A stretch of DNA of 36,120 bases from a virus, in IMG/VR virus record IMGVR_UViG_3300025671_000206, positions 1 to 36,120 of that record; one strand, written 5' to 3'. A model generated the notes under the pieces. It saw only the letters and a list, made by a program, of their open reading frames with translations, was not told where the DNA came from and ran no database searches. Within the stretch, counting starts at the first letter, position 1. Each line of letters starts with the position of its first letter. Both the position numbers and the translations under genes were made by a program. This document shows, piece after piece, positions 1-36,120 of this stretch.

Positions 1-1
1 T

Positions 2-106
2 AATTTGGAAACGCCAAAAGGATATGATGTGCGTGGATTAGATGCAGACGTTGACTTAATAGACTATGAGTTTATAGAACGTGGTGCGGTGGCAAATGTT
101 TTATAA
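2..106 (+). CDS. 3' end of an unidentified gene (partial at window start)
   Basis: An open frame enters from the left edge and stops at TAA 104-106, giving 34 residues that end ERGAVANVL. The tail is acidic (GLDADVDLIDYEF) and I do not recognise a family. Codons use TG and CA freely (ttg, gtg, gat-gtg, gca), unlike most of the window. It shares its composition with the next two small genes, so the left 600 bases look like one block of different recent history. The stop overlaps the start of the next small frame. Confidence 0.5.
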   Translation, partial: NLETPKGYDVRGLDADVDLIDYEFIERGAVANVL

Positions 107-203
107 CGCCAAAGCGAAAAGCCGTTTCAATGGCTCTTTGCTGACCGTTGAAGAGCGTTTTAATGCGAATTATTTATTGAGAAGAAGTAAAACAAGAAAT
201 TAA
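96..203 (+). CDS. possible 35-residue protein
   Basis: A short ATG frame starts 11 bases inside the end of the previous gene and stops at TAA 201-203. The product is basic at its end (LLRRSKTRN) with no recognisable domain. The 11-base overlap is the kind of coupling seen at 14997/15007 and 32362/32372 in this window, which is the main argument that it is real. It is too short to be certain and could be chance. Composition is ordinary, with TG and CA present. Confidence 0.3.
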   Translation: MFYNAKAKSRFNGSLLTVEERFNANYLLRRSKTRN

Positions 204-255
204 AAAACTTTAAATACCGTCAGTGTATTGACGCAAATAAATTAAATAGAAGATT

Positions 256-582
256 ATGAAAATGACGAACGAAGAAATTAAGGAAGTATTAGATGCTTTT
301 GATTTAGGGAAGCAAATTGAAGAGTACGGAGAACAAGAAAAGTATTGGTTTAAATTTTTAGGAGAAAAAGAAGTTATGATAAGGCTAATTTCAAGAGGGG
401 TTGAATACAGAGTTAAACCCGAACCGGAAAAGGTAGAGCTTTACGGTAGGTTTAATTTAGGTAACTCCGTATTAGACTTTACAGAGGATATCTGGGTAGA
501 GTCAGACACTCATAAACTCTCCTACCTATTAGACGAAAATGGAGAGCCGATTTGCGATAGTATTAAACTTGAGAAGCTATAA
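256..582 (+). CDS. hypothetical protein, 108 aa
   Basis: Acidic soluble protein with no signal peptide or membrane segment and no family I recognise. It begins with a helical NEEIKEVLDAF stretch followed by alternating strand-like segments. ATG 262 (third codon) is an alternative start. Upstream, a small inverted repeat CGTCA/TGACG (218-222 and 229-233) sits in AT-rich DNA and might belong to a promoter, but there is no clear match to the conserved promoters further right. The gene ends just before a strong terminator, so it closes its transcription unit. TG and CA are not avoided here. Confidence 0.75.
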   Translation: MKMTNEEIKEVLDAFDLGKQIEEYGEQEKYWFKFLGEKEVMIRLISRGVEYRVKPEPEKVELYGRFNLGNSVLDFTEDIWVESDTHKLSYLLDENGEPICDSIKLEKL

Positions 583-587
583 ATTAA

Positions 588-614
588 GGAGAGGTTAACG
601 CCTCTCTTTTTTAT
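588..614 (+). terminator. Rho-independent terminator
   Basis: GAGAGG (589-594), a six-base loop, CCTCTC (601-606) and a run of T (607-612) form a classic intrinsic terminator just after the stop of the 256-582 gene. It separates the ordinary-composition left block from the TG/CA-free stretch that follows. Confidence 0.85.
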
Positions 615-748
615 TAAGTCTAACGATCTAAAAGCTAAAAACACCTCCTAAAACTATACTAACTAAACTACCGGATTAAACTACTTAAACCTAACTAAAC
701 TCGCCTCCTCTTAAAAAGCTAACTACTTAATTATTAGACGTTTTAATC

Positions 749-861
749 GTTCGAAAGGGTTCGAAAGGATTAACTAAGGGTTAATAAAGGGTTAGAAACC
801 GTTACGGAATCGTTCGAAATATAGAAGTAGAAACTTAAGTTAAAGCTTAATATAATTTAAT
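749..861. repeat. intergenic repeat module, copy 1
   Basis: Contains GTTCGAAAGG units at 749 and 759, GTTCGAAA at 812, a TTACGGAAtCGTTCG block (803-815), AAAGGGTTA (787-795) and AAGCTTAATATAATTTAAT (843-861). The same pieces in the same order of types recur in the gap after the tail-tube gene. GTTCGAAAGGATTA is identical in both copies (759-772 and 13277-13290). The TTCGAA cores are palindromic, which suits a protein-binding site or iteron, but the function is unknown. Confidence 0.6.
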
Positions 862-1076
862 CTATCTAGTAAGCTAACGCGTAACGTACCTACCGGACTA
901 CGTCCTTACCGACTACGATTTTTAAAAGAAGCGATTTAAAGAACTTTCTAAGACTTAGATAATAGATAATACTATTTTATATTTAAAGTTAACGAGAGAG
1001 GCTAAAAAAGGGTTTAAATCGGATTTATTTATTTAAGGTTAAGGTTAAGATTTAACTTTTAAGTTAGAAGAGGGTT

Positions 1077-1089
1077 TAGTATATTTACG
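1077..1089 (+). promoter_or_regulatory. candidate promoter box before the first structural gene
   Basis: TTTAGTATATTTACG lies directly before ATG 1092. TATATTTA resembles a Bacteroidetes -7 box (TAnnTTTG). The core TTAGTATATTTA recurs exactly at 19934-19945, and nearly so at 28475-28485, always in short gaps before genes. If used here, transcripts would be leaderless or nearly so. The AT-rich setting makes chance matches easy, so this stays tentative. Confidence 0.3.
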
Positions 1090-1091
1090 AT

Positions 1092-1340
1092 ATGAATATA
1101 GACGACGCTATACGAAGGACGGGTTATAAGGCTAATATAGAAGACTTTAAGACCGTAGTAGAGTGGTATATTAAGGAGAAGAAAGGAGTAGACGTTAAGA
1201 TAGACTTATACTCGGAAGCTATTATGGGACGTAATAGAATTAATCCTATAGTCTTTAATCTCCACGTTAAGAGACTACTTAGAGCCTACGTATACGCTTT
1301 AGAGTATTATAGAAACGATTATAAAAATGATATCGATTAA
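1092..1340 (+). CDS. hypothetical protein, 82 aa
   Basis: First gene of the structural operon. A predominantly helical, basic small protein (IRRTGYKANIEDFKTVVEWYI, then RLLRAYVYALEYYRNDY) with no family I recognise. Its 3' end overlaps the next start by 14 bases, the same overlap length seen at 30579/30592 and 34608/34621, which supports translational coupling. TG and CA are almost absent apart from required codons. Position ahead of connector and tail genes suggests a virion-assembly or regulatory role, but nothing in the sequence proves it. Confidence 0.7.
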   Translation: MNIDDAIRRTGYKANIEDFKTVVEWYIKEKKGVDVKIDLYSEAIMGRNRINPIVFNLHVKRLLRAYVYALEYYRNDYKNDID

Positions 1341-1560
1341 AGAAAGAGGATTACCGGAGACGGATAGGACTTACCTAATACTATCTCCTGATTACGAGTC
1401 TAAGCCTTTCGAAGCTTACTTAGACGATAACGGCGACTGGCACGATGCGAGAGTACCTAAGAGCGGATTAGCTTTTATATTTTACGAGGTAACGCATTAC
1501 GAACCGGTAGACCTATTAGAGAATATAGATGATTTAGAAAATGAAGAAGACGAAAGTTAA
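1327..1560 (+). CDS. DUF551-like small protein, 77 aa
   Basis: The opening ISIKERGLPETDRTYLIL, an aromatic GDWHDARV in the middle and VTHYEPV near residue 60 match the pattern I recall for DUF551 proteins (a short beta domain, W-x-S-v-e-e-r-LP at the start and TH-W-x-P at the end), common in phages and prophages with unknown function. The tail is strongly acidic (ENIDDLENEEDES). The start overlaps the previous gene by 14 bases and the end overlaps the next small gene. The assignment is from memory of the motif pattern. Confidence 0.55.
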   Translation: MISIKERGLPETDRTYLILSPDYESKPFEAYLDDNGDWHDARVPKSGLAFIFYEVTHYEPVDLLENIDDLENEEDES

Positions 1561-1717
1561 ATTTAAGACCTTAGAGGGTACGATCGAACACGGGTATATC
1601 GACGGATATTTACCAGGCTCGGGTATCGATGCTTATGCTATCGTAATTTTAGGAAGTCAGATTAAGCTAATTAATATAAAAATGTTAGAAGTAATCGGAA
1701 ACGAAGTAGAGCTATGA
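1541..1717 (+). CDS. hypothetical protein, 58 aa
   Basis: Small gene in another frame than its neighbours. It starts at ATG 1541 inside the end of the DUF551-like gene and ends at TGA 1715-1717, where ATGA joins it to the next start at 1714. The product begins basic (MKKTKVKFKTLEG) and then alternates short strands (GSGIDAYAIVILGSQIKLINIKML), which looks like a small beta-barrel fold. It fills what would otherwise be a gap of about 150 bases, and the double overlap argues that it is translated. Function unknown. Confidence 0.65.
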   Translation: MKKTKVKFKTLEGTIEHGYIDGYLPGSGIDAYAIVILGSQIKLINIKMLEVIGNEVEL

Positions 1718-2400
1718 TAAAAGGACACTTAGTAAGAAACGAAGAAAGAATAGACTTTTCTATACCGAGCGGTTGGAACGAGTTAACCTTAGAAACCTTC
1801 GAAAAGGTTAAAGAGGATAGTGACGCTTTAGAAGTATTCTCCGCTTTATCCGGATTAGATATAGAGTTTATTAAGCTATGCGACGTAAAGGAGGTAGAGT
1901 TCGTAGTATCGCAGTTAGAGACGTTATTTAACGAGAAAGACTTAGAAGACTTAAAGGAGGTAGTAGATAGCTTTACTATTAGAGGTAGGACGTTTAGACT
2001 TCCTTCCGATCTCCTTAGTATTAAAGCCGGTCAGTACTGGGATATTAAGAAAGTAGAGGAGCTTTATCGAGGTAAACCTAACGAAGCGGTAAGAGCATTA
2101 ATATCTTACTTAGCTATAGAAGAGGGTAAGGAGTACGATTATAAGGACGTAGAGGAAAAGTTAGAACTATTTAAAGAGTTAGACGTAGAGAGAGCTTTTA
2201 AGATTCGCTCTTTTTTTTTAGGCAATCTAATCTTATCTACGACAGATTTAAACCTCTCTTCGATAAAGAGTATGAAGCGAAAGAACTTAAAGCGGGGTAC
2301 GATACTATTAGCCGTAAGTACGGCTCTTTACTTACCGTCTATAGCTTGGCTCAAGATAAAGCGATTATTTCGGCTATTTTCGGGGAAAAAGAAAAGATAA
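1714..2400 (+). CDS. tail/assembly protein, zero-frame product (possible tail assembly chaperone), 228 aa
   Basis: Acidic, mostly helical N-terminal part (for example SGWNELTLETFEKVKE, then repeated Glu/Lys/Leu helices) up to about residue 168. From there a run of nine T leads into a very basic, hydrophobic tail of about 59 residues ending FSGKKKR that looks unlike the rest. The alternative -1 frame gives a more convincing continuation that reaches exactly to the next gene. The zero-frame product would then be the short form, like lambda gpG, or an artefact if the T-run length is wrong. The family was not recognised beyond general resemblance to tail assembly chaperones. Confidence 0.6.
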   Translation: MIKGHLVRNEERIDFSIPSGWNELTLETFEKVKEDSDALEVFSALSGLDIEFIKLCDVKEVEFVVSQLETLFNEKDLEDLKEVVDSFTIRGRTFRLPSDLLSIKAGQYWDIKKVEELYRGKPNEAVRALISYLAIEEGKEYDYKDVEEKLELFKELDVERAFKIRSFFLGNLILSTTDLNLSSIKSMKRKNLKRGTILLAVSTALYLPSIAWLKIKRLFRLFSGKKKR

Positions 2401-2486
2401 CGGACTATAGCGTAGGAGAAGTCTTTACGTATATGTTAGTTAAACAGGAAAAGAATGAATGCGATTATAAATATCAGAGAGAATGA
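1714..2486 (+). CDS. probable -1 frameshift fusion product, 257 aa
   Basis: Reading 1714-2220 and then shifting back one base gives 169 residues followed by 88 more, starting RQSNLIYDRFKPLF and ending at TGA 2484-2486, which overlaps the next ATG (2483) as ATGA. The -1 frame is open only from 2202 (stop TAA at 2199-2201) and has no start codon until late, so it can be reached only by slippage or if the T run has an indel. The added domain is helical (SLLTVYSLAQDKAIIS, then VGEVFTYMLVKQEKNE), reminiscent of tail assembly chaperone C-termini. Such chaperones commonly use frameshifting. Here the gene lies five genes before the tape measure rather than next to it. Confidence 0.6.
2211..2220 (+). 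other. slippery site TTTTTTTTTA for -1 frameshift
   Basis: Nine T then A. In the zero frame of the 1714 gene the last seven bases read T TTT TTA, the canonical X XXY YYZ heptamer in the correct phase and the same heptamer used by the HIV gag-pol site. It is immediately followed by the point where the -1 frame becomes the better coding frame. The run could also be a sequencing indel. Confidence 0.6.
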
Positions 2487-2977
2487 ATTTAAATACAGTA
2501 CAAGGAATATTTAAAGACTTAGCTACTAAGCATAAGGCTATTAAGACTTTTTATACAGGGATAGCTGGAGAGTTTAACACGGACTTCGATTTAAGTTATC
2601 CGGCGTTAATTATCGACCCGGTATCGATTACTAAGTCGGCGAGAGAAGGATTCTTCGTTAATAACTGGAATATAGTAATGGAGGTAATAGACCTTCTATC
2701 CGACGAGCGAACTATGGACGAGGTTAATACCGTCTTAGATTCTACTCAGAAGATATTAGACCAGGTTTTAACGAGGTTTATAACGGACTTTAACGATAAG
2801 TTAGTAGAGTATAATAACGAAGAGCATAGAGCGGACTTTACTATTCAAGATAACTTTACGGTCTTACCTTTAATCGACGATACGGATAAGAGCCATACGG
2901 GGTGGCAGGTATCCTTTACTATAACCGAGCAAGTTAGATTCTCTACTTGTTGTAATTCAGATGTATTCGATGCCTAG
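2483..2977 (+). CDS. probable tail completion / neck protein, 164 aa
   Basis: Alpha/beta protein of the size usual for phage tail-terminator or connector proteins. It opens with a helix (LNTVQGIFKDLATKHKAIK), contains the phrase YPALIIDPVS and ends with a strand-rich segment (WQVSFTITEQVRFS) typical of proteins that take part in neck rings. It sits between the putative chaperone and an HK97 gp10-like protein, which is the normal neighbourhood for such genes. Its start overlaps the -1 frame product and its end overlaps the next start. The specific family is inferred mainly from context. Confidence 0.5.
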   Translation: MNLNTVQGIFKDLATKHKAIKTFYTGIAGEFNTDFDLSYPALIIDPVSITKSAREGFFVNNWNIVMEVIDLLSDERTMDEVNTVLDSTQKILDQVLTRFITDFNDKLVEYNNEEHRADFTIQDNFTVLPLIDDTDKSHTGWQVSFTITEQVRFSTCCNSDVFDA

Positions 2978-3431
2978 ACCTTTCTCCCAGACTAAGTTAA
3001 GAGTTAAGATAGCCTCTTTCGATATGATAGACGATATTATAGACGATCTAAATAAAGGAGATAAGAACGCCTCCGGAGATTTAGCTAAATCTTTAAAAGT
3101 CGAAGTAGCGGAGGGAGGTTCTTTAATATCGGTAAGGTTTAAAGCTAAGGAGTATTGGAAGTACGTAGACGGAGGAAGAAGACCAGGTAAACGACCTCCT
3201 ATAGCTCCTTTAGAAAGGTGGATAGTAAAGAAATTAGGGTTATCCGACGAGGATAGTATTAAGTCTATAGCCTTCGCTATAGCTAATAAGATTAAGAAGA
3301 AAGGTATTAAGCCTACTTATATCTTTAGAGATAACGTAAGAAAGTTTAAAGGAAAATTACGTATATTATTAACGGACGTTAGTAAAGAGGACGTAACTAA
3401 AGAAATTAGAAAAATATTAAATAGAAAATGA
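2970..3431 (+). CDS. HK97 gp10-like head-tail/tail completion protein, 153 aa
   Basis: A helical N-terminal third is followed by a strand (SLISVRFKAKEYWKYVDGG), a Pro/Arg-rich loop (RRPGKRPPIAPLERWI) and a helical end with GIKPTYIFRDNV. That order, with YWKYVDGG and xPTYIFRD, fits the HK97 gp10 / tail-completion family in Bacteroidota phages, which joins tail tube to connector. I prefer ATG 2970 (MPRPFSQ), with ATG 2961 three codons earlier also possible. Both overlap the previous gene. The end joins the next gene through ATGA. Confidence 0.6.
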   Translation: MPRPFSQTKLRVKIASFDMIDDIIDDLNKGDKNASGDLAKSLKVEVAEGGSLISVRFKAKEYWKYVDGGRRPGKRPPIAPLERWIVKKLGLSDEDSIKSIAFAIANKIKKKGIKPTYIFRDNVRKFKGKLRILLTDVSKEDVTKEIRKILNRK

Positions 3432-3853
3432 GTACGATTTTAACAACGACTTACGGAGCTACCGTAACGATTAACGGTAGTACATACGCCGTAGCTAATA
3501 ACGAGAGTATAACTTTAACGGGAGAAGAAGCGGTAAAGCAGGTAGTTAGCGTACCTACTTCGGAGACTACTATAGCTAATTTAGGAGCGGTAGGACCAGC
3601 ATCGTTAACAGACTTAAGCTACTTAGTAGTAATTAATAGAGACGGTACTAACTTCGTAAGGCTAAGGCTATCGGATACGGGAGGAGCTACTATGGACGTT
3701 AAATTAGAGCCTAATAGAGCTTTTATCTTTAATAGTAGGGAGTTAAGCGTATCGGCTACAGAGGGAGCTTTCGCGTCTTTCTCTAATATCGATAATATTA
3801 AGGCTCAAGCGAATACTGCAGCTTGTGACGTAGAACTTTTATTAGCTTACTAA
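3428..3853 (+). CDS. putative beta-rich virion protein, 141 aa
   Basis: Almost entirely strand-forming, rich in Thr, Ser, Ala and Val, no membrane segment, few charged runs. Examples are YGATVTINGSTYAV and SYLVVINRDGTNFVRLRLSD. This is the profile of a tail-tube, tail-associated or decoration protein. It has no Cys pattern or motif that fixes the family. It lies between connector and large tail genes, two bases before the next start. A larger tail-tube candidate lies after the capsid gene (12681), so this one may instead be a minor tail or spike-associated subunit. Confidence 0.5.
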   Translation: MSTILTTTYGATVTINGSTYAVANNESITLTGEEAVKQVVSVPTSETTIANLGAVGPASLTDLSYLVVINRDGTNFVRLRLSDTGGATMDVKLEPNRAFIFNSRELSVSATEGAFASFSNIDNIKAQANTAACDVELLLAY

Positions 3854-3855
3854 TT

Positions 3856-5358
3856 ATGGCTTTAACGGTAACACAGAGACCGGATAGCTATAGTGCCGCC
3901 TATTTACCGGTAGAGTATAAATTAACTTCGGACTTATCTCCTAATAGTATTTCCGGAGAGATCGATAGTAACGGTACTTTATTTGGTTCGGATAACTCAG
4001 GGGAGGATATTTTAGTAGGTACTCAGCCTTTACCTTTAGTAGTAGGCGATTACGTTTACTTAGAGAATGCCGGAGTCTATAACGGAGTACATAGAGTAAG
4101 CGGTATTAATAACGGAGTAGAGGGTATTAGCGTAACTGGTTTCTTTATAGATACTCCAGTAACTACTAATACTACCTTACCTGGTATACTTAAGCAAGCG
4201 GTAGAGGTTAGTAAGTACTATAATAACTATTCGGCGGTATTAGACGTTTATATTAGCGGTTCTTTCGTAGTAAGGTTAAGAAAGAGGAGAGATTTTAATA
4301 ACGAGTTCGTATTCGACTTATCTAGTATTATTCAGGAGTATTTAGGTAGCGACTTATTAGCTTTAGGAACTTCGACTACTTTAACGGCTACGGACTTAGC
4401 TAAGAGCGTTTATATTCAGTACGCGGAGGAGTACGACGTAATAACCGACGGTATAGCGGATTTAACTTTAGGTTCTTTTACGGACGATAGCGTTAATACT
4501 TTTACGGCGGTTAATAGTACTATCCCTTACGTATTTATGAAAGACTTCTCTATATCTTCTACTAACTATAACTTATCCGATTACTGGGAGAATAACATTA
4601 CAGGTTCTAACACTTACGAGTTATTAACGGCTCAACCTAACGTAAGGATAAAAGCGGAGGATAGTTATCAGGTTAGCTTTATTAACGGAGCTACTCAATC
4701 GGGAGGTGTTCCTTGGGGTCCAGGTTCTATAGATTTAGACTTAATAGTAACGAGTTACGACTCTTCTAATAACGTTTTAGGTAGTAGTACGGTTAACGTT
4801 ACGAGCGGTCAGGGAGATACGCTTATTAACGTTTATAACGTACCGGTAGGACCAAGTAACTTAGGAGCTAATATATCTACGGGAGCGGTTAAGTACGAAA
4901 TCTATTTTAGATTAGCTGGTACTAAGATTACTAATACTAAGACTTTCTTAATCGTAGACGACTGTGAACGTATAGAGAGGCGTTTCGAGTGGGTTAATAA
5001 GTTAGGAGGCTTAGACTCTTTTACTTTTAAGGGTAAAGAGACTCGAGATATAGACGTAGAAAAAGAGACTTTTAAGAGGGTTATTAACTATCCGAGAACT
5101 TTACCGGAGAGATCGGTAACGACTTTCGGTGTAACTACTAAAGATATTTACACGGTTAATAGCGGTATCGTAGATAAGGAGGAGAAAGAATGGCTAATCG
5201 ACTTAGTAGAGTCTCCGGAGGTTTACTTAGTGGTTGACGGTTATAGATTACCGGTTCAGGTTAATACTACTTTCGGTATCGAGCAGTTAGCGGAGTATAG
5301 TTATAACGTGACTTTAGAATACGAATTAGCTTACGAAAAGATAATACAGAGAAATTAA
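3856..5358 (+). CDS. large tail protein (baseplate/distal tail-like), 500 aa
   Basis: Strand-rich protein with several Ig-like stretches (VYLENAGVYNGVHRVSGINNGVEG, here positions 66-89, and VTSYDSSNNVLGSSTVNVTS around residue 300). The C-terminal part has charged helices (CERIERRFEWVNKLGG, DKEEKEWLIDLVESPEVYLVVDGYRLP) that resemble baseplate proteins of Bacteroidota siphoviruses. It overlaps the 670 aa gene by one base (TAATG) and the pair precedes the tape measure, the reverse of the common tape-measure-first order. Role in the tail tip is inferred from size and place. Confidence 0.5.
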   Translation: MALTVTQRPDSYSAAYLPVEYKLTSDLSPNSISGEIDSNGTLFGSDNSGEDILVGTQPLPLVVGDYVYLENAGVYNGVHRVSGINNGVEGISVTGFFIDTPVTTNTTLPGILKQAVEVSKYYNNYSAVLDVYISGSFVVRLRKRRDFNNEFVFDLSSIIQEYLGSDLLALGTSTTLTATDLAKSVYIQYAEEYDVITDGIADLTLGSFTDDSVNTFTAVNSTIPYVFMKDFSISSTNYNLSDYWENNITGSNTYELLTAQPNVRIKAEDSYQVSFINGATQSGGVPWGPGSIDLDLIVTSYDSSNNVLGSSTVNVTSGQGDTLINVYNVPVGPSNLGANISTGAVKYEIYFRLAGTKITNTKTFLIVDDCERIERRFEWVNKLGGLDSFTFKGKETRDIDVEKETFKRVINYPRTLPERSVTTFGVTTKDIYTVNSGIVDKEEKEWLIDLVESPEVYLVVDGYRLPVQVNTTFGIEQLAEYSYNVTLEYELAYEKIIQRN

Positions 5359-7370
5359 TGGCTACACCTTTAAATATTTACGAATTAGATAAGTTTAATC
5401 CTTACGAGTTCTTTATTCCTTTAACGTTTAGTATTAATGACTTTAGAGATATATCGACTCGTAACGGAACTTTCTCTAAGACGGTTAAAATACCAGGAAC
5501 TAAGAAGAACGATTCTTTATTAGGTCATAGCTTCGATATTACGGCAGAGGGTTTCTTCGATAGGAATAAGAGAGTACCGGCGGTAATAGAAAAGGACGGA
5601 ATAACTTACTTAGACGGCTCTATGCAGTTAAAAAGCGTAGATATAAGCGACGATAAGAATTGGGTTTATAATATTATCCTTTACTCCGACCTATCCGACT
5701 GGGGAGCTTTAATTAAGAATAAGAATATACGAGACTTAGACTATGATACTATTACCTATAATCCTACTAACGTTGAGGCTTCTTGGTCTTATAATGGCAG
5801 GGATAATGGTTATACTTTTCCTCTTATTAACTACGGTTATTTCGACGGAGATACTGAATCTACTAATCAACAGGTAGAGGAGTTCTTACCTTCGGTTTTC
5901 GTTTACGACGTATTTAGAAAGATATTTAAGGATATAGGTTATAATCTTAAACCAGGATTTTTTAACCGTCAGGAGTTTAGAGACTTAATTATGCCGGCTA
6001 TTAAGACCGACTTATCTACTTCTACGGATACTTTAAACGAGAATAGGTTAGAGGTTAAGAGTTTCTACGGTTTATACTTTCCTCAGAGGGTAGAGAGTCA
6101 GGATATATTCTTGTCTTTTAACGACGTAGATTACGACGGAGGGTCTAACTATAGCTCCGCTACTATCCCTTATATCGCTCCTTTTTTAGGAGGTAGTTAT
6201 AGTGGTACGGCTTCGGTATCTATTAAGAACGCTCAGATAATTAGTAATAATATCGATATAATTATAGAGGAATATACTCCGGCGTTAGTATTCGTTAAGA
6301 ACTTAGCTTTCGAAACTATCGACCTACCTTCTAACTCTAACTCCGCTACTATCGATTTATCTTTTACCGATATATCTATAGACCAGGGTAATTATATTAG
6401 AGTTAAGATGCATTCCGATAATCCTAACCCTAAAATAGACGTTATAGCTAATAGCCTTAACGTTACTCCTGTATCCGCTCCTTTATCGAACGGAGAGGAG
6501 ATTAGTATTAAAGACTTCGTTTACGATATGGCTCAGAGTACTTTCGTTAAATACTTCGTACAGTTATTTAACTTAGTTCACGTTACGGACGATAAAGCTA
6601 AGACGGTAGAGTTCTTTCATAGAGACGACTTTTATAAACCTATCGAGGAAGCGGAAGACTGGACCGAAAAGAGAGACGTTTCGAGGAGGCAGACTATCGA
6701 GCAGTTAGACGATAAATTAAATAGAGAGTTAGTTTTCGAGTACGAAGAAGATGATAACGACCAACTATTAAAGAACTTCGAAGATATATGGAATACTAAC
6801 CTAACCGACGATAGTAGAGAGTTAGATAACGAATTTTTAAAAGATGAGAAAAAGGTCGCGAATATTCGTTTCTCTGGAAGTGTGGGAAGCGGTCGTATTA
6901 CCCAGACAGCAGGTGGAAGTTTATATATGCCTCAATTAATAACTAACTTTAAAACTACAGGTAGCGAGGTTGAATTAAATCCGAGACTATTAATATACGA
7001 AGGTTTAAAGAGTGGTAATTTTACTTTCGAAGGTTCTTTAAAGTCAGAGTATCCGGCGAGTTACTTCGTTAAGAAAACCTCTGGACCGTTCGACGTTTCT
7101 TTAAGCTTTAAGAACTTAAACGAGGTAGATAAGTCTATACAGATTAACGACGTAGGATTAGTCGATAGGTTTTATAAGGAACAGATAAGACAGTTTAATA
7201 ACGCTCGTTTATACACGGTTTATCTTAAATTAACTGCCGTAGATATAGTTAATTTAAACTTTAGAACTCCTAAATTAATTAACGGAGTTTATTACTATCT
7301 TAATAAGGTAGAAGATTATAAAGCCGGAGTTAACGAACCGGTTAAATGTGAATTAATACAAATAGTATAA
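5358..7370 (+). CDS. large tail tip / baseplate hub-like protein, 670 aa
   Basis: The N-terminus (NIYELDKFNPYEFFIPLTFS, then RNGTFSKTVKIPGTKKND) fits a pattern I recall from minor tail proteins of Bacteroidota phages, where a dit-like domain is followed by a long hub region. Mid-protein segments are beta-rich. The end (YYLNKVEDYKAGVNEPVKCELIQIV) is a typical strand-rich tail-protein close. The stretch 6,870-6,990 has noticeably more TG and CA than its surroundings, as though a short piece was replaced by recombination. It is joined to the tape-measure gene by TAATG. Confidence 0.55.
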   Translation: MATPLNIYELDKFNPYEFFIPLTFSINDFRDISTRNGTFSKTVKIPGTKKNDSLLGHSFDITAEGFFDRNKRVPAVIEKDGITYLDGSMQLKSVDISDDKNWVYNIILYSDLSDWGALIKNKNIRDLDYDTITYNPTNVEASWSYNGRDNGYTFPLINYGYFDGDTESTNQQVEEFLPSVFVYDVFRKIFKDIGYNLKPGFFNRQEFRDLIMPAIKTDLSTSTDTLNENRLEVKSFYGLYFPQRVESQDIFLSFNDVDYDGGSNYSSATIPYIAPFLGGSYSGTASVSIKNAQIISNNIDIIIEEYTPALVFVKNLAFETIDLPSNSNSATIDLSFTDISIDQGNYIRVKMHSDNPNPKIDVIANSLNVTPVSAPLSNGEEISIKDFVYDMAQSTFVKYFVQLFNLVHVTDDKAKTVEFFHRDDFYKPIEEAEDWTEKRDVSRRQTIEQLDDKLNRELVFEYEEDDNDQLLKNFEDIWNTNLTDDSRELDNEFLKDEKKVANIRFSGSVGSGRITQTAGGSLYMPQLITNFKTTGSEVELNPRLLIYEGLKSGNFTFEGSLKSEYPASYFVKKTSGPFDVSLSFKNLNEVDKSIQINDVGLVDRFYKEQIRQFNNARLYTVYLKLTAVDIVNLNFRTPKLINGVYYYLNKVEDYKAGVNEPVKCELIQIV

Positions 7371-10264
7371 TGGCTAAAGAAGAAATATTTTTTGGTATTA
7401 ATATAGATACCGGAAAGGTTATTAAGGATTTCGGAACACTTAAAAAGCGTACGAAAGAGCTTAAAAAGGAGTTAGACGGTACTAAGGTAGGTACTAAAAG
7501 GTTTAAAGAGCTTAAAGAAGAGATTACTAAAAACCAGGGTACTATTAGGAGGTTTAACCGTCAGTTAAGAGAGACTAAGTCTTTAGCTACTAGAGTCGCT
7601 CAGGGAACTACTAGAGCTTTCGCTAGGGTAGGAGCTTCTATCGCAGGAGCTTTCGCCGTAGGAGGAGTATTTCAGGTCTTTAGAGACGGAGTAGGGGTTA
7701 TGGTAGACTTCGAACAAGCCGTGGCGGACGTAGGAGCTGTATCCGGTGCTACTGACGAACAGTTAAAAAAGTTAGAGGCTTCGGCTAGAGACGTAGCTAA
7801 GGTATCGGTATTTACGGCTACAGAGGTCGCTGGTTTACAGTTAGAGTTAGCTAAGTTAGGTTTTACGGCGGACGAGATCGTATCTTCTACGGGAGGAATC
7901 GTTAACTTATCTACCGCTTTTAGATACGACGTTAGTCAGACGGCAGAAACGGCTGCAGCTACTCTTAGAGCTTTCGGACTAGAAGCCGAAGAGATGACTA
8001 GAGTAACCGACGTAATGGCGGACTCTTTCGCTAGTTCTGGACTAGACCTTACTAAGTTCCAGGAGTCTATGAAGTTAGTGGCTCCTACGGCAAAGTCTAC
8101 CGGAAGAACCTTAGAAGAGACTACCGCTTTACTATCTACTTTAGCGGATAACGGTATATCTGGGTCTATCGCCGGTACTCAGCTTAGAAGGGTATTTATC
8201 GAGCTTAATAAAGACGGAAAGACTTTAGACGAGGCTATGGAATTAGTTTCTAACTCTACCGATAAGTTAGGAACGGCTACGGAATTAGTAGGAGTTAGAG
8301 GAGCTACGGCGTTACAGATATTCGCGGACCAATCGGAGAGGTTAAAAGAATTAAGAAAGGACTACGAAGATACGGCTGGAACGGCAGAGGAATTAGCAGA
8401 AAAGTCGGGAGATACTCTACAAGGAGCTTTTAAACGTTTAAGGTCGGCTTACGACGAGTTAATTTTAAAGTTTTCGGAGTCTAGAGGACCAATTAGAGAC
8501 GTAGTAGAAAGGATTACGGACTTTATTAACTCTATCGACGAAGAGGACGTTAAACGCTTTACTTCGGCGGTTAAGAACTTATTTAAGGTAGTATTAACGG
8601 GAGTTAAGGTATGGATTTCTTATAAGACTGCGGTAATAGCATCTAACGTTGCTACGGCTGCATTTACAAGGACTCAGGTATTAGCAAGGATTGCCGCTAT
8701 AGCTTTCTCCGGAGGACTAACCGGAGTAACTCGAGCTATGAAGCTATTAAACCTTACTATTAAAGCTAATCCTATCGGGTTATTAGTCGGAGGAATTACT
8801 ACTTTAATTAGTGTTCTGACCCTATGGGGGAACGAAGAAGAGGAGGTAGAGAAGAGAGTTAAGAAGACTAATAAGGCTTTAGTAGAAAGAAAGACTATCG
8901 TAGACGAGTTAACTAATCAGACTCCGGAGCTTAGAAAAGCTTTAGAGGAATTAGAAGAAGAGTTAGACTTATTATCGGACCCTACGGAGGAACAGACTAA
9001 GAGATTAAGGGAGTTAAGGGCGGCAGCTGTGGACGCTTTCTTAAACTCCGCTGAGGCTTATAAGAGAGGAATAGGTAGTTTAGACTTATTCTCTTTACAG
9101 GAGGACGCTAGAGACTTAACTAATAAAATAGAGGATTTAGAGGACCAAGTATCTTTCTTCGACGCTGGAGAAGAGAAGGATAACGCTATAGGTTTTTTAA
9201 ATACTTTAAAAGCACTACTTAGAGAGGTTAATAACGAAATATCTAGTAGAACCGGAGATAAAGACTCTTTAGGACTTATAGAAGACTTAGAAGCTAAGTT
9301 AAAGAGATTAGGAGAGGAACTTAAAAAAGCTAAGACCGTCGAAGAGATTCGTTCGGTAGGTAACGAGATTAAAGCCGTTAATAAAGAGTTGGCTTTCTAT
9401 AAAGAGTTAGCTAAAGGTATTAGCGATGCGGAAGGATTTAACGAAGACGATGACCCTTTCTTTAATACTTTCGACGAAGACCTAGATATAGAGCAAGACC
9501 CTGATATAGAGTTTGCTCGTTTAAAAAGAATGGAGCTATTAAAAATAGCCGGAGAGACTACCGACGCTTTAGCTAAAGAAGAGGAGAAGAGAACGGAAAA
9601 CGAGAGAATACAAGCGGAGTTAAGAAGGGATATTACTAATACTTTAATATCTACAGCGGGTAACTACGTAGACGCAACGATTGCCTTTCTACAGAGAGAC
9701 GAAAGTGCTAGAAAAGCTAACGCCGAAAAGATTAAAGCTTGGGCGAAGGCTAAGGTATTAGTAGACCTTGCGGCTCAGGTTCAGAGTATCGCTACTACTA
9801 ACTCCTCTCCTACTCAGCCGGGTAACTTATTCGGATTCGGTATCCCAGGTCAGATAGCTACGGCGGTACAAGTAGGTGCAGCTACGGCTAACGCGATCGC
9901 TCAACTAGCAACGATTCAGAGTCAGAAATTCGCTAAAGGAGGTATATTAAGCGGTCCAAGTCACGCTTCGGGAGGTATTAAGACTCCATTCGGAGAGTTA
10001 GAAGGAGGAGAAGCGGTTATTAATAAGAAGTCTACTAAGATGTTTTCCGGAGTACTTTCCTCTATTAACGAAGCCGGAGGCGGTAAAAAGTTCGCTAGAG
10101 GTGGTATTTTACCTACTCCTAATACTATTTCTACGCCTAATAACCTTAACTTAGAGGTAATTAACGCTATTAAAGATATAGATATTAAGCCTACGGTATC
10201 GGTAGTAGAAATTAACGACGCTCAGGCGAGAATATCGGAGATAGAAAACAATTCAACTTTATAA
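7370..10264 (+). CDS. tape measure protein (TP901 type), 964 aa
   Basis: Sets tail length and is ejected during infection. After a coiled, Lys-rich start (residues 20-75) a glycine/alanine hydrophobic segment (88-104) leads into the TP901 core: FEQAVADVGAVSGAT (114-128), FTATEVAGLQLELAKLGF, and a GISGSIAGTQLRRVF segment. A second hydrophobic region lies near 400-490, long coiled coils fill 500-770, and the C-terminus has the glycine-rich FAKGGILSGPSHASGG and EGGEAVINKKST motifs common in these proteins. At the usual 0.15 nm per residue the tail would be near 140 nm. Unusually, it lies upstream of the capsid genes. Confidence 0.93.
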   Translation: MAKEEIFFGINIDTGKVIKDFGTLKKRTKELKKELDGTKVGTKRFKELKEEITKNQGTIRRFNRQLRETKSLATRVAQGTTRAFARVGASIAGAFAVGGVFQVFRDGVGVMVDFEQAVADVGAVSGATDEQLKKLEASARDVAKVSVFTATEVAGLQLELAKLGFTADEIVSSTGGIVNLSTAFRYDVSQTAETAAATLRAFGLEAEEMTRVTDVMADSFASSGLDLTKFQESMKLVAPTAKSTGRTLEETTALLSTLADNGISGSIAGTQLRRVFIELNKDGKTLDEAMELVSNSTDKLGTATELVGVRGATALQIFADQSERLKELRKDYEDTAGTAEELAEKSGDTLQGAFKRLRSAYDELILKFSESRGPIRDVVERITDFINSIDEEDVKRFTSAVKNLFKVVLTGVKVWISYKTAVIASNVATAAFTRTQVLARIAAIAFSGGLTGVTRAMKLLNLTIKANPIGLLVGGITTLISVLTLWGNEEEEVEKRVKKTNKALVERKTIVDELTNQTPELRKALEELEEELDLLSDPTEEQTKRLRELRAAAVDAFLNSAEAYKRGIGSLDLFSLQEDARDLTNKIEDLEDQVSFFDAGEEKDNAIGFLNTLKALLREVNNEISSRTGDKDSLGLIEDLEAKLKRLGEELKKAKTVEEIRSVGNEIKAVNKELAFYKELAKGISDAEGFNEDDDPFFNTFDEDLDIEQDPDIEFARLKRMELLKIAGETTDALAKEEEKRTENERIQAELRRDITNTLISTAGNYVDATIAFLQRDESARKANAEKIKAWAKAKVLVDLAAQVQSIATTNSSPTQPGNLFGFGIPGQIATAVQVGAATANAIAQLATIQSQKFAKGGILSGPSHASGGIKTPFGELEGGEAVINKKSTKMFSGVLSSINEAGGGKKFARGGILPTPNTISTPNNLNLEVINAIKDIDIKPTVSVVEINDAQARISEIENNSTL

Positions 10265-10274
10265 ACGGAAAAAG

Positions 10275-10514
10275 ATGAGCCAGAGAGAACAATTAAGCGA
10301 TTTATTAAGTATAGACTTAGAGGTAATTAATAAGCTCTTTAACGAGGGTTTATTAGACCCTCGAGGTCTTAGAGTATTCTTAATAAAAGCAGAGTTTAAA
10401 GCTATGAAAGAAGCTAATCCCGACTTAACGGACTATAAGATTACTAAGGAGCTAGGTTATAAGCACGACCTTAGTAAGTCTACGGTCTATAAATGGGTTA
10501 CTAATTACGGCTAG
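10275..10514 (+). CDS. small helix-turn-helix-like protein, 79 aa
   Basis: All-helical protein. The C-terminal half (LTDYKITKELGYKHDLSKSTVYKWV) reads as helix-turn-helix with a plausible recognition helix SKSTVYKWV, like small terminase or transposase-type DNA-binding modules. It lies between the tape-measure and protease genes and ends within a terminator hairpin. It may regulate the late operon or be an assembly factor. No direct evidence separates these. Confidence 0.55.
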   Translation: MSQREQLSDLLSIDLEVINKLFNEGLLDPRGLRVFLIKAEFKAMKEANPDLTDYKITKELGYKHDLSKSTVYKWVTNYG

Positions 10515-10541
10515 TCTTTATTTTACGTAAAGACTTTTATT
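10513..10541 (+). terminator. intrinsic terminator-like hairpin
   Basis: AGTCTTTA (10513-10520), a seven-base loop and the perfect complement TAAAGACT (10528-10535) run into TTTTATTT. The left arm includes the last bases of the previous stop codon. It separates the tail genes from the protease-capsid genes, which follow after an AT-rich gap. Confidence 0.65.
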
Positions 10542-10567
10542 TAAAAAAGTTAATAATATTATAGAGT

Positions 10568-11671
10568 ATGTGGTATAAAGCACAAAAAGTAAATAATCAA
10601 GTAGAAGTAGATTTATTCGACGAGATCGGAGGCTGGGGTATCTACGCTAAAGAGCTAAAAGACGAACTATCTTCGATGATTGGGAACCCTACCGAGGAGG
10701 TAGTAGTTAATATTAACTCGCCAGGTGGTTCGGTATTCGAGGGAATCGAAATCTATAACTACTTAAAAGGATTACCTAATAAAGTAACGGTTAAGATTAA
10801 TAGTTTAGCCGCATCTATTGCTACGGTAATCGCATTAGGAGCTGACGAGTTAGAAATTAGCGAATCTGCTTTCTTTATGATACATAATCCTTGGACTATG
10901 GCAGGAGGAGAAGCGGAAGACCTAAGAAAACAAGCGGACGTATTAGATAAGATTAAGGAAACTATTTTAAGTATCTACGAGAAGAACTCTAATCTATCGA
11001 GAGAACGTCTAACCGCTTTAATGGACGAAGAGACTTGGTTAACGGGTTCGGAGGCTTTAGAGTACGGTTTTGCTACTCGTTTAACGGAAGGTTTAAGCGT
11101 TGCGGCGTTAGCTACTACGGATTTAGTAAATAATTTTAAGAATATACCAAACGGTTTAAAGATGGCAGAAAATTTAGTAGAAGCAGTTGAAGAACTAGCT
11201 GAAAACTTAGAAGCTACTATCGAAACTACTAACGAAGTAGAAGAAACTGTAGAAGAAACTACCGAAGAAGTAGTAGAATCTACGGAGGAAGTTACTAACG
11301 AGGTAGAGGAGGTAGAAGAAGTACAAGAAGAAGGTATCTTAGCAAAAGTTAAGGCTTTCTTATCTAACAAGTTAGAGAACGCGTCTAACGAACTTAACGA
11401 GCGTTATTTAGAGGTATCTAACGAGTTAAAAGCAAGTAAAGAGGCTAACGAGGATTTAGCTTCGGAGAACGAAGAGTTAAAAGCTACTTTAGAGGAGACT
11501 TTCGAAATGTTAAAGAAATCTCAAGAGCTTAACGAATCTTTTAAGAACGAAGTAAAGGACTTAAACGATAAGTTAAAGGAAGAAGTAGGAGAGGACTTAA
11601 ATCCGGTAGTAGAGCCTGAGGTTAAGGCTAAGACGGATATTAAAGAAGTATTTAGAAATTTAAAAAAATAA
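10568..11671 (+). CDS. ClpP-like prohead maturation protease with C-terminal scaffold-like region, 367 aa
   Basis: Residues 1-180 match the S14 ClpP fold used as capsid maturation protease. They include NINSPGGSVFEGI (48-60), the nucleophile context INSLAASIATVIALGADE with Ser83, and FFMIHNPW with His106. Residues about 195-255 are extremely rich in Glu, Val and Thr, and 260-345 form a long coiled coil with repeated ELK/LNE heptads, which fits a scaffolding domain fused to the protease. It directly precedes the capsid gene. The Glu codons (gaa/gag) create a spurious serine-rich frame on the other strand. Confidence 0.88.
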   Translation: MWYKAQKVNNQVEVDLFDEIGGWGIYAKELKDELSSMIGNPTEEVVVNINSPGGSVFEGIEIYNYLKGLPNKVTVKINSLAASIATVIALGADELEISESAFFMIHNPWTMAGGEAEDLRKQADVLDKIKETILSIYEKNSNLSRERLTALMDEETWLTGSEALEYGFATRLTEGLSVAALATTDLVNNFKNIPNGLKMAENLVEAVEELAENLEATIETTNEVEETVEETTEEVVESTEEVTNEVEEVEEVQEEGILAKVKAFLSNKLENASNELNERYLEVSNELKASKEANEDLASENEELKATLEETFEMLKKSQELNESFKNEVKDLNDKLKEEVGEDLNPVVEPEVKAKTDIKEVFRNLKK

Positions 11672-11677
11672 TAAGAA

Positions 11678-12628
11678 ATGGCATTTGATTTAACGGCGTT
11701 ATCTGATTATACTACAGAACACGCAGGAACATTTTTCGCAAAGTCAGTAATGAAGTCTAAGTTAGCTTCATTAGCAACGGTTTATACTGGGTTTAAACCA
11801 GGTACTCATAAGTTACCGGACGTAGAGCACGACTACGATCTTTTACAGAACGGAGAGGCTTGCGGGTTTAACGCTTCAGGTGATTTAAATATCGAGCAGA
11901 GACAGATTATCGTAGAATCTTTAAAAATTAACACTCAGTACTGTGTTAGAGATTTAGAGAAGAAATTTACTCGTCAGATTATGCCGGCTGGGCAAGATTA
12001 CGAGGGGTTAGCTCCTTTAGAGGCTGAGTTAATGGCTTCTTTAGATAGAGCTATCGGTAAGATGATGGAGTTAGTATTAGTTAAAGGTAACAAGGCTACT
12101 GCTCCTAACGCATTAGGTTCTTTAGACCACTTAAACGGTTTAAATAAAGTTATCGCAGACGAGATTTCTGGAGGAGGTATCCCTGCAGCTCAAGCTTTAA
12201 CTTTAGGAGCTTTAACAGAGTCTAATATCGTAGGATTCGTAGAAGACTTATACGACGCTCTTCCGGTAGACGCTTACTCTACTATTCAGGACGAGAGATG
12301 GTACGTTCTAATGGGAGACGATAAGGCTAAAATGTACGAGAGAGGTTACAGAGATAACTTAGGTACAGTAGTTTATAACCAAGGATTCGAGAAGAGATTC
12401 GTAGACGGTACTAATATCGCTATCGAAGGAATCCCAGGATTAAACGGAACTGATTACTTAGTACTTATTAAGGAGTCTGACTTAGTTCTAGCGGTAGACG
12501 TAGAAGGAGAAGAAATGAACTTAAAAATGGGTATGGACCAATACGAGGAAAATATCTGGATTAAAGGTAGATTCGGAGCAGGATTCCAAATTCATTTCCC
12601 TTCACAAGTAGTAGTAGCTAACTACTAA
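11678..12628 (+). CDS. major capsid protein, 316 aa
   Basis: Position directly after the protease/scaffold, size, and an N-terminus followed by a soluble alpha/beta domain fit a major capsid protein. It has an acidic helix-rich middle (EAELMASLDRAIGKMMELVL) and ends in strand-rich WIKGRFGAGFQIHFPSQVVVANY. The first 100 bases carry unusually many CA dinucleotides compared with the rest of the gene, perhaps because the start of a very highly expressed message is kept unstructured. A UUCG-loop terminator lies after the gene. The family fold was inferred, not demonstrated. Confidence 0.8.
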   Translation: MAFDLTALSDYTTEHAGTFFAKSVMKSKLASLATVYTGFKPGTHKLPDVEHDYDLLQNGEACGFNASGDLNIEQRQIIVESLKINTQYCVRDLEKKFTRQIMPAGQDYEGLAPLEAELMASLDRAIGKMMELVLVKGNKATAPNALGSLDHLNGLNKVIADEISGGGIPAAQALTLGALTESNIVGFVEDLYDALPVDAYSTIQDERWYVLMGDDKAKMYERGYRDNLGTVVYNQGFEKRFVDGTNIAIEGIPGLNGTDYLVLIKESDLVLAVDVEGEEMNLKMGMDQYEENIWIKGRFGAGFQIHFPSQVVVANY

Positions 12629-12645
12629 TAAAAAGATTTATTAAC

Positions 12646-12668
12646 GGGGGTCTTCGGACTCCCTTTTA
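12646..12668 (+). terminator. terminator hairpin with TTCG tetraloop
   Basis: GGGGGTC (12646-12652), loop TTCG and GACTCCC (12657-12663) form a seven-pair stem with one G-T pair, followed by TTTT. UUCG is an extra-stable loop. Placed after the capsid gene it could end transcription partly and set the ratio of capsid to downstream proteins. Confidence 0.75.
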
Positions 12669-12680
12669 AAAGATATTAAA

Positions 12681-13232
12681 ATGGCAGAATGTTTAATTAC
12701 AGCGGGTTGGGTAGGACCATCTTGCGACGAGACTTTTAACGTACCAGGAATCGAAAAAGATAAGATTTACGTAGGTAATAAGTCAGAAATTACTGCTTTT
12801 ACTTCGACTATCGACGGAGAGATCGACGGGTTAACTTTCGAAACTTATAAAGGGTTATACGCTTTAACGGTTCATAAGGACACTGCATCTTGGACGGAGG
12901 AGTTACAAGTAGGAGCAAACTCGGGATATTATTATAACGAGTCTTTAACTTTTAGAACTATCGATTCTTCTACGGCGGTTAGAAACGCTATCGAGGATAT
13001 GGTAGGTACTTCTTTAGTATTCGTAGTTAAGGATAAGAATGGAAAATGGACTGTAATCGGAGAGACTGACGGAGTAGAGCTTTCAGAGCAGACTAAAGGT
13101 TCCGGAGCGGCACCAGGAGATGATACGGGAGACGTTTTAACTTTCTCGGGAGTAAATAGAGGTAAGGCTAAAAAGTTTTTTAAGACTGACGCAACTACAA
13201 CTGACTCTACGTTAGCTGGTTACTTACTTTAA
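12681..13232 (+). CDS. putative major tail (tube) protein, 183 aa
   Basis: Soluble beta-rich protein of the usual size for a tube subunit. Segments such as EITAFTSTIDGEIDGLTFETYKG (residues 36-58), FVVKDKNGKWTVIGETDGVELSEQ and a final strand after DDTGDVLTFSGVNRG fit the tube fold with a long loop. It is followed by a gap and a terminator, so with the capsid gene it forms a highly expressed pair, which fits a major virion protein. A minor alternative is a head decoration protein. Confidence 0.6.
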   Translation: MAECLITAGWVGPSCDETFNVPGIEKDKIYVGNKSEITAFTSTIDGEIDGLTFETYKGLYALTVHKDTASWTEELQVGANSGYYYNESLTFRTIDSSTAVRNAIEDMVGTSLVFVVKDKNGKWTVIGETDGVELSEQTKGSGAAPGDDTGDVLTFSGVNRGKAKKFFKTDATTTDSTLAGYLL

Positions 13233-13247
13233 TAGTTTCTAAGCTTT

Positions 13248-13353
13248 ATTAAAGGGTTAGTTAAGGGTTCGGAACGGTTCGAAAGGATTACGGAACGGTT
13301 CGCAAATTTAATTTAATATAATTTAATTTAAGCTTAATAGAATATAATTTAAT
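13248..13353. repeat. intergenic repeat module, copy 2
   Basis: This gap holds AAAGGGTTAG, three GGTTCG units (13265, 13276, 13297), GTTCGAAAGGATTA (13277-13290, identical to 759-772), ATTACGGAACGGTTCG, and AAGCTTAATAgaataTAATTTAAT (13330-13353), which matches 843-861 apart from a five-base insertion. Only one CA and no TG occur in it. Finding the same module before the first structural gene and after the tail-tube gene suggests a common binding or processing signal. Confidence 0.6.
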
Positions 13354-13358
13354 AGAAG

Positions 13359-13385
13359 AGGAGGTTTTTAAAGCCTCCTTTTTTT
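13359..13385 (+). terminator. Rho-independent terminator
   Basis: AGGAGG (13359-13364), a nine-base loop and CCTCCT (13374-13379) followed by seven T. It ends the capsid and tail-tube unit. TATCTTTA (13385-13392) directly after it resembles the -7 box of the conserved promoters at 30031, so a promoter for the glycan cluster may start here, although no matching upstream box is evident. Confidence 0.8.
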
Positions 13386-13407
13386 ATCTTTAAGAAAATA
13401 ATTTATT

Positions 13408-13647
13408 ATGGAAGAAAACTTTAAACGTAAAAAGAGGACTTATAAGAAGACTTCTAAAGAAAACGAGGTAGAACTACCTAAAAACGAAAAAAAGGTCTTA
13501 GAACCGAAGAAATGGGTATTTAAGAACGTAAATAGAAAGATTATTTTAGGTAATTCGGTTATTAGTAACTACGACTTAGAAAATAATCAGAGGTTAGCAG
13601 AGATTTTAATCGAGAAAGGGTTAGGAGATTTAATATGCTTCGAGTAA
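13408..13647 (+). CDS. small basic protein, 79 aa
   Basis: The first 35 residues are very lysine-rich (FKRKKRTYKKTSKENE). The remainder is a compact segment (VNRKIILGNSVISNYDLENN, then QRLAEILIEKGLGDLICFE). I do not recognise a family, although the ending recalls small phage structural proteins. It overlaps the next gene by 13 bases and so is probably translated together with the sugar-modification cluster. A head-tail or regulatory role is equally possible. Confidence 0.55.
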   Translation: MEENFKRKKRTYKKTSKENEVELPKNEKKVLEPKKWVFKNVNRKIILGNSVISNYDLENNQRLAEILIEKGLGDLICFE

Positions 13648-14312
13648 GACAGATTTACTATAAGGATACTCAAAAGGTTATTAATATGGGGCGAACCTCT
13701 GACTTCGTTCCGTATTATAACCCTATATCCGATGAAAACTTAGAAAGCGGAGTTATTAGACGGTTATTCGAGTTAGAGGATTATAAGGACTCGGAATATT
13801 ACGGAGTAGTTAGTCATAAGTTTTATAATAAGTTAAAAAAGGATTCTAATTATATTAAAGAAACTATCTTAAACGACGAGGAAAAAGCCGACGTTTATAG
13901 CTTCTTCGGTAAATTAGAAAAGGTTAACTTAGTTACTCAGGGCGTTAACTGGCATCCTCTATTTTTAGATATTTATAAGCTTATCTCCGATCGTTTAGAC
14001 TGGGGTATAGACTTAGAGGATAAGTCTTTATTATTCGAGCCTATTTACTCTAACCACTGGATATCGAGTAAGGAAACTTTTAAGGAGTTCGCTTTAGACT
14101 TTCTTATACCGGTAACCGATTTAATGAACTCTTCTAAAGTACTTAGAGACCTATGTAATCAGGACGCTAACTATATCTCTCGAGAGAAAATATCTCCGGA
14201 GCTATGCTTAGAAGTATTCGGTAGACCTTATTATACTTACCACTGTTTTATTTTAGAAAGGTTGTTCCCGATTTTCTGCTATTTACGGGACAAAAAAGTT
14301 AAACATATATGA
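13635..14312 (+). CDS. glycan-cluster protein, 225 aa (polysaccharide-locus-like)
   Basis: The opening VRQIYYKDTQKVIN, then DFVPYYNPISDENLESGVIRR, and SEYYGVVSHKFYNKLKK near residue 55 recall a family in bacterial polysaccharide loci that accompanies glycosyltransferases (proteins with iYYd...F.PydN and e-Y-fGv-SwkF). A role in transfer or modification of sugar chains is inferred. It overlaps the neighbouring genes on both sides. The composition is as TG/CA-poor as the core structural genes, so it is a long-term resident rather than a recent import. Confidence 0.5.
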   Translation: MLRVRQIYYKDTQKVINMGRTSDFVPYYNPISDENLESGVIRRLFELEDYKDSEYYGVVSHKFYNKLKKDSNYIKETILNDEEKADVYSFFGKLEKVNLVTQGVNWHPLFLDIYKLISDRLDWGIDLEDKSLLFEPIYSNHWISSKETFKEFALDFLIPVTDLMNSSKVLRDLCNQDANYISREKISPELCLEVFGRPYYTYHCFILERLFPIFCYLRDKKVKHI

Positions 14313-15007
14313 AGTTTTTAGTATTAGTACCGATATACCGACGTCACGCTGTTTTAAGGCTATTTAACGAAGGTTTAGAGAGTTTAAAAGGTAAAGGATA
14401 TAATATCGAAGTTTTAGCCGTAGGAGACGTAAACGACGAGCCTATAGCTAAAGAATTAAATTATAGATACGTTATTCATAGGAATATCTTAGGAGAAAAG
14501 TTAAATAAAGCTCTTAAAGTAGCTAAGAATATCGATTTCGACGCTATTTTAATGCTCGGTTCTGACGATATATTAAACTCCGCTACTTTAGATTTTTATA
14601 TAGATGCTTTTAATCACGATTATAAGTTTGTAGGGTTCTTAGACTGTTACTTCTACGACTTAGAGAAACGTAATATGATTAAATGGAACGGATATAGAGG
14701 AGAAAGAGCCGGAGAACCTATAGGAGCTTGGAGATGCTTTAAAAGAGAGCTTATAGAGGAGCTTAACTGGGAGCTTTGGGGTAATCAGCATCATTCTATC
14801 GATTATACGATGTGGGAGAAGATTAAGAAAAGGGAGGATATTTTAAAAGCTAAACTTTTCGAAGATATGTTTATCGGAGACTTAAAAACTTCGGAAAACG
14901 TAACTAAATTTCGTAAATTCGATAACTCGGTAATAGTAAACCCTTTAGACGGGTTAAACTTATTAGAAACGGACTTTAAAAATAAAATATTAAACTATGG
15001 AAAATAA
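14309..15007 (+). CDS. family 2-like (GT-A) glycosyltransferase, 232 aa
   Basis: Starts with a Rossmann-type strand and nucleotide-sugar binding loop (FLVLVPIYRRHAVLRLF), continues with a second strand (YNIEVLAVGDVNDEP) and has the metal-binding LGSDD at residues 84-87 where GT-A enzymes carry their DxD. The acceptor half is rich in aromatic residues (WNGYRGERAGEPIGAWR, NWELWGNQHHS). Probably cytosolic. The substrate cannot be told. It is joined by ATGA to the gene before and overlaps the acyltransferase gene by 11 bases, consistent with one pathway acting on host glycans, lipid A or virion proteins. Confidence 0.75.
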   Translation: MKFLVLVPIYRRHAVLRLFNEGLESLKGKGYNIEVLAVGDVNDEPIAKELNYRYVIHRNILGEKLNKALKVAKNIDFDAILMLGSDDILNSATLDFYIDAFNHDYKFVGFLDCYFYDLEKRNMIKWNGYRGERAGEPIGAWRCFKRELIEELNWELWGNQHHSIDYTMWEKIKKREDILKAKLFEDMFIGDLKTSENVTKFRKFDNSVIVNPLDGLNLLETDFKNKILNYGK

Positions 15008-15548
15008 TATCCACCCTACGGCGATCGTAGGAGAAAACGTTAAAATAGGTAAAGGTAATACTATCGGAGCTTACTCGGTTATTTACGACGGAGTAGAGAT
15101 AGGAGATAATAACGAAATAGGTAGTTTTGTAATTATCGGAGGTAGAGGAGAGATTAGAAAGGCTAACGAGTTTAACGGCAAGATAGTAATAGGTAACGAT
15201 AACTTAATTAATCATCACGTAACTATAGATAAGTCTATAGAGGGTTATACTTTATTAGGGTCTAATAATTTTATAATGACTAAGGCTCATTTAGGACACG
15301 ACGTAGCTATAGGTAATAACGTTACTATATCTTCCGGAGCTAATATAGGAGGACACGTAGTAATACACGACCACGCTAACGTAGGATTAAACGCCGAAGT
15401 ACATCAGAGGAAAATTATAGGTAGAGGAGCTATGGTAGGTATGGGAGCCTCTATTACTAAAGATGTTAAAGGATTCGAAAAAGTAGTAGGAGTTAATAGA
15501 GTTATAGGAGAAAACGAGCGTAAACTAAAGGAGCTAGGGATAGAATGA
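14997..15548 (+). CDS. LpxA-like left-handed beta-helix acyltransferase, 183 aa
   Basis: Repeated hexapeptides (IHPTAIVGENVKIGKGNTIG and onward) form a left-handed beta-helix. Residues KAHLGHD (His98, His101, Asp102), GGHV (His120) and VHQ (His136) line up with the catalytic and binding set of E. coli LpxA (His122, His125, Asp126, His144, His160). The late GVNRVIGENERKL recalls the LpxA GVNxxGLKR segment. At 183 residues it is shorter than LpxA (about 262) and lacks most of the helical C-terminal domain, so it may act on a small nucleotide sugar with acetyl- or acyl-CoA rather than acyl carrier protein. Confidence 0.8.
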   Translation: MENNIHPTAIVGENVKIGKGNTIGAYSVIYDGVEIGDNNEIGSFVIIGGRGEIRKANEFNGKIVIGNDNLINHHVTIDKSIEGYTLLGSNNFIMTKAHLGHDVAIGNNVTISSGANIGGHVVIHDHANVGLNAEVHQRKIIGRGAMVGMGASITKDVKGFEKVVGVNRVIGENERKLKELGIE

Positions 15549-16297
15549 GATTAGCCGTATGTTATACCGTATTTAATGGAGTAGAACTATTAGAACACGC
15601 TATTAACTCGGTTAAAGACCACGTAGACGAGATTATAATAGCTTACCAGGTTACCAGTAATTACGGTAACGAGTGTAAAGACGTTTTAGAGTTTATAGAA
15701 CGATTTCCGGACTATACTTACTTAAACTACGAACCTGACTTGACGGTAGACGCTAAGACTAACGAAAAGAGAAAACATCAGAAGTTAATAGAGTTCGCTC
15801 GTATTTGTGACTGTACTCACTTCTTTCTATCGGCTACGGACCACTTTTACAAGGAGGACGAGATATTATATGCTAAGAACTTAGTAGATACTACGGGAGT
15901 AAAGACGACTTACTCTAAAATGATAACCTACTTTAAAGAGCCTACTTTAAGGTTAGAGCCTTTAGAGACTTATTATATGCCGTTTATCTGTTCTACTTCC
16001 GTTAATATCGGTTCTTTAGCTCCGGTATTAGTAGACCCTGCTTGCGCTTTTAAACCCTTTTCTCCTTATTACGTTTTTAGAGAAGACGAGGTATTAATGC
16101 ACCACTTCTCCTGGGTTAGAAAGGATATAGATAGTAAGTTAGATAACGCTGCGGCTAAGGTAAATTGGTTAGATAAGATAGACGAATTTAAGGATAGGTA
16201 TAATAACTTTAAATTAGGGGATAAATTCCCGTACTATCCTAATCACGAGATAGTAGAGACGGAGGACGTTTTTAACTTACGTAAAATTAATTTTTAG
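15545..16297 (+). CDS. glycosyltransferase-like protein (GT-A type), 250 aa
   Basis: Begins RLAVCYTVFNGVELLEHAI, like GT2 and GT-A enzymes, with a Rossmann half (residues 1-60) and an acidic LSATDHFYKEDE (95-106) in the position of a metal-binding DxD/DxH loop. A later MHHFSWVRKDI (about 182-192) resembles the acceptor side of related proteins from bacterial polysaccharide loci. It joins the acyltransferase gene by ATGA. Two transferases with an acyltransferase suggest assembly of a short modified glycan. The acceptor is unknown. Confidence 0.65.
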   Translation: MRLAVCYTVFNGVELLEHAINSVKDHVDEIIIAYQVTSNYGNECKDVLEFIERFPDYTYLNYEPDLTVDAKTNEKRKHQKLIEFARICDCTHFFLSATDHFYKEDEILYAKNLVDTTGVKTTYSKMITYFKEPTLRLEPLETYYMPFICSTSVNIGSLAPVLVDPACAFKPFSPYYVFREDEVLMHHFSWVRKDIDSKLDNAAAKVNWLDKIDEFKDRYNNFKLGDKFPYYPNHEIVETEDVFNLRKINF

Positions 16298-16321
16298 ATA
16301 AAAAACTTATTTTAAATAGAT

Positions 16322-17593
16322 ATGGAAGAAAACTTAGAAAAAAGTAACGTTTTTTTTGTTAATCTAACGACTAAATCTGTTACTCCGGACGTAGACGTAA
16401 GGAGGAATAGAAAGAAAGATTATATTTACTTCGGTAAGGATAATTTATTCCCTAACTATCTAATAGATTTAGCGGATAATTGCTCTATTCATAGAGCGTT
16501 ATTAGAGACTAAGTCTAAATTTATCGCCGGAGAGGGGTTCTCTTTCGAAGGAGAGGATAGTCAGGTAGCTTTAGCGGAAAGATTCTTAGAAGGGTTAGAT
16601 AAAGACTTTTTAAGAAAGACTTCCGTAGATATGGCTTACTTTAACGGTTTTTACTGGCAGTCTAAGTTCGAAAGATCGGGTAACGTAGCTTATTTACGTA
16701 ACGTAGACTTCTCTTATATCCGTTCGGGTAAAATGAACGAAAATGGAGAAGTAGAAAAATACTACTATACACCAGATTGGAAGTTTGCTACTAAGCGTAA
16801 CTCTTTTAAACCTGAGGACGCTATTTACGAACCTAAGCCTATCGCTTCTTGGTATTCTTCCGATAGAGCTTTAGTAAGAGAGAGAGGAGAACTTATTAAC
16901 GGTATGAGTTACTCTCCAGGAAAGTTATTTTACGCGGAGCCTAATTACTTAGGAGCGTTAAACTATATCGAGATTAGTAATCAGATAGCAGAGTTTCATA
17001 AGAATAACTTAGATAACGGTATGGTAGGGTCTATGCATATTCATTTATTCGAAGACCTTAGCGACGGAGAAAAGCGTAGAAAAGTAGAGAAGTCTATTAA
17101 TAATAAGTTTAGCGGTTCGGAGAACGCCGGTAAGGTAGTAGTAACTTGGTCTACTAATCCGGATATGAAGACCTTAGTAGAATCTATACCGGTTAACGAT
17201 TCTCACGAAATGTTTACCCTACTTAACGGTAAAGTATCGGAGGAGATCGTAATGGCTCATAGAACGCCTATGGCTTTAGCCGGAATTAAGGTAGCTACCG
17301 GACTACAGTCGGAGGATAGTTTAACGCGTTCTAATATGGAGTATTATCAGAATACGGTAATTAGACCTCAGCAGACGGTTATAGAGGACTCTTTAGATAA
17401 AGTCTTAGAGCGTAACGGTATTAACGTTAAAACTAAAATTAAGCCTCTTAAACCTATCGATATATTAGCTTCGGAGGAGCTTATGTTACGTACTATGTCC
17501 TTAGAAGAGATTAGAAGAGACGTATTAGGTAAAGACGAATTAGAGGGTACTCCGGTATTAAGCGAGAGTAATAACGATAATATAGTAGACTAA
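16322..17593 (+). CDS. portal protein, 423 aa
   Basis: The twelve-subunit ring at the capsid vertex through which DNA enters and leaves. Recognisable features are the early YIYFGKDNLFPNYLIDLAD, the SKFIAGEGF loop, a central stem and wing region, and the C-terminal AHRTPMALAGIKVATGLQSED that fits HK97/PBSX-type portals of Bacteroidota phages. Length (423) is in the normal range. The gene is unusually far from the terminase genes (34069-35921), and the glycan cluster lies between it and the capsid gene. It overlaps the tail-fibre start by one base. Confidence 0.85.
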   Translation: MEENLEKSNVFFVNLTTKSVTPDVDVRRNRKKDYIYFGKDNLFPNYLIDLADNCSIHRALLETKSKFIAGEGFSFEGEDSQVALAERFLEGLDKDFLRKTSVDMAYFNGFYWQSKFERSGNVAYLRNVDFSYIRSGKMNENGEVEKYYYTPDWKFATKRNSFKPEDAIYEPKPIASWYSSDRALVRERGELINGMSYSPGKLFYAEPNYLGALNYIEISNQIAEFHKNNLDNGMVGSMHIHLFEDLSDGEKRRKVEKSINNKFSGSENAGKVVVTWSTNPDMKTLVESIPVNDSHEMFTLLNGKVSEEIVMAHRTPMALAGIKVATGLQSEDSLTRSNMEYYQNTVIRPQQTVIEDSLDKVLERNGINVKTKIKPLKPIDILASEELMLRTMSLEEIRRDVLGKDELEGTPVLSESNNDNIVD

Positions 17594-19470
17594 TGGCTTT
17601 AGATTTAGGAATATTTTTAGAAGGAGCGCAGAGTACTTTTAAGGTAAAAGTTTCTGATAACGACGCTCAAGCTCAGTACTTAATAGATAAGCTTATTAGC
17701 TCTGACGGTTCGGTAACTATTACCGAGACTAACGACGGAGGGATAGAGACTATAGACTTAACTACTTCGGGAGGTGGGGGTAGTGATACCAATATAGCTA
17801 ATACAGACTTAACTAATGACGCTAATCATTCAGTTAACTTAAACACGTTCAAACAAGGTTTTACTAACGGAGAGCTCGGTATTGGTACTGCAACGCCCGA
17901 TAATTCATCACAACTTGAAGTTTCTGCAACAGATAAAGGCTTATTAATTCCAAGAGTTACTACGGCTCAAATGAATGCGATTAGTACGCCAGCTACTAAT
18001 TTACTTGTGTTTAATACCGATTTAGAAGCTTTATACAGATACGATGGTGCGAATTGGGTTGCTTTATCTGCTGGTTATGGTGTTATTGAGGTTATTACTG
18101 ACGCTGATTCGGGTATACCTACCTATTTTACTGATTTACAAAGTGCCTTAGAAACGTGTAAGACAAGTGGAAGTAATAACGTAGTTAGGTTATGTTCTGA
18201 CATCACTATTACAAGTGCTATTTCAATTAAAAGTACTGGTTCAGGTACTGGGTTAGGCTATGATTTTGAAAGTTTAACTATTGACTTCAACGGTTTTAGA
18301 GTGGTTAATAATGAAGCTGACGGAAGTTACTGTTTTGATGTTTTTATAGATGGCTCAACAGCTTCAAATCGCCAATTATCATTTGTTAATGGTCAAGTAA
18401 TAAGAACGAGCGGAACTACTGCTAGTAGGTCTATATTGTGCGATTCTGCTGGTCATTACGGTGGTGTATCAATGAACAAAATGATATGGTACAATGACGG
18501 AGGTGTTTGTGCTGATTTCAGAATGGGTAGTGTTGCTAATTATATGACAAGCATTAATGATTGGGGAGGTAGTGTTTTTCAATCTGACACTAGCTTCGCT
18601 ATTGATATTCTAGGGATTAATAGTACTTATCCATTCAAAGTTAGGAACTTTACAGCGATAGGTAATAGTGCAAATATAGCATTGTATTCTAGGGGTAACG
18701 TTGAAGCTAGTCATTTTACCGCTTACAATTTATCAACTGGTGATTCTATTTATGTAAAAAGCACCTCAAATTTAAGTCATTTTTCAGCTTATTCAACATC
18801 GGGTAATGCTATTGAGTTTGCTGATGATTTTGATGGTGTGTTATCTAATTTTTACGCACAATCAACAACTGGAGATTGTATATATATGGTTAACAGCTCT
18901 AATACATCGTACAGTAAAAGATTAAGCAATTTCACAGCAGTAGCAACAAGTGGAAGTGCGTTAAGAGTATTACCAGTTAGCGTTACGCTTTCTAATTTTA
19001 CCGCTATTAATAACGGTGCTAGTCAGACAATAGAAATTTCAGGTACAGTTGATATTCATAGCGGTTATGTACTTAACAGAGGTAGTGGTCAAGCGTTAAC
19101 TTATACAGGAGAATTAACTAGAGACCATTCAATTACTTCAACTGACTTTATTAGTGTAGGCGACCAAGTAGCGACTATTACTTGCGATACTGCTGGTCAA
19201 GATATTGATTTTGTAAATTGTACTTTTGAATCTCGTTACGATGATGCAACTGGTTATGCTGTTGAAATAAGTAATTCAACTGGAAATATCAGTTTCGCTA
19301 ATTGTATGTTTAAAGTATTCAATGCGAGTGCAAATGGCTTATATGCTAGTTCTGCTAAAACGATAGCGGTTGGTAATTGCGGATTCAAAGGCGCGACAAC
19401 GTCAATAAACGCAAATGTAACAGTATCATTAACAAGCGCACCTGACGCTAACGGAAACTATGATTTATAA
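17593..19470 (+). CDS. tail fibre / receptor-binding protein, 625 aa, chimeric
   Basis: Residues 1-58 form an N-terminal attachment segment in the TG/CA-poor style of the window. A glycine linker SGGGGS (59-64) follows, and from there (about 17,780 onward) DNA composition switches to ordinary TG/CA. After it come GELGIGTATPDNSSQLEVS and LLIPRVTTAQMNAIS, typical of Bacteroidota fibre and adhesin proteins, then a long parallel beta-helix (about 190-600) rich in repeated Ser/Thr/Asn strands such as GVLSNFYAQSTTGDCIYM. The end has no chaperone domain I recognise. Likely binds host surface glycan, and the outer part was probably swapped. Confidence 0.75.
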   Translation: MALDLGIFLEGAQSTFKVKVSDNDAQAQYLIDKLISSDGSVTITETNDGGIETIDLTTSGGGGSDTNIANTDLTNDANHSVNLNTFKQGFTNGELGIGTATPDNSSQLEVSATDKGLLIPRVTTAQMNAISTPATNLLVFNTDLEALYRYDGANWVALSAGYGVIEVITDADSGIPTYFTDLQSALETCKTSGSNNVVRLCSDITITSAISIKSTGSGTGLGYDFESLTIDFNGFRVVNNEADGSYCFDVFIDGSTASNRQLSFVNGQVIRTSGTTASRSILCDSAGHYGGVSMNKMIWYNDGGVCADFRMGSVANYMTSINDWGGSVFQSDTSFAIDILGINSTYPFKVRNFTAIGNSANIALYSRGNVEASHFTAYNLSTGDSIYVKSTSNLSHFSAYSTSGNAIEFADDFDGVLSNFYAQSTTGDCIYMVNSSNTSYSKRLSNFTAVATSGSALRVLPVSVTLSNFTAINNGASQTIEISGTVDIHSGYVLNRGSGQALTYTGELTRDHSITSTDFISVGDQVATITCDTAGQDIDFVNCTFESRYDDATGYAVEISNSTGNISFANCMFKVFNASANGLYASSAKTIAVGNCGFKGATTSINANVTVSLTSAPDANGNYDL

Positions 19471-19488
19471 ACTTTTAAACGATAAAAA

Positions 19489-19905
19489 ATGGCAATAGTA
19501 ATAACAGAAGATTGGACAATTGAATTAGGTATTGATTCTGATACTGGACTAAATAAAAGATTGGTTGTTGATACTCCGGTAATTCAAGTACCAAGACAAG
19601 AGGTAATAGAACCTAAAATAGTTGTTCATCTTAGAGAGCAATTATACAACGCTACGAGCGGGGTAGTTGTAGAAGATAAAACATCAGGGTATCAAATCGT
19701 AAGAGGAAAAGAACACAAGCATTTTGACGGGACGCAAATGCAAGAAAAAGACGATTCAGGAAACCTTGTTTTTGAGGAGGACGGAGTTACTCCTGTAATG
19801 GGTAGAACTCAAGCCTATGAGCGTACTATTTATGCTTTAGAGAATGGCTTATTTAATAAGGAACAATTATTAGACGGTATTAAAGAGTATTATAAAATAG
19901 TATAA
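19489..19905 (+). CDS. hypothetical fibre-associated protein, 138 aa
   Basis: Beta-rich N-terminal region (IVITEDWTIELGIDSD) followed by charged segments (EHKHFDGTQMQEKDDSGN) and a helical end (NKEQLLDGIKEYYKI). It immediately follows the tail fibre and shares its ordinary TG/CA composition, so the two probably arrived together. A fibre assembly chaperone or accessory tail protein is a reasonable guess, not shown. Confidence 0.6.
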   Translation: MAIVITEDWTIELGIDSDTGLNKRLVVDTPVIQVPRQEVIEPKIVVHLREQLYNATSGVVVEDKTSGYQIVRGKEHKHFDGTQMQEKDDSGNLVFEEDGVTPVMGRTQAYERTIYALENGLFNKEQLLDGIKEYYKIV

Positions 19906-19933
19906 CTCTTAGGCAGTAACAAGTGCTTAATAA

Positions 19934-19945
19934 TTAGTATATTTA
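19934..19945 (+). promoter_or_regulatory. candidate promoter box TTAGTATATTTA
   Basis: The twelve bases match exactly the box before the first structural gene (1076-1087) and lie in the gap between the 19489 and 19980 genes. A similar TTAGTATATTA occurs at 28475-28485 before the metallophosphoesterase gene. It contains a TAnnTTTA core like a Bacteroidetes -7 element. Chance in an AT-rich gap is not excluded. Confidence 0.3.
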
Positions 19946-19979
19946 ATAGTATAGTAATTAAAACAGAAATAATTTTATA

Positions 19980-20141
19980 ATGAACGAAAACGACTTAAAA
20001 AACTTAGAGGTAATTTTTGCGATAGCTAGAAAAGAATTAGCGTTAGACGAAAACCAATTATTAGAAATAATCGACTTAAAAACAAGACTATTTAATGAGA
20101 TTAAAAACGAAGAGGAAACTAATTTAAAAGTAGAGGAGTAG
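19980..20141 (+). CDS. small acidic helical protein, 53 aa
   Basis: ATG at 19980, stop TAG at 20139-20141. The product (NLEVIFAIARKELALDENQLLEI, then DLKTRLFNEIKNEEET) is amphipathic and acidic, suggesting one or two long helices and a possible coiled coil. It fills the gap before the membrane-anchored coiled-coil gene. Function unknown; a tail or lysis accessory role is compatible with position. Confidence 0.55.
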   Translation: MNENDLKNLEVIFAIARKELALDENQLLEIIDLKTRLFNEIKNEEETNLKVEE

Positions 20142-20155
20142 TACCTTATAGAATT

Positions 20156-20464
20156 ATGTTGGACCTAGATAGCTTATTTAAGTATATGGTAACTGGAGGG
20201 GGTGCAGTCGTTGCTTACTTCTTTAAGAGTATTCATAATGGTATTAAAGAGCAAGAGAGAAAGGTGGAGATTATGCAGATTGAGCTATCTAAATTAGAAA
20301 ACAGATTAGAACTAGTTGATAATAAGACTTCGACACAAGTAGAGAGGTTAGAAGAGCTTAGTAAAATTCAGTTCGACCAACTACATATAGAAATTAACGA
20401 GTTAAAGACTTATGTTAATTCTATTAACACTAATATTCAAGAACTAGTTAAAAGTATGTTATAA
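20156..20464 (+). CDS. membrane-anchored coiled-coil protein, 102 aa
   Basis: A single hydrophobic segment near the N-terminus (MVTGGGAVVAYFF, residues 11-23) is followed by a long charged coiled coil (KVEIMQIELSKLENRLELVD to the end). The layout, anchor first and coil after, is compatible with a small holin-associated or spanin-like protein, or the reverse of XhlA-type proteins in which the anchor follows the coil. It is joined to the next gene by TAATG. Another anchored small protein at 23152 may belong to the same lysis function. Confidence 0.5.
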   Translation: MLDLDSLFKYMVTGGGAVVAYFFKSIHNGIKEQERKVEIMQIELSKLENRLELVDNKTSTQVERLEELSKIQFDQLHIEINELKTYVNSINTNIQELVKSML

Positions 20465-21048
20465 TGAGCCTAGCAGAGACAAAATTAATAACGGAGCAAG
20501 AGGTTAAGAATTGGACCGATATATCTAATAACGTTCAGAGTAGTAGTTTATCCTTTGCTATAACCATGGCTCAGGATTTATACGTAAGGACGGCTTTAGG
20601 TGAAAAGCTTTACGAGGAGATTTTAACTCAGGTTAAGACTAATACCTTAACGGCTTTAAATACTACCTTATTAAACGGTAATGACGGACTTTTTAGAGGT
20701 GTTAAGAGCGGTTTAGCTTGGTGGGTAGCTTATACCGTATACCCTTATTTACATTCTAAGGTAAGTCCTACGGGTATTCAGTCTAAAAGTACGGACGAGG
20801 CTACTTCTATCGATAGTAGATCGTTAGAGATTAGAAAGAACTTAGCTAAGAAGAACGCGGAGTATTTAATAGACCAGTTAATCTGTTATTTAAGAGATAA
20901 CGAGAACGACTACCCTCTATTTAGAGATTCTGACTCTTGCTGTACTAACCTCGCTTTCGACGGTTACGGTAACTCCGGAATAATTACGGACGACGAGGAC
21001 CACTTAGACTATTATAGAAGAGATAACGACGGATTTAAAGAGATATAA
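20464..21048 (+). CDS. putative head-tail adaptor (DUF6712-like), 194 aa
   Basis: Helical protein starting SLAETKLITEQEVKNWTDIS, with the helix-rich FAITMAQDLYVRTALGEKLYEEI followed by a helical core and YLIDQLICYLRDNENDYPLF. This is the pattern I recall for the gp6-like adaptors of Bacteroidota phages (DUF6712), which bind the portal ring and start the neck. An acidic, Asp-rich tail (DDEDHLDYYRRDNDGF) follows. The identity is from memory of the pattern, with moderate confidence. Overlapping starts and stops link it to both neighbours. Confidence 0.55.
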   Translation: MSLAETKLITEQEVKNWTDISNNVQSSSLSFAITMAQDLYVRTALGEKLYEEILTQVKTNTLTALNTTLLNGNDGLFRGVKSGLAWWVAYTVYPYLHSKVSPTGIQSKSTDEATSIDSRSLEIRKNLAKKNAEYLIDQLICYLRDNENDYPLFRDSDSCCTNLAFDGYGNSGIITDDEDHLDYYRRDNDGFKEI

Positions 21049-21401
21049 TGGCGGTACTAAGTCAGGAAGGGAATAAGCTTAAAATAGTAAATAACGGAAC
21101 GAGTTATTATAACTTAGACGACGTTAGTTACTCTCATAACGGGGTAACTTTAGCTATTAACGTTAACGGATACGTAAAGGAGTCTTTAAAATATTCGGAG
21201 ATAACATCTCCTTCTTCTACTTCGTTAGATAACTTATTAAGTATCTTAAACGGTTATTCTACGGACGTTAGCGTAACGGTAACTAACGCTACGGATACGA
21301 CCGAGTTAGACTTAAATACTAGATTAACTCATAAGAAACTAGACTCTTTAATAGAGCTACAGATAGAGACAAATAGATTATTAAAATTAATTTTATCATA
21401 A
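21048..21401 (+). CDS. putative beta-rich virion protein, 117 aa
   Basis: Short strands (KLKIVNNGTSYYNLDDVSYS and TLAINVNGYVKESLKYSEI) followed by a C-terminal helix (LTHKKLDSLIELQIETNRLLKLIL) that could serve in trimer formation. This arrangement fits a short fibre or a head-associated accessory. TAATG joins it to the adaptor gene. No family recognised. Confidence 0.55.
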   Translation: MAVLSQEGNKLKIVNNGTSYYNLDDVSYSHNGVTLAINVNGYVKESLKYSEITSPSSTSLDNLLSILNGYSTDVSVTVTNATDTTELDLNTRLTHKKLDSLIELQIETNRLLKLILS

Positions 21402-21402
21402 A

Positions 21403-21990
21403 ATGGAAGTTTATATTGGAAATCCTTTAAACGGAGATAAAGCAAAAGTAGACTCAAACGGAAGGTTATTAACTTCTTCAACGTCTTTAACTCGTTATGA
21501 AGAAAGTTCTGCTGACGGTAGAGCGTTTAACGTAAATACTGAGTACATTAGAAGTATTACAAGTGCAGGTGATAACGGTATATTGTACCTAAAAAACACT
21601 AACGAGAAAGACTTAGCAATTGAAGCTTGGTTTTGGGGAATTGAGAATCTAAGCGGAGGAACTCCAACAGGAAACCCTATTTTAAAGGCTTGGTTTAATC
21701 CTACTGGTGGAACATTAATTTCTGATGCTAACGCTGCAACAATTGTAAATAGAAACGGAGGAAGTTCTGAAACTTTCGAAGATGTAATTGCTTATCAAGC
21801 AAGTGGAACGGGTAAAACTGTTACGGGAGTAGGTTCGCCTGTTTTATATCAATTACAAGGTTCAGGTAGAGCTTTTGGTACTATATTCTTGACTTTACCT
21901 AAGAATAGTTCTATTGCTATTGGTATTGATATTGCGGGATATGGTACTGCCGATGTTTACGCTGGTTTCACTGGATTCTTTAGAGATTAA
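21403..21990 (+). CDS. putative virion decoration/short-fibre protein A, 195 aa
   Basis: Begins VYIGNPLNGDKAKVDSNGR, the kind of N-terminal anchor (NP-x-x-GD-x-x-x-VD) found on structural head-fibre-like proteins of Bacteroidota phages, followed by a compact beta domain with many Gly/Thr. The next gene starts with a comparable segment (AWIKNENGDSLNVDRFGN), so the two are likely paralogues sharing an anchor. TG/CA avoidance is weak here, as in the tail fibre, so the outer domain may be a recent import. Confidence 0.55.
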   Translation: MEVYIGNPLNGDKAKVDSNGRLLTSSTSLTRYEESSADGRAFNVNTEYIRSITSAGDNGILYLKNTNEKDLAIEAWFWGIENLSGGTPTGNPILKAWFNPTGGTLISDANAATIVNRNGGSSETFEDVIAYQASGTGKTVTGVGSPVLYQLQGSGRAFGTIFLTLPKNSSIAIGIDIAGYGTADVYAGFTGFFRD

Positions 21991-21992
21991 TT

Positions 21993-22631
21993 ATGTCGAT
22001 AAAGGCTTGGATAAAAAACGAAAACGGAGATAGTCTAAATGTAGATAGGTTTGGTAATATCTATACGGTAGATAGGCAGTACCCTCCTACTGACGGGGAT
22101 ATTATCGCTATTCCTTTTAGACAGTATTTTACCGATAATGGTAAGGCTACTGGTTCTAATCTTATGGCTGTTAATGGTTCTACTAATTTCGTTGACTTTT
22201 CAGTTAATGCAAGTTCCGAGTACGATATATTTATTAAGTATATTACTTGTGAAATTGGAGACGGAGGAACACCGGCTTTAAATAAGTTCGGTTCTTTATC
22301 CTCTTTAACTAATGGGGTAGCTTGGTATTGGGACACACAGCAAGAGCCTTTATACGAACTTCACGAAGGAATAAAGACTAATAAAGAGTTTATAAGAATT
22401 GCTTCCGATACTGCTGCCATTGGTACTGGTACGGAGGCGTTTTTAGCAGATGTTTCTGGAGGTGGAGCGGAAAAAAGTTACTTTCCTAATATTGATATGA
22501 GGGAAATATACGGTTTTCCTTGGGGCTTAAGATTAAGGAAAGGTAGTTTAGATAGATTAATTTTTAGAGTACAAGATGACTTAGCGGGATTAAGTACTTT
22601 TAACGCAATAGCAACGGGAACAAGATTATGA
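21993..22631 (+). CDS. putative virion decoration/short-fibre protein B, 212 aa
   Basis: N-terminal anchor like the preceding protein, then a beta-rich domain with segments such as VDFSVNASSEYDIFIKYI and a C-terminal strand-rich part rich in aromatic residues (REIYGFPWGLRLRKGSLDRLIF). Likely presented on the virion surface. It overlaps the next small gene through ATGA (22628-22631). TG/CA content is intermediate between imported and core genes. Confidence 0.55.
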   Translation: MSIKAWIKNENGDSLNVDRFGNIYTVDRQYPPTDGDIIAIPFRQYFTDNGKATGSNLMAVNGSTNFVDFSVNASSEYDIFIKYITCEIGDGGTPALNKFGSLSSLTNGVAWYWDTQQEPLYELHEGIKTNKEFIRIASDTAAIGTGTEAFLADVSGGGAEKSYFPNIDMREIYGFPWGLRLRKGSLDRLIFRVQDDLAGLSTFNAIATGTRL

Positions 22632-22756
22632 TTTTCGATATTAAATTAAAGCCTATTATAAAGGTTATACCGACGTTAAAAACTCACTTTAATAAGTGGA
22701 AGTTTTCTATAGATTTTAAATTCCTTTTTTTAGAAATCGATTTAAGAAATTATTAA
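22628..22756 (+). CDS. small basic protein, 42 aa
   Basis: ATG 22628 lies within the ATGA stop of the preceding gene, and the TAA stop (22754-22756) shares bases with the next ATG (22756), so it is coupled on both sides. The product (FDIKLKPIIKVIPTLKTH, then FNKWKFSIDFKFLFLEID) has a short basic part then a hydrophobic part. Function unknown. Tight double coupling is the main evidence. Confidence 0.55.
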   Translation: MIFDIKLKPIIKVIPTLKTHFNKWKFSIDFKFLFLEIDLRNY

Positions 22757-23109
22757 TGACGATAATACAAGACGCTACTAACGATTTAGTATTCTATAAG
22801 AGTAGTTCTTTAACCTCTCCTTATTACTTAGTAAGGTTAGTTAATAAGATTACGGCTAAAGAGTTTATCTTTTTAGATCGTTCTCCGGTCGTATGTCCTT
22901 TTATTAGTCTATCTCTAATAGAACCAGGTAGAACAGGAGCGGACGACCCTTTAAACGCTACTTTAAAAGTCGATACCGGTAGCTATAGTCTTTATCTATA
23001 CGACCAGGTTAGCTCGAGTAACTTAGATTATACGTTAACTAACTCTCTTTTATACGAGGGGGAGGCTTACGTATATTCCGATGAGGATTTAGACCGTACT
23101 TTTTTATAA
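22756..23109 (+). CDS. putative structural protein, 117 aa
   Basis: Beta-rich with Tyr-rich strands (SSLTSPYYLVRLVNKIT, then YLYDQVSSSNLDYTLTNSLLY). Similar small proteins occur among minor tail or neck genes of Bacteroidota phages, but I do not recognise a named family. It is coupled to the 42 aa gene. The segment YSLYLYDQ, then EGEAYVYSDED, suggests an exposed end. Confidence 0.5.
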   Translation: MTIIQDATNDLVFYKSSSLTSPYYLVRLVNKITAKEFIFLDRSPVVCPFISLSLIEPGRTGADDPLNATLKVDTGSYSLYLYDQVSSSNLDYTLTNSLLYEGEAYVYSDEDLDRTFL

Positions 23110-23151
23110 TAGATAATCGTATCTTAGACGTTAAATAACTAAATTAGATAT

Positions 23152-23415
23152 ATGAGAAAGCTTAAAAGCATATTAAAAGGAATCGCTTTAGGAGGACTTA
23201 AAGCCGTTCCGTTAGTAGGAGGGATTACGGAAGAGGTTAAGAAGTCTTTAGAGACGGACGAGGCTCACTCTCCTAAAGGTAGTATAGATTACGCTAGACT
23301 TTTTGGATACGGGATTATGGGAGTTATCGTATTAGCGGTAATTTTCGGAAAATTAGATATAGATACGGCTAAAGAGCTGATTAAGAAATTAAACCTTTTT
23401 TCGTTTTTTTCATAG
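23152..23415 (+). CDS. small membrane protein, possible holin, 87 aa
   Basis: Basic N-terminus with an amphipathic glycine-rich helix (ILKGIALGGLKAVPLVGG), a polar middle, and a transmembrane helix (FGYGIMGVIVLAVIFGKL, about residues 50-67), with an amphipathic C-terminus ending FSFFS. One membrane span and small size fit a holin or a phage membrane effector. It is the last gene before the first conserved terminator-promoter cassette, the usual place of lysis genes. Evidence is positional and topological only. Confidence 0.5.
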   Translation: MRKLKSILKGIALGGLKAVPLVGGITEEVKKSLETDEAHSPKGSIDYARLFGYGIMGVIVLAVIFGKLDIDTAKELIKKLNLFSFFS

Positions 23416-23442
23416 TGTTTTTGTTTTGGTTTGTTGAATTAA

Positions 23443-23466
23443 GGAGGGTTTAGGCTCTCCTTTTTT
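23443..23466 (+). terminator. Rho-independent terminator ending the structural operon
   Basis: GGAGGG (23443-23448), loop and CTCTCC (23455-23460) pair over six positions with one G-T, and six T follow. It stops the late operon about 55 bases before the first conserved promoter. The short stretch just before it (23,410-23,440) has more TG than the surroundings. Confidence 0.7.
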
Positions 23467-23521
23467 CGCCTCTATAAGTACCGTTAAATAAGGAAAACTA
23501 AAATTTCTTTAAAAAAAGTTA

Positions 23522-23592
23522 GTTAAAAATTAGGAAGTTATTAACTAGATTATGTATCTTCGTACTAACGATAACGAATAAAGAAAACGAAT
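23522..23592 (+). promoter_or_regulatory. conserved phage promoter P1 with leader
   Basis: GTTAAAAATT (23522-23531), a 23-base spacer, TATCTTCG (23555-23562) and a leader with repeated AACGAAT up to the ATG at 23593. The same arrangement recurs at 29997 and 35982 (spacers 24 and 23). TATCTTCG resembles the Bacteroidetes -7 box TAnnTTTG, so recognition by the host primary sigma factor or a phage-modified polymerase is likely. Confidence 0.75.
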
Positions 23593-23913
23593 ATGACATC
23601 ATTAGAATTAGCGAAGCAAGAAGTATTAGAGTTAGAATTAGACTACGATACTATAATCCAAGACTTCGAAGAAGGAGACGACCACCAAGAATTAGAGCTT
23701 GAATCAGAAAACTTTACTTTTGTTATTACGGTAGAGGTTTACGGAGATATTCACCACTCTAACGCTGGTTGGCACGATTACGACGATTATACTATTAGCG
23801 AGTTTCACGGAACTATCGAGCCTACTAATATCTTAGTAATAGATAAAAACGAAGACGAGTTCGAGTTAAAGGTAACTAAGCAGATTAAGGAACAATTAAA
23901 GCACGTAAGATAA
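23593..23913 (+). CDS. acidic hypothetical protein, 106 aa, first gene of early operon
   Basis: Strongly acidic (QDFEEGDDHQELELESENF) with strand-rich TFVITVEVYGDIHHSN (about 43-58) and a His/Asp-rich GWHDYDDYTISEFHG. Acidity and small size would fit a DNA mimic or inhibitor expressed first after infection, but that is only a guess. It follows promoter P1 and is joined to the next gene by TAATG. No family recognised. Confidence 0.6.
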   Translation: MTSLELAKQEVLELELDYDTIIQDFEEGDDHQELELESENFTFVITVEVYGDIHHSNAGWHDYDDYTISEFHGTIEPTNILVIDKNEDEFELKVTKQIKEQLKHVR

Positions 23914-24095
23914 TGAAAAGGAATACTATTAAGGGATTAGCTCCAGGAATTAAGTCGAGTACTTATCCTGGAGGTTATAGAACGCATAAAGAGTGGACGG
24001 ATAGCCATACGGCTAAAAGGTTTAACGATACGTTCTGGAGAATTAAAGTTTTAAATTTAAATAATAAAGAAGATGACAAGAGAAGAGATCGTTAA
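23913..24095 (+). CDS. small basic protein, 60 aa
   Basis: Basic at both ends (MKRNTIKGLAPGIKSST, then DDKRRDR) with aromatic residues in between (FNDTFWRIKVLNL). It overlaps the next small gene. Function unknown; early position suggests a host-takeover or regulatory role. Confidence 0.5.
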   Translation: MKRNTIKGLAPGIKSSTYPGGYRTHKEWTDSHTAKRFNDTFWRIKVLNLNNKEDDKRRDR

Positions 24096-24249
24096 GAGCT
24101 ACGAGAAGCAGTTAGAGGAGGCTACTACTCCTATCGAAAAAAGTACTATTAAATACGAATTAAAGAAACATTTAGAAGCTTACGATAATGGCGAAGAATA
24201 TAATAAAGCGATACCGGAACCTATTACTTGCATCGGTTGCGGAAGTTAA
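24073..24249 (+). CDS. small helical protein with C-terminal CxxC, 58 aa
   Basis: ATG 24073 lies within the end of the 60 aa gene and the stop TAA is 24247-24249. Long helices (TREEIVKSYEKQLEEATT, IEKSTIKYELKKHLEAYD) are followed by TCIGCGS, a single Cys-x-x-Cys that could bind zinc as a dimer or act in a redox contact. It fits between two genes with overlap on one side. Function unknown. Confidence 0.55.
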   Translation: MTREEIVKSYEKQLEEATTPIEKSTIKYELKKHLEAYDNGEEYNKAIPEPITCIGCGS

Positions 24250-24294
24250 AGTAATTATTTACTTACTTTTAATAAACAGAATAAAATAAACACT

Positions 24295-24876
24295 ATGGAA
24301 AAGACGAATTTATTTAAGGCATTAGCTAATTTTCAGCAGAACGTACCGGTAATTCACAAAGGTACGAGCGGTTACGGTTATACCTACGCAGACTTACCGG
24401 CGATCTTCGAAGTAATTAATCCGATTTTAAAAGAGAACGGATTAGGATTTAGCCAGTTATTAGGTAATAACGAGTTAGGAGCTTCTACTATCGAAACGGT
24501 AATTTTTCACGCGGAAAGTGGAGAGAGTCTATCGAGTACTATGGTTATACCTAACGATGTATCTTTAAAAGGTATGAACGAGTTTCAGGTAATGGGTTCG
24601 GCTATCACTTACTACCGCAGATACTCTTTAAGTGCAATCTTAGGGCTTGTGACAGATAAAGATACCGACGCTTCGGGAGAGCAGAATAAGGCTCCTAAAA
24701 AAGCTCCGGCTAAGAAACCTACTCCTAAGAAGAAAGAGGTATTAGATTCTACTCATAAGACGTGGAAGAACGTTATAGTAGGACTTAAGTCGGGATACTC
24801 TATGGAGCAAGTAAAGGCTAAGTACGAAGTATCTAAGGAAGTAGAGGAGGAGTTAATTAAATTATCTGCGGAATAA
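24295..24876 (+). CDS. erf: Erf-family single-strand annealing protein, 193 aa
   Basis: The core (about residues 8-125) carries the Erf-type features: Lys-rich start, SGYGYTYADLPAIFEVINPILKENGLGFSQ, and the MGSAITYYRRYSLSAILGLVTDKDTDA segment shared by Erf and related annealing proteins. A lysine/proline-rich linker (APKKAPAKKPTPKKK) joins a small helical C-terminal domain. It pairs with the exonuclease gene directly after it (overlap TAATG) to form a phage recombination system, like Erf with an Abc or YqaJ partner. Confidence 0.88.
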   Translation: MEKTNLFKALANFQQNVPVIHKGTSGYGYTYADLPAIFEVINPILKENGLGFSQLLGNNELGASTIETVIFHAESGESLSSTMVIPNDVSLKGMNEFQVMGSAITYYRRYSLSAILGLVTDKDTDASGEQNKAPKKAPAKKPTPKKKEVLDSTHKTWKNVIVGLKSGYSMEQVKAKYEVSKEVEEELIKLSAE

Positions 24877-25487
24877 TGAAAGAGTTTAAAATTAGACCGT
24901 CCGCATCAGGTAAGATAATGACTAACGCTCGTAAAAAGGGAGAGCTTTCTAAAACGGCTCTCTCTTATATCGACGAATGGATTAAGACCGAGATTTACGG
25001 ATATAGAAAAGAGATTACGTCTAAGTATTTATCTAAAGGAAACGACGTAGAGGAGGCTTCTATCGACTTTATAGCGGAACATTTAAAGCTTAAAGGGATT
25101 AAGAAAAACGAGGAGACTTTCGAAGACGACTTTATGCGAGGTACTCCTGACGTTATTACTAAGGATACGGTAATCGATATGAAGAACTCTTGGGACTGTT
25201 TTACTTTTCCTTTATTAGAGAAAGAGATTCCGAATAAGGATTACTTTTACCAGTTACAGTGTTATATGGCTTTAACGGGTAAAAAGAAAGCTAAACTTAT
25301 CTATACTTTAATGAATACTCCGGAGAACTTAGTTAAGTTCGGAGAGGTTCATAATTACGACGAGATCGACCCGAAGTATCGTATTAAGGTATTCGATATA
25401 GAAAGAGACGAAGACGTAATAGAGGAGATTAGAAAGAGAGTTATAGAGATTAGAAACCACTTAGAAGTAGTAACAGCATTTATTTAG
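24876..25487 (+). CDS. PD-(D/E)XK exonuclease (YqaJ/lambda-Exo type), 203 aa
   Basis: Early RPSASGKIM (7-15), an acidic helix with KGNDVEEASIDFI (54-66), then RGTPDVI (88-94) and VIDMKNSW (99-106), that is Asp92 and Asp101-x-Lys103 as the catalytic PD-(D/E)XK set, and YFYQLQCYM (123-131) after it. This matches phage YqaJ/RecB-like nucleases that resect double-stranded ends for the annealing protein. It follows Erf with TAATG overlap, so the two likely work together in recombination or in making concatemers. Confidence 0.8.
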   Translation: MKEFKIRPSASGKIMTNARKKGELSKTALSYIDEWIKTEIYGYRKEITSKYLSKGNDVEEASIDFIAEHLKLKGIKKNEETFEDDFMRGTPDVITKDTVIDMKNSWDCFTFPLLEKEIPNKDYFYQLQCYMALTGKKKAKLIYTLMNTPENLVKFGEVHNYDEIDPKYRIKVFDIERDEDVIEEIRKRVIEIRNHLEVVTAFI

Positions 25488-25509
25488 TAAACAATTAAAT
25501 TTTTATAAA

Positions 25510-25776
25510 ATGGCACAAGACCAAAAGATTTTCGTAGGAAACGGAAAAGAAAACGAGCAGTACGGATTTATTAACTTTTCAATCTGCTTATCGGATTTAC
25601 CTCAGGAACACGTTAACGAGTACAAGGGGAAAAAGTACATTAACCTAACTATCTCTAAGAAGAGAAACGGAGCGGACGACTACGGAAAGACTCACGCGGT
25701 ATCGGTTAACACCTGGAAACCGGAAGGACAGAAGTCTAACTCGGTAGAAGAGGAAAGTAATGACTTACCTTTTTAA
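25510..25776 (+). CDS. SSB-like protein with acidic DLPF tip, 88 aa
   Basis: Small strand-rich protein (YGFINFSICLSDLPQEHV, then KKYINLTISKKRNGADDYG) with basic residues and an aromatic segment, ending EEESNDLPF. The ending matches the C-terminal acidic tip of bacterial SSB (DDDIPF), which recruits partner proteins. At 88 residues it is shorter than SSB (about 110-180) and the OB fold is only plausible. Lying between recombination genes and replication genes it probably coats single strands. No published family was recognised with certainty. Confidence 0.55.
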   Translation: MAQDQKIFVGNGKENEQYGFINFSICLSDLPQEHVNEYKGKKYINLTISKKRNGADDYGKTHAVSVNTWKPEGQKSNSVEEESNDLPF

Positions 25777-25810
25777 GTACTTAGTTAAGGAATTAGATTT
25801 AATAATTATA

Positions 25811-25837
25811 GAGGAGTGGAAACGCTCCTCTTAATTT
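25811..25837 (+). terminator. hairpin with GAAA loop, weak T tract
   Basis: GAGGAGTG (25811-25818), loop GAAA and CGCTCCTC (25823-25830) form an eight-pair stem with one T-G pair, followed by TTAATTT. The stem and tetraloop are strong but the T tract is short, so it may be a partial terminator or an mRNA end protecting upstream transcripts. It lies between the SSB-like and membrane genes. Confidence 0.6.
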
Positions 25838-25845
25838 AAAACGAA

Positions 25846-26052
25846 ATGGAAAAATTATTTGAAAGATTTAGAAAGAATATTCTAACTCAGTTATTTACTT
25901 ACGGGTTTATTATGTTTTTAACTGGAATCCTTTCTAATTGGTTTACGTGGACTTATCCCGTAATGGTAGTAATGGCTATTCTTATCGCTTTTTACGTAGT
26001 AATATTTACGATAGCCGGAATCGTTAACGTTATTAAAGAATTATTTAAGTAA
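25846..26052 (+). CDS. small two-helix membrane protein, 68 aa
   Basis: After a basic amphipathic start (FERFRKNIL) come two hydrophobic stretches (FTYGFIMFLTGILSNW and YPVMVVMAILIAFYVVIFTI), so it probably spans the membrane twice. It is joined by TAATG to another membrane protein and both sit inside the replication block, a location used by phages for superinfection exclusion or membrane anchoring of replication, which is speculation here. Confidence 0.6.
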   Translation: MEKLFERFRKNILTQLFTYGFIMFLTGILSNWFTWTYPVMVVMAILIAFYVVIFTIAGIVNVIKELFK

Positions 26053-26420
26053 TGATTTCTATAATATTATTAATATTAGCCTCTATATCTAACGCGGTAA
26101 TGGACGTAACTCAATTCCATTTCTACCGCTCTATTTTTAATAACGATTTATTCGGAGCTAAATGGTGGAATGGTCAAGTATCCTGGAGGAATAAGTACGT
26201 AAACGGAGACGTAAAACAGGGAAGAACTAATACGCCGGTATGGTTTACGGACGCTTTTCACTTTTTTAAGAGTACTACTATAGTACTTCTATCTTTAGCG
26301 ATCGTATTATATGAACCTATTATAACTTGGTATATCGATTTGCTTATCTTAGGATTAGCTTGGAATACCTTTTTTAGCTTATTTTACAAACACATTTTTA
26401 AAAAAGAAACCTATGAGTAA
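26052..26420 (+). CDS. membrane protein, 122 aa
   Basis: Hydrophobic N-terminal segment (ISIILLILASISNAVMDV), a polar loop with WWNGQVSWRNKYVNGDVKQG, and further hydrophobic segments (TTIVLLSLAIVLYEPIITWY, then LLILGLAWNTFFSLFY). At least two to three spans. The loop with several Trp and Lys looks conserved in phages of Bacteroidota from memory, but I cannot name it. It overlaps the next gene by 8 bases. Confidence 0.55.
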   Translation: MISIILLILASISNAVMDVTQFHFYRSIFNNDLFGAKWWNGQVSWRNKYVNGDVKQGRTNTPVWFTDAFHFFKSTTIVLLSLAIVLYEPIITWYIDLLILGLAWNTFFSLFYKHIFKKETYE

Positions 26421-27108
26421 AAAACGAAGCGTAAGCACAGCTTTCTGGAGCGACCCATTTATCGAGGATATAGCTCCGGAGTATAAACTATTATTTCTTT
26501 ACTTAATTACTAACGAAAAGACTAATATGCTCGGTATCTACGAAGCTTCTAAAAGAAAAATGGCCTTCGAAACCGGACTAAGCTTAGAGTGTATTAAAGA
26601 CGCTTTAGAAGTATTCGAGAGATTAGGTAAGGTTAAACACGTAGATAACTATATTATCTTAGTTAACTATATGAAGCACCAGAAGTATAATACGAATATG
26701 AAGAAGTCCGCTATAGAGACTTTTAACGAGCTTCCTAAGAGCGTTAGAGCCGGTTTAGACCTATTAGATAAGAGTAAGGTAGATGATTCTTTTAAAGTCC
26801 TTATAGAGAAATATTCTTATATGGAAAGAGTACCTCTTAAAGAAGAAGTAGAAGACCCGTCTAACTATTACGAGAGCGGTAATCTCGTATTATCGATGAT
26901 AGACTATAAGAAACTATTAAAGCATTACGACTCGGCTACTATAGACCATTACATAGCTAAAGTAGAAGGCTGGAAGAATAACTCTAAAGTAAAGAGCCTT
27001 TATCTTACTATCCTTAACTGGCTTAGAAGAGACTCCGAAGTAAAAAAGAACGATGTTAAAATTATAGAGAATAAATCTTACTCTACCGGATTTAATGAAC
27101 ACTTTTAA
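26413..27108 (+). CDS. replication initiation / replisome organiser protein, 231 aa
   Basis: The start (STAFWSDPFIEDIAPEYKLLF, then YLITNEKTNMLGIYEASKR) is the winged-helix N-terminus typical of phage O/DnaD-like replisome organisers, reading as a sequence-specific binding and helix-rich domain. The C-terminal part (YYESGNLVLSMIDYKKLLKHYD, then helices to SLYLTILNWLRRDS) resembles the DnaD helicase-loader domain. It directly precedes the helicase gene (4 bases apart), the expected order: organiser recruits helicase to the origin. Confidence 0.7.
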   Translation: MSKKRSVSTAFWSDPFIEDIAPEYKLLFLYLITNEKTNMLGIYEASKRKMAFETGLSLECIKDALEVFERLGKVKHVDNYIILVNYMKHQKYNTNMKKSAIETFNELPKSVRAGLDLLDKSKVDDSFKVLIEKYSYMERVPLKEEVEDPSNYYESGNLVLSMIDYKKLLKHYDSATIDHYIAKVEGWKNNSKVKSLYLTILNWLRRDSEVKKNDVKIIENKSYSTGFNEHF

Positions 27109-27111
27109 GCT

Positions 27112-28167
27112 ATGAGTAAACCAAAACATTATTATCAGATTCAGGACGTTAGTAAGGAGCTTTTTAAACTTAGGGAAAAAGGTTTAACGAGAGGTAAAGA
27201 GATCGGATTCGATTTCGAAAGATGCGGAATGTCTATTAAAAAAGGGTGTACTACTTATATCGCCGGTGCTCCGGCTTCGGGTAAATCGGAGTGGTGGTTA
27301 GAGATACTCGTTAATTTATCTTGTATTTACGGAGATAAGCATATAATATTTACTCCGGAGACGGGAGAAGTACACGAGGTATTCGCCGAGCTTTGTCATA
27401 AGTACGTAAATAAACCTTACTTCGGTTCGGATAAGGTTAAGATGACGGAAGTAGATAAGTCTCAGGCGGAGTACTTTATAGGAGAACACTTCGTAGTTAT
27501 AGACCCTAAAGACGATACTATGACCTTAGACGATTACTATAAAATGGTAGACGAAGTAGAGGAAGAGTTAGATATTAAGTTTAATACTACTACTATCGAC
27601 CCTTTTAACGAGATTAAACACGACTTTACTAGTCGTCAGGATATTTATATCGAAGAGCTTTTAGGTAAGTGTAGACGTAACGCGAGGAAGACCGGTAGGC
27701 ATAACTGTTTAATTACTCACGTTAGAGACCAGCCTATAATCGAGAAAGAAGGGAAGAGGTTCTGTCCTATTCCTACTCCTCGAGAGTTTTCCGGAGGTCA
27801 GGCGTGGTTCAGAAAAGGAGAGCAGATGATTATAGTCTGGCGACCTCCTTACGGGGTTAGTAGAGATAACGGTCAGGGAACTTACGAGGCTAACGAGGTT
27901 ATAATAAGGATAGCTAAAGAAAAGCCTAAAGGAGCTTCTAAGAAAGGAGACTATACCTTCTTCTATAACAAAGAAATGAACGCTTACTATTATAAAGAGT
28001 GGGACGGGGTAGACGTTTACGCCGATCGTACTAAACTTAAAGATAGAGCCGGAAAGCAGGAGGATATAGACTTTAATAAGAAAGAAGTAGAGGATAGTTT
28101 TTATAGTAATAAAGGATTTAATAGAAAAGAATCCGAAGAGGAATTATTAGAAGATACACCGTTTTAG
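27112..28167 (+). CDS. DnaB/RecA-fold replicative helicase, 351 aa
   Basis: Walker A at residues 52-59 (GAPASGKS) follows a helical opening. Walker B-like TTTIDPFNEI ends with Asp163. Positions near 200-215 (HNCLITHVRDQP) fit the RecA-fold sensor strand. This is a one-domain DnaB/T7-type ring ATPase that unwinds DNA, without a primase domain. The C-terminus ends EDTPF, resembling an SSB-type tip. Organiser upstream, coiled-coil protein downstream. Confidence 0.75.
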   Translation: MSKPKHYYQIQDVSKELFKLREKGLTRGKEIGFDFERCGMSIKKGCTTYIAGAPASGKSEWWLEILVNLSCIYGDKHIIFTPETGEVHEVFAELCHKYVNKPYFGSDKVKMTEVDKSQAEYFIGEHFVVIDPKDDTMTLDDYYKMVDEVEEELDIKFNTTTIDPFNEIKHDFTSRQDIYIEELLGKCRRNARKTGRHNCLITHVRDQPIIEKEGKRFCPIPTPREFSGGQAWFRKGEQMIIVWRPPYGVSRDNGQGTYEANEVIIRIAKEKPKGASKKGDYTFFYNKEMNAYYYKEWDGVDVYADRTKLKDRAGKQEDIDFNKKEVEDSFYSNKGFNRKESEEELLEDTPF

Positions 28168-28170
28168 ATT

Positions 28171-28467
28171 ATGAGCTTAGAAGGAAACACACTATACAGC
28201 TACGGAGTTCTAGGAACCCTTATAACTAAATTGGACGCTAGAACGAATAAAGATGAGGTAACTAAGAAAACTTTAGCCGAACTAAGAAACGTAAGGATTC
28301 ACTTAATGACCTTACAGAATACTTTAGAAATGAAGGAACATAAACTTCATAAGTTAGAGATAGAAGACGCTCGTAGAGATGCGGCTTTAACCTCTACTCT
28401 TCGAAAGAATCGACTACTCGAGAAAGAGTTAAACGAGATTAAAGAAGTACTTTACGACTCTATTTAG
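28171..28467 (+). CDS. coiled-coil protein, 98 aa
   Basis: Acidic/basic heptads from about residue 25 to the end (LAELRNVRIHLMTLQNTLEMKEH, then LEKELNEIKEVLYD) predict a long coiled coil. It lies three bases after the helicase gene, so it may assist replication or be an assembly factor. No family recognised. A TTAGTATATTA box follows its stop. Confidence 0.5.
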   Translation: MSLEGNTLYSYGVLGTLITKLDARTNKDEVTKKTLAELRNVRIHLMTLQNTLEMKEHKLHKLEIEDARRDAALTSTLRKNRLLEKELNEIKEVLYDSI

Positions 28468-28474
28468 TTTAAAG

Positions 28475-28486
28475 TTAGTATATTAA
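28475..28486 (+). promoter_or_regulatory. candidate promoter box
   Basis: TTAGTATATTAA resembles the boxes at 1076-1087 and 19934-19945. It lies in the 41-base gap before the metallophosphoesterase gene, after which comes an A-rich leader (AATTAAAAAAAATAAAA) with no Shine-Dalgarno. Confidence 0.25.
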
Positions 28487-28508
28487 GCGAGAATTAAAAA
28501 AAATAAAA

Positions 28509-29585
28509 ATGCCGAGTAAAAAAGCTATAGCGGATTATAGAAAAAGAAACCCTCATCAGGTTAGAATGAACTCCGAAGAGTTTAAAGCCTGGAAGGAATT
28601 TAAGAACGAAAAAAACGAAAGAGAAAGCCTATTAAAAGAGGAGGCAGATTTAGCCGGAATCGAATTAAAGGATATTAAGCACTATTGGTATAAGTCGGAA
28701 AAGTTTTCGATGTTCGCTAAGAACGACGGAAAGACCTTAGAAGAGATTAAAGAGGAGATATTAGAAGATATTAAGTCTATAGCTCCTAAGTATCCGAAGA
28801 TTAAAAGAAAAGCGAGTAAGGACGCTCATTTACTATTTATCGGGTTAGCGGATTTACACTTAGGAAAACTATCGAGCGTTTACGAGACGGGCGACCCTTA
28901 CAACCATTTAATAGCCGAGCAGAGAGCTAAAGAGGGTATTAAAGGACTTTTAGATAAGTCTACCGGATTTAATATAGATAAGATTGTATTTAATATAGGT
29001 AACGATATGTTACACGTAGATACGCCTAAAAATACTACTACGAGCGGTACGACTCAGGACGCTTCTTTAATGTGGTACGACGCTTTTCGAATGGCTTTTA
29101 AACTATTAGTAGACCTTATAGAGACTTGTAGAGCCGTAGCGGACGTACACGTAATATACGACCCGAGTAACCACGATTATATGGCAGGATTTATGTTAGC
29201 TCAAGGTATAGAGGCTTGGTTTAGAAACTCTAAGAATATTACTTTCGACGTTTCTATAACTCATAGGAAGTATTATAAGTACGGTAAAAACTTAATAGGA
29301 ACTACTCACGGAGACGGAGCTAAGTCGGATAAGTTACCTCAGTTAATGAGTATCGAGGCTAAGGAGTATTGGGTAGACTCTGACCACTACTATATTTATA
29401 CTAAACATTTACATCATAAGGTTTCTAAGGACTTTATGAACGTAAACGTAGAAGTACTAAGAAGTCCTAGCGGTACTGACTCTTGGCATCATAGGAACGG
29501 ATTCCAACACGCACCGAAGGCAGTAGAGGGATTCTTACATCACCCGAGTTACGGTCAGGTAGCGAGGTTAACTCATTTATTTTAA
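28509..29585 (+). CDS. metallophosphoesterase (calcineurin-like), 358 aa
   Basis: The order of motifs fits the family: ADLHLGK (114-120) supplies the D-x-H pair, IGNDMLHVD (163-171) the GND, PSNHDYM (219-225) the NHD, TTHGDG (265-270) the next metal His, and KHLHHK (299-304) the final H-x-H. The first 100 residues are a charged helical extension. Phages carry such enzymes next to replication genes. Whether it acts on DNA, RNA or nucleotides is not shown, and SbcD/Mre11-like nuclease activity is one option given its neighbours. It precedes a RusA-like gene by a one-base overlap. Confidence 0.75.
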   Translation: MPSKKAIADYRKRNPHQVRMNSEEFKAWKEFKNEKNERESLLKEEADLAGIELKDIKHYWYKSEKFSMFAKNDGKTLEEIKEEILEDIKSIAPKYPKIKRKASKDAHLLFIGLADLHLGKLSSVYETGDPYNHLIAEQRAKEGIKGLLDKSTGFNIDKIVFNIGNDMLHVDTPKNTTTSGTTQDASLMWYDAFRMAFKLLVDLIETCRAVADVHVIYDPSNHDYMAGFMLAQGIEAWFRNSKNITFDVSITHRKYYKYGKNLIGTTHGDGAKSDKLPQLMSIEAKEYWVDSDHYYIYTKHLHHKVSKDFMNVNVEVLRSPSGTDSWHHRNGFQHAPKAVEGFLHHPSYGQVARLTHLF

Positions 29586-29935
29586 TGGTTTACGAATACT
29601 TTATAAAAGAGAATCCTATAAGCCTTAACGACTGGTACGGTAGCCGACACTGGAGTATTAGGAAGAAACAGAAGGATACCTGGTTTAAGATATTTAAAGA
29701 CGCTATAAGCGAGAATCCGCCGAGTAAGATCGTTAAATATAGATTAGAGTTAGCGGTTAATAGTAGGCACGACCCTAGTAATACGATAACCATTATTAAG
29801 ATATTCGAGGATACTTTAAAAGAGTTAGGTTTTATTTTAGACGACGCTCCTAAATACTGTAGGGAGATTATCCTAAAACCGGACGAAAACTTACCTAAAA
29901 AGAGCTTTAAGCTTTATTTAGAGAAAATTAGTTAA
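29585..29935 (+). CDS. RusA-like Holliday junction resolvase, 116 aa
   Basis: Size and motifs fit the RusA family: a basic early segment (WYGSRHWSIRKKQKDTWF), then VNSRHDPSNTIT with Asp63 and Asn66, FEDTLKELG, and ILDDAPK with Asp86-Asp87. RusA carries catalytic aspartates in DxDN and a later DD. The exact residues differ slightly here (DPSN). It would cut branched DNA made by Erf/exonuclease recombination and trim DNA for packaging. The gene ends its operon: a terminator follows. Confidence 0.65.
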   Translation: MVYEYFIKENPISLNDWYGSRHWSIRKKQKDTWFKIFKDAISENPPSKIVKYRLELAVNSRHDPSNTITIIKIFEDTLKELGFILDDAPKYCREIILKPDENLPKKSFKLYLEKIS

Positions 29936-29956
29936 AAATTATTTACCTAGTATAGA

Positions 29957-29984
29957 GGGAGTTACGAAAGTTTCTCCCTTTTTT
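29957..29984 (+). terminator. Rho-independent terminator
   Basis: GGGAG (29957-29961), a twelve-base loop and CTCCC (29974-29978) followed by six T. It ends the replication/recombination operon just upstream of promoter P2, the same arrangement as at 23.45 and 35.95 kb. Confidence 0.7.
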
Positions 29985-29996
29985 ATTAATTAATTA

Positions 29997-30063
29997 GTTA
30001 AAAAGTATAGATTTATTAACTTAAATAGTGTATCTTTACAGAAACGAAATAAAAACGAATATT
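29997..30063 (+). promoter_or_regulatory. conserved phage promoter P2 with leader
   Basis: GTTAAAAAGT (29997-30006), 24-base spacer, TATCTTTA (30031-30038) and a leader with AACGAA units ending in ACGAATATT before ATG 30064. A GTG inside the promoter (30028) could extend the downstream frame but overlaps the promoter box, so the start of that gene is taken as ATG 30064. Confidence 0.75.
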
Positions 30064-30414
30064 ATGGAAAAGCTTAGAAATCAAGGATTAACAGCAGGAG
30101 CGTATTACGTAAGACCTAATTTTATAGGTAAGAAGTATTTAACTCTTTCGGAGTTAGAATTAACTCAGGTTAAGAATCAGGTTATTAACGAGGTAAAGTC
30201 TTCGGAGTACGGAGAAAATAGTATTAGCGTTTACGTTAGTTTAGATAACTTAGATTTAGACTTAGTTTACGAGCTTAGACTACCTCACGTAGTTAAGGAC
30301 GGTTTAACCTTAGACGCTCATTTAATAGAAATCGAAGTATTTAACGAAGAGGGAGATACTATCGAAATCGTTAACGAGGAAGAGATAGATACTATAACTA
30401 TTAAACTTTGGTAA
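30064..30414 (+). CDS. hypothetical protein, 116 aa
   Basis: Start chosen at ATG 30064 because the possible upstream GTG start would lie within promoter P2. Alpha/beta protein (YYVRPNFIGKKYLTLSELE, then ISVYVSLDNLDLDLVYELR) with an acidic end (NEEGDTIEIVNEEEID). The sequence AYYVRPNFIGKKYLTL recalls no named family. It opens the second early operon, suggesting an early function. Next gene begins one base after its stop. Confidence 0.6.
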   Translation: MEKLRNQGLTAGAYYVRPNFIGKKYLTLSELELTQVKNQVINEVKSSEYGENSISVYVSLDNLDLDLVYELRLPHVVKDGLTLDAHLIEIEVFNEEGDTIEIVNEEEIDTITIKLW

Positions 30415-30415
30415 G

Positions 30416-30592
30416 ATGAATATAGAGTTATTAGAATCGATAGAGATAGTAGAGAACTTACTACTATCCTATCAAGAAAAGATTAAGAAACTACCGGATA
30501 ACGAGAAGTTACAGAAAGGTTTTAACGATCTTATTCAGGTTAGAGGTACTCTCTGGAATTTAGGAAAGGAGGTAAGTAATGAACGAAGCTAA
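30416..30592 (+). CDS. small helical protein, 58 aa
   Basis: ATG 30416, stop TAA 30590-30592, overlapping the next gene by 14 bases. Product is amphipathic and helical (LLESIEIVENLLLSYQEKIK, then LQKGFNDLIQVRGTLWNLGKE), possibly a coiled coil. Within its end lies an exceptionally good ribosome-binding sequence for the next gene. Function unknown. Confidence 0.6.
   Translation: MNIELLESIEIVENLLLSYQEKIKKLPDNEKLQKGFNDLIQVRGTLWNLGKEVSNERS
30565..30573 (+). promoter_or_regulatory. strong Shine-Dalgarno AAAGGAGGT before the 30579 gene
   Basis: AAAGGAGGT ends five bases before ATG 30579. Almost all other starts in this window lack such a site and have A/T-rich leaders, so this gene may be initiated differently or need coupling despite lying inside another coding region. 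Confidence 0.6.
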
Positions 30593-30986
30593 GACTATAG
30601 AGAAATTAAACTCTTTCGGGTTAAAGCTTAGACCTCATAAGGACAAGTACGCTACTTACGACGCTTACGACTCTAACTATATCGTAGAAATTAAGAACGT
30701 AAGAAAGGATTACGGAAAGGATTTAATGTTAGCTGATAAGCTCTATAAGAACTATCAGAAAAGTCAGATATTTAAAAAGGACTTCCTTTACGCCGTAACG
30801 GTAGAAAGTAGCTTATACCTTTATAATATCTCTAAGTTAATTACGTCTATCGTAAAAACTCCTCCGGCTCCTTTAAAGATTCCGGTAACGACGGACTTCG
30901 AAAATAACGAGAAGATAATTAAATATTCCTACTTTTTAGATAGGAATTTAGCGAAGAAGATAGATCTTACCTTAGATACGGATTAA
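30579..30986 (+). CDS. possible PD-(D/E)XK-like nuclease, 135 aa
   Basis: The N-terminal half contains DAYDSNYIVEIKNVRKDYGKD with Asp31, Glu37 and Lys39 in the spacing E-x-K after an acidic residue, the signature of small PD-(D/E)XK nucleases such as Holliday resolvase or VSR-like enzymes. The rest is helix and strand (LYAVTVESSLYLYNISKLI). It has the best ribosome-binding site in the window. Alternative: a protein without nuclease function in which the ExK is coincidence. Confidence 0.45.
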   Translation: MNEAKTIEKLNSFGLKLRPHKDKYATYDAYDSNYIVEIKNVRKDYGKDLMLADKLYKNYQKSQIFKKDFLYAVTVESSLYLYNISKLITSIVKTPPAPLKIPVTTDFENNEKIIKYSYFLDRNLAKKIDLTLDTD

Positions 30987-31021
30987 GAAAACATAATTTA
31001 AAACCATATAACGAATAGAAA

Positions 31022-31756
31022 ATGAAAAGAAAAGAGATTACAGAGTTTAACGAGGCGTTCGGTTATCCAGCACCTTTAAAGCCTACTACGTTAGCTAACC
31101 ACGGATTAAGAGGTAAGTTAATTATAGAGGAGCTTGAAGAGTATAGAGACGCTTGTAAGTCTAAGAATATAGTAGAGATAGCCGACGCTATCGGGGATAT
31201 GCTTTACTTAGTCTTAGGAGCTGCAGTAGAACACGGAATAGAAATAGAACCAGTATTCGACGAAATTCATAGAAGTAATATGAGTAAGTTAGGAGATAAC
31301 GGGTTACCTATTAGAAGAGAGGACGGTAAGGTATTAAAAGGACCAAACTACTTTAAGCCTAATATTAGTAAGACTTTAGTACATTCTATAAACTACGAGC
31401 CAGGTGTAGAGTACTCTCCGGATAAAAGCTTATGCGAGATAGACGTAGAGGTAGAGGAGTACGTTAGTAAAGTAGTAGATATAACGGCTAACTATTTTGA
31501 CGTTACGGTTAACTCTTTAGCTGGACCGAAGAGAAAGCACCCTCTAACGATCGCTAGACATATTATCAGCTACTTATGCTATAAGAGGTACGTTTATTGG
31601 TCTGTATTCGGTAAGTATTTAAGTAATATTATCGATAGAGATAGGACTAGCTTTATCCACGGAAATAAATTCGTTAATGATACTATAGAGTATGACGAGA
31701 AAATAGAACTAGCAGTTAAGGATATTACCGAGAAACTAAAAAAAGAGTTAAGATAA
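31022..31756 (+). CDS. MazG-like pyrophosphohydrolase fused to a DnaA C-terminal DNA-binding domain, 244 aa
   Basis: Residues 25-90 hold the all-alpha NTP pyrophosphohydrolase pattern: EELEE (36-40), EIADAIGDMLYLVLG (52-66) and FDEIHRSNMSK (79-89), like MazG/HisE enzymes that hydrolyse NTPs or dNTPs. Residues 149-215 fit DnaA domain IV: ITANYFDVTVNSLAG, GPKRKHPLTIARHIISYL (168-185) and the signature DRDRTSFIHG (205-214), cf. GRDHTTVxHA of DnaA. A nucleotide-cleaning enzyme joined to an origin-type DNA-binding domain is unusual and may locate nucleotide hydrolysis at the replication origin or act as a regulator. Confidence 0.7.
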   Translation: MKRKEITEFNEAFGYPAPLKPTTLANHGLRGKLIIEELEEYRDACKSKNIVEIADAIGDMLYLVLGAAVEHGIEIEPVFDEIHRSNMSKLGDNGLPIRREDGKVLKGPNYFKPNISKTLVHSINYEPGVEYSPDKSLCEIDVEVEEYVSKVVDITANYFDVTVNSLAGPKRKHPLTIARHIISYLCYKRYVYWSVFGKYLSNIIDRDRTSFIHGNKFVNDTIEYDEKIELAVKDITEKLKKELR

Positions 31757-31983
31757 TGAGCGAGTGGAGTATATTAATAGCTTTATTTAGAGCTACTACA
31801 CAGCAGAAGGGATTCTTACAAGGAGAGACTAAACAACACGCTAAGTTATTATTTAAACGCTGGGAGCGTGAAGGAGATAAGTTAGTAAACCTTATAGAGT
31901 CGATGTCTAACGAAGAGGAGTTAGAGAGAATAACGGAAGTAATAGAAAACGCAGTACACGAATTAAGAAAAGAGAGAGTATGA
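31756..31983 (+). CDS. small helical protein, 75 aa
   Basis: All-helical acidic protein (SILIALFRATTQQKGFLQGE, then ERITEVIENAVHELRKERV). It is joined to the genes on both sides by overlapping start and stop codons (TAATG and ATGA). No family recognised. Likely part of the nucleotide/DNA module with its neighbours. Confidence 0.55.
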   Translation: MSEWSILIALFRATTQQKGFLQGETKQHAKLLFKRWEREGDKLVNLIESMSNEEELERITEVIENAVHELRKERV

Positions 31984-32372
31984 AACAGGTAACATTATTC
32001 GGGAACGAAGAAAGCGGAGACGAAAAGAGATATACTTCTAAGATAGGTGCTCCTATTTACGAACCTAAGTATAGAAAGCCTCACGAGTTAGAGTTATACG
32101 ACGCTTCTAAAACGAGGAGACTAATTAACGAGATTAACGCCTCTAAGGTAACGGAAGATGAGAAAGCTTTTCTTATCGAGGCTGCAAGAAGGCATACGGT
32201 CTTTAATTACGAGAAGATCGCGGATTATTATGCTAAAGCTCCTAAAGAAGTCCAGGAGCTTATGGAGAAGTCCGCTCTAGTTATTATAGATTTCGAGAAA
32301 GCTATAGAATTAGGTTATATTAAACTTTCTAAAGATATTAGAAAACAATACTTAGAGGAGAATGCAGAGTAA
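31980..32372 (+). CDS. phage conserved protein with clamp-binding-like N-terminus, 130 aa
   Basis: Begins MKQVTLFG: QVTLF (3-7) matches the bacterial beta-clamp binding pentapeptide (consensus QL[SD]LF). The body (SKIGAPIYEPKYRKPHELELYD, then KTRRLINEINASKVTEDEKAF and RHTVFNYEKIADYYAKAPKEVQ) is a pattern I recall from phages next to ParB-like or methyltransferase genes, where its role is unknown. Interaction with the host sliding clamp is plausible, by the motif. It overlaps the next gene by 11 bases. Confidence 0.55.
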   Translation: MKQVTLFGNEESGDEKRYTSKIGAPIYEPKYRKPHELELYDASKTRRLINEINASKVTEDEKAFLIEAARRHTVFNYEKIADYYAKAPKEVQELMEKSALVIIDFEKAIELGYIKLSKDIRKQYLEENAE

Positions 32373-33195
32373 TTTAGATAACTTTTGCGTCTTTATCCTT
32401 ACTCACGGAAGACCGGATAACGTTATAACTAAGACTTCTTTAGAGAAGTCCGGTTATACCGGTAAAGTCTTTTACGTAGTAGATAACGAGGATAAGACGA
32501 TAGGAAAATATATCGAGAACTTCGGAGAAGAATCCGTTAAGGTATTCGATAAAAAGAGATTAGCGGACGAGGTAGACGAGGGTAATAACTTCGACGAGAG
32601 AAGGACGATTACTCACGCAAGAAATGCTTGTTTTGAAATAGCTAAAGATTTAGGTATAGAGTACTTCGTAGAGTTAGACGATGACTATACCGACTTCTTA
32701 TTAAGATACGAGAAAGGTAAAAAGGTTAAAGATTTAGACAGAGTCTTCGATAGTTTTTTAGACTTCTATAAGAGTACTCCTACTACTACTATCGCTTTCT
32801 CTCAGGGAGGAGATCATATAGGAGGTTTCTCCGGTACTAAGATGAAGCGTAAAGCTATGAACTCTTTTATATGCTCTACTAAACGTCCTTTTAAGTTTAT
32901 CGGAGCTATGAACGAAGACGTAAATACTTATACTACCTTATCCTCTCGAGGTAAATTATTCTTTACCTTTACGTCAGTACAATTAAATCAGAAACAGACG
33001 CAGAGTCAAGAGGGAGGGATTACGGATATGTATTTAAAATTCGGAACGTATTGTAAAGGGTTTACTACCGTATTAATGCACCCGTCGGGAGCTAAAGTAT
33101 CGATGATGAATAGTAGGAATACGCCGAGAATACACCACGCTATATCTTGGAAGAATACTACTCCTATGATTATTAACGAAAAGTATAAAAAGTAA
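32362..33195 (+). CDS. TET-associated-type glycosyltransferase (probable DNA base modification), 277 aa
   Basis: Opens FCVFILTHGRPDNVITKTSL (8-27), continues GYTGKVFYVVDNEDK, then ITHARNACFEIAKDLGIEYF and ELDDDYTDF (104-112), the metal-binding DDD of a GT-A fold. This matches what I recall of the TET/JBP-associated glycosyltransferase family in phages, thought to add sugar to modified bases such as 5-hydroxymethyl pyrimidines. No dioxygenase or hydroxymethyltransferase gene was seen in the window, so base modification would need genes outside. Alternative: a transferase for another acceptor. Confidence 0.65.
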   Translation: MQSNLDNFCVFILTHGRPDNVITKTSLEKSGYTGKVFYVVDNEDKTIGKYIENFGEESVKVFDKKRLADEVDEGNNFDERRTITHARNACFEIAKDLGIEYFVELDDDYTDFLLRYEKGKKVKDLDRVFDSFLDFYKSTPTTTIAFSQGGDHIGGFSGTKMKRKAMNSFICSTKRPFKFIGAMNEDVNTYTTLSSRGKLFFTFTSVQLNQKQTQSQEGGITDMYLKFGTYCKGFTTVLMHPSGAKVSMMNSRNTPRIHHAISWKNTTPMIINEKYKK

Positions 33196-33197
33196 TT

Positions 33198-33596
33198 ATG
33201 AAAGATAGATTTATAAAATTATTAGATTCGGTAGGTTATCCCTACCGGTCTATTAACTCGGTAGATAAAAAAGAGTTAGTAGAAATTCATAGAGCTATAT
33301 TTAAAAAGAGTAGTTCTTATTATTCGAGCCGTACCTGTAGCTCTTGTTACGTCTCTATGCTTAACGATCTCGTAATTAAGTACGGATTACCGAAGAGGAT
33401 AGAAACGGCTACGGATTACGAAACGAGAAAGGCTATCTGTTTAGACTGCTCGGCTACGAAAGGACAAGATGGACCTATCTATACTTGCGGGTCTTTAGGT
33501 AAATCTACTAAGGGTAGGTATCCTACTTGCGGTTGTATTATTAACGTTAAAGCGAGGTTTAAGATATTCTCTTGCCCTCGAGGGAAATGGAGTTAA
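33198..33596 (+). CDS. cysteine-rich, probable zinc-binding protein, 132 aa
   Basis: Eight Cys occur as C47xxC50, C81xxC84, C97, C111xC113 and C126, enough for two zinc sites. The end (CGCIINVKARFKIFSCPRGKW) is close to the CGC-x-K-x-R and CPxGKW ending I recall in small Cys-rich proteins of Bacteroidota phages. It lies two bases after the glycosyltransferase gene, so a joint function is possible. No enzymatic motif seen. Confidence 0.6.
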   Translation: MKDRFIKLLDSVGYPYRSINSVDKKELVEIHRAIFKKSSSYYSSRTCSSCYVSMLNDLVIKYGLPKRIETATDYETRKAICLDCSATKGQDGPIYTCGSLGKSTKGRYPTCGCIINVKARFKIFSCPRGKWS

Positions 33597-33600
33597 TATT

Positions 33601-34053
33601 ATGAGTAAGGATATTAAAGATTATTTCTCTATTAAAGAGTTAGTAGATAGAGAGGTATTTAACCGCTTCGGAGATACGGCGTGGAGATTCTTAGACCCTC
33701 TAACGTTAGAATGTTTATTTATTATACGTCATAACTTAAAGAAGTCTATTACCGTTAATAATTGGGCGTTCGGAGGAGACTTAGAACAGAGAGGATTAAG
33801 GCATAATAACCAGCCTATAGTTAAGGCTAAGAAAAAAGCTTATCTTTCGGCTCACTGTTTCGGTAAGGCTTACGACTTTAACGTATCCGGTATGGATTCT
33901 ACCGAAGTTAGAGAATGGATAGTAGATAACGCGGATTTATTCCCTTGTCAGATTAGATTAGAAAGAAACTTTAGAGGAGAACCTATCTCCTGGGTGCATC
34001 TCGATACGATTCAGGACGAGACCAAGCCGAAAGTCTATCTTTTCGACGTATAA
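33601..34053 (+). CDS. M15-type zinc peptidase, possible endolysin, 150 aa
   Basis: Zinc-site pattern SAHCFGKAYDF gives His85 and Asp92 (H-x6-D) and WVHLD gives His133, the three ligands of M15/hedgehog-fold D-Ala-D-Ala peptidases. NNWAFGGDLEQRGLR and STEVREWIV match the rest of the fold. Such proteins cut peptidoglycan cross-links. It is the only recognisable cell-wall enzyme in the window and lies in the right-hand block just before the terminase genes, away from the small membrane protein at 23152. No signal peptide, so release would need a holin. Confidence 0.72.
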   Translation: MSKDIKDYFSIKELVDREVFNRFGDTAWRFLDPLTLECLFIIRHNLKKSITVNNWAFGGDLEQRGLRHNNQPIVKAKKKAYLSAHCFGKAYDFNVSGMDSTEVREWIVDNADLFPCQIRLERNFRGEPISWVHLDTIQDETKPKVYLFDV

Positions 34054-34068
34054 AACGTATATTAGAGT

Positions 34069-34482
34069 ATGAAAAGTGATAATAATAGAAGAATAATAGC
34101 GGACTCTACGGAGTCGGAAAAGAGAGTTAATAAAGCGGTAGAGCTTTTATTAGAAGATAATACGAGTAGAGCCGAGTGGGTAATCTACTGTAAAGAGAAT
34201 TATAATATAGAGTCGAGACAGTCGGATAAGTACTGGGCGAGAGCTAAAGAGATTATTAAAGAGAAGTATTCTAAGGATAGAGACGCGATCTTTGAGAGTC
34301 ATCACGCTAGGCTTTTCGCTCTTTATAAGAAAGCCTTAAAGGACGACGAAAAAGAAGTTGCGAGGAAAGCTCTTGCGGATATGGCTAAACTTACCGGAGT
34401 TAACGAACCGGATAAAAAGGACGTAACGAGCGAAGGAGAAAGAATACAAATTAATATAGGAATCGAAGACGATGAGGAGTAA
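34069..34482 (+). CDS. terS: terminase small subunit, 137 aa
   Basis: Position before the large subunit and a helical N-terminal DNA-binding region (SEKRVNKAVELLLEDNTSRA, then SDKYWARAKEIIKEKYSK) followed by an oligomerisation helix (KKALKDDEKEVARKALADMAK) fit TerS. The C-terminus is acidic and ends INIGIEDDEE. It recognises the packaging site. It overlaps the basic 49 aa gene by 11 bases. Confidence 0.8.
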   Translation: MKSDNNRRIIADSTESEKRVNKAVELLLEDNTSRAEWVIYCKENYNIESRQSDKYWARAKEIIKEKYSKDRDAIFESHHARLFALYKKALKDDEKEVARKALADMAKLTGVNEPDKKDVTSEGERIQINIGIEDDEE

Positions 34483-34621
34483 ACTATTAGAAGAAAACCG
34501 AAGAAAGCGAAAAGAGTTAAGGACTAAGACGAACTTAATGCCGTTCGAAATTAGATATACTACATCCTTTAGGTATATGTACGGTAAATTTAGAAGGACT
34601 CGAACTTATGGAGAAGCTTAA
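34472..34621 (+). CDS. very basic microprotein between terS and terL, 49 aa
   Basis: ATG 34472 overlaps the end of terS and the stop TAA 34619-34621 overlaps the start of terL by 14 bases. The peptide is rich in Arg and Lys (LLEENRRKRKELRTKT and YGKFRRTRTYGE) and should bind nucleic acid or acidic proteins such as TerS. Double overlap and filled gap support it being real. It could regulate TerL translation by coupling or assist packaging. Confidence 0.6.
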   Translation: MRSKLLEENRRKRKELRTKTNLMPFEIRYTTSFRYMYGKFRRTRTYGEA

Positions 34622-35921
34622 ACTAACTAAAAAGCAAGGGTTAGCTTATAAGTACTTAACCGATAAGGATACGGTAGAGATACTATACGGAGGTGCAGCC
34701 GGAGGAGGGAAGTCCTTCTTCGGCGTTCTCTGGATTATACATAACTGTTTTACCTATAAAGGCTCTCGCTGGCTTATCGGTCGTGCTAAGTTAGACGCTT
34801 TAAAGAAAACTACTCTTAACTCTTTCTTCGACGTAGCTACCTTATTAGGAGTTACTAACGAGTTTAGGTATAACGCTAACGAGAAAACTATAACCTTTAA
34901 TAACGGTAGTCAGGTTATCTTAAAGGATTTATTTCATTATCCGTCAGACCCTAACTTTGATTCTCTCGGTTCATTAGAAATTACCGGAGCTTTTATCGAT
35001 GAGTGTAATCAGGTAGTAGAGAAGGCTAAAAACGTAGTAATGTCGAGGATACGTTATAAGCTTACGGACTTCGATTTAACTCCTAAACTATTTATGACTT
35101 GTAACCCTGCTAAAGGTTGGGTATACGAATCTTTCTTTAAACCGGATAGAGAAGGGAGGTTACCGGAGCATAGAAAATTTATTCAGGCTTTATTAACGGA
35201 TAATAAGCACTTACATAAGAGTTACGCCGAATCTCTAAGTAAATTAGACGAAGCGAGTAAGCAGAGGCTTTTATACGGTAACTGGGATTACTCCGACGAT
35301 CTAGCTAAACTTTTCGCCTACGAGGATATTTTAGACGTATTTACTAACGACTTCGTAGAGGGAGGAGAGCGTTATATTACTTGCGACGTAGCTAGATACG
35401 GTAAGGATAAAACTATTATAGCCTTATGGAACGGCTGGAGACTCGAGAAAACTATTACCCTAGACTCTTCCGGAGTAGACGTAACCGCTTCTACGGTTCG
35501 TAAGTTAGCTACGGAAAATAGAATACCGATGTCTAAAGTTATAGCCGATGAAGACGGTGTAGGAGGTGGAGTCGTAGATATTCTACGCTGTAAAGGATTT
35601 GTAAATAACTCTTCTCCTCTAAAAGTAGACGGCGTTAAAGAAAACTTCGCTAATCTTAAAAGCCAGTGTTATTTTAAACTATCCGATAAGGTAAGGGATA
35701 GAGAGATATTTATTAAAGACCAGACTTTAAAAAGAGAGCTATCCGAAGAATTAGATATGATACGTCAGAAAGACTTCGATAAGGACGGAAAGAAAGCCGT
35801 AGAGGGAAAGGAAAACGTAAAGATACTATTAGGACGTTCTCCCGATATAGCCGATACGATTATGATGAGAGCTTACTTCGATTTAGTAGGAACTAAGTCC
35901 TGGTTAGACGATTTATATTAA
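34608..35921 (+). CDS. terL: terminase large subunit, 437 aa
   Basis: Packaging ATPase and nuclease. Walker A is GGAAGGGKS (28-36), Walker B is GAFIDEC with Asp131-Glu132, and the coupling motif is TCNP (164-167). The nuclease half has Asp260 (CDVARYG), Asp314-Glu315-Asp316 (ADEDGVGGG) and Asp413/Asp416 in SPDIAD, the expected acidic triad for metal-dependent cutting. Length is normal. It ends the operon before a terminator, at the far end from the portal gene in this window. Confidence 0.95.
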   Translation: MEKLKLTKKQGLAYKYLTDKDTVEILYGGAAGGGKSFFGVLWIIHNCFTYKGSRWLIGRAKLDALKKTTLNSFFDVATLLGVTNEFRYNANEKTITFNNGSQVILKDLFHYPSDPNFDSLGSLEITGAFIDECNQVVEKAKNVVMSRIRYKLTDFDLTPKLFMTCNPAKGWVYESFFKPDREGRLPEHRKFIQALLTDNKHLHKSYAESLSKLDEASKQRLLYGNWDYSDDLAKLFAYEDILDVFTNDFVEGGERYITCDVARYGKDKTIIALWNGWRLEKTITLDSSGVDVTASTVRKLATENRIPMSKVIADEDGVGGGVVDILRCKGFVNNSSPLKVDGVKENFANLKSQCYFKLSDKVRDREIFIKDQTLKRELSEELDMIRQKDFDKDGKKAVEGKENVKILLGRSPDIADTIMMRAYFDLVGTKSWLDDLY

Positions 35922-35951
35922 GATAACGTAAAATTTATTTACCTAAGAATT

Positions 35952-35979
35952 AGCGAGTTAGAAATAATTCGCTTTTTTT
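35952..35979 (+). terminator. Rho-independent terminator after terL
   Basis: AGCGAGTT (35952-35959), loop AGAAAT and AATTCGCT (35966-35973) form an eight-pair stem with one G-T pair, followed by seven T. It lies immediately before promoter P3 and separates terminase from the next operon. Confidence 0.85.
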
Positions 35980-35981
35980 CT

Positions 35982-36049
35982 GTTAAAAAGTTAGGATTTA
36001 AGAACACTATACTGTATCTTCGTAGAAACGAATAACAAAAACGAATATT
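35982..36049 (+). promoter_or_regulatory. conserved phage promoter P3 with leader
   Basis: GTTAAAAAGT (35982-35991), 23-base spacer, TATCTTCG (36015-36022), then AACGAATAACAAAAACGAA before ATG 36050. Box sequences, spacing and the repeated ACGAAT leader are shared with P1 (23522) and P2 (29997), which makes recognition by one polymerase form likely. Confidence 0.78.
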
Positions 36050-36120
36050 ATGAAAGTACAAGATTTAAGAAACGAATTAGCGAACGGAGTAACTAACTTC
36101 GCTTTTATTAAGAAAGACGG
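36050..36120 (+). CDS. start of a DUF2693-like (SH3-barrel) gene, partial
   Basis: The first 23 residues (KVQDLRNELANGVTNFAFI, then KKDG) run off the right edge. The pattern of an initial helix then NFxFxKKDG matches the small SH3-barrel DUF2693-type proteins I recall from Bacteroidota phages, where the KxDG turn precedes the second strand. It is the first gene after promoter P3. Only the beginning is seen, so the family is a tentative call. Confidence 0.5.
   Translation, partial: MKVQDLRNELANGVTNFAFIKKD

What the first reader, a model, noticed from the sequence alone, without database searches (positions are those of the whole stretch)
32362..33596. TET-associated-type glycosyltransferase plus Cys-rich protein: possible DNA base modification
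The protein pattern (THGRPDN, ARN, ELDDDY) fits the phage glycosyltransferases that accompany TET/JBP oxygenases and sugar-modified pyrimidines. If the phage DNA carries modified bases, sequence-context effects of that chemistry or of its repair might explain the CA/TG loss. The Cys-rich protein directly after it may assist. No dioxygenase or hydroxymethylase is in the window, so the link is a hypothesis only.
Basis: inference. Interest (0 to 1): 0.6.

Follow-up and report, generated by a model that had tools for sequence, protein, structure and literature searches.

The report
ParB-partnered phage DNA glycosyltransferase module
This phage carries a sugar-transferring enzyme (TAGT) that almost always travels with a small ParB-derived partner protein and sits in a genome slot where relatives carry DNA methyltransferases, so it probably decorates phage DNA with a sugar, although no enzyme that makes the usual attachment point was found.

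Summary
The glycosyltransferase is real: 32362-33195 is a TAGT (Pfam PF20691, 119 bits against a cut-off of 27.5). p130 and TAGT are nearly inseparable: TAGT lies nearby in 80/80 loci found with p130 and in 79/80 found with distant ParB versions (the exception is cut by a contig end). The pair fills a slot between two conserved genes. In relatives the same slot holds N6/N4 or C5 DNA methyltransferases, thymidylate synthase plus MazG, or nothing. Lactobacillus phages show the same swap independently, including a ParB_N-methyltransferase fusion. This supports a DNA-modification role. The Cys-rich gene belongs to the backbone and is present without TAGT. The CA/TG loss (rho 0.37) is a lineage trait: other TAGT loci have median 1.10, and TAGT-less relatives also lose CA/TG. 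p130-type TAGT phages lack TET and 5mC methyltransferases, and only 1 of 44 has a thymidylate-synthase-family gene, so the acceptor is unexplained. New variant of a known kind; no modified base was measured.

The parts
31980..32372 (+). p130: stand-alone C-terminal domain of phage 'ParB-like' proteins; near-obligate TAGT partner; all-alpha model with invariant P25, Y27, R71, H72, Y84, E96, D104
   Evidence: phrog_620 positions 148-215; TAGT nearby in 80/80 loci found with p130 and 79/80 found with distant members; ParB_N present in 11 of 36 relatives, absent here; invariant residues; AF2 pLDDT 75 with no PDB fold match
32362..33195 (+). TAGT glycosyltransferase (GT-A type, acidic metal motif DDD at 106-108), overlapping p130 by 11 nt
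   Evidence: PF20691 119.2 bits; phrog_842; GT-A fold matches
31756..31983 (+). left flank of the swap slot (75 aa), 89% identical in L096; abuts the Cys-rich gene directly in the empty-site relative L259
33198..33596 (+). right flank of the swap slot: Cys-rich protein, probably a zinc ribbon (inference); backbone gene, not part of the cassette
   Evidence: present at 70-88% identity in relatives without TAGT
31022..31756 (+). PRA-PH/MazG-type nucleotide pyrophosphohydrolase with DnaA C-terminal domain; backbone gene upstream of the slot
   Evidence: PF01503 and PF08299; conserved in L086, L093, L096

Best explanation
31980-33195 is a two-gene DNA-modification cassette. TAGT transfers a nucleotide-activated sugar (or similar polyol) onto phage DNA, and p130 acts with it as a targeting or activating subunit, the counterpart of ParB-linked DNA methyltransferases. 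It occupies a plug-in slot for DNA-modification modules, and its likely purpose is protection from host restriction. The modification is probably partial or site-specific. Shown: TAGT membership, near-obligate pairing with p130, and replacement by DNA methyltransferases at the same junction. Inferred: DNA as acceptor, the protective role, and p130 as subunit. Unknown: how the acceptor group arises, because no hydroxylating or hydroxymethylating enzyme was found.
For: TAGT domain. Near-obligate pairing in both search directions, in phages of E. coli, Lactobacillus, Nocardia, Porphyromonas and Vibrio and in a haloarchaeal virus. Co-divergence r=0.80, 0/2000 permutations. Same-slot replacement by N6_N4_Mtase, three kinds of C5 methylase, or thymidylate synthase plus MazG, with an empty site in L259. 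Independent repeat in Lactobacillus phages, including a ParB_N+N6_N4_Mtase fusion in CR191. Donor-type genes or a second TAGT inserted between p130 and TAGT: His-phosphatase/cytidylyltransferase fusion, cytidylyltransferase, CofD/MobA-like transferases, TAGT paralogs. Literature: ParB domains often occur fused to DNA methyltransferases (PMC12783734); T6-type TAGT is thought to add a second glucose to glucosylated hmC in DNA (PMC13390438).
Against: No direct evidence that the DNA is modified. No acceptor-making enzyme was found: TET 0/56 (no positive control), C5 methylase 0/44, thymidylate synthase family 1/44. Palindromes remain avoided in the window (GGCC 1 seen against 24 expected, GCGC 4 against 24, GATC 32 against 95), as in relatives, which argues against full protection. 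p130 has no recognised fold.
Confidence: 0.62

Rival explanations
1. The TAGT glycosylates a non-DNA acceptor such as capsid or tail protein, RNA, or host surface glycan.
For: No base hydroxylase is encoded. GT-A enzymes have diverse acceptors, and the closest folds are polysaccharide and protein glycosyltransferases. In several unrelated phages the cassette lies beside terminase and capsid genes.
Against: Its slot is filled by DNA methyltransferases in relatives of two lineages, and its partner comes from a ParB family that is elsewhere fused to DNA methyltransferases (PMC12783734).
Confidence: 0.2
2. The phage uses a classical route: hydroxymethyl or hydroxy pyrimidine made by an enzyme outside the window or by the host, then glycosylated by TAGT (T6 or TET type).
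For: The window is incomplete. T6 and Aeromonas phages 65 and avDM6 carry thymidylate-synthase-family genes, in T6 right beside the TAGT; the Aeromonas TAGTs lack p130. Some relatives of the window carry thymidylate synthase plus MazG in the same slot.
Against: p130-type TAGT records rarely carry such genes (1 of 44; none in the c5, jlb1, HHTV-2 or NTR1 complete genomes) and no Tet_JBP was found. In the window's relatives the thymidylate synthase is an alternative to TAGT, not a companion.
Confidence: 0.12
3. CA/TG depletion is caused by the DNA modification or its repair.
For: Both features occur in this window; the depletion is real (rho CA 0.40, TG 0.36).
Against: TAGT loci elsewhere have normal CA (median 1.10, n=230), and TAGT-less close relatives share the loss (0.36-0.61).
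Confidence: 0.03

Closest known systems
TET-associated glycosyltransferase family (TAGT, PF20691), including phage T6 TAGT
   Same: Same Pfam family, acidic metal motif, phage context
   Different: Aeromonas 65/avDM6 TAGTs lack p130 (tested; not tested for T6), and these phages and T6 carry thymidylate-synthase-family genes; the p130 type nearly always pairs with p130 and lacks them
ParB_N-linked phage DNA methyltransferases (for example Lactobacillus phage CR191)
   Same: Same slot upstream of terminase; ParB-type partner with a DNA-modifying enzyme
   Different: The effector is a glycosyltransferase and a p130 domain stands in place of the methyltransferase domain
E. coli Rac-type prophage gene ynaK followed by a 'GREB1-related' protein
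   Same: Same ParB/p130-TAGT pair upstream of terminase; most of the query is found in 885 of 5426 complete E. coli genomes
   Different: ParB_N domain retained; ynaK is often annotated as incomplete or split
CmoX/CmoY carboxymethylcytosine pathway with ParBc protein (PMC12783734)
   Same: ParB-domain protein near a DNA-modifying enzyme
   Different: Unrelated chemistry (carboxymethyltransfer and ligase)

Membership tests
TAGT (PF20691) | Profile score above the curated cut-off | tested here: met
   119.2 bits against 27.5
TAGT (PF20691) | GT-A fold with acidic metal motif | tested here: met
   D107, D108 invariant in 36 relatives; fold matches up to E 1.6e-5
TET/JBP-TAGT hypermodification system | TET/JBP dioxygenase in the same genome | tested here: inconclusive
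   No Tet_JBP match in the scanned window ORFs and none in 56 relatives' records, but that search had no positive control and the window genome is incomplete
T-even type glucosyl-hmC pathway | dCMP hydroxymethylase (thymidylate-synthase family) present | tested here: not met
   None in the window record, which is incomplete; 1 of 44 p130-type records; present in T6
ParB partition protein | ParB_N (PF02195) domain | tested here: not met
   No Pfam match in the window p130; 11 of 36 relatives have it
DNA-modification module | Modified nucleoside in virion DNA dependent on the genes | not testable with these tools
   Needs mass spectrometry or nanopore data
DNA-modification module | Interchangeable position with DNA methyltransferases | tested here: met
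   Two lineages

The most novel reading that the evidence does not exclude
The p130-TAGT pair glycosylates DNA without a TET, hydroxymethylase or 5mC step: either p130 itself creates the acceptor group on a base, or TAGT attaches a sugar directly to an unmodified base. It would be a self-contained, widely mobile DNA-glycosylation system present in tailed viruses of bacteria and archaea.
Probability: 0.3. Interest if true: 0.85.

Novelty: new variant of a known kind. Interest (0 to 1): 0.58.

Why it matters
If right, TAGTs in small phages form a two-gene DNA-modification system distinct from the TET and T-even routes, with an undescribed helical domain as near-obligate partner and a clear missing-chemistry question. 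It is testable in ordinary organisms: dairy Lactobacillus phages with and without the cassette, and an E. coli prophage version found in about 16% of complete E. coli genomes.

Tried and rejected
(1) CA/TG loss caused by TAGT: rejected by composition of TAGT-positive and TAGT-negative relatives. (2) Cys-rich gene as helper: rejected, because it is present without TAGT. (3) Window as a complete circular genome: rejected; L003 continues 1 kb past the end with no match to the window start. (4) Search for an acceptor-making enzyme: Tet_JBP, thymidylate synthase and C5 methylase are absent or rare in p130-type records. N6_N4_Mtase is above cut-off in 3 of 44. (5) PDB sequence search with the TAGT profile found nothing credible. 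The p130 structure search found no match; the ParB hits come from the N-terminal domain. (6) A methyltransferase swap was not seen in E. coli prophages: all four E. coli regions inspected have the TAGT upstream of the same terminase. (7) The key comparative-genomics paper on TET-linked systems (doi 10.1093/nar/gkt573) is not held, so earlier description of the ParB-TAGT link could not be checked.

Full report
WHAT IS THERE. The ORF at 32362-33195 (277 aa) is a TAGT: PF20691, 119.2 bits, cut-off 27.5; phrog_842, 223 bits. The acidic motif is conserved and D107/D108 are invariant among 36 relatives. Its AlphaFold2 model (pLDDT 84, pTM 0.85) matches GT-A glycosyltransferases in the PDB at E 1.6e-5. 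p130 matches positions 148-215 of phrog_620, 'ParB-like partition protein'. Longer relatives carry an N-terminal ParB_N domain (11 of 36); the window protein has only the C-terminal domain, which matches no Pfam family. Its model is all-alpha (pLDDT 75) with no PDB fold match.

THE PAIR IS NEAR-OBLIGATE. Of 73 IMG/VR loci found with the TAGT, 71 have p130, in nearly all cases directly upstream; the other two begin at a contig end near or inside the TAGT. A reverse scan with p130 gave 80 loci, all with TAGT. A third scan with distant ParB-type members gave 79 of 80, the exception ending at a contig end. The loci of these scans overlap in part and are the best-scoring ones only. All 28 phage records with p130 in the annotated collection also appear in the TAGT list, and the Porphyromonas ParB protein contains the domain at E 1.6e-14. 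Pairwise distances of the two proteins correlate at r=0.80, reached by 0 of 2000 permutations; tight linkage alone would also give such a correlation.

THE SLOT IS FOR DNA MODIFICATION. In the window the pair lies between a 75-aa gene (31756-31983) and the Cys-rich gene (33198-33596). In relatives the same two genes, or the MazG gene and the Cys-rich gene where the 75-aa gene is missing, enclose other modules: a helicase plus N6_N4 methyltransferase (L096, L250, L252; partly seen in L079, L083; fused into one ORF in L249), C5 cytosine methylases of three kinds (L086/L088/L120, L094, L248/L260, the last after a ParB-like gene), a DPPY-type methylase (L093), thymidylate synthase plus MazG (L254-L258), no recognised methylase (L092, L095), and nothing at all in L259, where the 75-aa gene runs directly into the Cys-rich gene (Pfam). 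The same exchange appears in an unrelated lineage. Upstream of terminase, Lactobacillus gasseri phage jlb1 has ParB-TAGT, L. johnsonii Lj771 an N6_N4 methyltransferase, and L. helveticus CR191 a ParB_N-N6_N4 methyltransferase fusion. A published study states that ParBc domains frequently occur fused to DNA methyltransferases (PMC12783734). I infer that p130-TAGT does the same kind of job: it modifies phage DNA.

MECHANISM. TAGT presumably transfers an activated sugar or polyol. Genes inserted between p130 and TAGT fit donor supply or stepwise transfer: a His-phosphatase/cytidylyltransferase fusion in at least 14 loci, a stand-alone cytidylyltransferase (L209), CofD and MobA-like transferases (L239), a second TAGT in six loci, and a SAM-dependent methyltransferase in three. 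The acceptor is the open problem. Tet_JBP was found in 0 of 56 records (no positive control rang), C5 methylase in 0 of 44 and thymidylate-synthase family in 1 of 44, although small complete genomes such as c5, jlb1, HHTV-2 and NTR1 are included. More distant TAGT phages behave differently: T6 and Aeromonas phages 65 and avDM6 carry thymidylate-synthase-family genes, in T6 beside the TAGT; the partial genome of Vibrio phage 1.124.O does not. The Aeromonas and Vibrio 1.124.O TAGT proteins show no p130 domain and their records gave no p130 match; T6 was not tested for p130 by profile. Genome size confounds this contrast. One reading is that p130 replaces the acceptor-making step or directs TAGT to another target; this is inference.

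HOW MUCH MODIFICATION. The window still avoids GGCC (1 seen, 24 expected), GCGC (4, 24) and GATC (32, 95), as relatives do. The cassette shares the window's composition (CA rho 0.32 inside, 0.37 outside), so it is probably not a very recent arrival. Both facts fit partial or site-specific modification better than full base replacement. In L. delbrueckii phages the cassette is decayed in Ld25A, Ld3 and Ld17 but intact in c5, so it is dispensable in some settings and these phages form natural test pairs.

CA/TG loss is genuine (CA 0.40, TG 0.36), but 230 other TAGT loci have median 1.10 and TAGT-less close relatives have 0.36-0.61, so it is a lineage property unrelated to the enzyme. The Cys-rich protein is a backbone neighbour.

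LIMITS. All evidence is comparative; no modified base has been measured. IMG/VR records are often fragments, the window included. Whether the ParB-TAGT link was described earlier could not be checked, because the most relevant paper is not held.

Noticed in passing
window 1-36120: Extreme CA/TG depletion (rho 0.40/0.36; CA across codon boundaries 0.12) with CG and TA raised. Relatives grade from 0.36 to about 0.86 along the lineage, independent of TAGT. Cause unexplained.
   Followed up: partly
window 1-36120; L096, L086, L259: Strong avoidance of GGCC, GATC and CATG, varying between relatives (L096 GATC 1 of 37 expected; L086 CCGG 0 of 8), suggesting restriction pressure.
   Followed up: partly
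window 31022-31756: PRA-PH/MazG pyrophosphohydrolase fused to a DnaA C-terminal DNA-binding domain.
   Followed up: no
L254-L258 (for example L256:4464-5576): Relatives carry thymidylate synthase plus MazG in the slot used by TAGT here, possibly a nucleotide-level base modification route.
   Followed up: no
L289:4773-5729 and at least 13 similar loci: Histidine phosphatase fused to a cytidylyltransferase between ParB/p130 and TAGT, suggesting a dedicated nucleotide-activated donor.
   Followed up: partly
L156:7211-8924 (E. coli phage vB_EcoS-673R7): The pair is the prophage gene ynaK plus a 'GREB1-related' protein; most of it is found in 885 of 5426 complete E. coli genomes, and laboratory strains keep only an ynaK fragment.
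   Followed up: partly
window 14309-15548: Weak GT2-like ORF followed by a hexapeptide-repeat transferase within the structural region.
   Followed up: no
L003:7413-7772: Pyrimidine-dimer DNA glycosylase (PF03013) about 0.8 kb downstream of TerL, just outside the window.
   Followed up: no
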